NCBI RefSeq assembly: GCF_013030265.1
Contig: NZ_WPZQ01000002.1
Location: forward strand, 372,001-436,000
Direction of reading: 5' to 3'
DNA: 64,000 bases
Source: Ruegeria arenilitoris
Lineage (GTDB): Bacteria > Pseudomonadota > Alphaproteobacteria > Rhodobacterales > Rhodobacteraceae
Part shown: positions 1-64,000 of the stretch, piece by piece
Layout: each line of letters begins with the position of its first letter
How positions within the stretch are numbered: position 1 is the stretch's first letter
Made by a program: the position numbers and the translations under genes
The notes under the pieces: model-generated
The model's input: the letters and a program-made list of their open reading frames with translations, nothing else
Database searches by the model: none
Told to the model about the DNA's origin: nothing

Positions 1-1
1 C

Positions 2-298
2 TATGGCCCATTCCGGGGCGGCCCGGGCTACGCCCATTCACGTGAGCACTCCATTCAGCTGTCTCCTGCTGCGCGGGGGAAGGGATTGGGACGGGCATTG
101 ATGACTGCTCTTGAAGACGTCGCACGTGCGGACGGTGTGCATGTTTTGGTCGCGGGTGTTTCATCCGACAACCCCAGTGCAATCGCATTTCATTCAGCAC
201 TTGGGTTCACCGAAGTCGGCCGGATGCCCGAGGTTGGCCGAAAATGGAATCGCTGGTTGGACCTTGTTCTGATGCAGAAAATTCTTGCCACGGAATGA
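2..298 (+). CDS. GNAT N-acetyltransferase, phosphinothricin acetyltransferase-like (5'-truncated by window edge)
   Basis: The reading frame is open from base 2 and its start lies outside the window; 98 residues are visible. They include a YGPFR..PGY segment, an EHS strand and the acetyl-CoA pyrophosphate-binding motif ARGKGLG (R-x-x-G-x-G), then a helix ending in LMTALE and a C-terminal strand [10 protein letters not shown]. This order is that of the C-terminal half of the phosphinothricin acetyltransferase (PAT/bar-like) group of GNAT enzymes, which acetylate small amines such as methionine sulfoximine with acetyl-CoA in the cytoplasm. The true substrate cannot be read from this fragment. 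It ends 45 bases before the next gene, on the same strand. Confidence 0.85.
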
Positions 299-343
299 TT
301 AGTCGCACCTGACAGTCACGTTTCCTCGCGCTAGGGTGCAAGC

Positions 344-1024
344 ATGTCGATCTGGACCCGCATATCCGATGCGCTGAGCGCGCTTGCCCAAGGCGAAAGC
401 CTGACCGCAGTTTTTGAAAAGCTGCGGACTCCGCCTGAACGATCGGTTGCCTTTGCAATCGCGGTGATTGCGCTGGGCGCAAAAATGGCCAAGGCCGACG
501 GGCAGGTGACACGCGATGAGGTCACAGCCTTTCGCGAAGTATTCCAGATCGCTCGCGATGACGAAGATGGCGCGGCACGCGTTTTCAACATGGCCCGAAC
601 CGATGTCGCGGGTTATCAGGATTACGCCCGCAAGATCGCGCGCATGTTTTCCGAAGACAGCACCACGCTGTGCGATTTGATGGAAGGGTTGTTCCACATC
701 GCGATGGCGGATGGATTTTACCACCCCAACGAAAACGAATTCCTTGAGGAAGTCAGTCGTATTTTCGGCCAGGACGAAGCGCAGTTCATGGCATTACGTG
801 CGCGTTTCGTGCCGGATGCGCCGAATGATCCCTACACGGTTCTTGGAGTGACCCGCGAAACGCCATTGCCGGAGATTCGTAAAACCTGGCGACAATTGGT
901 GCGTGACACGCACCCCGACGCGATGATGGCGCGTGGCGTTCCCGAAGAAGCGATCCGTCTGGCCGAAAAGAAGATGATCGATATCAACCGGGCATGGGAC
1001 GAGATCAACGGCGCCCGGGTCTGA
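344..1024 (+). CDS. DjlA-like co-chaperone: TerB-like domain plus C-terminal J domain
   Basis: The 226-residue protein has an N-terminal helical TerB-like region (about 40-145, with the acidic ..KADGQVTRDE.. repeat seen twice, also ..MADGFYHPNE..) and a C-terminal J domain from about 165 starting DPYTVLGV, with the HPD tripeptide at about 190-192 that stimulates DnaK ATPase in this family. Unlike E. coli DjlA no clear N-terminal membrane segment is visible. The start ATG at 344 is preceded by AGGGTG. The next gene begins 4 bases after its stop, so the two are probably cotranscribed. Client proteins are unknown. Confidence 0.85.
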   Translation: MSIWTRISDALSALAQGESLTAVFEKLRTPPERSVAFAIAVIALGAKMAKADGQVTRDEVTAFREVFQIARDDEDGAARVFNMARTDVAGYQDYARKIARMFSEDSTTLCDLMEGLFHIAMADGFYHPNENEFLEEVSRIFGQDEAQFMALRARFVPDAPNDPYTVLGVTRETPLPEIRKTWRQLVRDTHPDAMMARGVPEEAIRLAEKKMIDINRAWDEINGARV

Positions 1025-1028
1025 AGTT

Positions 1029-2027
1029 ATGCGCTTGGCGACCTACAATATCGAATGGTTCGCCAACCTGTTTGATAAGAATGACACTCTGATCGCCGAT
1101 GACAGCTGGTCAGGCCGGTACAATGTCACCAAGGTTCAGCAGATTGAAGCCATTGCCAAGGTGCTGAGCGCGGTTGATGCCGATGCAATCCTGATTGTTG
1201 AAGCACCAAACACCGGTAAAAGCCAGAACACAGTGCGCGCGCTTCAGGGGTTTGCCGAAACCTTCGACCTCAGAACCTCACAGGCGATTATGGGATTTCC
1301 CAACGACACGCATCAGGAACTTGCGCTGCTATATGATCCTGAACAGTTGAGCGTTCGCCACGACCCAAAGGAAACCACTAACAATCGAGCCCCACGGTTC
1401 GATCACGAGTTCAGAATAGATCTGGATGTCGACGCCACAGAGGATGTTGTCCGCTTTTCCAAACCGCCGATGGAATTGGAGGTCAAAAGTAAGTCAGGCT
1501 TCGAATTCCGTCTGATCGGGGCTCACCTAAAATCCAAGGCACCTCATGGAGCGGATAACCGCGATGAGGCTATTCGGATCTCGATCGCCAACCGACGTAA
1601 GCAGCTTGCACAGGCCGTATGGCTTTCACGACGGGTGAAAGCGCATGTTGCCGAGGGGGAGCCGGTGGTCCTGCTGGGTGATTTGAACGACGGGCCCGGT
1701 CTGGATGAGTTTGAGCATCTCTTCGGGCGCTCGTCGGTTGAGATACTATTAGACGCCGGGCTCTATGATCCGCATGCCGTCAGTGCGAACAGCTTGCGGC
1801 CGGGATCCATTCCGTCAACGGCACGTTTTCCCAAACCTAAAGAAGGCCGGTTTCTGGAGGCCCTGCTTGACTATGTGATGATCAGCGAAGATCTGCGCGA
1901 CCGCCAACCAAAATGGCGCATCTGGCATCCATTCAACGATACAGGGTGTTGGGCATTGCCCGAGTTGCGAGAAGCGCTGCTGACGGCGTCAGATCACTTC
2001 CCGGTCACTCTGGATATCGATTTGTGA
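1029..2027 (+). CDS. endonuclease/exonuclease/phosphatase (EEP) family protein
   Basis: The 332-residue protein shows the ordered motifs of the EEP (DNase I-like) metal-dependent hydrolase fold: TYNIEW near residue 5, the Mg-binding acidic position in IVEAPN near 58, a GAHLKSK strand near 165, the GDLND motif near 216 and the C-terminal SDHFPV histidine near 322. Members cleave phosphodiesters in nucleic acids or phosphoinositides or sphingomyelin; which applies here cannot be told. The glutamate motif reads EAP rather than the commoner QE. No signal peptide is visible. The gene follows the J-domain gene by 4 bases. Confidence 0.85.
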   Translation: MRLATYNIEWFANLFDKNDTLIADDSWSGRYNVTKVQQIEAIAKVLSAVDADAILIVEAPNTGKSQNTVRALQGFAETFDLRTSQAIMGFPNDTHQELALLYDPEQLSVRHDPKETTNNRAPRFDHEFRIDLDVDATEDVVRFSKPPMELEVKSKSGFEFRLIGAHLKSKAPHGADNRDEAIRISIANRRKQLAQAVWLSRRVKAHVAEGEPVVLLGDLNDGPGLDEFEHLFGRSSVEILLDAGLYDPHAVSANSLRPGSIPSTARFPKPKEGRFLEALLDYVMISEDLRDRQPKWRIWHPFNDTGCWALPELREALLTASDHFPVTLDIDL

Positions 2028-2064
2028 CCTTTCAAGCGCATTGAGCCTGTCCTATATTTGCTCC

Positions 2065-2454
2065 ATGCATCGCATTGCTTTGATAGCCGCCATTTTCACC
2101 GTCGCTGCTGCTCCTGTCTCTGCGCAGGAGGATGACGGGAAATCCCTGATGGAGCAGGGGGCCGAACTGTTCTTTGAAGGCCTCCGGCAGGAAATGGAAC
2201 CCGCGCTTGAGGATTTGCGCGGATTGGCCGAGCAATTCGGTCCCGCCATGCAGTCGTTCATTCAGGAAATGGGACCAGCGCTGGCTGAAATCACAGCACA
2301 GGTAAAGGACTGGAGCGCCTACGAAGCACCCGAGATACTACCTAATGGCGATATCATTATCCGTAAAAAGCCGGATCAGCCGCAACCTGAAGAAATTCTG
2401 CCGGAAGATCAGGAAGAACAAAAAGAAGAACCACAGGGCGCTACGGATATCTGA
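2065..2454 (+). CDS. small secreted protein of unknown function with acidic, glutamate-rich C-terminus
   Basis: From the ATG at 2065 the product has 129 residues with a clear signal peptide (MHRIALIAAIFTVAAAPVSA, cleavage before QEDD). The mature part is an amphipathic helical region with repeated FGPAMQ/MGPALA-like segments and a charged tail rich in proline, glutamate and glutamine. An upstream in-frame TTG at 2041 would place eight extra residues before the signal peptide and is less likely. I recognise no catalytic motif; a periplasmic location is inferred. It runs convergently towards ppx on the other strand. Confidence 0.7.
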   Translation: MHRIALIAAIFTVAAAPVSAQEDDGKSLMEQGAELFFEGLRQEMEPALEDLRGLAEQFGPAMQSFIQEMGPALAEITAQVKDWSAYEAPEILPNGDIIIRKKPDQPQPEEILPEDQEEQKEEPQGATDI

Positions 2455-2465
2455 TTGATCAGCGC

Positions 2466-4010
2466 CTAGCGCTGCATGATCACCCGCGTTTCCGATTTCA
2501 GTGCATTCGCCAGCGAGTTCAAGCGCGACTCTGCAACTTCATTGAACAAAGGTTCGGTTGCGGCGGGCAGAAACAACTCGAGCTCGCGTTTCTTGGGGTA
2601 GAATTTCAACTTACCCATCGGCGCGTCACTCTGCATCCACAACATCGCACCGAACCGCATCGCCTTACCCAGAATCTCGGCCTGTTTCTGGTCCTTCTCA
2701 TCCAGCAGTTCATAAAGCGGAGTGAAGCGGTTGCCTTCACGCTTATTGCGATACCGATGTTGGAGAGCCAGCCCGATGAACACACGTTCCGAGTGCTTCA
2801 ATCCACCCAGATTGGCACGGGTGACGTTGTCAAAGCAGACCTCGGCCCGGTAATCAGGATGCGCGCGCCAGCTGACGTCATGCAGCAGGCAGGCTGCTTT
2901 GATCAACCGAACCCGAGCGGGGGGCGCTGAGCGGAACAGGGGCATCACAAAATCGTACAAATGCCGGCCAAAACCCGGCAGGCGCGCGTCTTTGGCTTCG
3001 GAAAAGCGGCTGGCCTCGATCAGCGGATCCCGGTCACGCAGAGCTTGCGGCATCTGTTCGTAAAGCAATCCCTCGCGGATGCCGTAGCTTGAAATCGCGA
3101 TATCCTTGGGTTTGAACGTGCGGATGAGCCGGGCCAGAACGTCCATGGCATACGGGATCAGCGACATGCGCGAATTGGATACGCCGGCCTGACTGCGCAG
3201 TTTGTCTGGGTCATTCTTTTCAATAAACTTGATCGTCTCACGCACCTGCTTGGTGGTCATGCGATATTCGTGCAGCACGTTCAGGGGATATCCACGACGC
3301 AACATGTCCAACCGGGCAAAGGCACGCCAGCTGCCACCGACCAGAAACAAACGATCCCGTTGTGGCCCCAAACGATCGCGCAACTCTTCCATGGTTTGCT
3401 TGATATGGGCCTTCCTGGCCCTGCGTCCGCCCTTGATGTCGCGTAGCTTTAGCGGGCCAAGTGGTGACGTGACGCGCAAGCCAACTTCACCCTCGCCGAT
3501 CTCGGCCAGCTCCATCGAAGAACCGCCAATATCGCAAATCAGACCATAGGCTCCGGGCCACCCCAGCAATACGCCTTGTGCAGACAGTCGCGCCTCTTCC
3601 GCTCCATTGATTACAGATATGGTTAGACCAGTCTCGGCTTTGACTTCTGCGCAGAAATCCGGGCCATCTTCGGCTTCTCGCACCGCAGCGGTCGCAACGA
3701 CGTGCAGACCTGGCAGACCGAGATCATCGGCAAGATATTGAAACCGTCGCAGCGCCTTCAATGCACGGTCGCGGCCACGCGGGTTCAGGCGGCCGGTTTC
3801 CGAAAGACCTGCGCCCAGCTCGCACATGACCTTTTCGTTATAAAAATAAGCCGGTGATCGCGCGGCCCCGTCAAAAATTACCATTCGGACCGAGTTTGAT
3901 CCGACGTCTACCACACCCACACGAGACAATGCCCTTGCTTCGGGATCGTCAAACAGCGGCTTTCCGAATGGCCCCCAGTCCGGGATATTGGAATCGACGG
4001 TCTGTTCCAT
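2466..4010 (-). CDS. ppx: exopolyphosphatase / Ppx-GppA family phosphatase
   Basis: The 514-residue product carries the actin-like ATPase fold signatures of Ppx/GppA phosphatases: VVDVGSNSVRMVIFDG near residue 34, a GAEEA segment, and the glycine-rich CDIGGSSMEL near 155, followed by a C-terminal HD-like helical domain (LLHDVSWRAHPDY). The family hydrolyses terminal phosphates of polyphosphate and/or converts pppGpp to ppGpp. I chose the ATG at 4010 because GGAC lies about 8 bases upstream; a GTG at 4049 would add 13 residues but has no ribosome site. It is last in a minus-strand row with the permease and hdaA genes, 10-50 bases after hdaA. Confidence 0.92.
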   Translation of the reverse strand: MEQTVDSNIPDWGPFGKPLFDDPEARALSRVGVVDVGSNSVRMVIFDGAARSPAYFYNEKVMCELGAGLSETGRLNPRGRDRALKALRRFQYLADDLGLPGLHVVATAAVREAEDGPDFCAEVKAETGLTISVINGAEEARLSAQGVLLGWPGAYGLICDIGGSSMELAEIGEGEVGLRVTSPLGPLKLRDIKGGRRARKAHIKQTMEELRDRLGPQRDRLFLVGGSWRAFARLDMLRRGYPLNVLHEYRMTTKQVRETIKFIEKNDPDKLRSQAGVSNSRMSLIPYAMDVLARLIRTFKPKDIAISSYGIREGLLYEQMPQALRDRDPLIEASRFSEAKDARLPGFGRHLYDFVMPLFRSAPPARVRLIKAACLLHDVSWRAHPDYRAEVCFDNVTRANLGGLKHSERVFIGLALQHRYRNKREGNRFTPLYELLDEKDQKQAEILGKAMRFGAMLWMQSDAPMGKLKFYPKKRELELFLPAATEPLFNEVAESRLNSLANALKSETRVIMQR

Positions 4011-4059
4011 GTTCTGTCCAATACTTCCAAAGGCAGGATGCGAAATCACCAGTGATGGG

Positions 4060-4749
4060 TCAATTGCCGGTTTCGGAATCGTCTATGCTTTTGTTCAGTA
4101 CGCGAACTGCTAAAGCACGCGTAATCTCTCGCTTTTCTGACAAGGCGACCTGATCCAGCTGCTCAACGACTTCTGCAGCCGTTTCAAAGCGCCGGTCCAT
4201 GTGTTTGACCAGATAGGCGATCACTTCAGGGCCGGGGTTCAATTGCCGATCCACGAATAGTTTGGCAAGCACAGCGCCCAGCAACGCATCGTCAGGCGGG
4301 TCGAGTGCCACGTGATGTGCACCTTCAACGCGGCTCTGTAGATCGGCCAATGGCAGTTGCCAGAATTTGGGGGCTAACCTCCCGGTCATTAGCAAAGTTT
4401 GCCCCTCGGCGAGTGCAAGGTTGTGCAGATGGAACAACGTTTTTTGTTGCTCCAGATCTCCAGCGATCATCGGAACGTCTTCGACAGCGACGGGTGATCT
4501 GGACAGTTCGGGGACATCGTCATAGCGCAGGGCCGCAGCTTGAATGATACGCCCGCCTGTTTCCGCTGCCCATACATGGGCCAGATGGGTTTTGCCCGCC
4601 CCCGCAGGTCCGCTGAGCACCAGTTTGTTCCCGGGCCAGGAATTGGCGGACATCATTGCGACGGCCAGAGCATTCGCCGGGGATACAAAAAAATCTTCTC
4701 GCCCCAGCGCGGTCTTGGCTGGAAGATCAAAGCTCAGTTGTCTGGCCAT
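4060..4749 (-). CDS. hdaA: DnaA-related regulator HdaA (Hda-like AAA+ protein)
   Basis: The 229-residue AAA+ protein has the Walker A motif GPAGAGKT at residues 47-54, a Walker B-type strand VAVED at 86-90 and an N-terminal RQLSFDLP segment that resembles the sliding-clamp-binding peptide of Hda proteins. It lacks the DNA-binding domain IV of DnaA. In alphaproteobacteria HdaA, with the beta clamp, promotes hydrolysis of DnaA-bound ATP after initiation and so limits replication to once per cycle. Its ATG directly follows the stop of the upstream permease gene, which points to translational coupling. Confidence 0.88.
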   Translation of the reverse strand: MARQLSFDLPAKTALGREDFFVSPANALAVAMMSANSWPGNKLVLSGPAGAGKTHLAHVWAAETGGRIIQAAALRYDDVPELSRSPVAVEDVPMIAGDLEQQKTLFHLHNLALAEGQTLLMTGRLAPKFWQLPLADLQSRVEGAHHVALDPPDDALLGAVLAKLFVDRQLNPGPEVIAYLVKHMDRRFETAAEVVEQLDQVALSEKREITRALAVRVLNKSIDDSETGN

Positions 4750-5823
4750 TCAGTCGTTTTCCTGATTCAGCCCTTCAAGCCCGGTATAGAGGCGGCTGGA
4801 CAGATATTGTGATGTGGCAAAGCGCGCGAAAACACCCAGCGCGGCAGCGACGGGAACCGCGACCAGCATTCCCACAAAGCCGAACAGAGCACCGAAAACG
4901 GACAATGCCAGCAACAGCCAGACGGGGTGTAAGCCGACGGAACTGCCAACCAGTTTCGGGGTCAGGAAATTGCCTTCGGTGACTTGACCCAGAATGAAGA
5001 TACCCGCCACCAGGCCGATTGAGGCCCAGTCACCCCAGAACTGGAATAAGGCCAGGCCAATCGCCAGGGTGCCGCCGATCAACGCGCCCAGGTAAGGGAT
5101 GAAGGTCACCAGTCCGGCGATGAACCCGACCACCAGACCGAATTGCAGACCAACAGCCATAAGTGCGACGGCATAATAGGTGCCGAGGATCAGACAGACC
5201 GTGCCCATGCCGCGCACGAACGAGGCAAGGACCTTGTCGACATCATGCGCAAGTTTGCGAATGGTCGGAGCGTGGTCGCGGGGCAGAAGTTCGTCGATAC
5301 GTGCGGTCATCCGGTCCCAGTCCAATAGCAGATAGACTGAAACAACGGGAACGATCACAACAAGAACCACCACGTTGATGGCTGACCCAAGGGATGTCAC
5401 TACCGTTTGCAGCACATCTCCGGATTTGGATTTCAACGTGTCGCCCAACGAGACGAGAAACTGATGCGTGCTGGATTCAGCGTCCAGAATTGCTGGGAAT
5501 TGTCGTTCAATAAAGGCGCGCAGCTCTTTGAACAGGCTGGGTAAAACGTCGATCAGATCGATCAGCTGTGTAACCAGTGCCGGCACAACCAGCAAGATCA
5601 TCAAGACGAACAGAAATACGCCAAAAACGGTAATGATAGCTGTCGCACCGACCCTTGAAAGTCCCAGTTTTTCAAGGCGGTCTGCAACCGGGTCGAGGAA
5701 ATAGGCAACTGCGCCCCCGATCACGAAAGGAAGAAGTACATCCCCTAGCAGCCACAGAATCAGGACGAAAATTGCGGTTGCAAGGCCCCAATATCTGAGC
5801 TGATCTTTTACCGGCAAAGCCAT
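4750..5823 (-). CDS. AI-2E family transporter (PerM/YdgG-like membrane protein)
   Basis: The 357-residue protein has the family layout: a hydrophobic N-terminal pair (about 12-60), a helix at 65-90, a soluble middle segment with amphipathic helices (about 95-150), and a C-terminal group of membrane helices containing the FIPYLGALIGG and GNFLTPKLVGSSVGLHPVWLLLAL signatures split here only for naming. The family (formerly UPF0118) includes exporters of autoinducer-2 and Na+/H+ antiporter-like proteins, so the cargo is not predictable. It heads the minus-strand group with hdaA and ppx, an order that suggests one transcript. Confidence 0.85.
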   Translation of the reverse strand: MALPVKDQLRYWGLATAIFVLILWLLGDVLLPFVIGGAVAYFLDPVADRLEKLGLSRVGATAIITVFGVFLFVLMILLVVPALVTQLIDLIDVLPSLFKELRAFIERQFPAILDAESSTHQFLVSLGDTLKSKSGDVLQTVVTSLGSAINVVVLVVIVPVVSVYLLLDWDRMTARIDELLPRDHAPTIRKLAHDVDKVLASFVRGMGTVCLILGTYYAVALMAVGLQFGLVVGFIAGLVTFIPYLGALIGGTLAIGLALFQFWGDWASIGLVAGIFILGQVTEGNFLTPKLVGSSVGLHPVWLLLALSVFGALFGFVGMLVAVPVAAALGVFARFATSQYLSSRLYTGLEGLNQEND

Positions 5824-5912
5824 CGCGCAGTCCCTTGTTGCAGCTCTTGCCAGTGTTCTTGGCCCATGCTGCCGCGTGATGCAAGCGCTTCATGGGCCAA
5901 AGGATTTGTTGG

Positions 5913-6887
5913 TCAGTCGTGCAGTGTTCCCAGTTCGGGCGTGTCGTCGGTCGCCGTTTCGTCAGGCCAGTTGGTACGCCAGACTTCTGCCGACCAGTGA
6001 CCGCAATGAACGGCGGGCCGGTCAAATCCGGGCAGGGGCGACAGCAAGGGTTCAACAACCACATCATGCCGAGGGACAGCAAAGTAAGGGAATGAGTAAC
6101 GTTCCTTGCCAGAACGATTGACCACACGATGCGGTGTCGATTTCAGCCGCCCACCGGACCATAGCTCCAGCATGTCACCGATATTCACAACGAACCCGCC
6201 GGGTGGACAATCCGGAGTAATCCAGCCTCCGTCCCGGGTCTGAACCTCAAGGCCACCAACGGGATCTGGGGCAATGATGGTCAGCGCGTCTGTATCCTTG
6301 TGGGGGTGGATGCCGTACCCACCCTCATCCGGCGCCTGTGGCGGATAGTGCAATAGGGTCATATTGGTCATCGGCTCACGGAAGGCATCGCGCAAAACAT
6401 CCGATTCAAGATCAAGTCCAACTTCGAGTGCGCCAAGCAGCATATCTGCGACACGATCCAGCTGTGCCCAATAGCCGAGAATGATGTTCCGTGCGCCGGA
6501 CACTTCTTTCGGCCACAGGTTCGGACCGTATAAGGCGCAGTCTTTACGGACCTGTGCATCTTCGGAAACTTCGTAATGAAGTTTGTAGCCTTCATATTTG
6601 TCGGCCTTGCCTGAGCCATCATTGGGCGTGAAGAAACCCATGGGGATATAGCCGCGGTAGTTTTCGCGGGTGATTGCCTGATCCCATTTGCTGCTTTCTT
6701 CGATGTCAAAGATTGCACGGGCGCTCGACCGGACCTGATCAACGGTGTCCTGAGAGATGCCTGTACCGGTGATCGAAAGGAAGCCGATCCCGGTGCAGGC
6801 CTCGACGATTTGCTGCGCGGTGGCGTCGTACGACGGGTGCGCGCGATCGGTTAGCGGAGAAATGTCGATCGTTGGAATATGATCCAT
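5913..6887 (-). CDS. isopenicillin N synthase-like 2-oxoglutarate/Fe(II)-dependent oxygenase
   Basis: The 324-residue protein has the non-haem iron triad of this family, H196-x-D198 (in HPHKDTD) and H253 (in STPHRV), and the R263-x-S265 pair that binds 2-oxoglutarate in DIOX-type enzymes. The N-terminal DIOX_N domain starts with IPTIDISPL. Such enzymes hydroxylate, desaturate or cyclise small molecules; the substrate is unknown. Its ATG overlaps the stop of the upstream FAD oxidoreductase gene by one base (TAATG on the minus strand), so the two are very likely translated together and act on one pathway. Confidence 0.88.
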   Translation of the reverse strand: MDHIPTIDISPLTDRAHPSYDATAQQIVEACTGIGFLSITGTGISQDTVDQVRSSARAIFDIEESSKWDQAITRENYRGYIPMGFFTPNDGSGKADKYEGYKLHYEVSEDAQVRKDCALYGPNLWPKEVSGARNIILGYWAQLDRVADMLLGALEVGLDLESDVLRDAFREPMTNMTLLHYPPQAPDEGGYGIHPHKDTDALTIIAPDPVGGLEVQTRDGGWITPDCPPGGFVVNIGDMLELWSGGRLKSTPHRVVNRSGKERYSFPYFAVPRHDVVVEPLLSPLPGFDRPAVHCGHWSAEVWRTNWPDETATDDTPELGTLHD

Positions 6888-8251
6888 TAGCTTATCCTTA
6901 CACCCTGTCGTTCAAGTTCGGAGTGTACCGGCGCCAGGTTCATACTATGCAGGTCCTGATTGCTTTTCAGGGCAAGTGCAGCTGCAATTCCCGCGCCCTG
7001 TCCCATGACCGCACAACATGCCATATTGCGGGTGGCGGCGTGGGCTACGCGGTCTGCGCCGTGTGAACGTCCGGCCACCAGCAGACCTTTGATCCCTTTT
7101 GGCAACATCGAACGATAAGGCACCTGCATATATCGTCCTGTTGTGGGCAGGATCAGGATACCGTAGCCGTCGATGAATTCCGGGTAGATACCGATCGTGT
7201 CTTCGAAACGGCCCTGATGTCGCGCATCGTTTTCCGTCATGTTGTAGACAGCATCGATCTTGCGGGTGTCGCGGATGCCGATGGTCATTCCAAAATTCCG
7301 CAGGCGCGCATTTTCGCAACCAGGCATGAACCGACGCAGAGCTTCGATGGCCAGCATTGATTGCCGCCGCCCTTCGATTTCACCCTTTGTCAGGCTATCA
7401 GGATCGGTGCCGTCGATCTCGGCCAGATGGATGAGGTTCATATAGGTCAGCTCACCCGTGTCATGCATGGCGCCCCATGTCCCCGCGATCGTGTTCAGAT
7501 GCGGCGGGATCAGACCCTGATCGATTGCCTGCTGGAACGGCTTGTGCACGAAGGGCGAGAACATGTCGTCCTCCTTGCCCGAAGTTTCGATGTTCCATTC
7601 GCCACCGCCGCCCCAGTCCTTGTAGGTCTGCGGATCGGCCTTTACGCCCTCCATAAAGGCGCGTTTGTCCACACCGGCTAGGTGGAACATGACCGAGGCT
7701 GCCATCATGTCTTCTCGTGGTGTTTTATGGGTCGGTGCGCCAGCACGTTGCGCTACATCTGCATCCCCGGTGGCGTCGATCACCACCCGAGCCAGAATCG
7801 CCTCGCGTCCGGCCTTGGATTCAGTGATGACGCCGGTGATCCGATCCCCATCCATGATCGGAGCGACGAACTGGCGATGCAGCATCGGATGCACGCCAGC
7901 TTCTTCAACCAGCTTGTCGGCCACCAACTTAAAGCCTTCGCTGTCCAGCTCGTAACTTAGTGACTGGCTTTCCGGTACCGCCGCGCCCATCTCTTTGGCG
8001 CGGGTCTCGAATTCCATCCCGATGCCGCCTGCTTCGACAGTCTGCTCATGCCGATACCATGCAAAGCCTTCGACCCCGACGGCAGTGATATTTCCACCCA
8101 TGCAGCCGAACCGATCCATCAGCGAGACTTCGGCCCCGGCTCGTGCAGCCGCCAGCGCAGCCGCCAATCCAGCGGGGCCTGAGCCTACCACCAGCACATC
8201 TGTCTTATGGACGACCGGAACCTCGCGTGCTGGTTCTGTAATTGTTTGCAT
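6887..8251 (-). CDS. FAD-dependent oxidoreductase (FAD_oxidored family)
   Basis: The 454-residue protein begins with a Rossmann dinucleotide motif, VVGSGPAG (residues 21-28), continues into DRFGCMGGN (C50) typical of the fumarate reductase/succinate dehydrogenase-like FAD_oxidored group, and has a second FAD-contacting region ATGDADVAQRAG and a C-terminal GQGAGIAAALA helix. No signal peptide or iron-sulfur cysteine set is visible. The group oxidises varied organic substrates. Coupling to the downstream dioxygenase gene suggests a two-step oxidation of an unidentified compound. It is transcribed away from proS. Confidence 0.85.
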   Translation of the reverse strand: MQTITEPAREVPVVHKTDVLVVGSGPAGLAAALAAARAGAEVSLMDRFGCMGGNITAVGVEGFAWYRHEQTVEAGGIGMEFETRAKEMGAAVPESQSLSYELDSEGFKLVADKLVEEAGVHPMLHRQFVAPIMDGDRITGVITESKAGREAILARVVIDATGDADVAQRAGAPTHKTPREDMMAASVMFHLAGVDKRAFMEGVKADPQTYKDWGGGGEWNIETSGKEDDMFSPFVHKPFQQAIDQGLIPPHLNTIAGTWGAMHDTGELTYMNLIHLAEIDGTDPDSLTKGEIEGRRQSMLAIEALRRFMPGCENARLRNFGMTIGIRDTRKIDAVYNMTENDARHQGRFEDTIGIYPEFIDGYGILILPTTGRYMQVPYRSMLPKGIKGLLVAGRSHGADRVAHAATRNMACCAVMGQGAGIAAALALKSNQDLHSMNLAPVHSELERQGVRIS

Positions 8252-8419
8252 TTACGCCTCGCAAATTCATGTTTGCGCCACCATCGGGGTGCCTGACTGG
8301 CGGGTCAATCAAAAATCCGACTGACCTGAGGTCGCAAAAACACCATTGCATGATTGCCCCCGGCAGGGCTTTGGCATAAGCAGCTTTGAAGTCGAATTCT
8401 CACCTTTGAAGGTCAAACA

Positions 8420-9760
8420 ATGCGCCTCAGCCGTTATTTTCTGCCCGTTCTCAAGGAAAACCCCTCCGAGGCCCAGATCGTCAGCCACAGGCTGATGTTG
8501 AGGGCCGGGATGATCAAGCAAGCCGCTGCAGGCATCTATTCCTGGTTGCCACTGGGCTTCAAAGTACTGCGTAAGCTGGAAAACATCATCCACGAAGAGC
8601 AGGCGCGGGCAGGTCACATCGCAATTCAGATGCCGATCATTCAGTCCGCGGACCTTTGGCGCGAGTCCGGTCGTTACGACGACTACGGTCAGGAAATGCT
8701 GCGCATGAAGGATCGCCACGATCGTGACATGCTGTTTACGCCTACGGCCGAAGAACTGGTGACTGACATCTTCCGCGGTCACGTCAACAGCTACAAAGAT
8801 CTGCCGCTGACGCTGTACCAGATCCAATGGAAATTCCGCGACGAGATCCGTCCGCGTTTTGGCGTCATGCGCGGTCGCGAATTCTATATGAAGGACGGAT
8901 ACAATTTCGACCTGACCAAAGAGGACGCGCTGCACGCCTATAACCGTCACCTCGTCAGCTACTTGCGCACCTATGAGCGTATGGGTCTGCAGGCAATCCC
9001 GATGCGCGCTGACTCCGGCCCCATCGGTGGCGATGATACACACGAATTCCTGGTGCTGGCTGATACCGGCGAGTCCGAGGTTTTCTATGACAGCGCTGTC
9101 ACCGACCTGACCTTTGGCGACCGCGAGATCGATTATGACAATCGTGAACAGTGTCAGGCGATCCTTGAAGAGTTCACCTCAAAGTATGCCCGCACGGATG
9201 AAACCCATGACGAGGCACTGTTCAACGAGGTCCCCGAAGATCGTCGCCGCGTCGCGCGCGGGATCGAGGTTGGCCAGATCTTCTATTTCGGCACCAAATA
9301 CTCCGAACCTCTGGGCGCAACGGTACAAGGCCCTGATGGTAAGCCGGTTCCGGTCCACATGGGCAGCCACGGTATCGGTGTCAGTCGCCTGATCGGTGCG
9401 ATCATTGAGGCGAGCCATGACGACAAGGGCATCATCTGGCCCGAAGGCGTCACGCCGTTCCACTGCGGTATCGTAAACCTCAAGCAGGGTGACGAAGAAG
9501 CGGATGCGGCTTGTGAAAAGATCTATAAGGCGCTGACGGCACTGGGGCTCGAGCCGCTTTATGATGATCGTAATGAGCGGGCAGGTGGCAAGTTCGCTAC
9601 TATGGACCTGATCGGTCTGCCGTGGCGCATCACCGTGGGCCCGCGTGGTCTGAAGAACGGTGTGGTAGAGCTGACCAGTCGTCGAACCGGTGAAAGCGAA
9701 GAGCTGAGCCCGGAAGAGGCCGTTACAAAAATCGCAGAGATTTACGAAAACATCGCCTGA
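8420..9760 (+). CDS. proS: prolyl-tRNA synthetase (short alphaproteobacterial type)
   Basis: The 446-residue class II synthetase charges tRNA-Pro with proline in the cytoplasm. It shows motif 1 in the N-terminal [19 protein letters not shown] region, motif 2 around [20 protein letters not shown], motif 3 in [14 protein letters not shown], and a C-terminal anticodon-binding domain. It lacks the roughly 180-residue editing insertion present in E. coli ProS (572 residues), as is usual in alphaproteobacteria, where editing is absent or done by stand-alone factors. It is divergent from the FAD oxidoreductase gene across 168 bases that should hold both promoters. Confidence 0.96.
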
Positions 9761-9800
9761 TCTGGCGTTCTCTGTTGATCAATCAAAAGTCTGGATGTTT

Positions 9801-9835
9801 TTTCGCCGCGTCATCATATGAATGGCGCGGCGAAA
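9801..9835. repeat. perfect 10-bp inverted repeat downstream of proS
   Basis: Arms TTTCGCCGCG (9801-9810) and CGCGGCGAAA (9826-9835) flank a 15-base loop, 40 bases after the proS stop. The structure could stop or protect the proS transcript, but neither strand has a U-run after the stem (T6 lies before the left arm on the plus strand), so it is not a canonical intrinsic terminator. Confidence 0.45.
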
Positions 9836-9885
9836 CGTGAAAGCCAAGCTGCTATGCTAGGCGCAGGCTGGCGTTGCAGCCGACG

Positions 9886-10245
9886 CTAGGCCGAACCCGC
9901 AACTGGCCGGGTCAACAGCAGATCGCCATCGGCCTGACCTCCTCTGGCGACGACAATGGGGCGTCCCATTCGTTCAACCAGATCGTCGAGCTCAAATCCA
10001 AGAAACCTGATGCCACAGACCCGCTCACCCGTGGTGCGGTCCGTTATGCAAAGCCGACCATTCTGAAAAGCCAGACGATAGCCCTTCTCCTTCAGGATGT
10101 CGGCCAGACCCTCCCAACTTGCGGCGTTGCTGAATAACGGTCGCATCGCTGCACGCAGCAAAGCCGCCGTTTCACAATCCAAATCCTGAGATGCATTTGT
10201 GGTCCTGATCGGACCAACCCCTTCCAATTCCCTTACAATACCCAT
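9886..10245 (-). CDS. hypothetical protein, 119 residues
   Basis: From the ATG at 10245 the product starts MGIVRELEGVG and is a compact, mixed alpha/beta sequence with a central W-x-x-L-x-x-x-L-x-x-x-G-Y-x-L-x-x-x-x-G-R motif followed by a strand-turn segment (LCITDRTTGERVCGI). That pattern recalls the C-terminal part of some mobilisation relaxase-type proteins, but I cannot support a function. Longer starts at 10281 or 10314 are possible; no site has a convincing ribosome-binding sequence. It is an isolated gene facing proS, with an AT-rich region upstream. Confidence 0.6.
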   Translation of the reverse strand: MGIVRELEGVGPIRTTNASQDLDCETAALLRAAMRPLFSNAASWEGLADILKEKGYRLAFQNGRLCITDRTTGERVCGIRFLGFELDDLVERMGRPIVVARGGQADGDLLLTRPVAGSA

Positions 10246-10641
10246 GAGCGACCCCCGCTCTTTAAAAATGTGTTCCCCCATAGCTAGGGTGACAAAGTTT
10301 CGTAAAATAAGCAAAGCACGAAATAAAATTGCTTAATAAATGTTGTAAATTGAGTTCAGTTTTTCACCAAAAGCTCACATTGACTTCATACCTGAAACAA
10401 TGCCGCCTTGTCTGTGATTGACTTCACAACTTCTGGTGTAGCTCCAATCATCGGCACTCCCTTGAACCGAAACCCGATCCGAGACCTACACTCATTGATT
10501 CGGATGGTGAGGGCAGATTTGCGCAAGGGCTTGCCGTTTTGACAGCTTGTTCGGTTTGCATCAGAAGGAGAGTTCGCAGAACCGGGTTGACCATTGGGTG
10601 AAATGCCGAAAATGTCCCCGCAAAACATTGCCGGAGCAGGA
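10246..10641. other. AT-rich intergenic region with a 10-bp direct repeat
   Basis: About 395 bases separate the minus-strand hypothetical gene from the lolC/E start. The left half is clearly more AT-rich than the surroundings. A direct repeat ATTGACTTCA occurs at 10379-10388 and 10417-10426, 38 bases apart; each copy contains a TTGACT that could be a -35 element reading towards lolC/E, but no matching -10 is obvious. I see no convincing gene here. Confidence 0.5.
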
Positions 10642-11928
10642 ATGGCCAAGACACCCCCGCCCTTTGCCCCTTTCGAATGGAAGATTGCATGGCGCTATCT
10701 GCGCGCTCGGCGCGCCGAAGGCGGCGTCAGCGTAATGACATGGATTTCGCTGATCGGAATTACGCTGGCCGTTTTCGCATTGATCGCCACTTTGGCTGTG
10801 CGTTCAGGTTTCCGGTCCGAATTTGTGGGCACCATCCTGGGGGCCAACGCTCATGTCACGGTCTATTCAGCGGGCGAGGTCGATGCACAGGGTCGTATAG
10901 ATCGAAAGATTGCTGACTTTGATGCCATGGCGGACCGTATTGCACAGGTTCCCGGTGTGCAGCGCGCTGCTCCGTTGGTGAAAGGGCAGGTTCTGCTTAC
11001 CAATCGCGACCGCAGCACGGGCGTTGAAGTCTACGGTATCCGCCCCGGCGATCTGTACAGTCTGCCCGGTATCGCAGAAAGCAAACAGGCCTATGGCGAT
11101 CTGTCCCGGTTTGACGAAGGGATCGCAATCGGCTCGGGCGTGGCCCGAGCCATCGGAGCAACGGTAGGTGATACGGTCAAAGTGACTTCACCAAATGGAG
11201 TTAAGACCGCATTCGGCACCTCACCACGGGTCAATGCCTACGAAGTCGTCTATGTGTTCTCTGCCGGGCGTTATGACATCGACCGCACCCGCGTTTACAT
11301 GCCCTTCACCGAAGCACAGAGCTTCTTCAACCGTGAGGGCGTCGCGGATGAAATCGAAATCATGGTCGACAATCCCGAAAACCTCGATCCTCTGCTGTTT
11401 CCCATTCTCGAGGCTGCCGGAGAGCGGACCCAGGTCTGGACGTGGAAAGATTCCTCGGGTGGATTTCTTCGGGCGCTTGAGGTCGAAGACAATGTGATGT
11501 TCATCATCCTGTCGATCCTAGTTCTGATCGCAGCAATGAACATCGTGTCCGGCCTGATCATGCTGGTCAAAAACAAAGGGCGTGACATCGGTATCCTGCG
11601 CACAATTGGCCTGAGCGAAGGTTCGGTGCTGCGGGTCTTTTTCATCTGCGGCGCGTTCACCGGCATTATCGGTACGGCGATGGGTGTGATTTTGGGATGC
11701 CTGTTCGCGCTCTATATCGATCCGATCTTTTCCTTTGTGAACTTTGTCATGGGTGGTGGTGTCTGGGATCCCGCTATTCGAGGGATCTATGCGCTGCCGG
11801 CAGAGCTGCATCTGTCAGATGTGCTCAAAGCCGTCGGACTGTCGCTGGGTCTATCCTTCTTTGTCACTTACTTTCCAGCCCGCCGTGCGGCACGGCTGAA
11901 CCCGGTTGAGGCGCTGCGCTATGAATGA
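10642..11928 (+). CDS. lolC: lipoprotein-releasing ABC transporter permease, LolC/LolE type
   Basis: The protein (428 residues from the ATG at 10642, which has AGCAGGA directly upstream) has the MacB/FtsX layout: one N-terminal membrane helix after [14 protein letters not shown], a large periplasmic domain (about 55-270), and three C-terminal helices starting [19 protein letters not shown]. It ends [17 protein letters not shown], the usual LolC/E tail. With LolD it extracts outer-membrane lipoproteins from the inner membrane for LolA. Only one LolC/E-type gene sits beside lolD, so a homodimeric (LolF-like) arrangement is possible. Starts at 10594 or 10615 would add residues without a better ribosome site. 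Confidence 0.92.
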
Positions 11929-12607
11929 TGTGACATTGCGGTTGGATGGCCTGACCAAGACCTATCTGAAAGGCACGCCGGGAGAGGTACAGGTGCTGCG
12001 CGGTGTCGATCTGGAACTGCGGGCGGGTGAGGCCGTTGCCTTGGTCGCCCCATCGGGTGCAGGTAAATCGACCTTGCTGCACATCGCGGGATTGCTGGAT
12101 GCGCCGGACGATGGCACGGTTGAAATTGCGGGTCAGAACGTGGCGGGCAGGGGCGACCGGACACGCACTGCACTGCGTCGACAGGACGTGGGCTTTGTCT
12201 ATCAATTCCACCATCTGCTGCCAGAGTTCACGGCGCTCGAAAACATCACGCTGCCGCAACTGGCTAATGGCGTGTCTGAGAAAGCCGCGCGCGACAGGGC
12301 CATGTCCCTGCTGGATCGCGTGGGCGTCGCACCCCGCGCAGATCACCGGCCCGCGGCCTTGTCCGGGGGCGAACAGCAGCGCGTAGCGTTCTGCCGCGCA
12401 CTGGCGAATGATCCACGTGTGTTGCTTGCTGATGAACCCACCGGAAATCTGGACCCGGACACTTCGGATCAGGTCTTTGCAGCGCTCATGTCTTTGGTGC
12501 GTGAGGCTGGATTGTCGGCATTGATCGCCACGCACAACCTTGATCTGGCTGCGCGCATGGATCGGATGGTGCGGCTTGACGGGGGCGTTCTCAAGCCAGT
12601 TGAGTGA
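11921..12607 (+). CDS. lolD: lipoprotein-releasing ABC transporter ATP-binding protein LolD
   Basis: The 228-residue ATPase shows Walker [10 protein letters not shown] (43-51, with A in place of the usual leading G), the Q-loop [12 protein letters not shown], the signature [10 protein letters not shown], Walker [13 protein letters not shown] and the switch histidine in IATHN. It powers release of lipoproteins with the LolC/E-type permease. The ATG at 11921 lies inside the end of the permease gene (8-base overlap), so translation is coupled. Its end overlaps the convergent DMT transporter gene by 17 bases. Confidence 0.93.
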
Positions 12608-13049
12608 TGGCCACGCCAATTGCCATGACCGCGATGCCGCCTGCGCGCATCAGGGTCAGCGGCGTGACCTGAGCCCCGAACAGGCCGAAATGATCGATCG
12701 CGGCGGTACTGATCAGTTGCCCAAGCAGAACAAAAAACACCGCGTTTCCGACCCCGAAATGCGGGGCCACATGGGTGATCGTCAGAACGTAAAAAGCGAT
12801 GAGCACGCCGCCAAGAAACAGGTGCTTTGGGGCCTGCGCGACTTTCGAGATCGCCTCGACCCCCGGAAAAAGCAGCATCACCAGAGCTGACGCACCAAAT
12901 GCGACTGCAAAGAGGATCACCGCAGCTGTTGTTGGGGATCCGATCAGTTTTCCCAGGGCTGCGTTCAACGCCGCAAGGATCGGCACGCCAATCCCGGCGG
13001 CCAGCATGATGGCTGCATATTGTGTCATTGCTCGGAACCTCTGTGCCAA
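12591..13049 (-). CDS. DMT family transporter (YdcZ/DUF606 type)
   Basis: The 152-residue membrane protein has five predicted helices, beginning [31 protein letters not shown] after a short leader, and carries the N-terminal G-x-x-x-P-x-x-x-x-x-N pattern of the YdcZ (DUF606) half-size drug/metabolite transporters. Such five-helix units work as dimers; cargo unknown. An ATG about 30 bases inside (MTQYAA, near 13028) could be the true start. It overlaps the lolD 3' end on the opposite strand. Confidence 0.75.
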
Positions 13050-13125
13050 TCTCGTTGATCTGGATCATTGCGGCTGAACCCTTGTCGGGCAACCCTGCAA
13101 ATGCGTGATTGAATGGAGGAATGCG

Positions 13126-13530
13126 ATGATCCGATCGATACTTACCGCTCTCACCACTGCGTTGATCCTGCCGTCCTACGCGGCCTTAGCGCAGGATGCG
13201 GATGCCGGAGCTGAACTATACCAGCATTACTGCGCCACCTGCCACGGTATCGATGCGACCGGGCATGGTCCGATGGCGGGTGTTCTGATTATTCAACCAA
13301 CCAATCTGACGGAGCTGGTTGACCAAAGCGGTGCTTTCCCGACCATCCGCGTTGTCGAACGTATTGATGGCCGGGATCCGTTGGTTAGCCATGGCAGCCC
13401 AATGCCTGTCTATGGACCCTTCTTTGAAGGCAATGACACAGCGATCAAAGCGCCGACAGGTCAACCTGTGCTGACCAGCAAGCCCATCGCTGATCTGGTG
13501 GCCTATCTGAAAACTCTCCAGGCAGGCTAA
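13126..13530 (+). CDS. class I c-type cytochrome, periplasmic
   Basis: The 134-residue product has a signal peptide (MIRSILTALTTALILPSYAALA), a single haem-binding CATCH motif at residues 36-40, and a likely distal methionine in GSPMPVYG. It should be exported, receive covalent haem c and carry electrons in the periplasm; the partner oxidase or dehydrogenase is not in this window. GGAGG at 13112-13116 supports the ATG at 13126 rather than the upstream in-frame start at 13105. It runs convergently into the lipoprotein gene with a gap of 3 bases. Confidence 0.88.
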   Translation: MIRSILTALTTALILPSYAALAQDADAGAELYQHYCATCHGIDATGHGPMAGVLIIQPTNLTELVDQSGAFPTIRVVERIDGRDPLVSHGSPMPVYGPFFEGNDTAIKAPTGQPVLTSKPIADLVAYLKTLQAG

Positions 13531-13533
13531 AAC

Positions 13534-14220
13534 CTATCTGCAAATGCCTTCGATCTTGGCGCCGCTCCATGGGATCACCACATCGCGCTCGCGTTTGGCT
13601 CCGGGCAATGTTGAGAGATCAAAGTGTTTGTCGAGCATTTCATGCAGGCGTTTCGTTCTGGGGGCGTCGGGATCTAATGCGCGGCAGCAGACATACTCCT
13701 CGACGATGGCGCCCTGTTGTTCGTACCCGTAGGCCAGAAAATCAGGCGAGGTGTCGAGGTCAAACAGATAGGGGTCTTTACGCCCGCCATGTTCGGCCGC
13801 CGCGCGCAACGGATGATACCCGGTGGTCTTGCGGTTCTGCCATTGCCAGACATGGGTCAGTTCGTGCGCCAGTAACATGGCCGCGACCAGATTCATGCGT
13901 TCGGGATACTTGGACATGTAGTCGTCCAGATACCAGTCCTTGGTAAAATAGACATGGTTGAACAACGCAACGGCCGCCGGTTTGCCGCTGACAATGCCCT
14001 CTTTGACAGGTGGCAGTATACGCTCGCGGCAGGCCAGACGCGGTCGCGCCTTGCGCTCATAGGTAATCTCGGTGACAGGGGCACCTTCGACAAGGCGGAC
14101 CCGGTTCAGATTCAGGGTGTCGCCGTGAATATTCTGTGCAAAATCCCGTTCCTGCTGCGTCAGTGGACGGCCACAGGACGCGAACATAACGATGGTAAAA
14201 AACAGCAAGAAACGACGCAT
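13534..14220 (-). CDS. lipoprotein with zincin-type HELTH motif, function unknown
   Basis: The 228-residue protein starts with a lipoprotein signal peptide ending FAS-C16. A central AHELTHVWQWQ segment (H119, E120, H123) matches the HExxH zinc site of metallopeptidases of the zincin fold and lies in a helix, as expected. The C-terminal part contains EEYVC, a possible downstream acidic ligand, about 55 residues later. A periplasmic metal-dependent hydrolase is inferred; HExxH also occurs in non-enzymes, and no named family is recognised with confidence. Confidence 0.75.
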   Translation of the reverse strand: MRRFLLFFTIVMFASCGRPLTQQERDFAQNIHGDTLNLNRVRLVEGAPVTEITYERKARPRLACRERILPPVKEGIVSGKPAAVALFNHVYFTKDWYLDDYMSKYPERMNLVAAMLLAHELTHVWQWQNRKTTGYHPLRAAAEHGGRKDPYLFDLDTSPDFLAYGYEQQGAIVEEYVCCRALDPDAPRTKRLHEMLDKHFDLSTLPGAKRERDVVIPWSGAKIEGICR

Positions 14221-14262
14221 AATTAAAAGCCTAATGTGCCTTGCCGTCGCTGCAAGTGCTTT

Positions 14263-14925
14263 TCACAGGCTCATCGCCAGAACCCGGCTGATTTCCGTCA
14301 GCGACCGGTTTGACTGATCCATCCAGATGTTGAAGGCTTGCTGCACCGCTGCCATGGCTTTCTTTGAAGTCGGCACCTTGTCGATGACACCTTCTGCAAT
14401 TAGGCGCGCGGTCACGTCCTGCGACAGGATAAAGCTGTCCCGCCCAGCAAATCGCATGGCGTATTGGGCCGAGGCACCCCCTAATCGGGAACCACGTTTG
14501 GCCAGCATCGCCAACAACCCGACATAGTCGGTTGATGGCCAGCCTCCCAACACTTGTCCGGCACCGCCTTCTTCGCGCAATTCCAGCAGGAAAACCGCAT
14601 TGTCCCGAACTGTGGCGATCTTGGTGCCGTTTCGCACGATGCGGGTGTCCTGCAGCAAGGAATCGAATTTCTCATCATCCATGAACGCACATCGCCCGAC
14701 ATCGAATCCATCGAAAGCGGTCTCAAACCCATCCCACTTGGCTTCGATGACTTTCCAGTTGAAACCGGCCTGAAACACACATTTCGTAATGATCGAAAGC
14801 CAGCGATCCTCGGGCATGCCTGCAAGCTCTGCCGGGTTTTTGGGTTTGCCCAGCTTTTCCTCCAATGCATCTGGCCCGCCATGCCGCTTTGCTGCGATGT
14901 CAAAGATTTCGTCGAAGTTGCGCAT
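14263..14925 (-). CDS. tag: DNA-3-methyladenine glycosylase I (Tag-like)
   Basis: The 220-residue protein has the helical HhH-GPD-type architecture of Tag enzymes: an N-terminal ..FDEIFDIAAKRHGG, a SIITKCVFQAGFNWKVIEAKWDGFETAF segment that matches the Tag hallmark (..F.aGlsW..il.kR..f..aF), a FMDDEKFDSLLQDTRIVRNGTKI region and a C-terminal helix. It would excise 3-methyladenine from alkylated DNA. The canonical zinc-binding Cys/His set of E. coli Tag (CxW...H...C) is not evident, as in many alphaproteobacterial members, so substrate range is less certain. Confidence 0.78.
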   Translation of the reverse strand: MRNFDEIFDIAAKRHGGPDALEEKLGKPKNPAELAGMPEDRWLSIITKCVFQAGFNWKVIEAKWDGFETAFDGFDVGRCAFMDDEKFDSLLQDTRIVRNGTKIATVRDNAVFLLELREEGGAGQVLGGWPSTDYVGLLAMLAKRGSRLGGASAQYAMRFAGRDSFILSQDVTARLIAEGVIDKVPTSKKAMAAVQQAFNIWMDQSNRSLTEISRVLAMSL

Positions 14926-15339
14926 GGGTCAGGTCCTCCGCCATAGATGCTGCCAATTTGAGCCGCAGTTACAAGAGGCTAAATTATGGTCACTGCTAAC
15001 TGCACTGACTTGCTGCGGCACCCTTCATCCTGATTTTTCGAGAAAAAATAAAAGAAAAGCTCGACAAACGAGGGGATTCGGGTTTGTGATTGACTCGTCA
15101 ATCAATGTCTTGAGCCGAAAATCACCCGATATTCGCGCGCTTGGACAATTGAGTTGCAGTGCTGGTGGGGCATAACGGTACGAAAGGGCGATGATAATTC
15201 CGCCCTGTAGCAAACTGTTCACTTTCCTTTTCCGGCCAAATTTGTGCATGTTGCGGCATGGTATTGTCGACAGACAAGTCAGCCGGCGGGCAAACACTCG
15301 CCGGGGTGGGCAAAAACAAAGAAGACAGGGAGTAATTCC
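14926..15339. other. regulatory region upstream of the quaternary-amine importer
   Basis: These 414 bases between tag (minus strand) and the importer operon (plus strand) contain no credible gene. An A-rich patch (about 15040-15060) precedes the perfect palindrome at 15087-15104 described separately. The 3' end has CAGGGAG at about 15327-15333, the ribosome site of the binding-protein gene. Confidence 0.6.
15087..15104. promoter_or_regulatory. perfect 8+2+8 palindrome, candidate BetI-type operator
   Basis: TGATTGAC and GTCAATCA flank a TC centre, giving a perfect inverted repeat 235 bases before the binding-protein start. Choline-responsive BetI repressors of the TetR family in proteobacteria bind AT-rich palindromes built on TTGA...TCAA, and the neighbouring operon imports quaternary amines. 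That makes BetI the leading candidate, but no betI gene is in the window, so the assignment is inference. Confidence 0.5.
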
Positions 15340-16290
15340 ATGAAAAAACTGAGTGTAAGCCTTTTGGCCCTTGCAGTTGCGGGTACGGCGCAAGCGGCGG
15401 ATATGGGTGCAGTGGACGAGCCGATCAAACTGGCCATCAACGAATGGACAGGTCAGCACGTCACCACACATGTAGCAGGCGAAATGCTGAAGGCTGCTGG
15501 CTACAATGTTGAGTTTGTCACCGCAGGAATGATGAACCAGTTCCAGGCACTGGCGGATGGTGACATCGACGCGACGCTGGAAATCTGGTCCTCCAACGTT
15601 TCCGATGAATACGCCAAGAAGATCGATGAAGGCACCGTTGTTGAAATCGGTGATCTGGGTCTGGATGCGAAAGAGGGCATTGCCTATCCGGCGCATGTGG
15701 CTGAACTGTGCCCCGGACTGCCGGCATGGGAGGCACTGAACGAGTGTGCGCAGCTGTTTGCAACAGCTGAAACCCTGCCGTCGGGACGTCTGGTCGATTA
15801 TCCGGCTGACTGGGGTACTCCGGGCGCGGACCGCATGGTTGGTCTTGAGCTTCCGTTCAAGGCGGTTCCTGCAGGTTCCGAAGGTGCACTGATCGCTGAA
15901 CTGCGCGCATCGACCGAGCGTAAGTCGCCTTTGCTGATCACCTTCTGGCAGCCGCACTGGGCGATGTCGGCCTATGATGTTCAGTTTGTCGATCTGCCTG
16001 CAGGTGAAGAAGCATGCTTCAACGATCCGGCATGGGGTCCGAACCCGAACGCTGTGAACGATTGTGACTTCTCGCCTTCGCGCATCTTCAAGGCCAGCTG
16101 GAGCGGCATGGAAGACAAGTGGCCGGCAGCTTATGAGATCTTGTCCAACTATCAACTGGCGGTCGAAGACCAACAGCCGATGATGGGCGCGATCGATGTT
16201 GACGGCGGTCAGGTCGAAGAAGTTGTCGCCGCATGGATGGCCGAGAACGAAGACAAATGGCGTCCCGTTGTCGACGCGGCGACCAAGTGA
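15340..16290 (+). CDS. quaternary-amine (glycine betaine/choline-type) ABC transporter substrate-binding protein
   Basis: The 316-residue product has a signal peptide (MKKLSVSLLALAVAGTAQA, residues 1-19) and an OpuAC-type fold: IKLAINEWTGQHVTTHVAGEML, then GDIDATLEIWSSN, LITFWQPHWAMSAYDVQFVDLP and a long C-terminal helical lobe. Aromatic residues in such proteins form a cage around a trimethylammonium group. It delivers betaine, choline or a related solute to the membrane permease. CAGGGAG precedes the ATG at 15340. It heads a three-gene operon with the ATPase and the fused permease. Confidence 0.9.
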   Translation: MKKLSVSLLALAVAGTAQAADMGAVDEPIKLAINEWTGQHVTTHVAGEMLKAAGYNVEFVTAGMMNQFQALADGDIDATLEIWSSNVSDEYAKKIDEGTVVEIGDLGLDAKEGIAYPAHVAELCPGLPAWEALNECAQLFATAETLPSGRLVDYPADWGTPGADRMVGLELPFKAVPAGSEGALIAELRASTERKSPLLITFWQPHWAMSAYDVQFVDLPAGEEACFNDPAWGPNPNAVNDCDFSPSRIFKASWSGMEDKWPAAYEILSNYQLAVEDQQPMMGAIDVDGGQVEEVVAAWMAENEDKWRPVVDAATK

Positions 16291-16299
16291 GCCACATAA

Positions 16300-17352
16300 G
16301 TGACTGACACGACTACGCCAGCCATTGCCTGCCAGAATCTCTGGCAGGTCTTTGGCCCGGGCGCCGACAAAGCCCTGACCGACGCGCTGTCTCGGTCAGG
16401 GAACGACGCAGACAAAGCCGCAGCCGAGCTGCGCGAACAGGGGTTCATCCCGGCCGTTCAGGATGCCAATTTCGAAGTTCGCGATGGCGAGCTATTTGTG
16501 ATTATGGGCCTCAGTGGCTCGGGCAAGTCCACGTTGATCCGCTGCATTTCGCAATTGCTGCCCGGTACGGGCGGTGAAATTCGGATCGAAGGCGAAAACG
16601 TCGTCGGAGCATCCAAGAAAAAGCTGACGGAACTTCGCCGCAAAAAACTGGGCATGGTGTTTCAGCATTTTGGTCTGTTTCCACATATGACCGTTGCCGA
16701 GAACGTGGCCTATCCGCTCAAGGTTCAGGGGGTCGGCCGAAAAGAGCGCCGTGCCCGTGCGCAGGAAGTGATCTCGCTTGTAGGGCTTGAGGGGCGCGAA
16801 GACAGTTTCCCGCGTCAGCTTTCCGGCGGTCAGCGCCAGCGTGTGGGAATCGCGCGCTCACTGGCCGTAAATCCCGATATCTGGTTTCTGGACGAGCCGT
16901 TTTCAGCGCTTGACCCACTGATCCGCCGCCAGTTGCAGGATGAATTTCTGCGCATTCAGGCGACACTGAAGAAATCCATCGTCTTTATCACCCATGATAT
17001 CGCCGAAGCGCTGAAGCTTGCGGATCGCATTGCCATCATGCGCGATGGAAAGATTGTACAGATTGGTACGCCATCTGACATCGTTCTTCGACCCGTGGAC
17101 GATTATGTGCGTGAATTCTCGAAAGATGTGGCCAAGGGTCAGCACGCCAAAGTTGCTTCGGTCATGCGCGAAGGCGATGCAGAGCGTGGCCCTGATGATC
17201 CCGGTCTCACCACCGCGATGACACTGGATGCAGCCCTTGCACATTGCATGCAACTGTATGAACCGGTCCCGGTACGTGATGAAAAGGGTGAGATCGTTGG
17301 CACGGTGCATCCATCGGATCTGGCTGCAGCCCTACAGGTAGAAGAGACATGA
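16300..17352 (+). CDS. quaternary-amine ABC transporter ATP-binding protein (ProV/OpuAA-like)
   Basis: The 350-residue ATPase starts at a GTG nine bases after the binding-protein stop. It has the family-specific insertion (about 22-52) between the first strand and Walker A, Walker A GLSGSGKST (70-78), Q-loop MVFQHFGLFPHMTV, signature LSGGQRQRVGIA, Walker B WFLDEPFSALDP and H-loop FITHD. The C-terminal 80 residues hold a single degenerate CBS-like half that ends VGTVHPSDLAAAL; in related importers CBS domains sense ionic strength. It would energise uptake of betaine-type solutes. Confidence 0.92.
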   Translation: MTDTTTPAIACQNLWQVFGPGADKALTDALSRSGNDADKAAAELREQGFIPAVQDANFEVRDGELFVIMGLSGSGKSTLIRCISQLLPGTGGEIRIEGENVVGASKKKLTELRRKKLGMVFQHFGLFPHMTVAENVAYPLKVQGVGRKERRARAQEVISLVGLEGREDSFPRQLSGGQRQRVGIARSLAVNPDIWFLDEPFSALDPLIRRQLQDEFLRIQATLKKSIVFITHDIAEALKLADRIAIMRDGKIVQIGTPSDIVLRPVDDYVREFSKDVAKGQHAKVASVMREGDAERGPDDPGLTTAMTLDAALAHCMQLYEPVPVRDEKGEIVGTVHPSDLAAALQVEET

Positions 17353-19415
17353 GCGCGGTTACCGATGTGCCCACGTCTGGTTCGGCCCGTCTGACGGCAG
17401 GCGCGCAGGCTGCACTGATCACGCTGATTGTTGGTGCAATCTGTCTTGCGCTTGAATCCGTGATGCCGTGGTTGATCAAATGGCCCACGGCTTGGGAATT
17501 ACCTGCAACAGAATGGGTGGGATCATTCCTTGCCTGGTTCCTGAACGGCATCAAACCGGCTGCCCGGTTGTTTTCTGACATCATGACCTATCCAATGGAT
17601 GCGGCGAATTATGTGCTTGGCAACACGCCGTGGCCGATACTGATCGGATTGGTCACAGCGCTGGGTTGGTATCTGGGCGGCCTACCAATGGCTGCACTGG
17701 GTTTTCTGGGCCTGAGCTTTGTTCTGGCTTCGGGCTATTGGGCAGAAAGCATGAATACCCTCGCGCTGGTTGCGGTGTCCGTGCCCGTGGCGCTGATCGT
17801 GGGCGGTGCAATCGGTATCCTTGCGAACGAGGTGCCGAAGGTAAAGTCGATCGTTCAGGCTGTGCTCGACATCATGCAGACGGTGCCAACTTTTGCCTAT
17901 CTGACGCCGCTATTGCTGCTGTTTGGTTTTGGTCCTGTGGTCGGTCTAATTGCTTCGGCGATCTACGCTGCACCACCGATGGCGCGGAACGTGATGCTGG
18001 GCCTCGAGCGGGTCGAGCACGAGGTGAAAGAGGCCGCCATCATGTCTGGTGGTTCGCGCCTGCAGCAGTTGTTTCAGGTCGAAATCCCGTCCGCCGCGAC
18101 GCAGATCATGGTCGGTGTGAACCAATGCCTTATGGCTGCATTGTCGATGGTTATCATTGCGGCGGTCATTGGCGGGTTTAATGATATCGGCTGGGAAGTT
18201 CTGCTGACCATGCGCAAGGCGCAGTTTGGCGAGTCACTGCTGGCAGGCCTCGTCATCGTGGTGTTTGCCGTTGTGATCGACCGGATGAGCGGTACGCTGG
18301 CGACCGAGCGCAAGCGCTATGACCGGCGCGTTGTCTGGGCAATGCTGGCGTTCACCGTGCTGTTTACGGTCGCCTTCTGGGCATGGCTGCCAAATCCGTC
18401 CGACCTGACGCTGCTGGATCCGTTGGCCGAAGCCGTGGACAGCGGCTTGACGGCCTTTACCCAGAACAACGGTCCCTGGCTCGATAGCCTCAAGAACAAC
18501 TCAATGTTCTATGTGTTGCTGCCTTTGCGCATCGGCCTTGATCAGGCTGTCTTGCCTTTCACATGGGGTTTCATGTGGACCCCTACTATGAGCTATGGCC
18601 TGTTCGCAGCCGGTGCAGTGATTGCGCTGCTTATGGCATGGCGCGGACATCTGACTGGCGGGCTGGTTGTACTCATTCTGATTGGCATCCTCGAAACCGG
18701 CATCTCAAATCTGCCCTGGCCCTTCGTGCTGACTGGCGCGGCGGCGCTGGGCTGGGTTGCCGGTGGCTGGCGTCTCGCCGCGCTGTCAGTGGGGCTGCTC
18801 TGCACAATCTTGGTTTCTGGTCTGTGGGAAAGGGCATTGCTGTCACTTTATCTTAGCGGTGCAGCGGTATTTTCTTGTGCTGTTGTAGGCGGCCTGATCG
18901 GTTTGGCTAGCGCAGTCTGGAGCCCCGTCTGGAAGATTGTTCGCCCGATCTGTGACATGTTGCAGACCATTCCGCTGTTCGTCTTCCTGATCCCGGTCCT
19001 CATGGTATTCCAGATCGGTGAGTTCTCGGCGTTTCTGGCTATCTGCGCCTATGCGATCGTCCCCATGATCCGCTACACGCGGCATGGGTTGGTCAACACA
19101 CCGGACGAGATGATGGAGGCAGCGATCTCCAGCGGTGCAACCGAATGGCAAATCCTGCGTGATGTGCGCGCGCCTTATGCTGCGCCAACAATTCTGTTGG
19201 GTCTGAACCAGACCATCCTCTACGCCTTCGCCATGCTGGTAATCGCGGCGCTGATTGGCACCACCGGTCTGGGCCAGTCGATCTATCTGGCGCTGGGGCA
19301 GGCGGATGTCGGGCTAGGCATTTCAGCTGGTGCAGCGATGGCGATCCTTGCTTTGATCGCCGACCGTATGGTGCAGGGCTTTGCCGAGGAACGGCGCAAA
19401 GCTCTGGGACTGTAG
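17349..19415 (+). CDS. quaternary-amine ABC transporter permease, two ProW-like domains fused
   Basis: The 688-residue protein is about twice the length of ProW. It has two complete binding-protein-dependent permease domains: the first contains MQTVPTFAYLTPLLLLFGFGP and the EAA-type loop EVKEAAIMSGGSRLQQLFQVEIP, the second MLQTIPLFVFLIPVLMVFQIG and ..MMEAAISSGATEWQILRDVRAP. Each is followed by the usual ..GL(N/V)QxxxxAxxMxxIAALIG-like helix. A fused dimer would let the two halves diverge. Its ATG overlaps the ATPase stop by 4 bases, and a terminator follows 10 bases after its own stop. Confidence 0.9.
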   Translation: MSAVTDVPTSGSARLTAGAQAALITLIVGAICLALESVMPWLIKWPTAWELPATEWVGSFLAWFLNGIKPAARLFSDIMTYPMDAANYVLGNTPWPILIGLVTALGWYLGGLPMAALGFLGLSFVLASGYWAESMNTLALVAVSVPVALIVGGAIGILANEVPKVKSIVQAVLDIMQTVPTFAYLTPLLLLFGFGPVVGLIASAIYAAPPMARNVMLGLERVEHEVKEAAIMSGGSRLQQLFQVEIPSAATQIMVGVNQCLMAALSMVIIAAVIGGFNDIGWEVLLTMRKAQFGESLLAGLVIVVFAVVIDRMSGTLATERKRYDRRVVWAMLAFTVLFTVAFWAWLPNPSDLTLLDPLAEAVDSGLTAFTQNNGPWLDSLKNNSMFYVLLPLRIGLDQAVLPFTWGFMWTPTMSYGLFAAGAVIALLMAWRGHLTGGLVVLILIGILETGISNLPWPFVLTGAAALGWVAGGWRLAALSVGLLCTILVSGLWERALLSLYLSGAAVFSCAVVGGLIGLASAVWSPVWKIVRPICDMLQTIPLFVFLIPVLMVFQIGEFSAFLAICAYAIVPMIRYTRHGLVNTPDEMMEAAISSGATEWQILRDVRAPYAAPTILLGLNQTILYAFAMLVIAALIGTTGLGQSIYLALGQADVGLGISAGAAMAILALIADRMVQGFAEERRKALGL

Positions 19416-19425
19416 AAAAAGGGCA

Positions 19426-19448
19426 GGGGCGGCGCGGCCGCCCCTTTT
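19426..19448 (+). terminator. intrinsic terminator of the quaternary-amine importer operon
   Basis: GGGGCGGC (19426-19433) and GCCGCCCC (19437-19444) form a GC-only stem with a three-base loop, followed by TTTT; an outer GGGC/GCCC pair can extend it. It lies 10 bases after the permease stop. Confidence 0.8.
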
Positions 19449-19523
19449 GCCCGAGTTTGACTTTGGACAAAGACGACGTGTTCAGCAGGCTGTAATTCGG
19501 GCGAAAAGAGTTCGGAGATCACT

Positions 19524-20189
19524 ATGGCCGGTTGGGGCTCATTCCTTGCAGCACTTCTTGTATTTCTGCTCAGCCACGTTATCCCTACGCGTCCTGCTGT
19601 GCGTGAGCGGCTGATAGATACGCTGGGCAGAACCGGGTATTTTGCGGCCTATTCCACGTTCTCTCTGGCCGTGCTGGCATGGTTGATCATAGCCGCGGCG
19701 CAGGCGCCTTATGTCGAGGTCATCCCGCCACTTGCGGTCTTTCGCTGGGTTCCTTTGCTGGTTATGCCTATTGTGTGCTGGTTGGCTGTTGCGGGTCTGG
19801 CAATCCAGAACCTGTTTTCGTTCGGTGGGCTTGGGCGCATGCCGTTTGATCCGGACAACCCCGGTATTCTGCGCACGACGCGCCACCCGATCCTTGTCGC
19901 GCTCATGCTTTGGGCGTTCGCGCATATGCTGGCTAATGGCAGCCTGTCCCACGTCATCCTGTTCGGGCTATTTGCCGGATTTGCATGGATGGGTATGGCC
20001 CTGATTGATCGACGGAAACAGCGTCAGTTGGGGCAAGACTGGGAACGCCTGTCGCGTAACACCGCACGTCTGTCGCTCCGTATACCAAAGCCCTTGCCGC
20101 GCGCATTGGTCTGGCTGACGGCAATTGTGGCCTATGCGGTCCTTCTCCACCTGCACGCACCTGTGATCGGCCTCTCTCCGTTGCCGTGA
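19524..20189 (+). CDS. NnrU family membrane protein
   Basis: The 221-residue protein has about six membrane helices and the NnrU family signatures RPAVRERLIDTLGRTGYFAAYSTFSLAVLAWLI and DPDNPGILRTTRHPILVALMLWAFAHMLANG. NnrU was first named in denitrifiers for a gene tied to nitric-oxide-dependent expression, and the fold is related to isoprenylcysteine methyltransferase-like membrane proteins, but the reaction is unproven. No denitrification genes lie nearby. The ATG at 19524 has GGAG about eight bases upstream. Confidence 0.85.
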   Translation: MAGWGSFLAALLVFLLSHVIPTRPAVRERLIDTLGRTGYFAAYSTFSLAVLAWLIIAAAQAPYVEVIPPLAVFRWVPLLVMPIVCWLAVAGLAIQNLFSFGGLGRMPFDPDNPGILRTTRHPILVALMLWAFAHMLANGSLSHVILFGLFAGFAWMGMALIDRRKQRQLGQDWERLSRNTARLSLRIPKPLPRALVWLTAIVAYAVLLHLHAPVIGLSPLP

Positions 20190-20261
20190 TGCGGGGGAGT
20201 GGTCGCAAGCGGTCATGCGTGCTATCTGAAACGTCACATCTGGTACTATGAGGGTCTCTCA

Positions 20262-20783
20262 ATGAATCTGGCCTATGTCACAACCACCGATCGGGGTGCA
20301 ACCGACCGCCTGCTGAGTGCGGTGGCCGAGCGCCTGTTGGCCCGTGGGGCGAAGCTATCCGGTGTGGTGCAAACGAATACGGAATGCGCCGACAACAGCA
20401 AGTGCGACATGGATCTTCGGGTTCTGCCGGATGGAGAGACCATTCGTATTTCCCAGTCGCTGGGTACGATGTCGCGTGGTTGCAGACTGGACCCTGCAGC
20501 ACTTGAGCAAGCGGTAGGCTATGTCACCGCGTCACTGGCTGAAGCGCCCCAACTGCTGATCATCAACAAATTCGGCAAGCACGAAGCTGACGGGCGCGGT
20601 TTCCGTCCTGTGATCGGCGAAGCGCTGGCGCTGGATATTCCTGTACTGGTTGGCGTGAACGGGCTGAACCATGACAAGTTCCAGCTGTTTACCGATGACG
20701 CGGCTCAGGCTTTGGATCCAGACCTGGACAGCATCGAGGCATGGTTCGACCGTGTCACCGGTCTGCGCCCGGCTGCTGAATAA
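20262..20783 (+). CDS. DUF2478 domain protein
   Basis: The 173-residue product starts MNLAYVTTTDRG and continues with a segment typical of DUF2478: a GVVQTN strand, cysteine-containing CADNSKCDMDLRVL, GTMSRGCRLDPAALEQ, then LLIINKFGKHEADGRG (an NKFGK-type motif like that of P-loop nucleotidases of the THEP1 kind), and a PVLVGVN strand. The family is often found beside molybdate or molybdenum-cofactor genes, but none is seen here, so no function is assigned. GAGGG lies eight bases before the ATG; the 20199 start would be unsupported. Confidence 0.75.
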   Translation: MNLAYVTTTDRGATDRLLSAVAERLLARGAKLSGVVQTNTECADNSKCDMDLRVLPDGETIRISQSLGTMSRGCRLDPAALEQAVGYVTASLAEAPQLLIINKFGKHEADGRGFRPVIGEALALDIPVLVGVNGLNHDKFQLFTDDAAQALDPDLDSIEAWFDRVTGLRPAAE

Positions 20784-20874
20784 CCCAAGTCACGCTGCGT
20801 AATGCGCTGAAAACCAGACTTGTTTCGTGGTCTCGCCGCTGCAATCCTCCTTGGAATTGGGGAGGAGAACGAGC

Positions 20875-22122
20875 ATGTGGAGCAATTGGGCCGGAAACGA
20901 AACCGCACAGATAACGCCGGCAAGGCCGGTATCGGTCGCGGCATTGCAGCAGGCGGTTGCTGCTCCTCAATCCATGCGCGCGGTGGGGGCAGGGCATTCC
21001 TTTACCCCGGTCGTATCCGGCGCTGACCGGATCATTGATCTTTCGGATCTTGATGTCCCGACTGTTTTGCAGGTCGATGGCGACAAGGCATGGGTCAACG
21101 CCAATGCGCGTCTGCGTGATCTTTCACCGGCTCTGTCCAATCATGGGGTCGCCTTTCGCAATCTTGGCGATATCAACACGCAATCGCTTGCGGGTGCGGT
21201 TTCAACCGCAACTCATGGAACGGGACGTGAGTTGCCGTGCCTGGCGGCGGAAATCACTGCCGCGCGCTTTGTTGCAGCCAATGGCGACATGCTGTCCACA
21301 GATGATATTCCACTGGAAATGGCACAGGTCACGCTTGGCCTGCTTGGTGTGCTGACCGAGGCGCAAATCAACGTCGTGCCGAAATACAATCTCCATCGCC
21401 GGGTACGCCTGTCTGCCTTACAGGACAGCCTGGATACCATGCACGACAATTGGGTCGGGAACCGGAATTTCGAGTTCTTCTACATTCCCTTCACAGGCAA
21501 GGCCGTTGAAATTCGCCACGAATTGACTGACGCGCCCGAAACCAAGGCCCCGCGTGATCTCGACATGATTGCCGTCAAGGTTCTGAAACTGGCACGTAAT
21601 GCGGGTCATCTCAGTGCCGGGTTGCGGAGGGGGCTGTTGCACCTGCTGACACTGGCGCAGTCGGATGAGAATTATGTAGGCGAAAGCTGGCAGGTGCTTT
21701 GCAGTGACCGGCGTATCCGTTTCAAGGAAATGGAGTACCATCTGCCACCTGAAACGGCAGGAGACGTCCTGAAAGAGATCATCCTGCGCCTCGAGCGTGA
21801 CCACAGGGATATCTATTTCCCGATTGAGGTTCGGCAGACAGCGGGTGACAACGCGGCGCTTTCACCATTTCAGGGCGGCCCTCGTATTTCGATCGCAATT
21901 CACAGCGATGCGGATGAGGATCATGAGCGTTATTTCAATGCCATCGAACCCCTGTTCGTCGAAGCGGGTGGCCGTCCGCACTGGGGTAAGATGCACGGCC
22001 TGGCCTATAAGGAGCTTTCGGGGCTTTATCCCGATTTCGATCGGTTCTGCGCCTTGCAAGAGGAACTGGACCCGACCGGGAAATTCCTTTCGCCTGCGAT
22101 GGCACGGCTGTTCCGGCCATGA
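20875..22122 (+). CDS. FAD-linked sugar-1,4-lactone oxidase (D-arabinono-1,4-lactone oxidase family)
   Basis: The 415-residue protein has an N-terminal PCMH-type FAD domain: MRAVGAGHSFTPV (the GxGHSF motif whose histidine is often the flavin attachment site), RDLSPALSNHG, and TQSLAGAVSTATHGTG. The C-terminal half is an ALO-type domain ending HWGKMHGL and DPTGKFLSPAM. The family oxidises aldonolactones with oxygen or another acceptor. GGGGAGG upstream supports ATG 20875 over the upstream start at 20827. The next gene overlaps by 4 bases, so both enzymes probably serve one pathway. Confidence 0.87.
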   Translation: MWSNWAGNETAQITPARPVSVAALQQAVAAPQSMRAVGAGHSFTPVVSGADRIIDLSDLDVPTVLQVDGDKAWVNANARLRDLSPALSNHGVAFRNLGDINTQSLAGAVSTATHGTGRELPCLAAEITAARFVAANGDMLSTDDIPLEMAQVTLGLLGVLTEAQINVVPKYNLHRRVRLSALQDSLDTMHDNWVGNRNFEFFYIPFTGKAVEIRHELTDAPETKAPRDLDMIAVKVLKLARNAGHLSAGLRRGLLHLLTLAQSDENYVGESWQVLCSDRRIRFKEMEYHLPPETAGDVLKEIILRLERDHRDIYFPIEVRQTAGDNAALSPFQGGPRISIAIHSDADEDHERYFNAIEPLFVEAGGRPHWGKMHGLAYKELSGLYPDFDRFCALQEELDPTGKFLSPAMARLFRP

Positions 22123-23243
22123 GCGACAATTACCTTCGGCAGCTCTCGGACACGCTGAAACGCCATGGTGTGGACAAGCCGGTCGCGGTGGTGGATCTGG
22201 ACCGGCTTGATGCGAATTGTGCGGCAGCTACAAAGGGGGCCGATCAGGGGCTCGATTATCGCTTGGTGGCGAAGTCTCTGCCCTGCCTGCCCCTGTTGGA
22301 TCACATCCGGTCAAAGATACCCACATCGGGCCTCATGACGTTCTCGGAGCCGATGCTGCTGGCGCTACTCGCGGCTGAGCCTGAGATCGACCATCTGTTG
22401 GGAAAGCCGTTGCCTGTAACTTCGGCAGCGCGCGTTCTGCAGGTGCAACCAGATGCCGCCCGTCGTGTGCAGTGGCTTATTGATACGCCCGTGCGCCTGG
22501 CAGAGTATCTGGATTTGGCCGAGAGGATCGAAAGCACGCTTCGTCTGTCGCTCGAGCTGGACATTGGCCTGCATCGGGGGGGGATGACGCCCGATCAGGT
22601 CGCGCAGGCTGGTAAGATGATCGACACGCACCCACACGTGGTTCTGTCCGGCGTGATGGGATATGAGGCGCATCTGGCAAAGCTTCCTTCGATGTTGCGC
22701 GGGGCGGCCGCCCGGTCTTGTACGGAAGCGTACCGTCGTTCGGTTGAGGCCTTGGGGGCGGGCAGGGGCGATCTTTGCCTGAACACGGGCGGCAGCCTGA
22801 CGTTTCAGAGTTATATGGCCAGTGGATCAGCGACCGAGGTCGCTTTTGGCTCTGTGCTGGTCAAGCCATCAGACTTCGATCATGCCACAACTCAAGCGTT
22901 TTCCCCGGCGCTGTTGCTGGCGACGCCAATTCTGAAAGTAATGCCGGGCAACCGGTTGCCCGGATTGGATTTTCTTGGCCCTCGTCGGCGCACCGATATT
23001 GCGGTGTTCGGCGGGCACTATTTGGCCGAACCCGCCTATCCCGAAAAGTTCAAGTATTCTGGCATCTTTGGCCGATCGAGCAATCAGGAGGTCTGGACCG
23101 GACCAAAAGCAACGCAGGCGCAACCGGGTGACATTGCACTGCTGCGCCCAAGCCAGAGCGAAGCGGTTCTTAATCAGTTCGGCCTGCTACTTGGCATTCA
23201 CGGCAATGAGGTCGTCCATGAATGGGGATGTTTGCCAAACTGA
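22119..23243 (+). CDS. PLP-dependent enzyme of the alanine racemase-fold DSD1 / D-threonine aldolase group
   Basis: The 374-residue protein starts with PVAVVDLDRLDANC and has the likely Schiff-base lysine K52 in RLVAKSLPCLPLL, an LELDIGLHRGGM segment and a C-terminal LLRPSQSEAVLNQF domain typical of the DSD1 (D-serine dehydratase-like) C-terminus. These enzymes act on D-amino acids or beta-hydroxy amino acids, with a metal in the C-terminal domain. ATGA overlap with the lactone oxidase gene indicates coupling; why these two activities pair is not obvious. Confidence 0.83.
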   Translation: MSDNYLRQLSDTLKRHGVDKPVAVVDLDRLDANCAAATKGADQGLDYRLVAKSLPCLPLLDHIRSKIPTSGLMTFSEPMLLALLAAEPEIDHLLGKPLPVTSAARVLQVQPDAARRVQWLIDTPVRLAEYLDLAERIESTLRLSLELDIGLHRGGMTPDQVAQAGKMIDTHPHVVLSGVMGYEAHLAKLPSMLRGAAARSCTEAYRRSVEALGAGRGDLCLNTGGSLTFQSYMASGSATEVAFGSVLVKPSDFDHATTQAFSPALLLATPILKVMPGNRLPGLDFLGPRRRTDIAVFGGHYLAEPAYPEKFKYSGIFGRSSNQEVWTGPKATQAQPGDIALLRPSQSEAVLNQFGLLLGIHGNEVVHEWGCLPN

Positions 23244-23272
23244 GGTGGGGTCGAGCGAAAAGAGCGTGCCGT

Positions 23273-24112
23273 TTAGACTGATAGCCCGACCAGCGCCACG
23301 CCAGCAGCCATAAGGACAGCCGCGCCAAGGCGGCGAATCCAGTTACCCTCGCGCAGGAAGATGAAGCCGATCAGTGCAGCAAATATGACTGAGGTCTCGC
23401 GCAGGGCAGATACGGCACCCAACGGGGCAAAGTTCTTGGCATACAGAACCAATCCGTATGCAATCATCGACACGAGCCCTCCGAGGATACCTATACCCCA
23501 GACCTTTAGCGGCAGCTCGCGCAAGACGGCCCGTTTCCGAACAGCGACAAAACCGGCAATGAACAGATGCAGGAATGCACCCCAGGCCCAGTAGCTGAGT
23601 GTATTGTTGGAAAGGCGCACCCCGATGCCATCCACCACCGAATACATCGAGATACAAAATCCGGTGCACAAGGCAAAGAACAATGCAGCTCTATCAACGC
23701 CGGAACGCAAGGCTTTCCAACTGCTTAGCTGAATGCCGAATGCAATCAGCATAATTCCCATCCAGGCTTGCAAAGGCAGGCTTTCACCAACCAGCAAAAA
23801 CGCCCAGAGGGCAACCAGTGCCGGAACAATTCCCCGGGCGATCGGATAGACGACGCTTAGATCGCCATGCTGATAGGCTTTGCCCAGCATGAAGTAGTAG
23901 CCAAAGTGCACAACGGTCGAGATCAGGATGTAGGGAAAGCTCTCCATACTTGGCAGAGGCAGCACGGCAATCATGATACTTGCCGGAATTACATGGCCAA
24001 AAGCCACCAAACCCAACGTGGTTGTGCGGTCGGCGGCTGTTTTTACAATCGCATTCCAAACCGCATGCAAAAGTGCTGCCGACAAGATGATGCAGATCAC
24101 AAACAGGCTCAC
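23273..24112 (-). CDS. EamA-type DMT family transporter
   Basis: The 279-residue protein has ten hydrophobic helices in two repeats, the layout of EamA transporters. Repeat one contains AALLHAVWNAIVK and VYPIARGIVPALVALWAFLL, repeat two YGLVLYAKNFAPLGAVSALRETSVIFAALIGFIFL with the duplicated (R/E)-containing helix typical of the family. It probably exports a metabolite; cargo cannot be told. It converges with the PLP-enzyme gene, 29 bases apart. Confidence 0.85.
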   Translation of the reverse strand: MSLFVICIILSAALLHAVWNAIVKTAADRTTTLGLVAFGHVIPASIMIAVLPLPSMESFPYILISTVVHFGYYFMLGKAYQHGDLSVVYPIARGIVPALVALWAFLLVGESLPLQAWMGIMLIAFGIQLSSWKALRSGVDRAALFFALCTGFCISMYSVVDGIGVRLSNNTLSYWAWGAFLHLFIAGFVAVRKRAVLRELPLKVWGIGILGGLVSMIAYGLVLYAKNFAPLGAVSALRETSVIFAALIGFIFLREGNWIRRLGAAVLMAAGVALVGLSV

Positions 24113-24407
24113 CAGCAGACCTCGCGAATTGGGGCGTCTGTTAGTCGGCCCAGATGGTTAGTTCTCTGTGCACGGATTCGCTGTGTGAAAAGCCGCGCCA
24201 GAATCTCTTCGGTTAATCCGAAGCCTAACGACCGGCAATAAGCGTATTCTAGGATGAATCCTCAAACATTTTTGCCAATAGCGACATTGATTTGGAATAT
24301 GTCGCGCATTGGCGACGCATAAGCAGGTAGGATTCGAGAATATGCAGCAAGGCGTATGGCCTACCACTTTCGTTTAGCGTGCAGTAACTATCTGATGCTG
24401 AAGAAAA
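24113..24407. other. intergenic region upstream of the EamA gene and downstream of tRNA-Tyr
   Basis: These 295 bases are flanked by the minus-strand EamA gene and the 3' end of the minus-strand tRNA-Tyr. The region should carry the EamA promoter. I see no credible gene, strong hairpin or recognisable operator. Confidence 0.5.
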
Positions 24408-24491
24408 TGGTGGGCGACCCTGGAATCGAACCAGGCGTGCGTCTCCGCGAGGGAGTTACAGTCCCCTGCCACACCTTGCGGCCTGTCGCCC
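24408..24491 (-). tRNA. tRNA-Tyr (anticodon GTA), CCA encoded
   Basis: On the minus strand the sequence folds as a class II tRNA of 84 bases: acceptor stem GGGCGAC pairing with GTCGCCC, anticodon loop CTGTAAC with anticodon GTA, a long variable arm, TTCGATT T-loop, discriminator A and encoded CCA. The length and long variable arm match bacterial tRNA-Tyr. It is divergent from rlmB. Confidence 0.95.
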
Positions 24492-24607
24492 ACTGTCAGG
24501 CGTTGCACCTGACGTGGAGGCGTGATTACTAGCGCGCCAAAGGAGCGTCAACAGGAAAATTCCGCTTTGGCGCAGGAAACATGTTCCACGGCCCGGAGGC
24601 CAGCAAA

Positions 24608-25381
24608 ATGAAGAAACCCAAGTGGGTGATTGAAAAGGAACAGGCGCGAAAAGCGGCTGGATCCGAAACCGTCTGGTTGTTTGGTTTGCACGCGGTTCGC
24701 GATGCGTTGATGAACCCGAACCGGCAGAAACTACGCCTGATTGTAACCCGAAATGCCAAAGATAAACTGGCCGAAGCCATTGATTTTGCAGGTATCGAGC
24801 CAGAGATGGTAGATCCACGCAAATTCAGTGCTCCGATAGATCCGGGCTCTGTCCATCAGGGCGCCGTGCTTGAAGTTAAGCCGCTGGAGTGGGGTGGTCT
24901 GGCTGAAAACTGCATTGGTCAGGAAAATCCAAGGGTGCTGCTGCTCGACCGGGTTACTGATCCGCATAACGTTGGTGCGATTCTGCGTTCAGCCGAAGTG
25001 TTGGGTGCCTCTGCTGTGATCGGCACCCGTCATCATTCAGCGCCCGAAACCGGGGCTTTGGCAAAAACGGCGAGCGGTGCTTTGGAGCGTCAGCCTTATT
25101 TGCGGGTTCGCAATCTGGCAGATGCAATAGTGGAACTGCAGGGGATGGGATTTCTTGTCCTGGGTCTGGACGGCGAAGCACACGAGACCATCGAAACTGC
25201 ATTGGATGGCAAACGCGACCTTCCTGTCGCGCTGGTCCTAGGTGCCGAGGGGCCGGGTTTGCGTCAAAAGACCAAAGAGACCGTAGATCAATTGGTTAAA
25301 ATCGACGCATCGGGCGGATTCGGTTCGTTGAACGTTTCAAATGCGGCTGCAATCGCCTTATATGCTTCCAGACACCATTGA
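24608..25381 (+). CDS. rlmB: 23S rRNA 2'-O-ribose methyltransferase RlmB (SpoU/TrmH family)
   Basis: The 257-residue SPOUT methyltransferase has an N-terminal substrate-binding domain (GLHAVRDALMNPNRQKLRLIV) and the three knot motifs: LLLDRVTDPHNVGAILRSAE, LVLGAEGPGLR and GSLNVSNAAAIALY. RlmB in E. coli modifies G2251 of 23S rRNA; this assignment follows the family. GGAGG nine bases before ATG 24608 decides the start; the ATG at 24581 would add nine residues. A small zinc-ribbon gene follows in the same frame directly after the TGA stop. Confidence 0.9.
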   Translation: MKKPKWVIEKEQARKAAGSETVWLFGLHAVRDALMNPNRQKLRLIVTRNAKDKLAEAIDFAGIEPEMVDPRKFSAPIDPGSVHQGAVLEVKPLEWGGLAENCIGQENPRVLLLDRVTDPHNVGAILRSAEVLGASAVIGTRHHSAPETGALAKTASGALERQPYLRVRNLADAIVELQGMGFLVLGLDGEAHETIETALDGKRDLPVALVLGAEGPGLRQKTKETVDQLVKIDASGGFGSLNVSNAAAIALYASRHH

Positions 25382-25393
25382 CAGGAGAGCGCC

Positions 25394-25675
25394 ATTTCCA
25401 GCCCGTCCAAAATCGCCACCTGCTGCTATTGCGGAACGCGCGCCGCGCTGGTCCTGAAAGGGAATCAGCGGCATGAACTGAGCTGTTCAAGCTGCGGCGC
25501 CCCGCTGCACGATATGAAGATGATTCCCAAGAGCAAGGTCTCAGACAGTTCCTCTGCGCGCAGCGGCGCGGGCAAGGCGCAGTTCGAAAAGAAAAAGAAG
25601 AAGAAAAAGAAGAAGGGGTTGTTCTCGCGCGCGCTTGATGAAGCATGGGACGTGATCGAAGATATATTCGACTGA
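25394..25675 (+). CDS. small zinc-ribbon protein with nine-lysine run; apparent ATT start codon
   Basis: Directly after rlmB, 93 sense codons are open from ATT (25394) to TGA (25673). They encode two CxxC pairs (in ATCCYCGT and LSCSSCGAP), as in a zinc ribbon, a linker, nine consecutive lysines, and an acidic amphipathic tail (ALDEAWDVIEDIFD). There is no ATG, GTG or TTG before the cysteines; the first ATG lies after the second pair. AGGAG at 25383-25387 sits 6 bases before ATT, as for a ribosome site. So either ATT is the start, as for infC, or an ATG was mutated. The frame is the same as rlmB, so UGA readthrough is a weaker alternative. Function unknown. Confidence 0.65.
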   Translation: MSSPSKIATCCYCGTRAALVLKGNQRHELSCSSCGAPLHDMKMIPKSKVSDSSSARSGAGKAQFEKKKKKKKKKGLFSRALDEAWDVIEDIFD

Positions 25676-25779
25676 TGCGGTAGCAGCGACACGGGTGTTC
25701 ACAAGCTTGTCATCGGGGGTTCCGCCAGCGCTAAAAAATTGCATTTTGAGACCCTAAGAATCCGGAATCCAAAGTTTCA

Positions 25780-26232
25780 ATGCTATCCCGTCGTTCCCTG
25801 ATTGCCAGTTTTGCTGCCGCCTTGTTTGCTTCTGCGCTGCATGCGCAGGATAGGCCTGTGTTCTACGCAGATGATGGTCTTGCAATGGCAGGCTATGATG
25901 CCGTGTCCTACTTTGACGAAGGTGTACCCACGCGTGGCCAACCCGAAATCGCAGTGATGTGGAAAGGGGCCGAGTGGCATTTCGCTTCACAAGAAAATCG
26001 CGAGCGGTTCGAAAGTAACCCACGCGCGTTTGCGCCTCAATTCGGGGGGTACTGCGCTTATGCCATGACGTATGGTTCGCTCAGCAGCACTGATCCGAAT
26101 GCCTGGAAGATCGTGGAAGGCAGACTATATCTGACCCACTCTCCTGCAATCGAACGAATGTGGGACAGGAACCTGACACAAAATATTCGCATGGCCGAAG
26201 AATACTGGCCGGCAGTTCTATATAAGAACTAG
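25780..26232 (+). CDS. exported YHS domain protein
   Basis: The 150-residue protein has a signal peptide (MLSRRSLIASFAAALFASALHA; a twin-arginine-like RR is present but the -FLK part is not) followed by a YHS-type domain: GLAMAGYDAVSYFDEG, then WHFASQENRERFESNP and GGYCAYAM. YHS domains are small, often metal-related modules found with heavy-metal transporters and other exported proteins; no partner is visible here. It is followed after about 140 bases by a strong terminator. Confidence 0.85.
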   Translation: MLSRRSLIASFAAALFASALHAQDRPVFYADDGLAMAGYDAVSYFDEGVPTRGQPEIAVMWKGAEWHFASQENRERFESNPRAFAPQFGGYCAYAMTYGSLSSTDPNAWKIVEGRLYLTHSPAIERMWDRNLTQNIRMAEEYWPAVLYKN

Positions 26233-26299
26233 GCGGATTTCTGCTTTTTGTGGTCTGTCATCACAAAAATGCGCGCGCCCTCTTTTTTTTAAGAAACTC

Positions 26300-26400
26300 A
26301 TGCTTAAATGTCACAGTGACCGCGGAATGGAACTGCCGCGGGTCATTTCACTGTCCCTCGTTCCAAAACTTGCGCCCAAGAAATTCTTGGGCGCTTTTTT
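26300..26400 (+). ncRNA. candidate intergenic small RNA or structured 3' UTR
   Basis: Between the YHS gene and the CoA-binding gene, two stem-loops occur in series: GACCGCGG (26318-26325) with CCGC-G-GGTC (26336-26344, one bulged G), and the terminator stem at 26372-26394. A short GTCAC-A-GTGAC palindrome overlaps the first. This is how many intergenic small RNAs look, but a processed 3' UTR of the YHS gene would look the same; no promoter is clear. The 5' end given is a guess. Confidence 0.35.
26372..26400 (+). terminator. strong intrinsic terminator
   Basis: GCGCCCAAG and CTTGGGCGC form a perfect nine-bp stem (extendable by AA/TT) around a short AAATT-type loop at 26372-26394, followed directly by TTTTTT and C-TTTT. 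It ends transcription 30 bases before the next gene. Confidence 0.9.
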
Positions 26401-26429
26401 CTTTTGGGGACACCGGATAGGGTGCGGCT

Positions 26430-26900
26430 ATGCCGGATTATTCAGATGATTTCCTCAAAACGATCCTGCGGCGTACGAAGGTGATCGCCGTTGTTGGCGT
26501 CTCCATGAATCCGGTGCGGCCGAGCTACTATGTGGCGCGATATCTATCGCTCAAGGGATATACGGTCATTCCGGTCAACCCGGGCCACGCGGGAAAGGAG
26601 CTGTTTGGTCAAACGGTTCGCGCTACGCTTAGCGAAATTTCGGAACCAGTTGATATTGTGGATATATTCCGGAGATCTGAAGCTGTCCCGCCGATTGTGG
26701 AGGAAGCTCTGCAAGCCTTTCCGGAACTGAAAACCATCTGGATGCAGATCGGTGTCCAAAACCCGGAAGCCGCCGAAGCAGCACAGGCGCGTGGTATCGA
26801 GGTGGTGATGAACCGCTGCCCTAAGATCGAGTATCAGAGACTTTTTGGTGAGCTTCGTATGGGCGGTTTTGCGACCGGTATTATTTCGTCGAAACTCTGA
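26430..26900 (+). CDS. CoA-binding domain protein (YccU-like)
   Basis: The 156-residue protein is a single Rossmann-type CoA-binding domain: IAVVGVSMNPVRPSYYVARYL, VIPVNPGHAGKELFG, VDIVDIFRRSEAVPPIVEEAL, TIWMQIGVQNPEAA and a conserved C-terminal VVMNRCPKIEY. This is the YccU family, related to the N-terminal domain of succinyl-CoA synthetase alpha subunits. A binding role rather than catalysis is usual. It converges with the lipoprotein gene 3 bases downstream. Confidence 0.88.
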   Translation: MPDYSDDFLKTILRRTKVIAVVGVSMNPVRPSYYVARYLSLKGYTVIPVNPGHAGKELFGQTVRATLSEISEPVDIVDIFRRSEAVPPIVEEALQAFPELKTIWMQIGVQNPEAAEAAQARGIEVVMNRCPKIEYQRLFGELRMGGFATGIISSKL

Positions 26901-26903
26901 CCT

Positions 26904-27479
26904 TTACTCGTTGAAAGCCGGTGTAAGTTCGGCCAACTGCTCCTGACGTCGCTTTTCCAGAACAACTTCACGCGGGACCCATTCGTACCGGGTATCTTCA
27001 ACGAGCGGTGACCAGAACAAAACGCCGCCATAGCGCCAGGGATCCAGAACAATCCCGTCATACATCGATTCACCCTTTCGGCTGATTATCGCCGTGCTGT
27101 GATCGATTCGGAACGGATTGTCGGCGTTTGCGATCGCGCGATGCAGCGTGAGGGTCTGAAAATTCTCCTGCCTGAGACGCCGCTCGATATCTTCAGCCCA
27201 GTGCCAGCACAGCCCGCGCGGGCGCAGCCCCTTGTTGACCTTGGCATTGTGGATCAGGGGCGGATCGGTGATCTCGTACTCCTGTACCAGTTGGGCAGTA
27301 TAGGCATACGTAATGCTTGCCGCCCGGTTGGCTTCTTCGGGGTCGATATCAGGTCCGAGGCTCTGTATTTCTGCAGCGAGGCGTTGGACTTCGTCTCCGG
27401 TTGCGGGTGGCGGGGCCGAACACGCACCAAGCGTCACCATCGCAAGCACAGCCAGCACACAGGCAAAGGGTCTGATCAT
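26904..27479 (-). CDS. lipoprotein with possible Cys-His-Asp hydrolase triad, function unknown
   Basis: The 191-residue product has a lipoprotein signal (LGAC, C20). The mature protein contains GLCWHWAEDI (C91), IDHSTAII (H127) and IVLDPW (D146). A cysteine at the start of a helix, then a histidine starting a strand and an aspartate starting the next strand is the order of the catalytic triad in transglutaminase- and NlpC/P60-like papain-fold proteins, so a periplasmic amidase or peptidase-like role is a reasonable guess. I do not recognise a named family. Confidence 0.72.
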   Translation of the reverse strand: MIRPFACVLAVLAMVTLGACSAPPPATGDEVQRLAAEIQSLGPDIDPEEANRAASITYAYTAQLVQEYEITDPPLIHNAKVNKGLRPRGLCWHWAEDIERRLRQENFQTLTLHRAIANADNPFRIDHSTAIISRKGESMYDGIVLDPWRYGGVLFWSPLVEDTRYEWVPREVVLEKRRQEQLAELTPAFNE

Positions 27480-27563
27480 TCACGCGTCCTCTGATCGGTC
27501 CTGCGCCGGAGCGCCTCGATCTGTGACTATAAGGCGTGGAATGTCGTGACGGAACCCGTCCAA

Positions 27564-27881
27564 TCAGCTGTCAGGCCGCGCAGCCTTTTCAGCAATACCG
27601 CTGATGCCCTGACGCTTTGCCAGTTCAGTCAGCACATCATCCAGAGGTACATCCCGCGCGGCCAGCATAACCAGAAGGTGATACAGCACATCCGCGGCCT
27701 CTGAGGTCAGTTTGCCCTGATCACCTTTGACGGCTTCGATAACGGCCTCAATGGCCTCCTCCCCGAACTTCTCGGCGCATTTTTCAGGGCCCTTGGCCAG
27801 CAATTTGGCAGTCCAGCTGGATTCGGGGTCGGCATCCTTGCGGGCCGCAATGGTGTCAGCCAGTTCTTGCAGGATATTCAT
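27564..27881 (-). CDS. hisE: phosphoribosyl-ATP pyrophosphatase HisE
   Basis: The 105-residue protein is an all-alpha MazG-like pyrophosphohydrolase: [37 protein letters not shown] and the [13 protein letters not shown] metal-binding helix. It removes pyrophosphate from phosphoribosyl-ATP, the second step of histidine synthesis. The cyclohydrolase HisI is separate and not in the window. Its ATG overlaps the hisF stop by four bases, so it is coupled to hisF and is last in the minus-strand his group. Confidence 0.95.
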
Positions 27882-28639
27882 GTCAGCCTCATCGGAATGC
27901 CTGCGGCAGCCATATGTTCCTTGGCTTCGCGGATTGTGTATTCGCCGAAATGAAAGATCGAGGCAGCGAGCACGGCGCTAGCACCGCCTTCGGTAACGCC
28001 CTCAACCAGGTGGTCCAGATTGCCTACGCCACCTGATGCGATCACGGGAACGTCCACGGCATCGGAAATGGCGCGTGTCAGGGGCAGGTTAAAGCCCGCC
28101 TTGGTGCCGTCGCGGTCCATCGAGGTCAGCAGAATTTCACCTGCGCCTTTGGCGACTACGGTTTTGGCGAACTCAACGGCGTCAATGCCAGTTGGCTTGC
28201 GCCCGCCATGGGTAAAAATCTCCCACTTCCCGGGGCTGACGGTTTTTGCATCGATCGCACAGACAATGCACTGGCTTCCAAACTGGTCGGCGGCTTCGGC
28301 GATGACATCCGGGTTGGCCACGGCGGCCGAGTTGAAGCTGACTTTGTCCGCTCCGGCCAGCAAAAGGGCACGCACATCGTCTTTGGTGCGCACACCACCG
28401 CCCACGGTTAACGGCACAAAGCACTGCTCGGCCGTGCGTTGCACCACATCAAACATGGTACCCCGGTTCTCATGCGTGGCGTGGATGTCCAGAAAACAGA
28501 TCTCGTCAGCGCCGGCCTCATCATAGGCTTTGGCCGATTCCACGGGATCACCTGCGTCGCGCAGGCCGACAAAGTTGACACCTTTGACCACGCGGCCATC
28601 GGCGACATCGAGGCAGGGAATGATGCGGGTTTTCAGCAT
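27878..28639 (-). CDS. hisF: imidazole glycerol phosphate synthase cyclase subunit HisF
   Basis: The 253-residue (beta/alpha)8 barrel begins [20 protein letters not shown] with catalytic D11, has the second catalytic aspartate in [11 protein letters not shown] (near 130) and the phosphate-binding strands ending VIASGGVGN and [12 protein letters not shown]. With HisH it converts PRFAR and glutamine-derived ammonia to imidazole glycerol phosphate and AICAR. It is separated from hisH by hisA and two opposite-strand genes, although the two proteins form one complex. Confidence 0.97.
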
Positions 28640-28756
28640 AAGACATCCTTTGTTGGCGCACCTCTACCGGCAAAGCCCCGCCGATGCCAGACTTGTGATT
28701 GTCACATCCCTCAAAGCTGTGAAAACTGTCCCTAAATTCATCAGGAGATCAATGAG

Positions 28757-29203
28757 ATGCGTAAACTCTTTCTCGCGACCACATTCATTCTTGGGGGAAC
28801 TGTCGCAGCAATGGCAGACGATATTATCAAGGTAAACACCGACAAATCAGTGCAGGAGGTCATGGATGCGCTTGAGGCGGCGGTTGGCAATGCGGGTGCA
28901 ACCGTCTTTGCGCGCGTGGATCATGCGGCCGGTGCCGAAAAGGTTGGGCTGGCCATTCCGGCCAATCAGGTTCTGATCTTTGGCAACCCCGCGCTGGGTA
29001 CGCCTGCCATGCAAATCGACCCCCGCGCGGGGCTGTTCCTGCCGCTCAAGGTGCAGGCATATCAGGACGCCGACGGTCTGGTCTGGTTGGCCTATGAGGA
29101 TCCCAAAGAGACGATGGACGAGCTCGATGAAGTCGAGAAGTCCCCGGTCATTGAAAAGATGCGCGGCGCGCTTGCCAAGCTTACGGCTGCTGCCGCTGGC
29201 TGA
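28757..29203 (+). CDS. exported DUF302 domain protein
   Basis: The 148-residue protein has a signal peptide (MRKLFLATTFILGGTVAAMA) and a DUF302 domain: SVQEVMDALEAAVGNAGATVFARVDHAAGAEKVGL, QVLIFGNPALGTPAMQIDPRAGLFLPLKVQAYQ split by family convention, and VWLAYEDPK. DUF302 proteins are small alpha/beta modules of unknown activity. It sits on the plus strand between hisA/DUF2867 and hisF, divergent from hisF and convergent with the DUF2867 gene (1-base gap). Confidence 0.85.
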   Translation: MRKLFLATTFILGGTVAAMADDIIKVNTDKSVQEVMDALEAAVGNAGATVFARVDHAAGAEKVGLAIPANQVLIFGNPALGTPAMQIDPRAGLFLPLKVQAYQDADGLVWLAYEDPKETMDELDEVEKSPVIEKMRGALAKLTAAAAG

Positions 29204-29204
29204 T

Positions 29205-29684
29205 CTACGCAGGCTCAGGCCATCTGGTCGCCCGGCTCACGCGTGCAAGCGCGTTTCGGGCGATCAGGATGTGAAAGGGCAGAATGGCTGCCAGATAAAG
29301 CCGACCACCCAGATTGTGTCGGTGGACCCATGTGGCAAGCGAAATCCGACCACCCTCGGAGTGCACTGAAACTCGGAAATCGAGATGCCGGTCGTTGAAA
29401 CCAGCAATCACCTCGGTTTCATCTTCATGTTCCACCGGGAAGATACCAACCTTGTCCGCCGCATCCGGTCCCGTGTTGCTGAGCCCGAATGGTGCAACCA
29501 ACAGACCCCTCAATCGAACCAGCGCGATAGCCCAGGATGGAAACGCCGTGATGATCTCTGCCGCCTGACGCGGTGGCAGGTCAGATGGGACGCTAAAGCA
29601 ATCCAGGAAATCGCCCGACTTCAGGCGGTTATGCAGCAGGCTTGATGTCGGTAGTGCTGATCGACTTACCAGTGATTTGAACAT
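29205..29684 (-). CDS. DUF2867 domain protein
   Basis: The 159-residue protein shows a segment order typical of DUF2867: DFLDCFSVPSD, AFPSWAIALVRLRGLLV, VGIFPVEHEDETEVIAGFNDRHLDFRVSV shortened here as the core beta region, and LPFHILIARNALARV at the C-terminus. Function unknown; the fold is probably related to the START/SRPBCC-type beta sheet. It lies 4 bases after hisA on the same strand and is probably cotranscribed with it. Confidence 0.78.
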   Translation of the reverse strand: MFKSLVSRSALPTSSLLHNRLKSGDFLDCFSVPSDLPPRQAAEIITAFPSWAIALVRLRGLLVAPFGLSNTGPDAADKVGIFPVEHEDETEVIAGFNDRHLDFRVSVHSEGGRISLATWVHRHNLGGRLYLAAILPFHILIARNALARVSRATRWPEPA

Positions 29685-29688
29685 TCGG

Positions 29689-30411
29689 CTACGCTCTGAG
29701 CGTTGCCAGAGCCTCCTTCAGGTCAATGGCGCCATCATACAGCGCACGGCCAGAGATGGCACCGTTCAGACCTGCGCCACAATCGCGCAGGGTGATGAGG
29801 TCAGCAATTGAGGAAACGCCACCCGATGCGATGACCGGGATCGATACAGCGCGGGCCAGATCGGCAGTCGCCTCGATATTCGGGCCCTGCATCGCGCCGT
29901 CACGGTTAATATCGGTGTAGATGATGGCTGCAACGCCTGCGTCTTCAAAGCTGCGGGCCAGATCCGTGACCTGTACGTCTGTTTCTTCGGCCCAGCCTTT
30001 GGTTGCGACCATGCCGTTGCGGGCATCGATGCCCACGGCGACCTTGCCGGGAAAAGCTTTGGCTGCTTCACGCACCAGATCAGGGTTTTCGACGGCAACG
30101 GTTCCCAGAATCACGCGTGCCAGGCCTTTGTCCAGCCATGTCTCGATTGTCGCCATGTCCCGGATGCCGCCGCCCAGCTGTGCAGGGACTTTGCATTCCT
30201 TCAAAATCGCTTCAACCGGGGCAGCATTCACAGGCTCACCCGCAAAAGCTCCGTTCAGATCGACAAGGTGCAGCCATTCGCATCCCGCCTCGACAAAGGC
30301 GCGTGCCTGTGCTGCCGGGTCGTCGTTGAATACGGTGGCTTTGTCCATTTCGCCGCGCAGCAGGCGAACGGCCTGGCCGTCTTTGAGGTCGATGGCGGGG
30401 TAGAGGATCAT
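29689..30411 (-). CDS. hisA: phosphoribosylformimino-5-aminoimidazole carboxamide ribotide isomerase HisA
   Basis: From the ATG at 30411 the 240-residue barrel starts [12 protein letters not shown] with catalytic D8 and has the second aspartate in [12 protein letters not shown], with IASGGVSS and [11 protein letters not shown] phosphate-binding loops. It isomerises ProFAR to PRFAR, the substrate of HisF. A longer frame from 30507 adds 32 residues that do not match HisA. The gene is divergent from the DUF2147 gene. Confidence 0.96.
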
Positions 30412-30545
30412 GTGACGCGGCCCTATATGACAGTTGTTCGCGCGGGATATCGCACAAGCGGGGCAGGGGATGCAACGCGACGCTAAGTCAATCTTGCCCG
30501 AAGGCATTCAGCGGGTCAGACTGAAGTCAAAACAGGGAGAAGATC

Positions 30546-30944
30546 ATGAAGAAGCTTACACTCGCAGCTGCATTTGCTGCTATGGCAACAGGCGCTTTTG
30601 CAGATCCGGTTGACGGGTTGTGGAAAACCCAGCCAGGTGACACCGGCGGCTATCTGCACGTTTCGATTGCGCCTTGTGGCAGCGCCATCTGCGGCACAAT
30701 CGATACTGCCTTTGACGCCGATGGCAATGAGCAACTGAACTACGAAAACCTCGGCAAGCAGATCATCTGGGACATGGTCCCTGAAGGTAACGGCAGCTAT
30801 GACGACGGTAAGATCTGGGCGCCGGACCGAAACAAGACCTACAGCTCGAAAATGTCGCTGGACGGTCAGAACAAGCTGACCGTCAAAGGCTGTGTGGCTG
30901 GTGGCCTGGTCTGCCGCGGTCAGACCTGGACGCGGGTTCAATAA
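30546..30944 (+). CDS. exported DUF2147 domain protein
   Basis: The 132-residue protein has a signal peptide (MKKLTLAAAFAAMATGAFA) and the DUF2147 core: DGLWKTQPGDTGGYLHVSIAPCGSAICGTI, a WDMVPEGNGSYDDGKIW region and a C-terminal KLTVKGCVAGGLVCRGQTW. It is a small beta-rich, calycin-like domain. Four cysteines could form two disulfides. GGGAG precedes the ATG. The gene lies on the plus strand inside the his group, between hisA and hisH, and converges with hisH (4-base gap). Confidence 0.88.
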   Translation: MKKLTLAAAFAAMATGAFADPVDGLWKTQPGDTGGYLHVSIAPCGSAICGTIDTAFDADGNEQLNYENLGKQIIWDMVPEGNGSYDDGKIWAPDRNKTYSSKMSLDGQNKLTVKGCVAGGLVCRGQTWTRVQ

Positions 30945-30948
30945 CCCG

Positions 30949-31587
30949 TCACGGGGTCCAGGTCAGAAAGTTCCCGATCATACGCAGCCCCACATCCTGA
31001 CTTTTCTCAGGGTGGAACTGCATCCCAACCATCGTGTCACGGCCGATCACGGCCGTGACCTCCTGCCCATACTCCACATAAGCCAGACGTTCCGCCGGGT
31101 TATTGACCCGGAAGTGATAGGAGTGGACGAAATAGACGTGATCCCCGGATTTGACGCCGTCAAATACAGGGTGGGCATTTTCCAGAACCAGATCATTCCA
31201 GCCCATATGCGGCACCTTCAGTGCGCTGTCTGACGGCTCAATCCGCACAACATCGCCTGCGACCCAGTCCAGTCCATCGGTCTCGGAATATTCGTGACCT
31301 TTCGAGGCCATGAGCTGCATGCCCACGCAGATACCCAGAAACGGACGGCCTTTCTGTTCGACGGCCTCGACCATAGCGTCGTAGATGCCCTTGTGCCCGC
31401 GCAGCTCGGCAGCGCAGGCCGGAAAAGCTCCATCGCCGGGCAGGACCAGCCGATCAGCTCTTGCGACCACATCGGCATCCGAAGTCACAACAACTTCGCC
31501 CGCATCCATCTCACGCGCCATGCGCTGAAACGCCTTTTCGGCGGAGTGCAAGTTGCCGCTTTCGTAATCGATAATGGCAGTCAGCAT
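30949..31587 (-). CDS. hisH: imidazole glycerol phosphate synthase glutamine amidotransferase subunit HisH
   Basis: The 212-residue class I glutaminase has its nucleophile cysteine in FLGICVGMQLM and the His-Glu pair in GMQFHPEKS, with LPGDGAFP forming the oxyanion-side loop. It releases ammonia from glutamine for HisF. Its ATG directly abuts the hisB stop, so the two are coupled. Confidence 0.96.
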   Translation of the reverse strand: MLTAIIDYESGNLHSAEKAFQRMAREMDAGEVVVTSDADVVARADRLVLPGDGAFPACAAELRGHKGIYDAMVEAVEQKGRPFLGICVGMQLMASKGHEYSETDGLDWVAGDVVRIEPSDSALKVPHMGWNDLVLENAHPVFDGVKSGDHVYFVHSYHFRVNNPAERLAYVEYGQEVTAVIGRDTMVGMQFHPEKSQDVGLRMIGNFLTWTP

Positions 31588-32175
31588 TTACAGCGCGCCC
31601 TTGGTCGACGGGATCGCATCGGCCTTACGCGGATCGGTCTCAACCGCCAGACGCAATGCACGGGCGACCGCCTTAAACGCGGCTTCGGCGATGTGGTGGC
31701 TGTTGAACCCGTGCAACTGATCGATGTGCAACGTGATACCGGCATGTGTGCTAAGCGCCTGAAAGAATTCACGCACCAGTTCGGTATCGAAGTTGCCGAT
31801 CTTGGGCGTAGGCAGATCCACGTTCCAGATCAGGAAAGGACGGCCCGACAGGTCCAACGCACAGCGGACCTGTGCATCATCCATGGGCAGGTGGCACTCG
31901 CCATAGCGGCGGATACCTTTCTTGTCGCCCAGGGCCTGCGTCAGCGCCTGACCCAGCGCGATACCGGTATCCTCGACCGTATGGTGGTCGTCGATGTGGT
32001 AATCGCCCTTGGCACGGATCGTCATGTCGATCAGCGAATGACGCGTAAGCTGATCCAGCATGTGATCGAAGAATCCAACGCCGGTCTGGTTGTCATAGGT
32101 ACCGGTGCCGTCAAGATTGACCTCGACCGTGATCTCGGTCTCGGCGGTCTGACGGCTGATCTTTGCGCTGCGCAT
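31588..32175 (-). CDS. hisB: imidazoleglycerol-phosphate dehydratase HisB
   Basis: From the ATG at 32175 the 195-residue protein starts [15 protein letters not shown] and has the two metal-binding histidine motifs [13 protein letters not shown] and [11 protein letters not shown], plus [12 protein letters not shown]. It dehydrates imidazole glycerol phosphate. It is the monofunctional type without the histidinol phosphatase domain of E. coli HisB. First gene of the minus-strand his group; the promoter should lie in the space shared with the divergent RAM-domain gene. Confidence 0.96.
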
Positions 32176-32338
32176 GGGCGAATTCCTTTTGCTACAGGCG
32201 CGCTTATAGACGGGGTAGGGCAGAGGTTTCCAGACCGCCCGTACCATTCGCGGCAAACTGTTGCGGCGCAATCAGGGGATTGCGCCCGCAGTGCCACCAT
32301 GTCAGCCTGCCGCCAACAAAACAAACAGGGCCAATATC

Positions 32339-32578
32339 ATGTCCACCTGCGTATTCATTCAGATCCGTTGCAAGCCTGGCACCACCTATAAGGTCGCCGA
32401 GGATATCGCCTTGCGGGAAATTCACTCCGAGCTCTATTCGACCAGCGGTGAATACGATCTGTTGCTCAAGCTCTACATCCCGGAAACCGATGATGTGGGC
32501 CATTTCATCAACGAAAACCTGCTGGTGATCCCGAATATCGAGCGTTCGCTGACCACCATGACCTTCAAGGCGTTCTGA
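32339..32578 (+). CDS. stand-alone Lrp/AsnC ligand-binding (RAM) domain protein
   Basis: The 79-residue product matches only the C-terminal effector domain of Lrp/AsnC regulators (STCVFIQIRCKPGT, GEYDLLLKLYIPE, TTMTFKAF), with no helix-turn-helix. Such stand-alone RAM proteins bind amino acids and may modulate other proteins; it is tempting that it lies next to hisB, but a link to histidine is only positional. Start ATG 32339; no convincing longer form. Confidence 0.85.
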   Translation: MSTCVFIQIRCKPGTTYKVAEDIALREIHSELYSTSGEYDLLLKLYIPETDDVGHFINENLLVIPNIERSLTTMTFKAF

Positions 32579-33181
32579 CTAGATCGAGGCCTCAGACATC
32601 GAACCTTGCTGCGGCGCGCATGCCAGAACCGCGCCGTTGCGTGATTGCTGATCAGTTGTTCCTGCCCGGAGCAACTGATGAACGCCGAACAGCACCATCA
32701 ACGGGACAGCAAGTGAGACAAGGTAGTTGTCTCCCGCCAACTGAGACCACACGACCCCGAATGCGCAAACAATCAGCAGCAAGACGGAATGAGTGCGCTT
32801 TTGATTGGTGCTGCTGGGCTGATAGCTTAAAAACCCATTTGGGGCGAAGGCGGTCAAAATCAGACCGGTCACAAAAACGCTCATCAGAACCAGCGTTGCG
32901 ATATTCCCGATCAAAAGCGTCGCGGCATCTCGATATCCCGCAAGAACCAGGCCTTCGATCAACGGCGTGATTGTGATCATGAAAATATTGATCCCAAGCA
33001 GGATTGGCTGAGGCCGCATGACATTTCGGGCATATGTAACGCAGACCGCTGCTGCCAGAACCGTCCCAACCCATCCGGCCAGTTGCAGGTCACCTGTTGT
33101 GCGAAACAGAACCATGAAACTCACGCCCGGCAGGTTCTCAAACATCTCAAGCAGCAGTCGCTTTTGGTTGTTTCCCGGCAT
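32579..33181 (-). CDS. hypothetical membrane protein with about six helices
   Basis: The 200-residue protein has a soluble N-terminal 20 residues, then hydrophobic stretches at about 18-35, 38-55, 62-80, 85-115, 130-150 and 155-172, and a polar C-terminal tail rich in Q and S. I recognise no family. Alternative start at 33199. It ends directly after the RAM gene (convergent, no gap). Confidence 0.6.
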   Translation of the reverse strand: MPGNNQKRLLLEMFENLPGVSFMVLFRTTGDLQLAGWVGTVLAAAVCVTYARNVMRPQPILLGINIFMITITPLIEGLVLAGYRDAATLLIGNIATLVLMSVFVTGLILTAFAPNGFLSYQPSSTNQKRTHSVLLLIVCAFGVVWSQLAGDNYLVSLAVPLMVLFGVHQLLRAGTTDQQSRNGAVLACAPQQGSMSEASI

Positions 33182-33232
33182 GGTTTCGAACCCTCTCAAT
33201 CGATCATTATCTTGGAGTATCGGGGTGGAATA

Positions 33233-34099
33233 TCACCCCAGCTCAAACGTCGTGATTCCATAAATCCGATCCAGATCAATGTCCGGCGCATGGCTGGAAT
33301 ACATGCGGCCGGTTTCAAACACTTTGGTCATTCCCAACTGTTGCGCCATCGCCATGGCTTGTGCGTTGGGGTTGGGCATGTCGATGAATATCTCGGCATC
33401 CGACTGGTCAGCGGGAAGAGTCATAAGAAGCGATACCAGAAGGGCCTCGGCGATCTCGGAGCTGTCCGCAAATAACGGGCCGACCTTGTACCCGCTCAGG
33501 CATCGCCGCAGCGTCGCGTAGCCCTTGATTTGACCGTCTTCCTCAAACACCCGAGAGGCATGATTGGGCGCATCCAGCCAGGCGTGAAGGAATGTATCTC
33601 GCGATGCGGGAAAGAGGCCTCTGTCATAGGACCTCAGCTCGTCCGTCAGGCTATCCAGCGCAGCGATACGATCATGCTCTGATCGGCCCAGCTGATCCAG
33701 TATGCTGCCGGCTGAGCCCGAGAAGCGGTAGTTGTCATAGGCCAGATCAAAGCCGAACTTGCGGTAGTTGTCTTGCTGCTCAACAACGCCGTCCATGCCC
33801 ATGTTCCGATGCTCGCAATGCGCCTTGACCGCTTCAGCCACCTGAAGCCCGTATCCCGATCCGCGATAGTCAGGGTGCACGATATAAAAGCCCAGGAAGG
33901 AATAGGCATCGTCGTAATTCACGGCTGATGCCGACGCGATCATCTGGCCATCCAGAAACCCGCCCTTGAACCCCTCGGGGTCAGAGCTGCGGAAACACAC
34001 GGCATCGTGCAGTCCGGGATTCCAGCCTTCCCGTCCGGCCCAGTCGACGGCTGTCTGGACCTCATCCGCTGTCAAAGCGCGAATTACGTATTCTGGCAT
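33233..34099 (-). CDS. GNAT family N-acetyltransferase, two-domain
   Basis: The 288-residue protein starts MPEYVIRALTADE; the N-terminal GNAT domain carries FYIVHPDYRGSGYGLQVAEAV, the R/Q-x-x-G-x-G/A acetyl-CoA motif (RGSGYG). The second half has a YATLRRCLSGYKVGPLFADS segment and resembles the C-terminal domain of GNAT proteins of the YitI-like type. Substrate unknown. The ATG at 34099 fits the family start; the 34144 start would add 15 residues. Confidence 0.82.
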   Translation of the reverse strand: MPEYVIRALTADEVQTAVDWAGREGWNPGLHDAVCFRSSDPEGFKGGFLDGQMIASASAVNYDDAYSFLGFYIVHPDYRGSGYGLQVAEAVKAHCEHRNMGMDGVVEQQDNYRKFGFDLAYDNYRFSGSAGSILDQLGRSEHDRIAALDSLTDELRSYDRGLFPASRDTFLHAWLDAPNHASRVFEEDGQIKGYATLRRCLSGYKVGPLFADSSEIAEALLVSLLMTLPADQSDAEIFIDMPNPNAQAMAMAQQLGMTKVFETGRMYSSHAPDIDLDRIYGITTFELG

Positions 34100-34184
34100 G
34101 GCCGGGTCTCCGTCGTGATTGGTTACAATCAGAGGATGCCGCAACAGGAGCGAAAGAACCAGCGTGTTGAGAAAGGTTAGTATC

Positions 34185-34259
34185 TGGAGCGGGCGAGGCG
34201 ATTCGAACGCCCGACCCTAACCTTGGCAAGGTTATGCTCTACCCCTGAGCTACGCCCGC
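34185..34259 (-). tRNA. tRNA-Gly (anticodon GCC), copy 1, CCA encoded
   Basis: On the minus strand, 75 bases with acceptor stem GCGGGCG / CGCCCGC, D arm TAGCTCAGGGGTAGAGCA, anticodon loop TTGCCAA (GCC) and T-loop TTCGAAT, then T and encoded CCA. Identical to the second copy at 34296-34370; 36 bases separate them. Confidence 0.96.
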
Positions 34260-34295
34260 ATCAGATACATATGCTTTGGTCCTAAGACCTCTCAA

Positions 34296-34370
34296 TGGAG
34301 CGGGCGAGGCGATTCGAACGCCCGACCCTAACCTTGGCAAGGTTATGCTCTACCCCTGAGCTACGCCCGC
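34296..34370 (-). tRNA. tRNA-Gly (anticodon GCC), copy 2, CCA encoded
   Basis: Identical 75-base copy upstream (on the minus strand) of the first. The pair is probably one transcript. GCC decodes GGC/GGU, frequent glycine codons in GC-rich genomes, so a doubled gene is plausible for dosage. Confidence 0.96.
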
Positions 34371-34521
34371 GCCGTTGAGTGAGGAGGGATGTATAAATTC
34401 CCACGCAGGGCTGCAAGCGGAAAAACGCAGAATTCTGAAAAAATCTTTTTTCGACGGAAGCGCTGCGCTCGCCCGTTAAAGAACCAGCGCATTACGAAAA
34501 GATAATGGTGGAGGTGAAAAA

Positions 34522-34671
34522 ATGGCGAGGGTTGAAAACGTTAAGATGGCAGCACTGGCCGCGATGATTTTGCTGGCAACGGCAATTTCCCGGGCAGACA
34601 GCGACAGGCTGGGTCAGGTCGAGCCGATCCTGATGCCTGCCGCTGAAATCGAAGTTCAGGTTTTAACCTGA
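34522..34671 (+). CDS. small secreted peptide, 49 residues
   Basis: ATG at 34522 has a strong GGAGG at 34510-34514 (8-base spacing) and opens a 49-codon frame to TGA. The product has an apparent signal peptide (MAALAAMILLATAIS RADS, 20-odd residues) and a short acidic mature part. It is too short for the usual gene lists. The ribosome site, signal peptide and position between tRNA-Gly and MAPEG support a real gene; I know no family. Confidence 0.5.
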   Translation: MARVENVKMAALAAMILLATAISRADSDRLGQVEPILMPAAEIEVQVLT

Positions 34672-34692
34672 TAAGCACCTGCCGGATTTGGC

Positions 34693-35076
34693 TCAGAGCG
34701 CCAGAAACAGGTTGGCCAACGCTGCGATCAGAATGGCTGCGAATGTCAGAAGCATGCCGACCTGGCGCAGAATCACGATCTGAGCGGAACGGCCAAAGCC
34801 ATAGGCATGCAGCAAGCGCCCAGCCAGCAGCATCAACCCCAACAGGTTCAGAATCAGCCAGCCCGCGCCCTGTAGTTCGGCCATCGCGATCAGCAGCAAC
34901 GCAAATGGTGCGTATTCGGCACAGTTGGCATGCGTGCGCATGGCCTTAATCATGGCCTTGTCACCACCATCCCCGACCGAGATTTTACCACTGCGACGAT
35001 GCAAGATGACATTGGCGCTGAGTGCGACATAGAGAATGGCAATCAGGGCGGCGTAGATCGGTGTGATGGCAAGCAT
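34693..35076 (-). CDS. MAPEG family membrane protein
   Basis: The 127-residue protein has four membrane helices with the MAPEG pattern, MLAITPIYAALIAILYVALSANVILHRR, then GDGGDKAMIKAMRTHANCAEYAPFALLLIAMAE shortened here, including the R-x-H-x-N-x-x-E-Y/P segment of the glutathione-binding helix. MAPEG proteins include microsomal glutathione transferases and related enzymes; the bacterial substrates are poorly known. Minus strand, downstream of pyc after its terminator. Confidence 0.87.
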   Translation of the reverse strand: MLAITPIYAALIAILYVALSANVILHRRSGKISVGDGGDKAMIKAMRTHANCAEYAPFALLLIAMAELQGAGWLILNLLGLMLLAGRLLHAYGFGRSAQIVILRQVGMLLTFAAILIAALANLFLAL

Positions 35077-35097
35077 GTAAAGGTCTCCGAGAGGTCA

Positions 35098-35128
35098 TAG
35101 AAAAGGCCGCGCAGTTTCCCACGCGGCC
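35098..35128 (-). terminator. intrinsic terminator downstream of pyc
   Basis: On the minus strand, GGCCGCG (35122-35128) and CGCGGCC (35105-35111) form a perfect 7-bp GC stem followed by TTTTCTA, 27 bases after the pyc stop. Confidence 0.75.
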
Positions 35129-35154
35129 CGAATGAGCTTACGCTGTTTTTTTGG

Positions 35155-38100
35155 TTATTCCAGTTCTACCAGAAGGTCCTTTGCGTCAATCTGGCCACCG
35201 GGTTGGACATGGACAGCTTTGATTGTCGCGTCACGCTCGGCGTGGATGCCGGTTTCCATCTTCATCGCTTCGATGGTCAACAGCATGTCGCCTTCCTTGA
35301 CCTCCTGACCGGCAGTTACGGCAACCATGGCCACAACGCCGGGCATGGGCGCACCGACATGGTTGGAATTGCCTGCTTCGGCTTTGGGGCGCGAGGCTGT
35401 GGCGGATTTGACCAGACGGTTCGGTACACGGATCACACGCGGTTGACCGTTGAGTTCAAAGAACACTTTGACCTCGCCGTTTTCATCGGTCTCACCAATG
35501 GCCTGACAGCGGATTTCCAGCGTCTTGCCCGGATCGATCTCAGCGGTGATTTCTTCGCCCGGCTCCATCCCGTAGAAGAAGGTGCGCGTCGGCAGGGTAC
35601 GCACTGGTCCATAGGTCCGGTGGCGGCCCATGTAATCTAGGAAGACCTTGGGATACATCAGGTATCCGTTCAGATCCTCGTCATCGATTTCCATGCCTTC
35701 CAACTGCTTGGACAGATCGGCACGCGTGACATCCAGATCGACCGGATCGACGCCTTTACCGGGGCGCTCGGTATTCGGCGTCTCACCTTTCAGCACCTTG
35801 CTGATGATAGTGTTCGGGAAACCACCCGGAGGCTGGCCAAGGTTGCCGCGCATCATGTCGATGACCGAGTCTGGGAAGGCCACATCAGTCGACGGATCCT
35901 CGACGTCTGAACGTGTCAGGTTCTGGCTGACCATCATCAGGGCCATGTCCCCAACCACTTTGGACGATGGTGTCACCTTCACAATATCACCAAACATCTG
36001 GTTCACATCCGCATACATCTGCGCCACTTCGTGCCAGCGCTCCTCCAGACCCAATGAACGCGCTTGCGCCTTAAGGTTGGTGAACTGACCGCCGGGCATT
36101 TCGTGCAGATATACCTCGGAAGCAGGCGCCTGAAGCCCGGTTTCAAAGGCTGCATACTGACCGCGCACAGCTTCGAAATAGTCGCTGATTTCGCGTACGG
36201 CCTTGATGTCCAGACCAGTGTCACGATCCGTATGGCGCAGCGCCTCGACCACGGTACCAAGGGTTGCCTGCGACGTGTTGCCCGAGAAGCTGTCCATCGC
36301 ACAATCGACCGCGTCCACACCCGCTTCAGAGGCGGCAAGGATAGTGGCGCTGGCGATACCTGCGGTGTCGTGTGTGTGGAAGTGGATGGGCAGGCCGACC
36401 TCTTCCTTCAAAGCACGGATCAGGATACGGGCCGAAGCAGGTTTCAGAAGGCCTGCCATGTCCTTCAGGCCCAGCACATGTGCACCGGCGTCGCGCAGCT
36501 CTTTCGCCATTCCGACATAGTACTTCAGGTCATACTTGGCGCGATCCGGATCCAGAATATCGCCGGTGTAGCAAACTGTGCCTTCGCAGATCTTGTTGTT
36601 CTCGATGACCGCATCCATGGCGACACGCATGTTTTCGACCCAGTTCAACGAATCGAATACGCGGAATACATCAATATTCTTCGAGGCCTGACGCACGAAC
36701 TCCTGAACCACGTTGTCCGGATAGTTGGTATAGCCAACCCCGTTCGCCCCACGCAGCAGCATCTGGGTCATCAGGTTCGGCATCGCCTCGCGCAGATCGC
36801 GCAGACGTTGCCATGGGCATTCCTGCAGGAAGCGATAGGCCACGTCGAAGGTCGCACCGCCCCAGCATTCAACCGAGAACAATTGCGGCAGGTTGGCGGC
36901 ATAGCTTGGTGCTACCTTGATCATATCGATCGAACGCATCCGGGTGGCCAGCAGAGACTGGTGGCCATCACGCATAGTGGTGTCGGTGATCAGCAGCTGA
37001 CGCTGGGCCTTCATCCAGTCGGCCACGGCCTGCGGACCTTTTTGCTCCAGCAGGTTGCGGGTCCCCATCTGAGGTTCAGCCTTCGGCGCAGGGGCCTTGG
37101 CCTCTTTCAGATCTTCGCGGGGCATCGGACGGTCTTTGGTCTCGGGGTGCCCGTTGACCGTGATGTCAGCAATGTAGTTCAGAACCTTGGTGCCGCGGTC
37201 ACGACGCTTTTTGAAGTGGAACAGGTCCGGCGTCTCATCGATGAATTTGGTGGTGTATTCGTTCGACAGGAAGATCGGGTGCTTCAGCAGGTTCTCGACA
37301 AAGGCGATGTTGGTCGACACACCACGCACACGGAATTCACGCAGGGCGCGGTCCATCCGGGCGATGGCTTTTTCCGGGGTCGGCGCCCAAGCGGTCACCT
37401 TGGTCAGAAGCGAGTCATAGTACCGGGTAATCACACCACCCGCATAGGCAGTACCGCCATCCAGACGAATGCCCATACCAGTGGCCGATCGATAGGCGGT
37501 GATGCGGCCATAGTCGGGGATGAAATTGTTCAACGGATCTTCGGTCGTGACCCGCGTTTGCAGTGCATGTCCGTTCAGGCGAATCTCATCCTGGTTGGAC
37601 TTGCCGGTGGCCTCGGCCAGCGTCTTGCCCTCGGCAATCAGGATCTGAGCCTGCACAATATCGATGCCGGTGACTTCTTCAGTGACGGTGTGTTCCACCT
37701 GAACGCGCGGATTCACTTCGATGAAGTAGAATTTGCCGGTGTTCATATCCATCAGGAATTCGACTGTGCCCGCGCATTCGTAGTTCACATGGGCGCAGAT
37801 CCGCCGGCCCAGCTCGCAAATCTCTGCGCGCTGCTCTTCACTCAGATACGGGGCAGGGGCGCGTTCAACAACCTTTTGGTTCCGACGCTGAACCGAGCAG
37901 TCGCGCTCATAAAGATGGTAGATCTCTCCGTGCTTGTCGCCGAGGATCTGAACCTCAACGTGGCGCGCGCGAGTGATCATCTTTTCCAGATAGCCCTCAC
38001 CGTTGCCAAAGGCGGCTTCGGCCTCGCGGCGCCCCTCCAGCACTTTCTCTTCCAGTTCGTCCTCGGACAGAATCGGGCGCATCCCGCGGCCGCCGCCGCC

Positions 38101-38592
38101 CCAAGACGCCTTGAGCATCAGTGGATAACCGATTTCAGCTGCTTCCTTGCGGATCGCATCCATATCATCGCCTAGTACTTCGGTCGCGGGGATGACGGGT
38201 ACATCTGCCGCAATGGCGACCTTGCGGGCGCTCGCCTTGTCACCCAGCGCGCGCATGGTCTCGGCTTTGGGGCCGATAAATGTAATGCCGTTCTGAACAC
38301 AGGCATCCACAAAGTCCGGATTCTCCGAGAGAAGGCCGTAGCCGGGGTGGATCGCATCCGCACCGCTTTCCTTGGCGACGCGGATGATTTCGTCAATCGA
38401 CAGATAGGCGGCAACTGGTCCCAGACCTTCGCCGATCCGATATGCCTCATCAGCCTTGAAACGGTGAAGCCCCAGTTTGTCTTCTTCGGCGAAGACAGCA
38501 ACGGTGCGTTTCCCCATCTCGTTCGCGGCGCGCATTACGCGAATGGCAATTTCGCCGCGATTGGCGATCAGGATTTTCTTGAAGTCGGTCAT
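35155..38592 (-). CDS. pyc: pyruvate carboxylase (biotin-dependent, single chain)
   Basis: The 1145-residue protein has the full PYC order: biotin carboxylase (about 1-450; ATP-grasp LKASWGGGGRGMR and FIEVNPRVQVEHTVTE), carboxyltransferase barrel (about 530-820; MRDGHQSLLATRMR, FRVFDSLNW, HFHTHDTAG), a PYC/OADA linker domain, and a C-terminal biotinyl domain with the target lysine in IEAMKMETG. It carboxylates pyruvate to oxaloacetate with bicarbonate and ATP, refilling the citric acid cycle. Single-chain PYC is usual for the Rhodobacterales. It is monocistronic, with a terminator 27 bases downstream. Confidence 0.98.
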   Translation of the reverse strand: MTDFKKILIANRGEIAIRVMRAANEMGKRTVAVFAEEDKLGLHRFKADEAYRIGEGLGPVAAYLSIDEIIRVAKESGADAIHPGYGLLSENPDFVDACVQNGITFIGPKAETMRALGDKASARKVAIAADVPVIPATEVLGDDMDAIRKEAAEIGYPLMLKASWGGGGRGMRPILSEDELEEKVLEGRREAEAAFGNGEGYLEKMITRARHVEVQILGDKHGEIYHLYERDCSVQRRNQKVVERAPAPYLSEEQRAEICELGRRICAHVNYECAGTVEFLMDMNTGKFYFIEVNPRVQVEHTVTEEVTGIDIVQAQILIAEGKTLAEATGKSNQDEIRLNGHALQTRVTTEDPLNNFIPDYGRITAYRSATGMGIRLDGGTAYAGGVITRYYDSLLTKVTAWAPTPEKAIARMDRALREFRVRGVSTNIAFVENLLKHPIFLSNEYTTKFIDETPDLFHFKKRRDRGTKVLNYIADITVNGHPETKDRPMPREDLKEAKAPAPKAEPQMGTRNLLEQKGPQAVADWMKAQRQLLITDTTMRDGHQSLLATRMRSIDMIKVAPSYAANLPQLFSVECWGGATFDVAYRFLQECPWQRLRDLREAMPNLMTQMLLRGANGVGYTNYPDNVVQEFVRQASKNIDVFRVFDSLNWVENMRVAMDAVIENNKICEGTVCYTGDILDPDRAKYDLKYYVGMAKELRDAGAHVLGLKDMAGLLKPASARILIRALKEEVGLPIHFHTHDTAGIASATILAASEAGVDAVDCAMDSFSGNTSQATLGTVVEALRHTDRDTGLDIKAVREISDYFEAVRGQYAAFETGLQAPASEVYLHEMPGGQFTNLKAQARSLGLEERWHEVAQMYADVNQMFGDIVKVTPSSKVVGDMALMMVSQNLTRSDVEDPSTDVAFPDSVIDMMRGNLGQPPGGFPNTIISKVLKGETPNTERPGKGVDPVDLDVTRADLSKQLEGMEIDDEDLNGYLMYPKVFLDYMGRHRTYGPVRTLPTRTFFYGMEPGEEITAEIDPGKTLEIRCQAIGETDENGEVKVFFELNGQPRVIRVPNRLVKSATASRPKAEAGNSNHVGAPMPGVVAMVAVTAGQEVKEGDMLLTIEAMKMETGIHAERDATIKAVHVQPGGQIDAKDLLVELE

Positions 38593-38713
38593 GGCAGGTC
38601 CCGGTCTTATTGGTGTGGCCGTATGAATAGGCGGAGATTACGCGCAGTGATATCTGTAGTTCTGGGTAGAACCGGCATGTTATCGCTCGCAAACGCCGCT
38701 TATTAGCGCATTC

Positions 38714-39874
38714 TTAATACACACGCTGCGCTGCAGCATCAAATGTATCGATCGAATGGGGCAGATGACCAAGGTTTGCCGCCCCGATTTGCCCCATATT
38801 CGCCTGCAGATCCTGCCTCAGAATGTCGATCACATGTGCAGGGCCACCGATTCCCAAAGCCCCGAGACCATAGAGAAATCCTCGTCCCAGCATCACGAAA
38901 TCTGCTCCTCGGGACAAAGCGCGGAGGACATCCAGCCCTCCTTCAACACCGCTGTCAAAGATCAGAGGCAGATCAGTCGCGGCTCGCATGGCGGGCAGGG
39001 CGTCTATGCTGGCCGGTGCACCGTCAAACTGCCGCCCGCCGTGATTCGAGACCCACAGCGCATCGATTCCCACACGTTCCAACCTTTCGGCATCTTCTGG
39101 GCGCATGACCCCTTTGATGATGAAAGGTCCATCCCAATGGTCGCGCAGCCATTCAACATAATCCATCCCCGGAGATGTTCTGAGCAAGTAACCAATGTGT
39201 GCGGTCGGCGGTAGTTGCAGATTGTTGTCGATATATTTGTCGAGCGTCCGCATTCGGGGAACGCCATTTCGCGCCATCCCCAGCGCCCAGGCGGGTCGTT
39301 GGGCGATCTGCGTCAGCAGGCGCGGCGTCAGTTTGGGCGGATGCGTCAGGCCAGATCTCGTTTGCCGTTCCCGGCGTGATGCAACAGGGACATCAACGGT
39401 CAGGACCAATGTTGAAAAACCTGCATCCTTCACACGGTTCAGGATATCCGTCCTAATCTTCGGATCTTTCGGCGGGTAAAGCTGGAACCATGCATCGGAT
39501 CCAATGTGTGGTGCCATGTCTTCGGGATTTTGGCTCGCGACCGTCGAAAGCGTGTAGGGAATTCCCGCCTCAGCAGCGGTGCGCGCAAGAATGCCTTCTG
39601 CGTCAGGCCAGACCAGCCCGGACATTCCGATTGGAGCTATGCCAAAGGGCAGGGGATAGTCCTGTCCCAGAAAACGAGTGCTCAGATCGAAATCCAGCGG
39701 CCCGTGAAGGATCGATGGCATAAAGCCGATCCGATCCAACGCTGCGCGATTGCGCCGACGGGCCACTTCTGTCCCCGTGCCGCTGTCCAGATATTCCCAG
39801 ACAAAGTGAGGCAGTCGACGCCGGGCGCGCCGCTTCAGATCTTCGATACCCGGATAAGTGCTGTGCAGGTCCAT
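38714..39874 (-). CDS. FMN-dependent alpha-hydroxy-acid dehydrogenase (LldD-like)
   Basis: The 386-residue (beta/alpha)8 flavoprotein shows the family signature SNHGGRQFDGA with the catalytic histidine, FQLYPPKDP, and the phosphate-binding FDSGVEGGLDVLRALSRGADFVMLGR. It oxidises an L-2-hydroxy acid such as lactate, glycolate or mandelate; which cannot be read. The ATG at 39874 is preferred to TTG at 39895. No signal peptide. It is followed by a divergent-free gap and lies next to a GGDEF gene (18 bases). Confidence 0.88.
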   Translation of the reverse strand: MDLHSTYPGIEDLKRRARRRLPHFVWEYLDSGTGTEVARRRNRAALDRIGFMPSILHGPLDFDLSTRFLGQDYPLPFGIAPIGMSGLVWPDAEGILARTAAEAGIPYTLSTVASQNPEDMAPHIGSDAWFQLYPPKDPKIRTDILNRVKDAGFSTLVLTVDVPVASRRERQTRSGLTHPPKLTPRLLTQIAQRPAWALGMARNGVPRMRTLDKYIDNNLQLPPTAHIGYLLRTSPGMDYVEWLRDHWDGPFIIKGVMRPEDAERLERVGIDALWVSNHGGRQFDGAPASIDALPAMRAATDLPLIFDSGVEGGLDVLRALSRGADFVMLGRGFLYGLGALGIGGPAHVIDILRQDLQANMGQIGAANLGHLPHSIDTFDAAAQRVY

Positions 39875-39913
39875 GAGGATTGATCGGACCTGCAACGCGA
39901 TTCGGCAAGGTAT

Positions 39914-41704
39914 TCAAGCAGCTGACGACGAAGGCTGTGTTGTGCCCGGCCCGGTTGGCCCCTTATCAGTGGAGGCATTAATGATATGCGCTGCGCGTGC
40001 AACCTGCACCTGATTGCGTCCCTTGTCCTTGGCCACATACAGCGCATCATCGGCTGCACGCATCAAGTCCTGTGGCATCGTCCCGTGTGCCGGATAGTGG
40101 GCCACGCCCACCGAAATGGTGATGCGCGGCAGGGATTTCTCGCCATACCTGACCGAGACCGCCTCGACCGCTTGCCGCAATTTCTCGGCCCGGGTCATTG
40201 CGTCTTCGGGCGTGTTGTCCGGCAGGATCAACATGAATTCCTCTCCCCCGATGCGGCATGCAACTTCGTCCCGGTCGCAGCCTTGTTCCAACGCTGAACC
40301 AACGGCGCGCAGAACCATGTCACCGGCGTCGTGCCCGTGCGTGTCGTTGAATTTCTTGAAATGGTCCACGTCCACGGCAATCAGGCTGAGCGGGGCACCT
40401 GTCTGCTGACTGCGGCTGATGCCTTTGCGCAGGGTTTCCGTCATGTGGCGGCGATTGAACAATCCCGTCAGCGGATCCCGCACGGACTGGTCATGCAACT
40501 GATCGCGCATGCGGACATTGGCGATCGCCATGCTGATCTGTTCCGCACAAAGCTGCGCCAGTTTCTTGCTGCTGTGAAACTCTTCGCCGCTGCCCTCATG
40601 CGCGCGCAGATGTAACAAACCAACCGTTTCCCCGTGCGCCAGAATAGGAAAGCAGAAATAGGGCCGGCCATCATGCGGTTCGGCATGTTCACAGACAAAG
40701 TCGATCTCGGACGCGCCGAATTCATATGTCCGTCCCCGGCGCAGGCCCCAGCATCCTTCGGGATGGATGTGCGCCTTATGTGATCCACCATTCCAGCTAG
40801 CACAGCCATCCAGAACATCGCGAGAGTTAGAATAGACATAAACACTGCCCTCGGCCTCGGGCAGGATATGGGTCATGAACCGGGTGACCATATCGAACAG
40901 CTCGTCCAGTGATCTGCTGGATTGCAGCCATTCATTCAACTCCCCCAGCAGACGCACTTCGCGTGCCAGGCGCAGCTGTTCGTCCATCAGATCCCTTTCT
41001 TTTGCCGACTGTTTCTGCAAGGCCAGGACCTGAAACCGGTTAGTCCGGTAGGTCGCCAGAGAAACTGCACCAAGGGCAAACAGGGCAATCCCGCTTAATA
41101 TTGCCAGCGAGATTCTGAGGCGCGAAATGAAGGTCGTGCGCAGATCGGAAAAATCGGTGAAAAACTCAATGGCGCCGATAAATCGCCCGTTCTTGGTTAC
41201 CGGCATAAACACTTCGGCGACGTGGTGCTGCGTCGCGTTCTGGATATTGTCGGTGTGCAGGTCCAGCCCGTCGATCTCGGATAGCGGAACGACTTGTTGA
41301 ATATAGTGGATCATTCCCCGGGCAACGTCGCTGCGAAAAAATGCGCGCTCTTCCATGCTGCCGATCTCATTTGCGCGGGTAGACCAGACCACTCGCCCCG
41401 CCGTATCGAGCAGTTTGAATCGGTAGACATCCGAGGCCTCGGGCATGGATGACAGAAACTCAAGGTCATGATCATCAATGTTACCAGTGCGCAGTGCCAT
41501 TTCGGGATCGTCAAGATGCAGGACCACTCTGCGTTTCCATAGCTCGGCCTGTTTGAGGATGTCCGTCTGCAGCATCCGGTCGACCAGCGGTGCCGGGAGT
41601 TTGTAAATGCCCCACCCGGCGGCAATGGTCAGAGCGACCAGCAATAAGGTGATACCGGTCCATTTCAGCCGGTGATTGACGGTCCCCCGATCCGGATTTT
41701 TCAT
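39914..41704 (-). CDS. membrane diguanylate cyclase with periplasmic sensor, GAF and GGDEF domains
   Basis: From ATG 41704 the 596-residue protein has a membrane helix (about 17-37), a roughly 150-residue extracytoplasmic sensor, a second helix near 195-215, a coiled-coil, a GAF-type region and a C-terminal GGDEF domain with GGEEF (CRIGGEEFMLIL), competent for making cyclic di-GMP from two GTP. The RxxD product-inhibition I-site is absent (CDRD occupies that position), so the enzyme may escape feedback. GGGAG supports the ATG; an upstream start at 41746 is possible. Signal unknown. Confidence 0.85.
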   Translation of the reverse strand: MKNPDRGTVNHRLKWTGITLLLVALTIAAGWGIYKLPAPLVDRMLQTDILKQAELWKRRVVLHLDDPEMALRTGNIDDHDLEFLSSMPEASDVYRFKLLDTAGRVVWSTRANEIGSMEERAFFRSDVARGMIHYIQQVVPLSEIDGLDLHTDNIQNATQHHVAEVFMPVTKNGRFIGAIEFFTDFSDLRTTFISRLRISLAILSGIALFALGAVSLATYRTNRFQVLALQKQSAKERDLMDEQLRLAREVRLLGELNEWLQSSRSLDELFDMVTRFMTHILPEAEGSVYVYSNSRDVLDGCASWNGGSHKAHIHPEGCWGLRRGRTYEFGASEIDFVCEHAEPHDGRPYFCFPILAHGETVGLLHLRAHEGSGEEFHSSKKLAQLCAEQISMAIANVRMRDQLHDQSVRDPLTGLFNRRHMTETLRKGISRSQQTGAPLSLIAVDVDHFKKFNDTHGHDAGDMVLRAVGSALEQGCDRDEVACRIGGEEFMLILPDNTPEDAMTRAEKLRQAVEAVSVRYGEKSLPRITISVGVAHYPAHGTMPQDLMRAADDALYVAKDKGRNQVQVARAAHIINASTDKGPTGPGTTQPSSSAA

Positions 41705-41885
41705 GATCTCGCGCTCCCACAACAATGGGCCAAGCATCAGGGTCAAGTTTTGACAGATGGTTAACGCCGGCGTGCGGTGATCAGTGGAGTTGTTTAGAAT
41801 TCGTTGGAAAGAAATTTGAAAATCTGTGTGAACAAGCCGTGAACAAACCCTTTCCCTAGACGCCTATCCGGCGTAGTTTGGGTGA

Positions 41886-44282
41886 ATGAGCAGTTTTGAT
41901 GAAATGGACGCCTTCGAAGGCGCATCCCTGTCGACGCGGGCGATGGCCGCTCGACCGATGCCATATCTGGATGACCTCAATCCGGCGCAGCGCGACGCGG
42001 TTGAGCGGCTGGATGGACCGGTCCTGATGCTGGCGGGTGCTGGCACCGGTAAGACCAAGGCGTTGACCACCCGTATTGCGCATCTCCTGAATACGGGCCG
42101 AGCTCGCCCAAATGAGATCCTTTCGGTGACTTTCACCAACAAGGCCGCGCGTGAAATGAAGGAACGTGTCGGCCGCTTGTTGGGGCAGCCTGCCGAGGGC
42201 ATGCCTTGGCTGGGCACATTCCACTCGATCTGCGTCAAACTGCTGCGACGCCATGCTGAACTGGTCGATCTGAAATCGAACTTCACCATTCTGGACAGCG
42301 ACGATCAATTGCGGTTGCTCAAGCAACTGGTACAGGCCGCCAACATCGATGATAAACGCTGGCCCGCACGGATGCTGGCCGGGATCATTGATGACTGGAA
42401 AAACCGTGCACTGACACCGGACAAAGTCCCTACTGCAGACGCTGGAGCCTATAACAACAAAGGCATCGAGCTTTACGCCCAGTATCAGACCCGCCTGCGC
42501 GAACTGAATGCGGTGGATTTCGGGGATTTGCTGCTGCACATGGTCACGATCTTCCAGACCCATCAGGATGTGCTCGAGCAGTATCAGCGCTGGTTCCGCT
42601 ACATCCTTGTGGACGAGTATCAGGATACCAACGTCGCTCAGTATCTCTGGCTGCGCCTGTTGGCCGGAGGGCACAAAAACATCTGTTGTGTCGGTGATGA
42701 TGATCAGTCGATCTATGGCTGGCGTGGGGCCGAAGTCGGCAACATCCTGCGGTTTGAGAAAGATTTCCCCGGCGCATTCGTTGTGCGGTTAGAGCAGAAC
42801 TACCGCTCGACCCCGCATATTCTGGCAGCGGCTTCCAACGTCATTCGCGGTAACGAAAGCCGATTGGGCAAAGAGCTTTGGACTGACCGTGAAGATGGCG
42901 AACAGGTTCGTCTGATTGGCCATTGGGATGGCGAGGAAGAGGCGCGCTGGATCGGGGAAGAGATCGACGCGATGCAGGGTGGCACACGCGGTGTGCGCCC
43001 CATGAAACTCGATGAAATTGCCATTCTTGTTCGTGCTTCGCACCAGATGCGCGCTTTCGAAGACCGCTTCTTGACTATCGGTCTGCCGTACAAGGTTATC
43101 GGTGGTCCGCGATTCTATGAGCGAATGGAGATTCGCGATGCCATGGCCTATTTCCGGCTGGTGGTTAGCCCCGAAGACGATCTGGCATTCGAGCGGATCG
43201 TAAACACGCCAAAGCGCGGACTGGGCGACAAGGCGCAGCAGACCATCCAGATGACCGCACGGGAAAACGGCGTGTCTCTGGTCGATGGGGCGCGGATAGC
43301 CGTTGATAACGGATTGATAAAAGGCAAGGGCGCCAAGGCGCTTCGCGAGCTGGTCGATGGTCTTGCGCGCTGGAATGCCATGACGCGAGGCCCAAGGATC
43401 GAATTCGACGACGATTCGGTGATCGATGATGGTACTGCTCCGATCCGCTACGGGGAGCCGGAACATAGTCACATCGAGTTGGCGCAGATCGTACTGGATG
43501 AGTCCGGCTATACTGCGCATTGGCAGAACGACAAGACACCCGAAGCACCCGGGCGGTTGGAAAACCTCAAGGAACTGGTCAACCAGCTGGACAATTTCGA
43601 GAATCTGCAAGGGTTTCTGGAACATGTCAGTCTGGTGATGGACAACGAACAGGACAGCGACGGGGCCAAGGTCTCGATCATGACCCTGCACGCGGCCAAA
43701 GGGCTGGAATTCCCGGCTGTTTTCCTGCCGGGGTGGGAGGATGGTTTGTTCCCCTCTCAGCGTTCTATGGACGAATCGGGACTAAAGGGCCTCGAGGAAG
43801 AACGGCGACTGGCCTATGTCGGCATTACGCGCGCCGAGGAGGTCTGCACTATATCATTCGCCGCCAACCGGCGCGTGTTTGGGCAATGGCAGAACTCGAT
43901 GCCATCGCGTTTCATAGATGAATTGCCCGAGGATCACGTAGAGGTTCTGACCCCTCCGGGACTCTATGGTGGTGGTCAGCCCACAGCCGGGATTGAAACG
44001 CGCGCGGCTGAGGCCAACGTCTACAACTCGCCTGGTTGGAAACGAATGCAGGCGCGGCAGGGCCAATATGGCATGTCGCAACCGAAAGAGAGCAAGAATA
44101 CGGTGATCGACGCAACTGCGGTCGCCAGTTTCACGCTGGGTGAGCGGGTGTTCCACCAGAAGTTCGGTTATGGCGGGGTCATCGGAATCGAAGGTGACAA
44201 GGTCGAAGTTGAATTCGATAAGGCCGGGACCAAAAAGGTTGTGGCCAGATTTCTGTCTGCCAAGGATGATATCCCGTTCTGA
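41886..44282 (+). CDS. uvrD: ATP-dependent DNA helicase UvrD/PcrA
   Basis: The 798-residue superfamily 1A helicase has Walker A GAGTGKTK, motif Ia FTNKAAREM, Walker B DEYQDTN, motif III GDDDQSIYGWRGA, motif V TLHAAKGLEF and motif VI ERRLAYVGITRAEE, and ends in a Tudor-like beta barrel (GERVFHQKFGYGGVIGIEGDKVEV). It unwinds DNA 3'-5' in excision and mismatch repair and removes proteins from DNA. A transcription terminator lies 43 bases downstream. No SOS box was searched out convincingly. Confidence 0.96.
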   Translation: MSSFDEMDAFEGASLSTRAMAARPMPYLDDLNPAQRDAVERLDGPVLMLAGAGTGKTKALTTRIAHLLNTGRARPNEILSVTFTNKAAREMKERVGRLLGQPAEGMPWLGTFHSICVKLLRRHAELVDLKSNFTILDSDDQLRLLKQLVQAANIDDKRWPARMLAGIIDDWKNRALTPDKVPTADAGAYNNKGIELYAQYQTRLRELNAVDFGDLLLHMVTIFQTHQDVLEQYQRWFRYILVDEYQDTNVAQYLWLRLLAGGHKNICCVGDDDQSIYGWRGAEVGNILRFEKDFPGAFVVRLEQNYRSTPHILAAASNVIRGNESRLGKELWTDREDGEQVRLIGHWDGEEEARWIGEEIDAMQGGTRGVRPMKLDEIAILVRASHQMRAFEDRFLTIGLPYKVIGGPRFYERMEIRDAMAYFRLVVSPEDDLAFERIVNTPKRGLGDKAQQTIQMTARENGVSLVDGARIAVDNGLIKGKGAKALRELVDGLARWNAMTRGPRIEFDDDSVIDDGTAPIRYGEPEHSHIELAQIVLDESGYTAHWQNDKTPEAPGRLENLKELVNQLDNFENLQGFLEHVSLVMDNEQDSDGAKVSIMTLHAAKGLEFPAVFLPGWEDGLFPSQRSMDESGLKGLEEERRLAYVGITRAEEVCTISFAANRRVFGQWQNSMPSRFIDELPEDHVEVLTPPGLYGGGQPTAGIETRAAEANVYNSPGWKRMQARQGQYGMSQPKESKNTVIDATAVASFTLGERVFHQKFGYGGVIGIEGDKVEVEFDKAGTKKVVARFLSAKDDIPF

Positions 44283-44324
44283 TCCAGCGGAATTTGCCTG
44301 ACGGCAAATGCTCAATCCTTGTTT

Positions 44325-44360
44325 ATGGCGCCCGGTTCTGACCGTGGCGCCATTGTTTTG
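44325..44360 (+). terminator. intrinsic terminator of uvrD
   Basis: ATGGCGCC (44325-44332) and GGCGCCAT (44346-44353) form a perfect eight-bp stem with a 13-base loop, followed by T-G-TTTT-G-TT. It ends uvrD transcription before the opposite-strand CcsR-type array. Confidence 0.8.
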
Positions 44361-44366
44361 TTCAGG

Positions 44367-44413
44367 GAAAAGAAAAACGGCGGTTCCCAGGGAGGAGGAG
44401 GGGAACCGCCGTT
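44367..44413 (-). terminator. terminator of the DUF1127-CcsR transcript, overlapping the last hairpin
   Basis: The minus-strand stem AACGGCGGTTCCC / GGGAACCGCCGTT (44376-44388 with 44401-44413) is followed by TTTTTCTTTTCCC, a U-rich tail. So the sixth CTCC-loop hairpin also acts as the terminator. The opposing uvrD terminator lies 23 bases away. Confidence 0.75.
44376..44413 (-). ncRNA. CcsR-type small RNA hairpin 6 (distal)
   Basis: Perfect 13-bp stem presenting the loop CTCCTCCTCCCT (minus strand; 44389-44400). CcsR RNAs of Rhodobacter sphaeroides carry a conserved CCUCCUCCC in such a loop and are cut from the transcript of a DUF1127 gene. Two of the features recur here. Confidence 0.75.
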
Positions 44414-44420
44414 CTTTTCT

Positions 44421-44453
44421 ACATCAGGACAGGGAGGAGGAGAGCCCCGATGT
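44421..44453 (-). ncRNA. CcsR-type small RNA hairpin 5
   Basis: Stem ACATCAGG / CCCCGATGT with one mismatch, presenting the same CTCCTCCCT loop. Nearly identical to hairpin 3, with one base pair changed, as expected of a duplication that keeps the stem. Confidence 0.7.
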
Positions 44454-44488
44454 ATTCGAACCCGGGTTTGATCCCGGTATGGAGAAGA

Positions 44489-44523
44489 CGCGGCGACGTC
44501 AGGGAGGAGGAGGCGTCGCCGCG
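44489..44523 (-). ncRNA. CcsR-type small RNA hairpin 4
   Basis: Perfect ten-bp stem CGCGGCGACG / CGTCGCCGCG around a loop holding CCTCCTCCTCCCT on the minus strand. Confidence 0.72.
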
Positions 44524-44531
44524 CGCTTTCA

Positions 44532-44564
44532 ACATCAAGGCAGGGAGGAGGAGAGCCCTGATGT
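44532..44564 (-). ncRNA. CcsR-type small RNA hairpin 3
   Basis: Stem ACATCA-AGGC / GCC-C-TGATGT with one mismatch, presenting the minus-strand loop CTCTCCTCCTCCCT. Confidence 0.7.
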
Positions 44565-44597
44565 ATCGGCTTCCGGCATTTGAGGCCGGTATAAAGT

Positions 44598-44629
44598 GCG
44601 GCAGCATCAGGGAGGAGGAGAGATGCCGC
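44598..44629 (-). ncRNA. CcsR-type small RNA hairpin 2
   Basis: Stem GCGGC-(AGC)-ATC / GATGCCGC with a three-base bulge, presenting the minus-strand loop CTCTCCTCCTCCC. Confidence 0.68.
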
Positions 44630-44639
44630 CGCTGAAATA

Positions 44640-44668
44640 CAGACCCTAAGGGAGGAAGAATGGGTCTG
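44640..44668 (-). ncRNA. CcsR-type small RNA hairpin 1 (proximal, degenerate)
   Basis: Stem CAGACCC / GGGTCTG with a loop reading CTTCCTCCC on the minus strand, so one base of the repeated C-U-C-C run is changed. It lies directly after the DUF1127 stop codon. Confidence 0.55.
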
Positions 44669-44689
44669 ATCTCGTTGTTTCTGTTGCGC

Positions 44690-44914
44690 TTAGCGCGCGG
44701 ATTGCTCTTCTGCCGCTTGCATCGCAATGCGGCGGATCATCGAACGGTGCAGGCCCAGATCGGCCAGCTCGCGGTTCGACAACGAAGACAGTTCGTTCAC
44801 GGTCTGGCGGTACATGCGGTGCCGGGCGTAACGGACCTTTACCGCCTCAACCAGTGAAGCAAATCCAAATGTCGGTGCGCTTTTCAGCGCTGTGTGATTG
44901 GTTGCTACAGCCAT
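44690..44914 (-). CDS. DUF1127 small protein, CcaF1-like
   Basis: The 74-residue basic protein has a variable N-terminus (MAVATNHTALKSAP) and a C-terminal DUF1127 domain: RHRMYRQTVNELSSLSNRELADLGLHRSMIRRIAMQAA. In Rhodobacter sphaeroides the DUF1127 protein CcaF1 is cotranscribed with CcsR small RNAs and binds RNA, affecting their maturation. Here six CTCC-loop hairpins follow the stop on the same strand, so the same role is inferred. I chose the ATG at 44914; a longer frame from 45001 adds 29 residues unlike the family. Confidence 0.85.
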   Translation of the reverse strand: MAVATNHTALKSAPTFGFASLVEAVKVRYARHRMYRQTVNELSSLSNRELADLGLHRSMIRRIAMQAAEEQSAR

Positions 44915-45222
44915 TTTCGTAACCCGATTTACTATTGTTGCTGCCGGTGTGTTCCGGCGTTTGCTTGAGGATGAAAATAGGTGAATGCTGCGATTGCACA
45001 ATAGGGTGCGACGTCAATGCTGCTATGCGGCAAGTGCATAGATTGGATGGTGTTTTTGCTTGAACCCCAAAAATCACCTTAAAAATACAGGTTTGAGGTT
45101 GCTTTACCGCAGGGCACCGTTTTCCGATGATTTTTGCCTACACTTTAGATGCCGGAATTTTGGACGGAATCTGTGAAATTCTGTGCGTTCTGTTAGCGAA
45201 GACTCTGCCTAAAAAATGTGCC

Positions 45223-45260
45223 TGGGAAATCATGGGACGCTTCTATGGGAATACATGGGT
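45223..45260 (+). promoter_or_regulatory. candidate MraZ operator, four TGGGN boxes
   Basis: TGGGA (45223), TGGGA (45233), TGGGA (45246) and TGGGT (45256) occur as two pairs with exactly five bases between the boxes in each pair and eight bases between the pairs. E. coli MraZ binds direct TGGGN repeats separated by five bases in its own promoter. The site lies about 580 bases before mraZ, in the leader. Confidence 0.65.
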
Positions 45261-45389
45261 AAGTATCTCGATACTCGAAGCGGCACAGAGATGAGCATGG
45301 CTCGAAGGTGGGTTTATGGGTGATTCGGGTCTGATTTTGAGAACAAAACAAGATCAAGTAAGGCGTGTGATCCGAATCTTTGAAATATT

Positions 45390-45404
45390 TGGGAAATTAT
45401 GGGA
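45390..45404 (+). promoter_or_regulatory. candidate MraZ operator, second pair of TGGGN boxes
   Basis: TGGGA-AATTA-TGGGA at 45390-45404 repeats the ten-base periodicity of the first group. A looser pair TGGGT at 45309 and 45317 (eight-base period) lies between them. Confidence 0.55.
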
Positions 45405-45435
45405 AAAAATGTCCTGCTAAAATGTTGTCTATATA

Positions 45436-45452
45436 TAGTAGTGCTACTACTA
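45436..45452. promoter_or_regulatory. 17-base palindrome in the mraZ leader
   Basis: TAGTAGT and ACTACTA flank GCT, a perfect seven-bp inverted repeat next to TATATA. It lies between the TGGGN boxes and the TTGACA element and may be an operator for an unknown protein or part of a promoter. Confidence 0.4.
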
Positions 45453-45474
45453 AATTTTTGCATATAATGTGTAA

Positions 45475-45503
45475 TTGACAAGATTGGGGTGAGTAATTTA
45501 TCT
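45475..45503 (+). promoter_or_regulatory. candidate sigma-70-type promoter for the mraZ leader RNA
   Basis: TTGACA at 45475-45480 is followed 17 bases later by TTATCT (45498-45503); the -35 is perfect, the -10 weak, as is common in alphaproteobacteria. An alternative is TTGAGG (45520) with TATTGA (45543), also 17 bases apart. Either would put the leader start 235-285 bases before the terminator at 45751-45790. Confidence 0.4.
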
Positions 45504-45555
45504 CTTGTGATCGTTTTTATTGAGGGCAAGCCTCAAGAATTATATTGATTTCCAT

Positions 45556-45790
45556 GAATTCCCATGGCATCCCTTATTCATCCGATGAGGACGAGGCAGA
45601 AGGGGCACCAAACGACCCCGAACCAAAAATACAAGAACAGGTTTCATACAGGCATCTCGCTTTCATCACTCAAGAGATCCGGCGCGCGGGCGAGCAGACA
45701 TCCCCCCAGGTGGCGCGCGCAGCTGGACATCCCGCAAAGCGGGCGAATGCGGCGGGTTGATCAGTGGCAGCAGATCAACCCGCCGTTTTT
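45556..45790 (+). ncRNA. upsM: UpsM-type leader small RNA of the dcw cluster
   Basis: The RNA is inferred from position and its 3' structure: it runs towards mraZ, ends in the intrinsic terminator at 45751-45790 and stops 53 bases before mraZ. In Rhodobacter sphaeroides the dcw leader yields the abundant 206-nt RNA UpsM in this arrangement. The 5' end given is an estimate from the second candidate promoter; an earlier start near 45510 is possible. Sequence identity to UpsM was not tested. Confidence 0.6.
45751..45790 (+). terminator. strong terminator (attenuator) just before mraZ
   Basis: GGCGGGTTGATC (45751-45762) and GATCAACCCGCC (45773-45784) form a perfect 12-bp stem with a ten-base loop, followed by G-TTTTT. 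It lies 54 bases upstream of the mraZ start codon, so transcripts that begin in the leader should mostly end here, and the dcw genes depend on read-through. Confidence 0.88.
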
Positions 45791-45843
45791 AACTTCGGGG
45801 GGCGTGAAATTTAGGTGGGGCGCAAGCGAAAGGGACAGTCGTC

Positions 45844-46347
45844 TTGGCGCGCAGGTTCAGAGGCGAAAGCCAGCATAAGGTGGATACAAAGGGCAGGGTG
45901 TCGATCCCGGCCTCGTTTCGCCGTGTGCTTGAGGCATCTGATCCCAACTGGCAGCCCGGCGACAATCCAGAGCTCGTGATTGTCTACGGTGACCACCGCC
46001 GAAAATATCTTGAATGTTATACGATGGAGGCGATCGACGAGGTCGATGCCAAGATCGATGCACTGCCCCGCGGTTCGATGCAGCGTAAGATGCTGCAGCG
46101 CATGTTCCATGGTCAGTCATTCCCGACCAACGTAGACGAAACCGGTCGTCTGGTTCTGCCTGCAAAGCTGCGCAACAAGATCGAACTGGAAGGCGAGGCA
46201 TTCTTTATCGCCGCCGGTGATACTTTTCAGATTTGGAAACCCGAGACCTACGAGGCCGAAGAACTGGCCGCAGCCGAAGAATGGCTGGATGACCTGCCTG
46301 ACGATTTCGATCCGATGGAGTTCCTCGACGGTCCCGGGGATGCGTGA
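45844..46347 (+). CDS. mraZ: transcriptional regulator MraZ
   Basis: The 167-residue protein has two AbrB-like repeats with the DxxGR motif: [22 protein letters not shown] and the second [15 protein letters not shown]. MraZ forms rings and binds direct TGGGN repeats; candidate boxes are found in its own leader. The only good start is TTG at 45844 (AAGGGA nine bases upstream), so weak initiation may hold expression low. Its C-terminus is extended and acidic ([12 protein letters not shown]). It overlaps rsmH by 8 bases. Confidence 0.95.
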
Positions 46348-47347
46348 CGGCATGGCCGGCGCGGATCATTCCCCTTCGGATAAGCCCCATATCCCTGTCT
46401 TGCTTCGCCCGTTGCTTGCGGCGGTTGCACCCGTTTCTGGTGTCTGGCTGGACGGTACTTTTGGCGCAGGCGGATATACGCGCGGATTACTGGAGGCAGG
46501 GGCCGACAAGGTCATCGGTGTAGACCGCGACCCACTGGCATTCGAAATGGCTGCGGATTGGGCAAAGGGCTATGGTGACCGGCTGGTGATGCAGCCTGGT
46601 GTATTTTCACGCATGGATGAATACGCACAAGACCTTGATGGTGTTGTGCTGGATCTTGGTGTCTCATCCATGCAGCTTGATCAGGCCGAGCGTGGCTTTT
46701 CCTTCATGAAGGACGGTCCGCTGGACATGCGGATGAGCCAGGACGGCGAAAGTGCCGCCGATCTGGTGAATACAGCGACCGAAGCACAACTGGCTGATAT
46801 CCTGTTTCACTATGGCGAGGAGCGCGCCAGCCGGCGTATCGCCAAGGCTATCGTCAAGGCGCGGGCGGAAGAGCCGATCACGACAACTCTGCGTCTGGTC
46901 GAGATCATCGAATCCTGTCTGCCGCGCCCCAAGCCGGGGCAATCTCATCCTGCGACGCGTAGTTTTCAGGGTATTCGCATCGCAGTGAATGCTGAATATG
47001 AAGAGCTTTTCCAAGGACTTATGGCGGCCGAGCGGGCGTTGAAACCCGGCGGTCAGTTGGCTGTTGTCACCTTTCACTCGATCGAAGATCGCATGGTAAA
47101 GCGGTTCTTCCAGTCGCGCGCGGGCAAAACCGGTCGCGCAAACCGCTACGCACCTGAGATTGAGCAGGAACAGCCGCAGTTCACTTTGAAAACCCGCAAG
47201 GCCGTTGGCCCGGATGATCGGGAACTGCAGGAAAATCCGCGCGCGCGTTCAGCCAAGCTGCGTGTCGCCATTCGTACCGATGCCCCGGCGGGGGAAATTG
47301 ATGCCCGCGCCATCGGAATGCCGCAACTTGGGGGAAGGGCAAGATGA
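46340..47347 (+). CDS. rsmH: 16S rRNA (cytosine1402-N4)-methyltransferase RsmH
   Basis: The 335-residue protein has the SAM motif [28 protein letters not shown], the [21 protein letters not shown] region, NEY..LF-type segment ([11 protein letters not shown]) and [13 protein letters not shown]. It methylates C1402 of 16S rRNA with RsmI. The ATG at 46340 overlaps the mraZ stop; another ATG at 46352 is possible. It overlaps ftsL by four bases. Confidence 0.95.
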
Positions 47348-47712
47348 AGAGTGTATTGTATGTGTTGACCGCCCTGGCCGTATTCGGGCTGGCTTTGTGG
47401 GCCTATCAGGAAAACTACCGCACGCAGCAGGTATTGAAGGAAACCCAGTCGCTGCAGCGTCAGATTGGCGCCGCTCAGGCGCGGCTGGCTGTTCTGAATG
47501 CAGAATGGGCTTACCTGAATCGGCCTGATCGCCTGCGCGAATTGGCGGACCTTAACTTTGAACGTCTAGGCCTGCTGCCATTGCGGGCCGAGCAGTTTGG
47601 TCGCGCTGATCAAATCGCTTATGCCGAAGATCCCGATCTGCCGATTGTCGATCCGATCGAATTGCAGGCCATCACAGACATTCAGGCACTGGGCGAGGTA
47701 CAGATCCCATGA
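47344..47712 (+). CDS. ftsL: cell division protein FtsL
   Basis: The 122-residue bitopic protein has a short N-terminus, one membrane helix (about 4-20, [18 protein letters not shown]) and a periplasmic coiled coil ([41 protein letters not shown]). It joins FtsQ and FtsB in the divisome. The ATG lies in a 4-base overlap with rsmH, and the next start overlaps its stop, as in the usual order. Confidence 0.9.
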
Positions 47713-49496
47713 CCCGCACACCGCTCCGCCCGCTTGCCCGCATTCTGGACGCCCGCGCCCGAGGCGAAAACCCCAAGGCGATCGAGCGTGAGAATATCCG
47801 CCAGCGTCACGAGGATATGAAAGACCGCGCCCGGGCCCGAGCCGAGGGGCGCTTGTTGGTGCTTGGGCTCTTTTTCTTCTGTGCGTTCGCTGTCGTCGGT
47901 GTGCGCATGGGCATGCTCGCCACTTCTGAGGCTCAGGAGCCTTTGGCAAGCGCACCTGGCGCATCCATTGCCATGCAGCGCGCAAACATCGTGGACCGTG
48001 AAGGGCGCATTCTTGCGACCAACCTGGACACCTATTCGGTATACGCACAACCACCTCTGATGATCGATCCGGAGGCGGCGGCGGATGAGCTGGTCAAAAT
48101 CTTCCCAGATCTTGAAAAAGAGCGTCTGGTCAAGGATTTCACAGGCAAACGTAAGTTCCTCTGGATCAAGAAACGTATCTCACCCGAGCAGAAGCAAGCC
48201 GTACACGATATCGGCGATCCGGGCATTTTGTTTGGCCCGCGCGAAATGCGTCTTTATCCTAATGGGCGACTGGCGGCGCATATCCTCGGCGGAGCAGGTT
48301 TCGGCCGCGAAGGTGTCAGCGCTGCCGAGGTGATTGGCGTTGCGGGCGTTGAAAAACAGTTCGATGACTATTTGCGCGACCCCGCCAATGGCAACAAACC
48401 GCTGCAACTGTCGCTGGACCTGACTATTCAGGCCGCAGTCGAGCAGGTGCTGTACGGCGGCATGAAGATCATGAATGCCAAGGGTGCCTCGGCAGTGCTT
48501 ATGAACGTGCACACCGGCGAGGTCATTTCAGCGGCATCGCTGCCATCGTTTGATCCCAATGACCGTCCGCGTCCGCCAACCTCGGGTTTTGATCCGTCGG
48601 ACAGCCCACTGTTCAACCGATATGTTCAGGGCGTTTACGAGCTTGGTTCTGTGTTCAAGATTTTCACCGCCGCTCAGGCGGTGGAGATCGGGCTGGTGAA
48701 CTCGAATACCATCATCGACACATCCGGCCCGATGAAAATCGGCCGCTTTCCGATCGGTGAATTCAACGGCAAAAACTACGGCAAGATCAGTGTTGCCGAC
48801 GTGATCGTTCACAGTTCGAACCGGGGGACCGGGCGTCTGGCATTGCAGATCGGCGCGCAGCGGCAGCAGGATTTCCTGAGCACGCTGGGCATGTTTGAGC
48901 CAACTCCGTTCGAGATTGTCGAGGCAGCTGGTGGTGAGCCGCTCAAACCCAAGAAATGGGGCGAGCTCAGCACAGTGACGATTTCCTATGGCCATGGCCT
49001 TTCGACAAGTCCGATGCATCTGGCGGCGGGCTATGCGGCGATTGCCAATGGGGGGCATTATGTCAGCCCGACGATTCTGCGTCGCAACGGTCCGCAATAC
49101 GGCCCGCGCGTCCTGTCTGAGAATGCCGCAACGCAGGCACAGAAGATGTTGCGCAAGGTCGTGACCGATGGCACCGCCAGCTTTGGCGATGTTCCCGGCT
49201 ATGATGTGGCAGGTAAAACCGGCACAGCGGACAAGCCGAAACCGCGCGGCGGATATTATGATGACAAGGTCATCGCGACATTCGCCACTCTGTTTCCGGC
49301 CTATGATCCTAAATATGTGCTGATCGTCACTTTGGACGAACCTTCCATCGTGGCCTATGGCGAAAAGCGCCGTACAGCAGGCTGGACAGCGGTGCCGGTC
49401 GCTGCCGAACTGATCGGTCGCATCGCACCGCTTCTGGGTCTCAGACCACGGCTTGAGCCTGAGGCGGGCGCTGCTATAACGCTGACCTCAAACTAG
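47709..49496 (+). CDS. ftsI: division-specific transpeptidase FtsI (PBP3)
   Basis: The 595-residue class B penicillin-binding protein has an N-terminal membrane helix (about 50-75) after a basic cytoplasmic tail, a PBP dimerisation domain and the transpeptidase motifs SVFK (in ELGSVFKIF), SSN (HSSNRG) and KTG (VAGKTGTAD). It cross-links septal peptidoglycan with FtsW. It starts in a 4-base overlap with ftsL. Confidence 0.96.
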   Translation: MTRTPLRPLARILDARARGENPKAIERENIRQRHEDMKDRARARAEGRLLVLGLFFFCAFAVVGVRMGMLATSEAQEPLASAPGASIAMQRANIVDREGRILATNLDTYSVYAQPPLMIDPEAAADELVKIFPDLEKERLVKDFTGKRKFLWIKKRISPEQKQAVHDIGDPGILFGPREMRLYPNGRLAAHILGGAGFGREGVSAAEVIGVAGVEKQFDDYLRDPANGNKPLQLSLDLTIQAAVEQVLYGGMKIMNAKGASAVLMNVHTGEVISAASLPSFDPNDRPRPPTSGFDPSDSPLFNRYVQGVYELGSVFKIFTAAQAVEIGLVNSNTIIDTSGPMKIGRFPIGEFNGKNYGKISVADVIVHSSNRGTGRLALQIGAQRQQDFLSTLGMFEPTPFEIVEAAGGEPLKPKKWGELSTVTISYGHGLSTSPMHLAAGYAAIANGGHYVSPTILRRNGPQYGPRVLSENAATQAQKMLRKVVTDGTASFGDVPGYDVAGKTGTADKPKPRGGYYDDKVIATFATLFPAYDPKYVLIVTLDEPSIVAYGEKRRTAGWTAVPVAAELIGRIAPLLGLRPRLEPEAGAAITLTSN

Positions 49497-49517
49497 GCAG
49501 AACCAGGCAGGTGGGGC

Positions 49518-50999
49518 ATGGGCGCAAGGTCAAAGAAACTCAGCCAACTGGCCCTGACCGCGCGGGGTGGAAGCAATCCCGACATAACCGGGCTGGCGGT
49601 CGATAGCCGCGAGGTCAAGGACGGGTTCCTTTTTGCAGCACTTCCCGGAACGCGCGTGCATGGCGGCGAATTCATTCAGTTTGCCTTGCGTATGGGCGCA
49701 GCTGCGATCCTGACAGATGCAAAAGGGGCCGAGATTGCGGCCGAAGAATTGGTGGCCTCGGATGCCGCACTAATCGTTGTCGAAGATCCGCGTCAGGCAC
49801 TCGCCTATTCCGCAGCATTGTGGTTCGGTGCGCAGCCCAAGACCATCATCGCCGTGACCGGAACCAATGGCAAAACGTCCGTTGCGACATTCGTGCGCCA
49901 GATCTGGACCGAGCTTGGCCACGCTGCAATCAACCTAGGCACAACCGGTGTTGAAGGGGCATGGACTGCACCGTTGGCACACACGACACCCGAACCAATC
50001 ACACTGCATCGGTGTCTGGCGGACGCGGCGGACAATGGCGTAACCCATGCCGCGATGGAGGCATCGTCTCATGGGCTCGAACAACGCCGCCTGGATGGTG
50101 TACATCTCACGGCGGCGGGATTTTCGAACTTCACGCAGGATCATCTGGATTATCACGACACGTTCGAGGCCTATTTTGCCGCCAAGGCCGGGCTGTTTGA
50201 CCGCGTCCTGCCTCAGGATGGCATCGCCGTTATCAACCTCAGTGACCCAAAAGGTGCCGAGATGCGCCGGGTCGCCGAAGCCCGGGGCCAGACGGTACTC
50301 ACCGTCGGCTCAGAGGATGCGGACCTGTGCCTGCTGAACCAGCGGTTTGATGCAACCGGTCAGGATTTGCGCTTTTCATGGCGAGGCAAGACATTCCAGA
50401 CCCGGCTGAATCTGATTGGCGGGTTTCAGGCTGAAAATGTTCTGCTGGCCTGTGCTCTGGTCATCGCAGGTGGTGAAGATCCCGAGCGGGTTTTCGAAAC
50501 CCTTCCGCATCTGACGACTGTACGTGGGCGGATGCAACTGGCTGCGACCCGTGACAACGGCGCAGCAGTTTTTGTCGATTATGCACATACTCCGGATGCG
50601 GTCGCCACTGCACTGAAAGCGATGCGCCCACACGTCATGGGACGGCTGATTGCCATTGTCGGCGCCGGCGGGGATCGCGATGCCACAAAGCGTCCGTTGA
50701 TGGGCAAGGCAGCCGCAGATCACGCCGACATTGTATTTGTCACCGACGACAATCCCCGCAGCGAGGATCCAGCCATCATTCGCGCAGCTGTGATGGGGGG
50801 GGCGCCTGAGGCGACCGAGGTCGGAGACCGCGCGGAGGCTATCCTACGCGGGATTGATGCGCTGCAACCCGGCGATGCGCTGTTGATTGCGGGCAAAGGG
50901 CATGAAACCGGTCAGATCGTTGGTGATCAGGTTCTTCCGTTCGATGATGTGGAACAGGCCAGCATTGCTGTTGCGGCTTTGGATGGGAGGGTTGCATGA
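49518..50999 (+). CDS. murE: UDP-MurNAc-tripeptide synthetase MurE (meso-diaminopimelate-adding)
   Basis: The 493-residue ligase has the ATP loop GTNGKTSVATF, the carboxylated-lysine region and the DNPR motif (TDDNPRSEDP) that selects meso-diaminopimelate. It adds the third residue of the peptide stem. It begins 21 bases after ftsI and overlaps murF by four bases. Confidence 0.97.
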   Translation: MGARSKKLSQLALTARGGSNPDITGLAVDSREVKDGFLFAALPGTRVHGGEFIQFALRMGAAAILTDAKGAEIAAEELVASDAALIVVEDPRQALAYSAALWFGAQPKTIIAVTGTNGKTSVATFVRQIWTELGHAAINLGTTGVEGAWTAPLAHTTPEPITLHRCLADAADNGVTHAAMEASSHGLEQRRLDGVHLTAAGFSNFTQDHLDYHDTFEAYFAAKAGLFDRVLPQDGIAVINLSDPKGAEMRRVAEARGQTVLTVGSEDADLCLLNQRFDATGQDLRFSWRGKTFQTRLNLIGGFQAENVLLACALVIAGGEDPERVFETLPHLTTVRGRMQLAATRDNGAAVFVDYAHTPDAVATALKAMRPHVMGRLIAIVGAGGDRDATKRPLMGKAAADHADIVFVTDDNPRSEDPAIIRAAVMGGAPEATEVGDRAEAILRGIDALQPGDALLIAGKGHETGQIVGDQVLPFDDVEQASIAVAALDGRVA

Positions 51000-52390
51000 C
51001 ACTCTGGACTGCAGCCGAGGCCGCCGAGGCAACAGGTGGACGCACGACAGGTGATTGGAGCGTGAATGGCGTTTCCATCGATACCCGGACTATTCAGCCC
51101 GGAGATCTGTTTGTCGCCCTCAAAGCTGCCCGTGATGGGCATGATTTTGTGGCGCAGGCGCTTGAAAAGGGCGCCGGGGCAGCGCTGGTGTCCCGTATTC
51201 CCGAAGGTGTGTCCGAAGACGCGCCGCTGCTGATTGTTGAGGACGTTCAGACCGGGCTCGAAGCGCTGGGGCAGGCTGCCCGTGCGCGCAGTGATGCCCG
51301 GGTCGTCGGCGTAACCGGGAGTGTTGGCAAAACCTCGACCAAAGAGATGCTGGCCACGATCCTGTCCGGTCAGGGACGAACCCATGCAAGTGTTGCCAGC
51401 TACAACAACCACTGGGGCGTACCGCTAACGCTGGCGCGGATGCCGCGCGATACGGAATATGCGGTGATTGAGATCGGCATGAACCACCCCGGGGAAATCG
51501 GACCGCTGGCCCGACAGGCCAAGCCGCATGTGGCGCTGGTCACGACTGTGGCTGCTGTTCACCTGGAGGCTTTCGAGTCCGTCGCAGGTATCGCTCAAGA
51601 AAAAGCAGCTATATTCGAGGGCCTTACGGATAACGGCTCAGCTATTGTGAATGCTGACATCGAACATGCCGACATTCTACGTGACTGCGCCGATGAACGC
51701 GGCGCAAAGATCGTAGATTTCGGCACTCAGGCACAAGGTTACGCGCTGAAGGATGTGGTCCAATCTGCCGATGCCGTGCGCGCGACGGCCAGTGCCGATG
51801 ACAAGCCGATTACCTTTGACGTTCAGTCTGCTGGCACACATTTTGCGATGAACGCACTGGGTGCCCTGGCAGCATGCGTCGAGTTGGGCGTGGATCTGGA
51901 TCAGGCCATCGCTGGGCTAAGGCAGTGGTCCCCGGTCAAGGGGCGGGGCGTGCGTGAGGCGCTGTCTCTGGCCGGTGGCGGGCAGATCGAACTATTGGAC
52001 GACAGCTACAACGCCAACCCCACCTCGATGGCTGCAGCTCTAGATGTGCTGGCCGCAGCCGAGGGCAAGCGCCGCATCGCGTTTCTGGGCGACATGAAAG
52101 AGCTGGGCTCGGCAGAAGTGGCGATGCATGCAGCAATGGCAGATGTGGATGCGATGGCTCGCGTCGATCTGGTGCATAGCATTGGTCCGCTGATGAAGGC
52201 ACTGCATGACGCCTTGCCTGCGGGCAAGCGTGGGCTGTGGTTTGAAACAAGTGACGAAATGGCGGCGCATTTGCCCGACCTGATTCAGGATCAGGATGTG
52301 GTGCTGGCCAAGGGATCGCTCAGCATGGCGCTGGCACGGATTGTTGACGGTTTGCGTAAAATGGGGCAAGGGGGCGCGCTTGATCAATGA
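50996..52390 (+). CDS. murF: UDP-MurNAc-pentapeptide synthetase MurF
   Basis: The 464-residue ligase has the ATP loop GSVGKTSTKEML, IEIGMNHPGEIG and LLDDSYNANPTSM, which is the MurF D-Ala-D-Ala-adding signature. It completes the UDP-MurNAc-pentapeptide. Confidence 0.97.
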   Translation: MTLWTAAEAAEATGGRTTGDWSVNGVSIDTRTIQPGDLFVALKAARDGHDFVAQALEKGAGAALVSRIPEGVSEDAPLLIVEDVQTGLEALGQAARARSDARVVGVTGSVGKTSTKEMLATILSGQGRTHASVASYNNHWGVPLTLARMPRDTEYAVIEIGMNHPGEIGPLARQAKPHVALVTTVAAVHLEAFESVAGIAQEKAAIFEGLTDNGSAIVNADIEHADILRDCADERGAKIVDFGTQAQGYALKDVVQSADAVRATASADDKPITFDVQSAGTHFAMNALGALAACVELGVDLDQAIAGLRQWSPVKGRGVREALSLAGGGQIELLDDSYNANPTSMAAALDVLAAAEGKRRIAFLGDMKELGSAEVAMHAAMADVDAMARVDLVHSIGPLMKALHDALPAGKRGLWFETSDEMAAHLPDLIQDQDVVLAKGSLSMALARIVDGLRKMGQGGALDQ

Positions 52391-52426
52391 CCGCACCCGC
52401 GACCTCTGTGTGAGAAAGGTTTTGTA

Positions 52427-53509
52427 ATGCTCTATTGGTTGACCGCGCTGTCGGACGGAGGGGACTTTTTTAACCTCTTCCGCTATATCACGTTCCGCGC
52501 GGGCGGTGCCTTTCTGACTGCGCTTATCTTCGGTTTTCTGTTTGGCAAGCCGCTGATCAACGTTCTGCGCAAGAAACAGGGTAAGGGCCAGCCTATCCGT
52601 GATGACGGCCCCGAGGGGCATTTCTCGAAGGCCGGCACACCGACCATGGGCGGTTTGCTGATCGTTGGTGCTCTGGTCACCTCGACGCTGATCTGGGCGC
52701 GCTGGGATAATCCATACATGTGGATGGTGCTGTTTGTGACACTGGCCTACGCGGCGATCGGGTTCGCGGATGACTATGCCAAGGTGTCCAAGCAGAACAC
52801 CAAGGGCGTTTCGGGCAAGATGCGATTGGCGCTGGGGATTCTGATCGCCGTGCTCGCGGCGCTCTGGGCCTCGCTGCACCATCCCGAAGCACTGCAAAAT
52901 CAACTCGCTTTGCCGATCTTCAAAGATACTCTGATCAATCTCGGCATCTTTTACATCCCGTTTTCGATCATCGTTATCGTCGGTGCCGCAAATGCGGTGA
53001 ACCTGACCGATGGCCTTGACGGGCTTGCGATTATGCCGGCCATGATTGCCGCATCAACCCTTGGCATCATTGCCTATGCGGTTGGTCGGGTCGACTTTAC
53101 CGAATATCTGGATGTGCACTATGTTCCGGGAACCGGCGAGATATTCATCTTCACCTCTGCCTTGTTCGGCGCCGGACTGGGATTCCTGTGGTACAACGCG
53201 CCGCCTGCTGCGGTGTTCATGGGCGATACCGGATCGCTGGCGCTGGGTGGCGCATTGGGCGCGATTGCGGTGGCCACCAAACACGAGCTTGTCCTTGCGG
53301 TAGTTGGTGGCCTGTTCGTGGTCGAGGCGCTGAGCGTGATCATTCAGGTCCTGTATTTCAAACGGACCGGCAAGCGTGTCTTCCTCATGGCGCCGATCCA
53401 TCATCATTATGAGAAAAAGGGCTGGGCGGAGCCCACGATCGTCATCCGTTTCTGGATCATTTCCCTGATCCTCGCGATGATCGGTCTGGCAACGTTGAAG
53501 GTTCGGTGA
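52427..53509 (+). CDS. mraY: phospho-MurNAc-pentapeptide translocase MraY
   Basis: The 360-residue enzyme has ten membrane helices and the family motifs [26 protein letters not shown] and [11 protein letters not shown]. It transfers phospho-MurNAc-pentapeptide onto undecaprenyl phosphate to make lipid I. It starts 36 bases after murF and overlaps the next gene by four bases. Confidence 0.97.
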
Positions 53510-54042
53510 AACCGCGCAGGATCGTTCTCTCAGGCTGTTCCGGGGGTGGTAAGTCCACCCTGCTGCAGGAGATGTCAGAGCGCGGCTATGCCACGGTTTC
53601 TGAACCCGGGCGGCGAGTGATCGCGCTGGAACGGCATAACAATGGGCAGGCATTTCCATGGTCTGACCCAAAGGCATTTTGCTTCCGTGTCATCGAAACT
53701 GCGTTGGCGGATTTTCATAACGCTCAGCAGGATCAGGTGATATTCGACCGTTCAGCTCTGGACGCGTTGATCTGGTTTGACCGAACGGGAACGCCATTAG
53801 CCGCTGATATTCGTCGCGCAATACTGGATGTCGGTTATGATCGTCATGTATATCTGACTCCGTCATGGCCTGAGATTTTTGAGCAGGATCAGGACCGGCA
53901 GCATGATTTCGAGCAGGCCCTTGCAGAATACCAAGCGTTATGCGACCGCTTACCTGAATACGGGTTTGTACCGGTTGTGGTCCCGAAAATGGCCGTGATC
54001 CTTCGTGCGAACTGGTTGGAAGAGCAACTGTCAAAAGGGTGA
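53506..54042 (+). CDS. AAA_28-type P-loop ATPase, inserted in dcw cluster
   Basis: The 178-residue protein has a Walker A motif GCSGGGKST (about 10-18), a Walker B-like [12 protein letters not shown] region and HVYLTPSW, the shape of the AAA_28 group of small P-loop kinase-like proteins. GTG start in the mraY stop. Function unknown; no kinase substrate is known. It sits between mraY and murD, where most bacteria have none, and so may link to wall synthesis by coexpression. Confidence 0.8.
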
Positions 54043-54047
54043 GCGGC

Positions 54048-55448
54048 ATGATCCCGGTCAAAGGGTTTTCAGGACAAAAAGTTGGGGTTCTGGGACTGGG
54101 CCGATCAGGGCTGGCCGCAGCGCGGGCGCTGCGTGCGGGCGAGGCCGAGGCTATTTGCTGGGACGACAACCCAGCTGCGCGCGACGCCGCCGAGGCTGAA
54201 GGTTTTACTTGCGCTGATCTGCGCCGACAGGGCGCCTTTGATGATATCGTGTCACTGATTGTCTCGCCGGGCATTCCACATCTGTATCCCGAACCCAACC
54301 CGGTCGTGGTCGCCGCGTTGGAAGCCGGGGTTCCCGTCGACAACGACATAGGGCTGTTTTTTCGATCCTTTGCGGGGCCCGAATGGAACAATCTCGAAAC
54401 CCCGCCACGGGTCATTGCTGTGACGGGTTCGAATGGCAAGTCGACCACCGCCGCACTAATCCATCACATCCTGACCGAGGCCGGGCGCGACTCTCAGCTT
54501 GCGGGCAATATCGGGCGTGGAGTTCTGGATATCGATCCCGGTGGTGATGGATCGGTTGTGGTGCTGGAACTCAGCAGTTATCAGACCGAGCTGGCGCGGT
54601 CATTGACGCCGGATATCGCTGTTTTCACCAATCTCTCACCGGATCATCTGGATCGTCACGGCGGAATGGGCGGCTACTTTGCCGCCAAGCGCCGCCTGTT
54701 CGCCGAAGGTGGGCCTGACCGCGCTGTCATCGGCATCGATGAAACCGAAGGAGCGTTTCTGGCGGGGCAACTGGCCGAAGGGCCCGCAGATGATCGGGTC
54801 ATCCGTGTCTCGGTCGACCGCAAGCTGACAGGGCCGGGCTGGCAGGTATTTGCGCGTAAGGGGTTCCTCTCGGAATATCGAAAAGGTCGTCAGGCAGGTT
54901 CAATTGATCTGCGTGAAATCAAGGGGCTTCCGGGCGCGCATAACCATCAGAACGCCTGTTCAGCTTATGCGGCCTGCCGTTCGCTGGGGCTGGCGCCGCG
55001 TGTGATCGGACAGGCGCTGCACAGCTATCCCGGGCTGCCGCATCGCAGCCAGATCATCGCTGAGGCAGATGGGGTCACCTATGTGAACGACTCCAAAGCC
55101 ACCAACGTTGACAGCGCGCTCAAAGCTCTCAGCGCGTTCCGAAACATCCGCTGGATTTGTGGCGGGCTTGAGAAAGAAGGCGGCCTGTCTGCACTGAACG
55201 CTGCCGGGGATGCGGTGCTCAAAGCCTATGTCATCGGGCGTGAAGCCGCCGGTTTCGCGATGCAGCTTGAGGCCGAGGCCGAGGTTTGCACCACGATGGC
55301 CGCAGCAGTCGAGCAGGCGATGAAAGATGCCGCACCCGGAGAAACGGTCCTGCTTGCGCCAGCAGCAGCCAGTTTCGATCAGTATGACAATTTTGAACAG
55401 CGCGGAGATGATTTCGTTGCTGAGGTCAAAAAACGGCTGGCGGAATAG
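54048..55448 (+). CDS. murD: UDP-MurNAc-L-alanine:D-glutamate ligase MurD
   Basis: The 466-residue ligase has an N-terminal Rossmann [17 protein letters not shown], the ATP loop [25 protein letters not shown] and [14 protein letters not shown]. It adds D-glutamate to UDP-MurNAc-L-Ala. ATG 54048 is preferred (AAGGGTGAG before it) over GTG 54039. Five bases after the P-loop gene. Confidence 0.96.
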
Positions 55449-55554
55449 CCCCGTTTGCAATTGACCGCCGTTTCAGTCAAGGTTTCAGGTGATTAGCTTG
55501 ACGCCATAATCGAATTGGTTTTGCTTCTCTGTAATTCAACAAGAGGTCATCGTT

Positions 55555-55929
55555 ATGACAAACCGTAAGTCTTTTCTGATCCTTCCCGTGCTTATGCTGG
55601 CCGGTGCCTGCGCCAACACCGGCGCCAACTACCAGCCCGTTATCGATGGCCCGGTCGGACCAAACTACAGCAATGATCTGGCGCAGTGTCAGCAACTGGC
55701 CGCGTCTCAGGCAGCAGTCGATGGCAGCACTGCAGGCAATGCAGCCATTGGCGCGGCAGGTGCGGCGGCAACGACTGCGATCATTCAGGACAGCAGTGAT
55801 AACCTGGGTCGTGCGGCAGCGGCGGGTGCTCTGCTTGGCGCCGGTGCAGACGTTTATGCCAAGAACCAAAACCGTGAAGTGATCGTGCGCAACTGCATGC
55901 GCGGACGTGGCTACAACGTCGTAGGCTAA
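55555..55929 (+). CDS. small lipoprotein with glycine-zipper repeat
   Basis: The 124-residue product has a lipoprotein signal (LAGAC) and a glycine/alanine-rich membrane-like segment (GNAAIGAAGAAATTAI... GRAAAAGALLGAGADVYAK) like that of glycine-zipper proteins; two cysteine positions in the mature part (QCQQ and RNCMRGRGY) frame it. It is of unknown role, inserted downstream of murD. Confidence 0.72.
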   Translation: MTNRKSFLILPVLMLAGACANTGANYQPVIDGPVGPNYSNDLAQCQQLAASQAAVDGSTAGNAAIGAAGAAATTAIIQDSSDNLGRAAAAGALLGAGADVYAKNQNREVIVRNCMRGRGYNVVG

Positions 55930-57107
55930 GCTTTGCTGGCGATCGCAGTTCCTGCAGCATGGCCCGAGGACCACGCCCACTGGAAATTGTAGCCGCCCAG
56001 CCAGCCGGTGACATCTACCGCTTCACCAATTGCATAGAGGCCAGGGATTTCCTTGGCCTCCATCGTTTTTGACGACAGATTATCGGTATCGATGCCGCCC
56101 AGGGTCACCTCGGCCGTGCGATACCCTTCCGTTCCCGATGGCAGCAGGCTCCACTCGGAAAGGGCAGTGACCAGATCTGTCAGTTTTGCATCCGACTGAT
56201 CGGCCAGATTACCTGACATCGGAATGTGCTGGCCCAGATAGTCGACCAGTCGCCCGGGTAGGTGTTTTGTCAGTTCCGTGGTCAGTGCCTTGCGACCACC
56301 GCTTTGCCGTTGCTCCTTCAGCAGGTCGAATAGCGGTAAATTCGGGATCAGATTGACCCGGATCGTTTCGCCTTCGCGCCAAAAGGATGATAATTGCAGC
56401 ACTGATGGCCCGCTCAGTCCACGATGCGTGAACAGCAGTGCTTCGTCAAAGCTGGTACGGTCATTGGACAGGCGCGCGGGCAGGGAAACACCGGACAGAT
56501 CCTTGAATTCACCGTTCGAGAACGTGAACGGAACCAGCGCTGCGCGCGTCTCGGTCATGCTAAGCCCGAATTGATCTGCGATGTCATAAGCCAACCCTGT
56601 GGCTCCCATCTTGGGGATCGATTTGCCGCCCGTGGCCAGCACCAGATTGGTGCAGGTCAGATCAATGCGCTGCCCCTCTCTTTCGACATCCAGCGCAAAG
56701 CCTTCCTCGGCCTTGCGCAGATCGCGCAGTGAGGTTTGCAACCAAAGCTCAGCGCCTACGCGCTCCATCTCGTTGACCAGCATCGAAACGATCTGCTTCG
56801 ACGACCCATCACAGAACAGCTGCCCAAGCGTCTTTTCATGCCATGCGATGTCGTGGCGGTTTACCAGATCTATGAAATCCCACTGCGTATAGCGGGCAAG
56901 CGCTGATTTGCAGAAATGTGGGTTCTGCGACAGGAAGTTGGCAGGTCCCGCATACATGTTGGTAAAGTTGCAGCGCCCGCCGCCCGAGATGCGGATTTTT
57001 TCGCCAGGCGCTTTGGCGTGATCGATCACCAACACACGCCCGCCACAATGCATGGCGCACATCATACCGGCTGCACCGGCACCAAGGATGATCGTGTCAA
57101 ATCTCAT
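55926..57107 (-). CDS. HI0933/BaiN-type NAD(P)/FAD-dependent oxidoreductase
   Basis: The 393-residue flavoprotein starts with IILGAGAAGMMCAMHCG (a GxGxxG motif), has KIRISGGGRCNFTN and ends VTGWLGGYNFQWAWSSGHAAG, the signature pair of the HI0933 family. Members include bile-acid-reducing BaiN, but no common reaction is known. Minus strand, inside the dcw region; overlaps the lipoprotein gene end by four bases. Confidence 0.87.
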   Translation of the reverse strand: MRFDTIILGAGAAGMMCAMHCGGRVLVIDHAKAPGEKIRISGGGRCNFTNMYAGPANFLSQNPHFCKSALARYTQWDFIDLVNRHDIAWHEKTLGQLFCDGSSKQIVSMLVNEMERVGAELWLQTSLRDLRKAEEGFALDVEREGQRIDLTCTNLVLATGGKSIPKMGATGLAYDIADQFGLSMTETRAALVPFTFSNGEFKDLSGVSLPARLSNDRTSFDEALLFTHRGLSGPSVLQLSSFWREGETIRVNLIPNLPLFDLLKEQRQSGGRKALTTELTKHLPGRLVDYLGQHIPMSGNLADQSDAKLTDLVTALSEWSLLPSGTEGYRTAEVTLGGIDTDNLSSKTMEAKEIPGLYAIGEAVDVTGWLGGYNFQWAWSSGHAAGTAIASKA

Positions 57108-57257
57108 ATGCTGCGCATGGCGTGGATTGGGGGTGAAGGCAAGGGGGCAAAGCCGCGGTGAAGGCTCCGAAGTTTTAGCTTGAGCTCAACCCAACTTGAG
57201 GAATTACAAAGATACTTGTCATGATGTTTCGGCACAAAAGACTTGGAAGGTGCAGAG

Positions 57258-58061
57258 ATGAATCTGGAAAACTACCTCGAACGCATCACTTACTCGGGCA
57301 CCTTGAAACCTGATCGCGCCACGCTCGACGATCTGTTCGCAGCCCAATTGGCCACGGTTGCCTTTGAAAATCTCGATCAGCAGATGGGCGTGCCGGTATC
57401 GGGAGATCTGCGCGACATCTATGCGAAGATTGTCCTTCAAAAGCGCGGAGGGTGGTGTTTTGAGCTGAACGCTCTTTTCAGTTGGGCGCTGCAGGAGGTT
57501 GGATTCAGCGTGTCCTTTCTGGCTGGCCATGTCGGCCCGGATCGACCCTCCTTGGATCAGGCGCCCGATCATATGTTACTGAGGGTAGATTGTGACGAGC
57601 CATTGCTTGTCGATGTCGGCTTCGGGGGTGCGATGTCTGCCCCGGTCCCGCTCAGGCCCGATACGGTTACGCAGCAACCCTATACCATTAGCCTTGCCGC
57701 CCAACATAATGGCTTCATTCAATATTCAGAGAATGCAGGGGGCAGCGAAGCCGGCTACTGGTTTACGTTGGATGAAGTAGAACCAAGCGTATTTCTGCCC
57801 GCCAGTAAGAAGTTGCAAACTGACCCGGACTCGCCGTTTCTGCGCACATTGACGGCCCAACGACGTTACGCCAGTAGGCATGTCGTCCTGCGTGGTCTGG
57901 TCAAGCGCACTCTGGATTCTGCGGGAACTCGTGAGGAAGTACTTGCGACACCAAAAGCCTTGGTGGATTGCCTGAAGTATGATTTTGGCCTCGAGATTCC
58001 GGCAATTGCCAACAGTTGGCCCCGGATCAAGCAGCGGCACGAAGACCTCTTTGTGAGTTGA
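57258..58061 (+). CDS. arylamine N-acetyltransferase (NAT)
   Basis: The 267-residue enzyme has the catalytic triad: cysteine in KRGGWCFELNALF (RGGxCxExN motif), a histidine in SFLAGHVG and an aspartate in LLVDVGFGG. It acetylates arylamines or hydrazines from acetyl-CoA. ATG at 57258 fits the family; 57243 adds five residues. It lies between the flavoprotein and ftsW. Confidence 0.9.
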   Translation: MNLENYLERITYSGTLKPDRATLDDLFAAQLATVAFENLDQQMGVPVSGDLRDIYAKIVLQKRGGWCFELNALFSWALQEVGFSVSFLAGHVGPDRPSLDQAPDHMLLRVDCDEPLLVDVGFGGAMSAPVPLRPDTVTQQPYTISLAAQHNGFIQYSENAGGSEAGYWFTLDEVEPSVFLPASKKLQTDPDSPFLRTLTAQRRYASRHVVLRGLVKRTLDSAGTREEVLATPKALVDCLKYDFGLEIPAIANSWPRIKQRHEDLFVS

Positions 58062-58167
58062 TGTCTGCATGGCTGATCCGCGACCGGCTACACAGCTGAG
58101 CGGATTTACCCATCACCTCTCATTCCGCTAGCCCAAACGTAAAAATCACTGTAGTGTCTCAATCAGA

Positions 58168-58181
58168 CCCCGAAAACGGGG
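58168..58181. repeat. small hairpin upstream of ftsW
   Basis: CCCCG-AAAA-CGGGG, 30 bases before ftsW. No U-run; may affect ftsW expression. Confidence 0.35.
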
Positions 58182-58211
58182 CGCGAGCGAGGCAGAGAGT
58201 GGCGGTATCTC

Positions 58212-59375
58212 ATGACTGAGATGGTGTATGGCGCGGTCCAGGACCAGCGCGGAGAACCGATTCTACCAAAGTGGTGGCGGACGATTGATCGCTGGACAAT
58301 GTCCTGCGTTCTGATCCTGTTTGTCATCGGTTTGTTGCTGGGGCTGGCTTCATCGCCGCCACTGGCCGGGCGCAACGGGTTCGACCCGTTCCACTATGTC
58401 GAACGTCAGGCGTTCTTCGGCGGATTGGCGCTGATCGCGATGCTGTTGACGTCGATGATGTCGCCCACGCTGGTGCGGCGGTTGGCTGTGCTGGGATTTC
58501 TGGCAGCCTTTGTTGCGCTGGCCTTTTTGCCGATCTTCGGCACCGATTTCGGCAAAGGCGCGGTGCGGTGGTATTCGCTGGGCTTTGCATCATTGCAACC
58601 GTCCGAGTTTCTCAAGCCCGGATTTGTCGTCGTTGCCGCATGGCTGCTGGCCGCATCGCAGGAAATCAACGGCCCTCCGGGGCGGATCTGGTCCTTCGCG
58701 CTGTGTATGGCCATCGTAGGCATGCTGGTGATGCAGCCTGATTTTGGTCAGGCCTGTCTGATCCTTTTCGGCTGGGGCGTGATGTACTTTGTTGCCGGGG
58801 CGCCGATGCTGCTGCTGGTTGGTATGGCAGGCTTTGTCGTGCTGGGCGGTATGTTCGCGTATTCGAATTCTGAACACTTCGCTCGCCGCATCGATGGCTT
58901 TCTAAACCAGGAGGTCGATCCGACCACCCAGCTTGGCTATGCCACCAACGCAATCCGCGAGGGCGGTTTGTTTGGCGTGGGCGTGGGCGAGGGGCAGGTG
59001 AAATGGTCGCTGCCTGATGCGCATACCGATTTCATCATTGCTGTAGCGGCAGAGGAATACGGATTGATCCTGGTTCTGATCATCATCGCGCTTTATTCAA
59101 TCATCGTGGTGCGTTCGCTGCTGCGGTTGATGCGGGAACGCGACATGTTCGTGCGTCTGGCCGGTACCGGTCTGGCTTGCATGTTTGGTGTTCAGGCGAT
59201 GATCAACATGGGCGTGGCTGTGCGCCTGCTGCCCGCCAAAGGCATGACGCTGCCATTTGTCAGCTATGGCGGTTCGTCCCTCATCGCGGGCGGCATCGCG
59301 GTCGGCATGCTGCTGGCCTTCACCCGAACACGCCCACAGGGCGAACTTGGCGATATTCTGCGCGGAAGAGGATAA
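58212..59375 (+). CDS. ftsW: septal peptidoglycan polymerase FtsW
   Basis: The 387-residue SEDS protein has about ten membrane helices, the conserved region FGKGAVRW and QPSEFLKPG, and the C-terminal [18 protein letters not shown]. It polymerises septal glycan with FtsI. A start near 58212 is preceded by no strong ribosome site. Its TAA overlaps the murG ATG by one base. The 280-base interval upstream holds the NAT gene end and probably a promoter. Confidence 0.95.
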
Positions 59376-60472
59376 TGGGGAAACCTTACCTGTTGATTGC
59401 GGCTGGCGGTACCGGGGGCCACATGTTCCCGGCACAGGCACTGGCCGAGGCGATGCTGCAAAAGGGCTGGCGCGTGCGCTTGTCCACCGATGCGCGCGGC
59501 GCGCGTTATACCAGCGGCTTCCCGCACACGACCGAGATTGTCGAGGCCTCTTCGGCGACCTTCGCCCGTGGTGGTCTGGCAGCCAAAGCATTGGCCGGGC
59601 CAAAGATTGCCGGTGGTGTGACCAGCATGGCGTTTCAGCTCTTGCGTGACAAACCGGATGTAGTCGTGGGCTTTGGTGGTTATCCTTCGATCCCGGCGCT
59701 GAGTGCTGCGACGATGCTGGGAATCCCCCGGATGATCCATGAACAAAATGGCGTTCTGGGCCGCGTAAACCAACTGTTTGCAACACGTGTCGCTCATGTG
59801 GCCTGCGGTGTCTGGCCGACGGACCTGCCCGAAGGAGCGAATGGGATCCACACGGGCAATCCTGTGCGTGCGGCCGTGCTCGAGCGTGCAGCGGCAGGAT
59901 ACATCCCGCCGGGCGAATATCCGATGTCGGTCCTTGTGATGGGCGGTTCGCAGGGCGCGCGCATTCTCAGTGATATGGTGCCGGGTGCCATTGCCGCTCT
60001 GCCAGAGTTTCTGCGCTCATATGTCCGCGTCTCCCATCAGGCACGCGACGAGGATGGTGAGCGGGTCTCGGCCTTCTACGCCGAACACGGTATCAAGGCT
60101 GACGTGCAACCCTTCTTTCAGGATGTTCCACGCCGCATGTCTGAGGCGCAATTGGTGATCTCACGCTCAGGCGCGTCAAGTGTCGCTGACATCTCGGTTA
60201 TCGGGCGTCCGTCGATCCTGATCCCGTTCGCCGCCGCTGCAGGCGACCACCAGACCGCCAACGCCCGCGGGTTGGTTCAGGCCGGTGGCGCGATCATGAT
60301 TCCAGAAAACGCGCTTGACGTTCCTTCGCTGACCGAGCAAATGACCACGGTTCTGACGAACCCCGAAGCCGCACAGAAAATGGCCCATGCCGCCTTGTCG
60401 GTTGGGGCGCCTGATGCCACCGAGCGTCTGGTCGCCCTTGTCGAACAACTGGCGCAGAAGGAGACCACATGA
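59375..60472 (+). CDS. murG: UDP-GlcNAc:lipid I N-acetylglucosaminyltransferase MurG
   Basis: The 365-residue GT-B glycosyltransferase has [37 protein letters not shown] and [11 protein letters not shown]. It makes lipid II. The ATG overlaps the ftsW stop by one base (TAATG), and murC follows with a four-base overlap. Confidence 0.97.
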
Positions 60473-61878
60473 ATCCAGCAACCAAACTGCCACAGGACGT
60501 AGGGCCGATCCATTTCGTAGGGATCGGTGGAATCGGGATGTCCGGGATTGCCGAAGTGCTGCTCAATCTGGGGTACCAGGTGCAGGGTTCGGACCTGAAG
60601 GCGTCCAAGATTACGGATCGTCTGGCAGGTCTGGGTGCTGAAATCTTTGTTGGTCAGCGGGCCGAAAACCTGAAGAATGCGGCCGTAGTTGTTGTTTCGA
60701 CTGCAATCAAACCGGGTAACCCGGAACTGGACGAGGCAAGGGCGCAAGGCTTGCCCGTCGTGCGCCGCGCCGACATGCTGGCGGAGTTGATGCGCCTGCG
60801 ATCGAACATCGCCATCGCGGGGACGCATGGCAAAACCACCACCACAACGATGATGGCCGAACTGATGGTGGCAGGCGACTTTGATCCCACCGTGATCAAC
60901 GGCGGCATCATCCATGCCTATGGCTCGAACGCCCGGATGGGGCAGGGTGAATGGATGGTGGTCGAAGCGGACGAATCCGACGGCTCGTTCAACCGACTGC
61001 CCGCAACCATCGCTATCGTTACCAATATCGACCCCGAGCATATGGAGCATTGGGGTGACTTCGACACCCTGCGCGACGGCTTTTATGAGTTTGTCTCGAA
61101 CCTCCCGTTCTACGGCCTCGCGGTCTGCTGCACGGACCATGCCGAAGTGCAGACGCTGGTCGGTCGCATCTCAGACCGGCGCGTCCGGACTTATGGGTTC
61201 AATGCACAGGCTGATGTGCGGGCTGTGAATCTGACCTACCAGGGCGGGGTTGCGCATTTCGACATTCACCTGCGCCATGAGGATAAGGTGATCGAGGGCT
61301 GCACCTTGCCGATGCCCGGTGATCATAACGTCTCGAACGCGCTGAGTGCCGTGGCCGTTGCCCGTCATCTGGGCATGAAGGCTTCTGAAATTCGCGAGGC
61401 TCTTGCTAACTTTGGTGGTGTCAATCGTCGCTTCACCAAGGTCGGAGAGATCGATGGGGTCACAATCATCGACGACTACGGTCACCACCCGGTTGAAATC
61501 GCGGCAGTGCTGAAAGCCGCGCGTCAGGCGACCGAAGGCCGGGTCATCGCAGTGCATCAGCCGCACCGCTATTCTCGCCTGTCCAACCTGTTTGATGATT
61601 TCTGCACCTGCTTTAACGACGCCGACGTCGTGGCGATTGCCGAAGTATTCGCAGCCGGTGAAGACCCGATCGAAGGCGCAAGCCGCGATGATCTGGTCGA
61701 AGGTCTTATCCGTCATGGTCACCGCCACGCGCGGGCGATCCTGAATGAAGATGATTTGGAGCGTCTGGTGCGCGAACAAGCCCGTCCGGGCGATATGGTT
61801 GTGTGCCTCGGGGCAGGTACGATCAGTGCGTGGGCCAACGGTTTGCCCGAGCGTTTGCAAAGGAAACAAGCCGTTTGA
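60469..61878 (+). CDS. murC: UDP-MurNAc:L-alanine ligase MurC
   Basis: The 469-residue ligase has an N-terminal [17 protein letters not shown], the ATP loop [23 protein letters not shown] and [10 protein letters not shown]. It adds L-alanine to UDP-MurNAc. Confidence 0.97.
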
Positions 61879-61956
61879 CGTTGTATACCATTTAGGTGCA
61901 CAACTTCAGGATGTGGTTTCGTGCACGCGAAATCCGGTACGGTCTCAGAGGCGCGC

Positions 61957-62205
61957 ATGCAATTATCTGTCGTCTTTTCCGCCCTTTGGGTGATCTGCGC
62001 CACAATTGTGGCCATGCTGCCGATGCGGTTGCAATTCCCGCCCGGCATCATTCTTCTGATTTGCGCGCCTATGCTGATTATCTGGCTGGGATTTGATTTC
62101 GGCTGGATCATATCAGCGCTGGCCTTTGCGGCCTTTGCCTCAATGTTCCGCAATCCACTTCGCTATTACTGGCGCAAATGGGTGCGCGGGGAGGTGATGG
62201 AATGA
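61957..62205 (+). CDS. DUF2484 membrane protein, copy 1
   Basis: The 82-residue protein starts MQLSVVFSALWVICATIVAMLPMRLQFPPG, split by two helices and a third near 45-65, matching the DUF2484 pattern of small Rhodobacterales membrane proteins in this position. The ATG at 61957 is preferred; 61921 adds 12 residues. Overlaps copy 2. Confidence 0.78.
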   Translation: MQLSVVFSALWVICATIVAMLPMRLQFPPGIILLICAPMLIIWLGFDFGWIISALAFAAFASMFRNPLRYYWRKWVRGEVME

Positions 62206-62453
62206 GCTGGTCTATCGCGCTAGCCGGTCTGTGGGGAATTGCGGCCAACGTATTGGCGATGATCCCTAGCAAGGACAACCACTGGACCCGCGCCTATGTT
62301 CTGATCGCTGTGGGCATACCTATTTTAGGCTACGTGACTTATGAGAATGGTCCTTGGATCGGGCTGATCGTTCTGGCCATGGGCATGTCCATGTTGCGCT
62401 GGCCTGTGATTTATCTGGGGCGGTGGTTGCGACGCATCGGTCGAAAAATCTAA
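62202..62453 (+). CDS. DUF2484 membrane protein, copy 2
   Basis: The 83-residue protein starts MSWSIALAGLWGIAANVLAMIPS, again with three helices and the same W-x-x-x-A-x-x-x-A-M-(L/I)-P pattern as copy 1, so the two are paralogues. Coupled by four-base overlap to copy 1 and by one base to the next gene. Confidence 0.78.
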   Translation: MSWSIALAGLWGIAANVLAMIPSKDNHWTRAYVLIAVGIPILGYVTYENGPWIGLIVLAMGMSMLRWPVIYLGRWLRRIGRKI

Positions 62454-62734
62454 TGGAAGAAACGCTAAGTACATTCAGTGCGGTCGCATTGATTGTTTTC
62501 GTTGTCGTTACTGCTTTGGCATACTTTGCAGCAAAGAAAGGTTGTGGGTGGGTCGTTATGTGCCTGATTGTCATAACAGTTCTAACCGCTGCGTATTGGT
62601 TTCCTTCTCAAGACGCTATCCCGCAGGAAAATGATGATTTTTTACGCTTCATTTTGTCCTGGGCTTTGGTTATTCCGGCGGTCTTTGGAGCCATGCTGGG
62701 GGGACTAATCAGTTTTTTAAAGCGGAAAACCTGA
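62453..62734 (+). CDS. small membrane protein, unrelated to DUF2484
   Basis: The 93-residue product has three hydrophobic segments (about 8-27, 31-48, 66-88) and a charged loop (QDAIPQENDD). It lacks the DUF2484 pattern and uses less GC-rich codons than its neighbours. Its ATG overlaps the copy-2 stop (TAATG). Function unknown. Confidence 0.6.
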   Translation: MEETLSTFSAVALIVFVVVTALAYFAAKKGCGWVVMCLIVITVLTAAYWFPSQDAIPQENDDFLRFILSWALVIPAVFGAMLGGLISFLKRKT

Positions 62735-62786
62735 TGTTCGAAGTGGCAAAGATGACATATGACTGCGCCTTGGGTAGAAGGTGAAA

Positions 62787-63716
62787 ATGACGATCGATAC
62801 ACTCACCGTTCGCGGCAAGCTGACAAAACAGAAAAACCTTAACGACCTTACATGGCTGCGGGTCGGCGGTCCGGCGGATTACCTGTTCCAGCCCGCCGAT
62901 CTGGAAGGCCTACAAAAATTCCTGCGCGATTTACCGACAGACGTTCCAATCTTTCCTATGGGTGTTGGCTCGAACCTCATCGTTCGCGATGGTGGGTTAC
63001 GCGCGGTTGTGATCCGTCTTGGTCGTGGCTTCAACGGCATCTCGGTCGAAGGTAATACGGTTACGGCGGGTGCCGCCGCGCTGGATGCGCATGTGGCGCG
63101 CAAGGCCGCGGATGCGGGTGTTGACCTGACTTTCCTGCGCACAATTCCGGGTTCGATCGGCGGCGCGGTGCGGATGAATGCCGGCTGTTACGGCAGCTAC
63201 ACAGCGGACGTGCTGCGTAAGGCCACGATTGTTACCCGACAAGGAGAGGTCGTGGATCTTTCCCCCGAAGAACTGAATTTCCGCTATCGTCAGTCCGATC
63301 TGCCCGAAGGCGCGGTTCTGGTTTCTGCCACGCTCGAAGGGCCGTCCGGAGACGCGGAAGAACTGCATGCACGCATGACAGCACAGCTGCAAAAACGTGA
63401 CGAGACGCAACCGACCAAAGATCGCAGCGCTGGCTCGACATTCCGAAATCCGGCCGGTTTCTCATCTACTGGCCGCGCTGATGACGTCCACGACCTCAAG
63501 GCGTGGAAGGTGATTGATGATGCGGGGATGCGTGGTGCGACCAAAGGTGGGGCGCAGATGAGCCCGAAGCACTCGAATTTCATGATCAACACCGGTGAAG
63601 CCACCGCCGCCGACCTCGAAGGTCTGGGTGAAGAGGTGCGAAAAAAGGTTTACGAAACAAGCGGCATCACGCTAGAGTGGGAAATCATGCGGGTCGGTGA
63701 ACCGCTGAAAGAATAA
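62787..63716 (+). CDS. murB: UDP-N-acetylenolpyruvoylglucosamine reductase MurB
   Basis: The 309-residue FAD enzyme has the PCMH-type FAD domain with [41 protein letters not shown] and [12 protein letters not shown] in the type I MurB order. It reduces enolpyruvyl-UDP-GlcNAc to UDP-MurNAc. ATG at 62787 is preferred to GTG 62781 since AAGG lies seven bases upstream. Confidence 0.96.
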
Positions 63717-63825
63717 AGCCCTGGCCGTCAGACCAATAACAGGCAATTTAAGGCGACGGATCAAAGGCATAAACGCAGTATGGACCACCACATAAGGTCC
63801 AGGGACATTGAGGCGCACGTTGGGT

Positions 63826-64000
63826 ATGTCGAGCAGGACAAACCCCAAAGTGGCGGTATTGATGGGTGGACCCTCGGCGGAACGCGAGGTGTCTCTCAGC
63901 AGCGGGCGCGAATGCGCAACCGCCCTCAGGGGAGAAGGCTATGAAGTGGTCGAACTGGACGCAGGTCCCGACCTATATGCGCGCCTTTTGGACATCAAAC
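63826..64000 (+). CDS. ddl: D-alanine--D-alanine ligase (3'-truncated by window edge)
   Basis: Fifty-eight codons are visible from ATG 63826. The N-terminal [22 protein letters not shown] is the Ddl signature (GG-x-S-x-E-x-x-V-S-L-x-S), which precedes the ATP-grasp domain. The rest lies outside the window; ftsQ and ftsA are expected after it. Confidence 0.93.

Follow-up and report, generated by a model that had tools for sequence, protein, structure and literature searches.

A DUF1127-linked array of CcsR-type anti-Shine-Dalgarno hairpins in Ruegeria arenilitoris, with a putative PhaR- and LysR-type composite promoter

Introduction

The CcaF1-CcsR1-4 system of Rhodobacter (Cereibacter) sphaeroides, located at the CIN1 locus and represented in Rfam by RF02791, consists of a DUF1127 gene followed by units of two hairpins with CCUCCUCCC loops and a terminator at the end. 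The RNA described as RS0680a has two stem-loops (PMC3927594), the published promoter depends on RpoHI/RpoHII (PMC10253847), and the CcsR RNAs are separate species processed by RNase E and by CcaF1 itself. In the parts of this literature that were accessible to us, the effects of the CcsR RNAs concern C1 metabolism, the FlhR regulator, glutathione and pyruvate dehydrogenase, and not transporters, and PhaR- or LysR-type promoter elements find no mention there.

An identical loop motif, again on variable stems, characterizes alpha-r14/NfeR1 of Sinorhizobium meliloti (the cuckoo RNA family, RF02344), an sRNA that has three hairpins and is transcribed from a promoter of its own, under repression by NtrC. 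This promoter carries the box TGCA-N6-GCAT, assigned to LsrB by EMSA and reporter assays, and an NfeR1 with mutations in its three loops failed to lower an ntrB reporter (PMC10746234, in the sections consulted); most of the targets predicted for NfeR1 in rhizobia are likewise transport genes. The LsrB homologue VtlR is reported, in the accessible parts of two papers, to activate AbcR sRNAs together with small-protein genes in Agrobacterium and Brucella (PMC7486931, PMC12595884), the former having one sRNA and one small-protein gene under its control and the latter sRNAs and DUF1127 genes. The AbcR sRNAs act mainly on transporter genes, and the sRNA and DUF1127 genes of this regulon are separate. 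Finally, the MmgR sRNA of S. meliloti, a member of the alpha-r8 family, has a promoter that binds PhaR (AniA) and an anti-Shine-Dalgarno motif in its first loop only, and the consulted part of its description (PMC12542648) does not mention DUF1127.

Here we analyze an array in R. arenilitoris, found in a window of 64,000 nucleotides (the whole stretch of DNA under study), which is most likely a member of CIN1/CcsR.

Results

The array lies on the minus strand behind a ccaF1-like DUF1127 gene that encodes 74 aa (44693..44914; Pfam PF06568, E = 2e-15) and is flanked by UvrD-helicase and mraZ genes. It occupies about 300 bases and begins about 20 bases past the DUF1127 stop codon. Such hairpin units stand directly 3' of a short DUF1127 gene, on the same strand, in 25 of 25 genomes of the genus, the window's own included.

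The 341-nt region 3' of the gene folds at −152.5 kcal/mol (z = −11.4), which none of 100 shuffles equaled. Folding and sequence together delineate six hairpins on the minus strand, at 44640..44670, 44598..44632, 44532..44564, 44489..44523, 44421..44453 and 44376..44413 (hairpins 1 to 6, counted from the gene). Five of them present an exact CTCCTCCTCCC loop (44390, 44432, 44502, 44543 and 44610), whereas shuffled sequences held on average 0.94 such 11-mers at one mismatch or less and in none of 100 cases reached five. The gene-proximal loop of hairpin 1, TTCTTCCTCCC, departs from the 11-mer at two places, and was therefore missed by a one-mismatch scan, but retains TCCTCCC. All three pairs of hairpins described below thus have loops of the CCUCCUCCC type, the first loop being a variant. 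Elsewhere in the genome, exact matches to the 11-mer were found at two places only, both within reading frames.

Two additional small hairpins, delineated by folding and alignment, precede the second and the third loop pair (CCGGC...GCCGG at 44573..44589 and CCGGG...CCCGG at 44462..44477, minus strand), and their CCGG stem is invariant in 22 aligned arrays. Hairpin 6 followed by TTTTTCTTTT is a predicted intrinsic terminator (44368..44413, minus strand).

Covariation was examined in 22 aligned six-loop arrays, the window's own among them, using a structure derived from the window sequence, a choice that favors this structure. Standard pairs made up 99.4% of the 1542 pair cells. Changes on both sides occurred in 15 of 71 pairs as compared to 7.3 in shuffles (0 of 500 as high) and in 65 cells as compared to 21.4, and sliding the structure along the alignment left only 0-3 pairs with such changes, destroying the signal. 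One of the five covariation measures, which counts further pair types, showed no excess (42 versus 41.6 in shuffles). The stems vary in a compensatory manner while the loops barely change, indicating that the loop sequence is what is kept.

These results confirm what a first-pass annotation, made from the sequence alone, had observed at this locus. Its coordinates, minus strand and DUF1127 identity were correct; the six anti-Shine-Dalgarno hairpins after the gene are real; the differing stems, near-constant loops and compensatory changes in relatives are all present; and the terminator role that it gave to the last hairpin fits the prediction. Its description of the proximal loop as a one-base variant has to be amended to two changes.

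The loops of the window array are spaced by 40, 67, 41, 70 and 42 bases, and a similar alternation of about 41 and about 68 is seen in the window and in all 25 genus genomes, dividing the window's hairpins into three pairs. Neither this pairing nor the CCGG hairpins had been noticed in the first-pass annotation. The Rfam CcsR1 model RF02791 gave three full-length matches (1-83 of 83), one for each pair: unit 1 (44593..44678, minus strand; 44.5 bits, E = 3.1e-9), with hairpins 1 and 2 as its 5' and 3' hairpins, unit 2 (44485..44567, minus strand; 30.8 bits, E = 3.5e-5), with hairpins 3 and 4, and unit 3 (44372..44457, minus strand; 36.5 bits, E = 6.9e-7), with hairpins 5 and 6. The CcaF1-CcsR layout recognized in the first-pass annotation therefore holds, and the model search it suggested matched each unit over the full length of the model, although at scores below the gathering threshold of 65.3. 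Since the R. sphaeroides RNA has two stem-loops, six hairpins correspond to three such units as opposed to the four of R. sphaeroides, and the earlier contrast of six RNAs here with four described there has to be corrected, having counted hairpins on one side and two-hairpin RNAs on the other.

Six separate CcsR RNAs are ruled out by the paired spacing in the genus and by the three full-length matches. The array is likewise covered by two matches of the three-hairpin alpha-r14 model RF02344 (54.0 and 41.9 bits; cut-off 58.8), which would divide it into two units of three hairpins. This division is less likely, given the paired spacing and the sizes of the genus arrays: among the 25 genus genomes (the window's own included) the array is present in all, with six loops in 20 and eight loops in 5, and eight is not divisible by three. 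The window array thus most likely comprises three two-hairpin units of the CcsR type, as judged from sequence comparison.

Array size was compared more broadly, as the first-pass annotation had also suggested. Among 49 Ruegeria or near-Ruegeria loci (L164-L212), a loose motif counted six loops in 33, eight in 13, seven in two and five in one. Eight loops in four pairs, as expected for CcsR1-4, are present both in Cereibacter johrii (L238) and in Luteovulum azotoformans (L242), which we take to be near relatives of R. sphaeroides. At the family level 149 genomes were searched, 131 of which had a DUF1127 match, and one locus each was examined in 119 (30 returned and 89 fetched, the other 12 genomes being left out). 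At least two loops were found in 95 of these 119 loci, with a range of 2 to 17 in the family as compared to six or eight in the genus, so that six loops is on the low side. Among the 74 family arrays with at least four loops, strict alternation is seen in 37, a mixed pattern in 35 and even spacing in two; pairing is therefore the rule within the genus but no more than a tendency across the family, where odd loop numbers occur in 29 of 95 arrays by the strict motif. The longest array among the 119 loci, with 17 loop motifs, is L281 (genome G090). Locus L010 carries an extra pair of anti-Shine-Dalgarno loops, 42 bases apart, about 550 bases downstream of its eight-loop array, and a DUF1127 paralogue, the second DUF1127 gene of genome G011 (L033), is followed by two TCCTCCC sites 79 bases apart.

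Alignment of the 25 genus loci and loci L038-L041 revealed a highly conserved block of some 90 bases upstream of the DUF1127 gene. It contains a predicted core promoter, TTGTGC ... CCTATTTT (44974..45001, minus strand), conserved in relatives by alignment, and a putative LysR-type (LsrB/VtlR-like) box, CTATGC-N7-GCATAG (45023..45041, minus strand), which ends 21 nt ahead of the TTGTGC. The box reads TGCA-N6-GCAT (T-N11-A), exact in the window, and so has the form of the LsrB box of NfeR1; the VtlR boxes given in the accessible parts of the literature (GCAT-N3-TG-N3-T; CAATGCAGCCATGCA) are not identical to it. With 11/12 as the minimum score, the LysR box occurs in the family at 83 of 95 array loci and also at 13 of 24 DUF1127 loci without an array. 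It therefore seems to be a general mark of DUF1127 promoters rather than of arrays, the latter being marked by a second type of site.

Within the conserved block we noted a GCAGC palindrome, which we took to be PhaR-like, and the PhaR hypothesis was set down before any PhaR target, the phasin region included, was inspected. The candidate operator 1, TTGCCGCATAGCAGCATT (45016..45033, minus strand), overlaps the LysR-type box, and a second PhaR-like site, operator 2 (TGC-N4-GCAGCA; 44984..45001, minus strand), lies over the −35/−10 spacer and has a 4-base instead of a 3-base center. At its core operator 1 reads CCGC-ATA-GCAG, one base off the CTGC-N3-GCAG sequence given for R. sphaeroides PhaR alongside rhizobial forms (PMC12542648, PMC6201568, in part), and operator 2 resembles the PhaR site of the MmgR promoter (PMC12542648).

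The genome has one PhaR gene (PF07879), adjoined by a phasin gene, whose match to PF09361 (E = 2.3e-5) lies at the curated cut-off. The sequence TTGCCGCATTGCAGCATT, which differs from its ccaF1 counterpart TTGCCGCATAGCAGCATT by one base, is located 81 bases upstream of the likely phasin start. The pattern TTGCYGCATNGCAGCATT, loosened at the sole base that differs between these two sites and hence informed by both, has exactly two perfect matches in the 4.6-Mb genome, upstream of ccaF1 and upstream of the phasin gene. In other genera CTGC-N3-GCAG precedes a phasin-like frame in 15 of 20, and 10 of those 15 have two such palindromes 26-30 bases apart; all nine phasin-like frames that were scanned match PF09361, two of them just under the cut-off. 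Among the remaining five genera, a related YGC form is present in one (L353), and the other four lack a phasin-like frame there. A genome scan with CTGC-N3-4-GCAGCA yielded 100 matches as compared to 23 for the reversed pattern, the window site not being among them; six regions with such sites were inspected, and the phaP-phaR region alone was taken further. In several PhaR genes among loci L335-L354 (near position 1940, in the direction of phaR), a GCAGC-type palindrome precedes the PF07879 domain by about 60 bases, an arrangement that fits self-control of phaR.

Across the family, operator 1 scored at least 15/17 in 84 of 95 array loci as compared to 7 of 24 non-array DUF1127 loci (p = 2e-8), and the reversed pattern reached that score in 0 of 119 loci. 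Operator 2 was present in 84 of the 95 array loci and in 5 of the 24 others, at a distance of 34-35 bases from operator 1 in 73 of 76 loci measured. Cereibacter loci carry similar promoter sites (15/17). The exceptions are 11 of the 95 array loci that score below 15/17 for operator 1, and the 7 of 24 non-array loci at 15 or above, some of which are perhaps arrays with other loops. The best DUF1127 match is not always the array gene: the best-match loci of two genomes (G168, G132) were counted as non-array, and both genomes have an array elsewhere, with a 17/17 operator.

Of 395 genomes that are at least 97% complete, 8 lack PhaR (PF07879), and a DUF1127 alignment search retrieved arrays in five of these eight, in three genera; in the same search G130 gave no DUF1127 match, and G176 and G312 gave weak matches without loops. 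None of the five arrays of the PhaR-less genomes has operator 2, and their operator 1 scores do not exceed 14/17, whereas each of them retains the LysR box (CYATGC-N7-GCATRG) with a score of at least 11/12. Either PhaR-type site occurs in 90 of 93 PhaR-positive arrays versus 0 of 5 PhaR-less arrays (p = 8e-7 by genome) or, by genus, in 0 of 3 PhaR-less genera (p = 1.4e-4), p values that are optimistic because the family members are related. The PhaR-positive set of 93 was obtained after removing G043 (L057) and G138 (L054; PhaR not found, genome 84% complete). One PhaR-less genus (G043, G385) retains the operator 1 core CGCATAGCGGCA, so that operator 2 is clearly lost but operator 1 only in part.

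The loops are complementary to strong start sites, and we searched the genome for GGGAGGA, the complement of the loop core, located 3-10 bases before an ATG. There were 100 such sites, as compared to 9 for the reversed pattern; 98 of them lie outside the array and the other two on its opposite strand. We examined the first 70 of the 98 sites by contig order, 12 of which were dropped as frames of less than 70 aa. As a control we used AAGGAGA start sites (110 in the genome), where 8 of 50 were dropped. Parts of uptake systems (ABC, TRAP and TTT), with FadL-type and EamA-type transporters excluded and Pfam cut-offs of 1e-3 for part of the frames and 1e-5 for the rest, were found in 30 of 58 GGGAGGA frames versus 2 of 42 AAGGAGA frames (p = 2e-7), the two control matches being PBP_like_2 and Sulf_transp. 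The GGGAGGA count was 26 of 52 after merging neighbors and 19 of 44 outside contig C14. The same class includes four AMP-binding synthetases (L069, L095, L421, L436), one of them acetyl-CoA synthetase-like, and one acyl-CoA dehydrogenase (L089), while ribosomal-protein and chaperonin genes appeared in the AAGGAGA class. It is plausible that the loops pair with the Shine-Dalgarno sequences of messages, as the first-pass annotation had suggested, and the start-site counts sharpen this idea; the uptake excess could also stem from another cause that gives transporters GGGAGGA start sites. The ccaF1 start itself has no GGAG-type site, in the window and altogether in 28 of 29 loci, from which its own message would be predicted to be spared by the loops. 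Such self-sparing is only weakly suggested, since the first ATG is likewise without a GGAG-type site in 27 of 47 control genes of the window.

Discussion

The PhaR-type operators over the LysR-type box suggest that the locus is likely held off by PhaR, and we lean, with some reserve, towards a CcaF1-CcsR operon that is switched on as PHB granules draw PhaR off, lowering the translation of uptake transporters. As long as PHB is lacking, PhaR would occupy the ccaF1 promoter; once carbon stores are full, granules would titrate it off the composite promoter, and an LsrB/VtlR-type activator, perhaps together with a stress sigma factor, would drive the operon. The array would be transcribed as one message with the DUF1127 gene and cut by RNase E and CcaF1 into three RNAs, the loops of which would mask the start sites of messages for uptake transporters and reduce the translation of these messages. 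Beyond the presence of the motifs, we infer these steps (the single message, its cutting into three, PhaR binding and repression, LsrB/VtlR-type activation and the translational block), partly by analogy with the published relatives.

The main competitor is an ordinary stress-induced CcsR locus, controlled by RpoHI/RpoHII and perhaps by an LsrB-type regulator, in which the GCAGC motifs are part of the LysR site or serve some regulator other than PhaR. We regard this as rather unlikely, but it has substance: RpoHI/RpoHII control is what the consulted literature reports for R. sphaeroides, operator 1 does overlap the LysR box, the center of operator 2 is unusual, and part of operator 1 is kept in one PhaR-less genus. 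It is harder to reconcile with the fact that the sole other exact genome match of the extended motif lies upstream of the phasin gene and that related palindromes precede phasin-like frames in most of the other genera, and with arrays of PhaR-less genomes that have the LysR box but neither operator 2 nor a full operator 1.

The start-site data bear on a different possibility, namely that the loops mimic the anti-Shine-Dalgarno tail of 16S rRNA and act as a non-specific damper or sponge, competing at all strong start sites or titrating GGAGG-rich RNAs. Six near-identical loops and the 98 loop-complementary start sites outside the array, far above the reversed pattern, would be compatible with such a role, but the skew of these sites towards uptake genes and the placement of ribosomal-protein and chaperonin genes in the other start-site class make it improbable. 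We find it hardly credible that the hairpins mainly protect or terminate the 3' end of the DUF1127 message with an incidental loop sequence; the stems are indeed strong and the last hairpin is terminator-like, but loops stay constant while stems vary, such loops follow DUF1127 genes in 95 of the 119 family loci, and the published CcsR RNAs are, in the descriptions consulted, separate processed species.

Returning to the proposed PhaR control, one may tentatively extend the scheme to the Rhodobacteraceae as a family-wide carbon-satiety brake, in which titration of PhaR would release 2 to 17 near-identical loops that shut a TRAP/ABC/TTT regulon marked by the GGGAGGA code; we give this wider version somewhat less credence than the local one. 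The part that we think is new is the PhaR/LysR composite promoter together with the uptake-gene code. A PhaR link, a composite promoter or an uptake code for CcsR was not found in a literature search whose scope did not extend to the main CcsR, CcaF1 and cuckoo papers; the accessible part of an sRNA paper on Ruegeria pomeroyi (PMC4809877) makes no mention of array expression, and that of a Paracoccus sRNA paper yielded only the name R. sphaeroides and nothing on the array. As compared to NfeR1, the window array stands behind a DUF1127 gene and is predicted to be repressed by PhaR. If the scheme is true, stored carbon would be the physiological trigger of the cuckoo/CcsR RNAs and nutrient uptake their regulon, and PhaR would be tied to the control of translation in a large group of bacteria from the sea. 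A common promoter design, a LysR-type activator box with a swapped repressor, would then unite the two branches of these RNAs, the repressor being NtrC in the rhizobial branch and PhaR in the rhodobacterial one. Both halves of the scheme, trigger and regulon, are directly testable in genetically workable strains.

Two further features of the window were noted. Divergent from the array, a long stretch without an assigned gene (45042-45843) lies ahead of mraZ and the dcw cluster on the plus strand; the dcw leader of R. sphaeroides is described, in the source as consulted, to yield the sRNA UpsM, and a similar leader RNA may therefore sit in this stretch. At some distance from the array, two tRNA genes on the minus strand (34188-34259 and 34299-34370) stand 39 bases apart and have identical Rfam scores.
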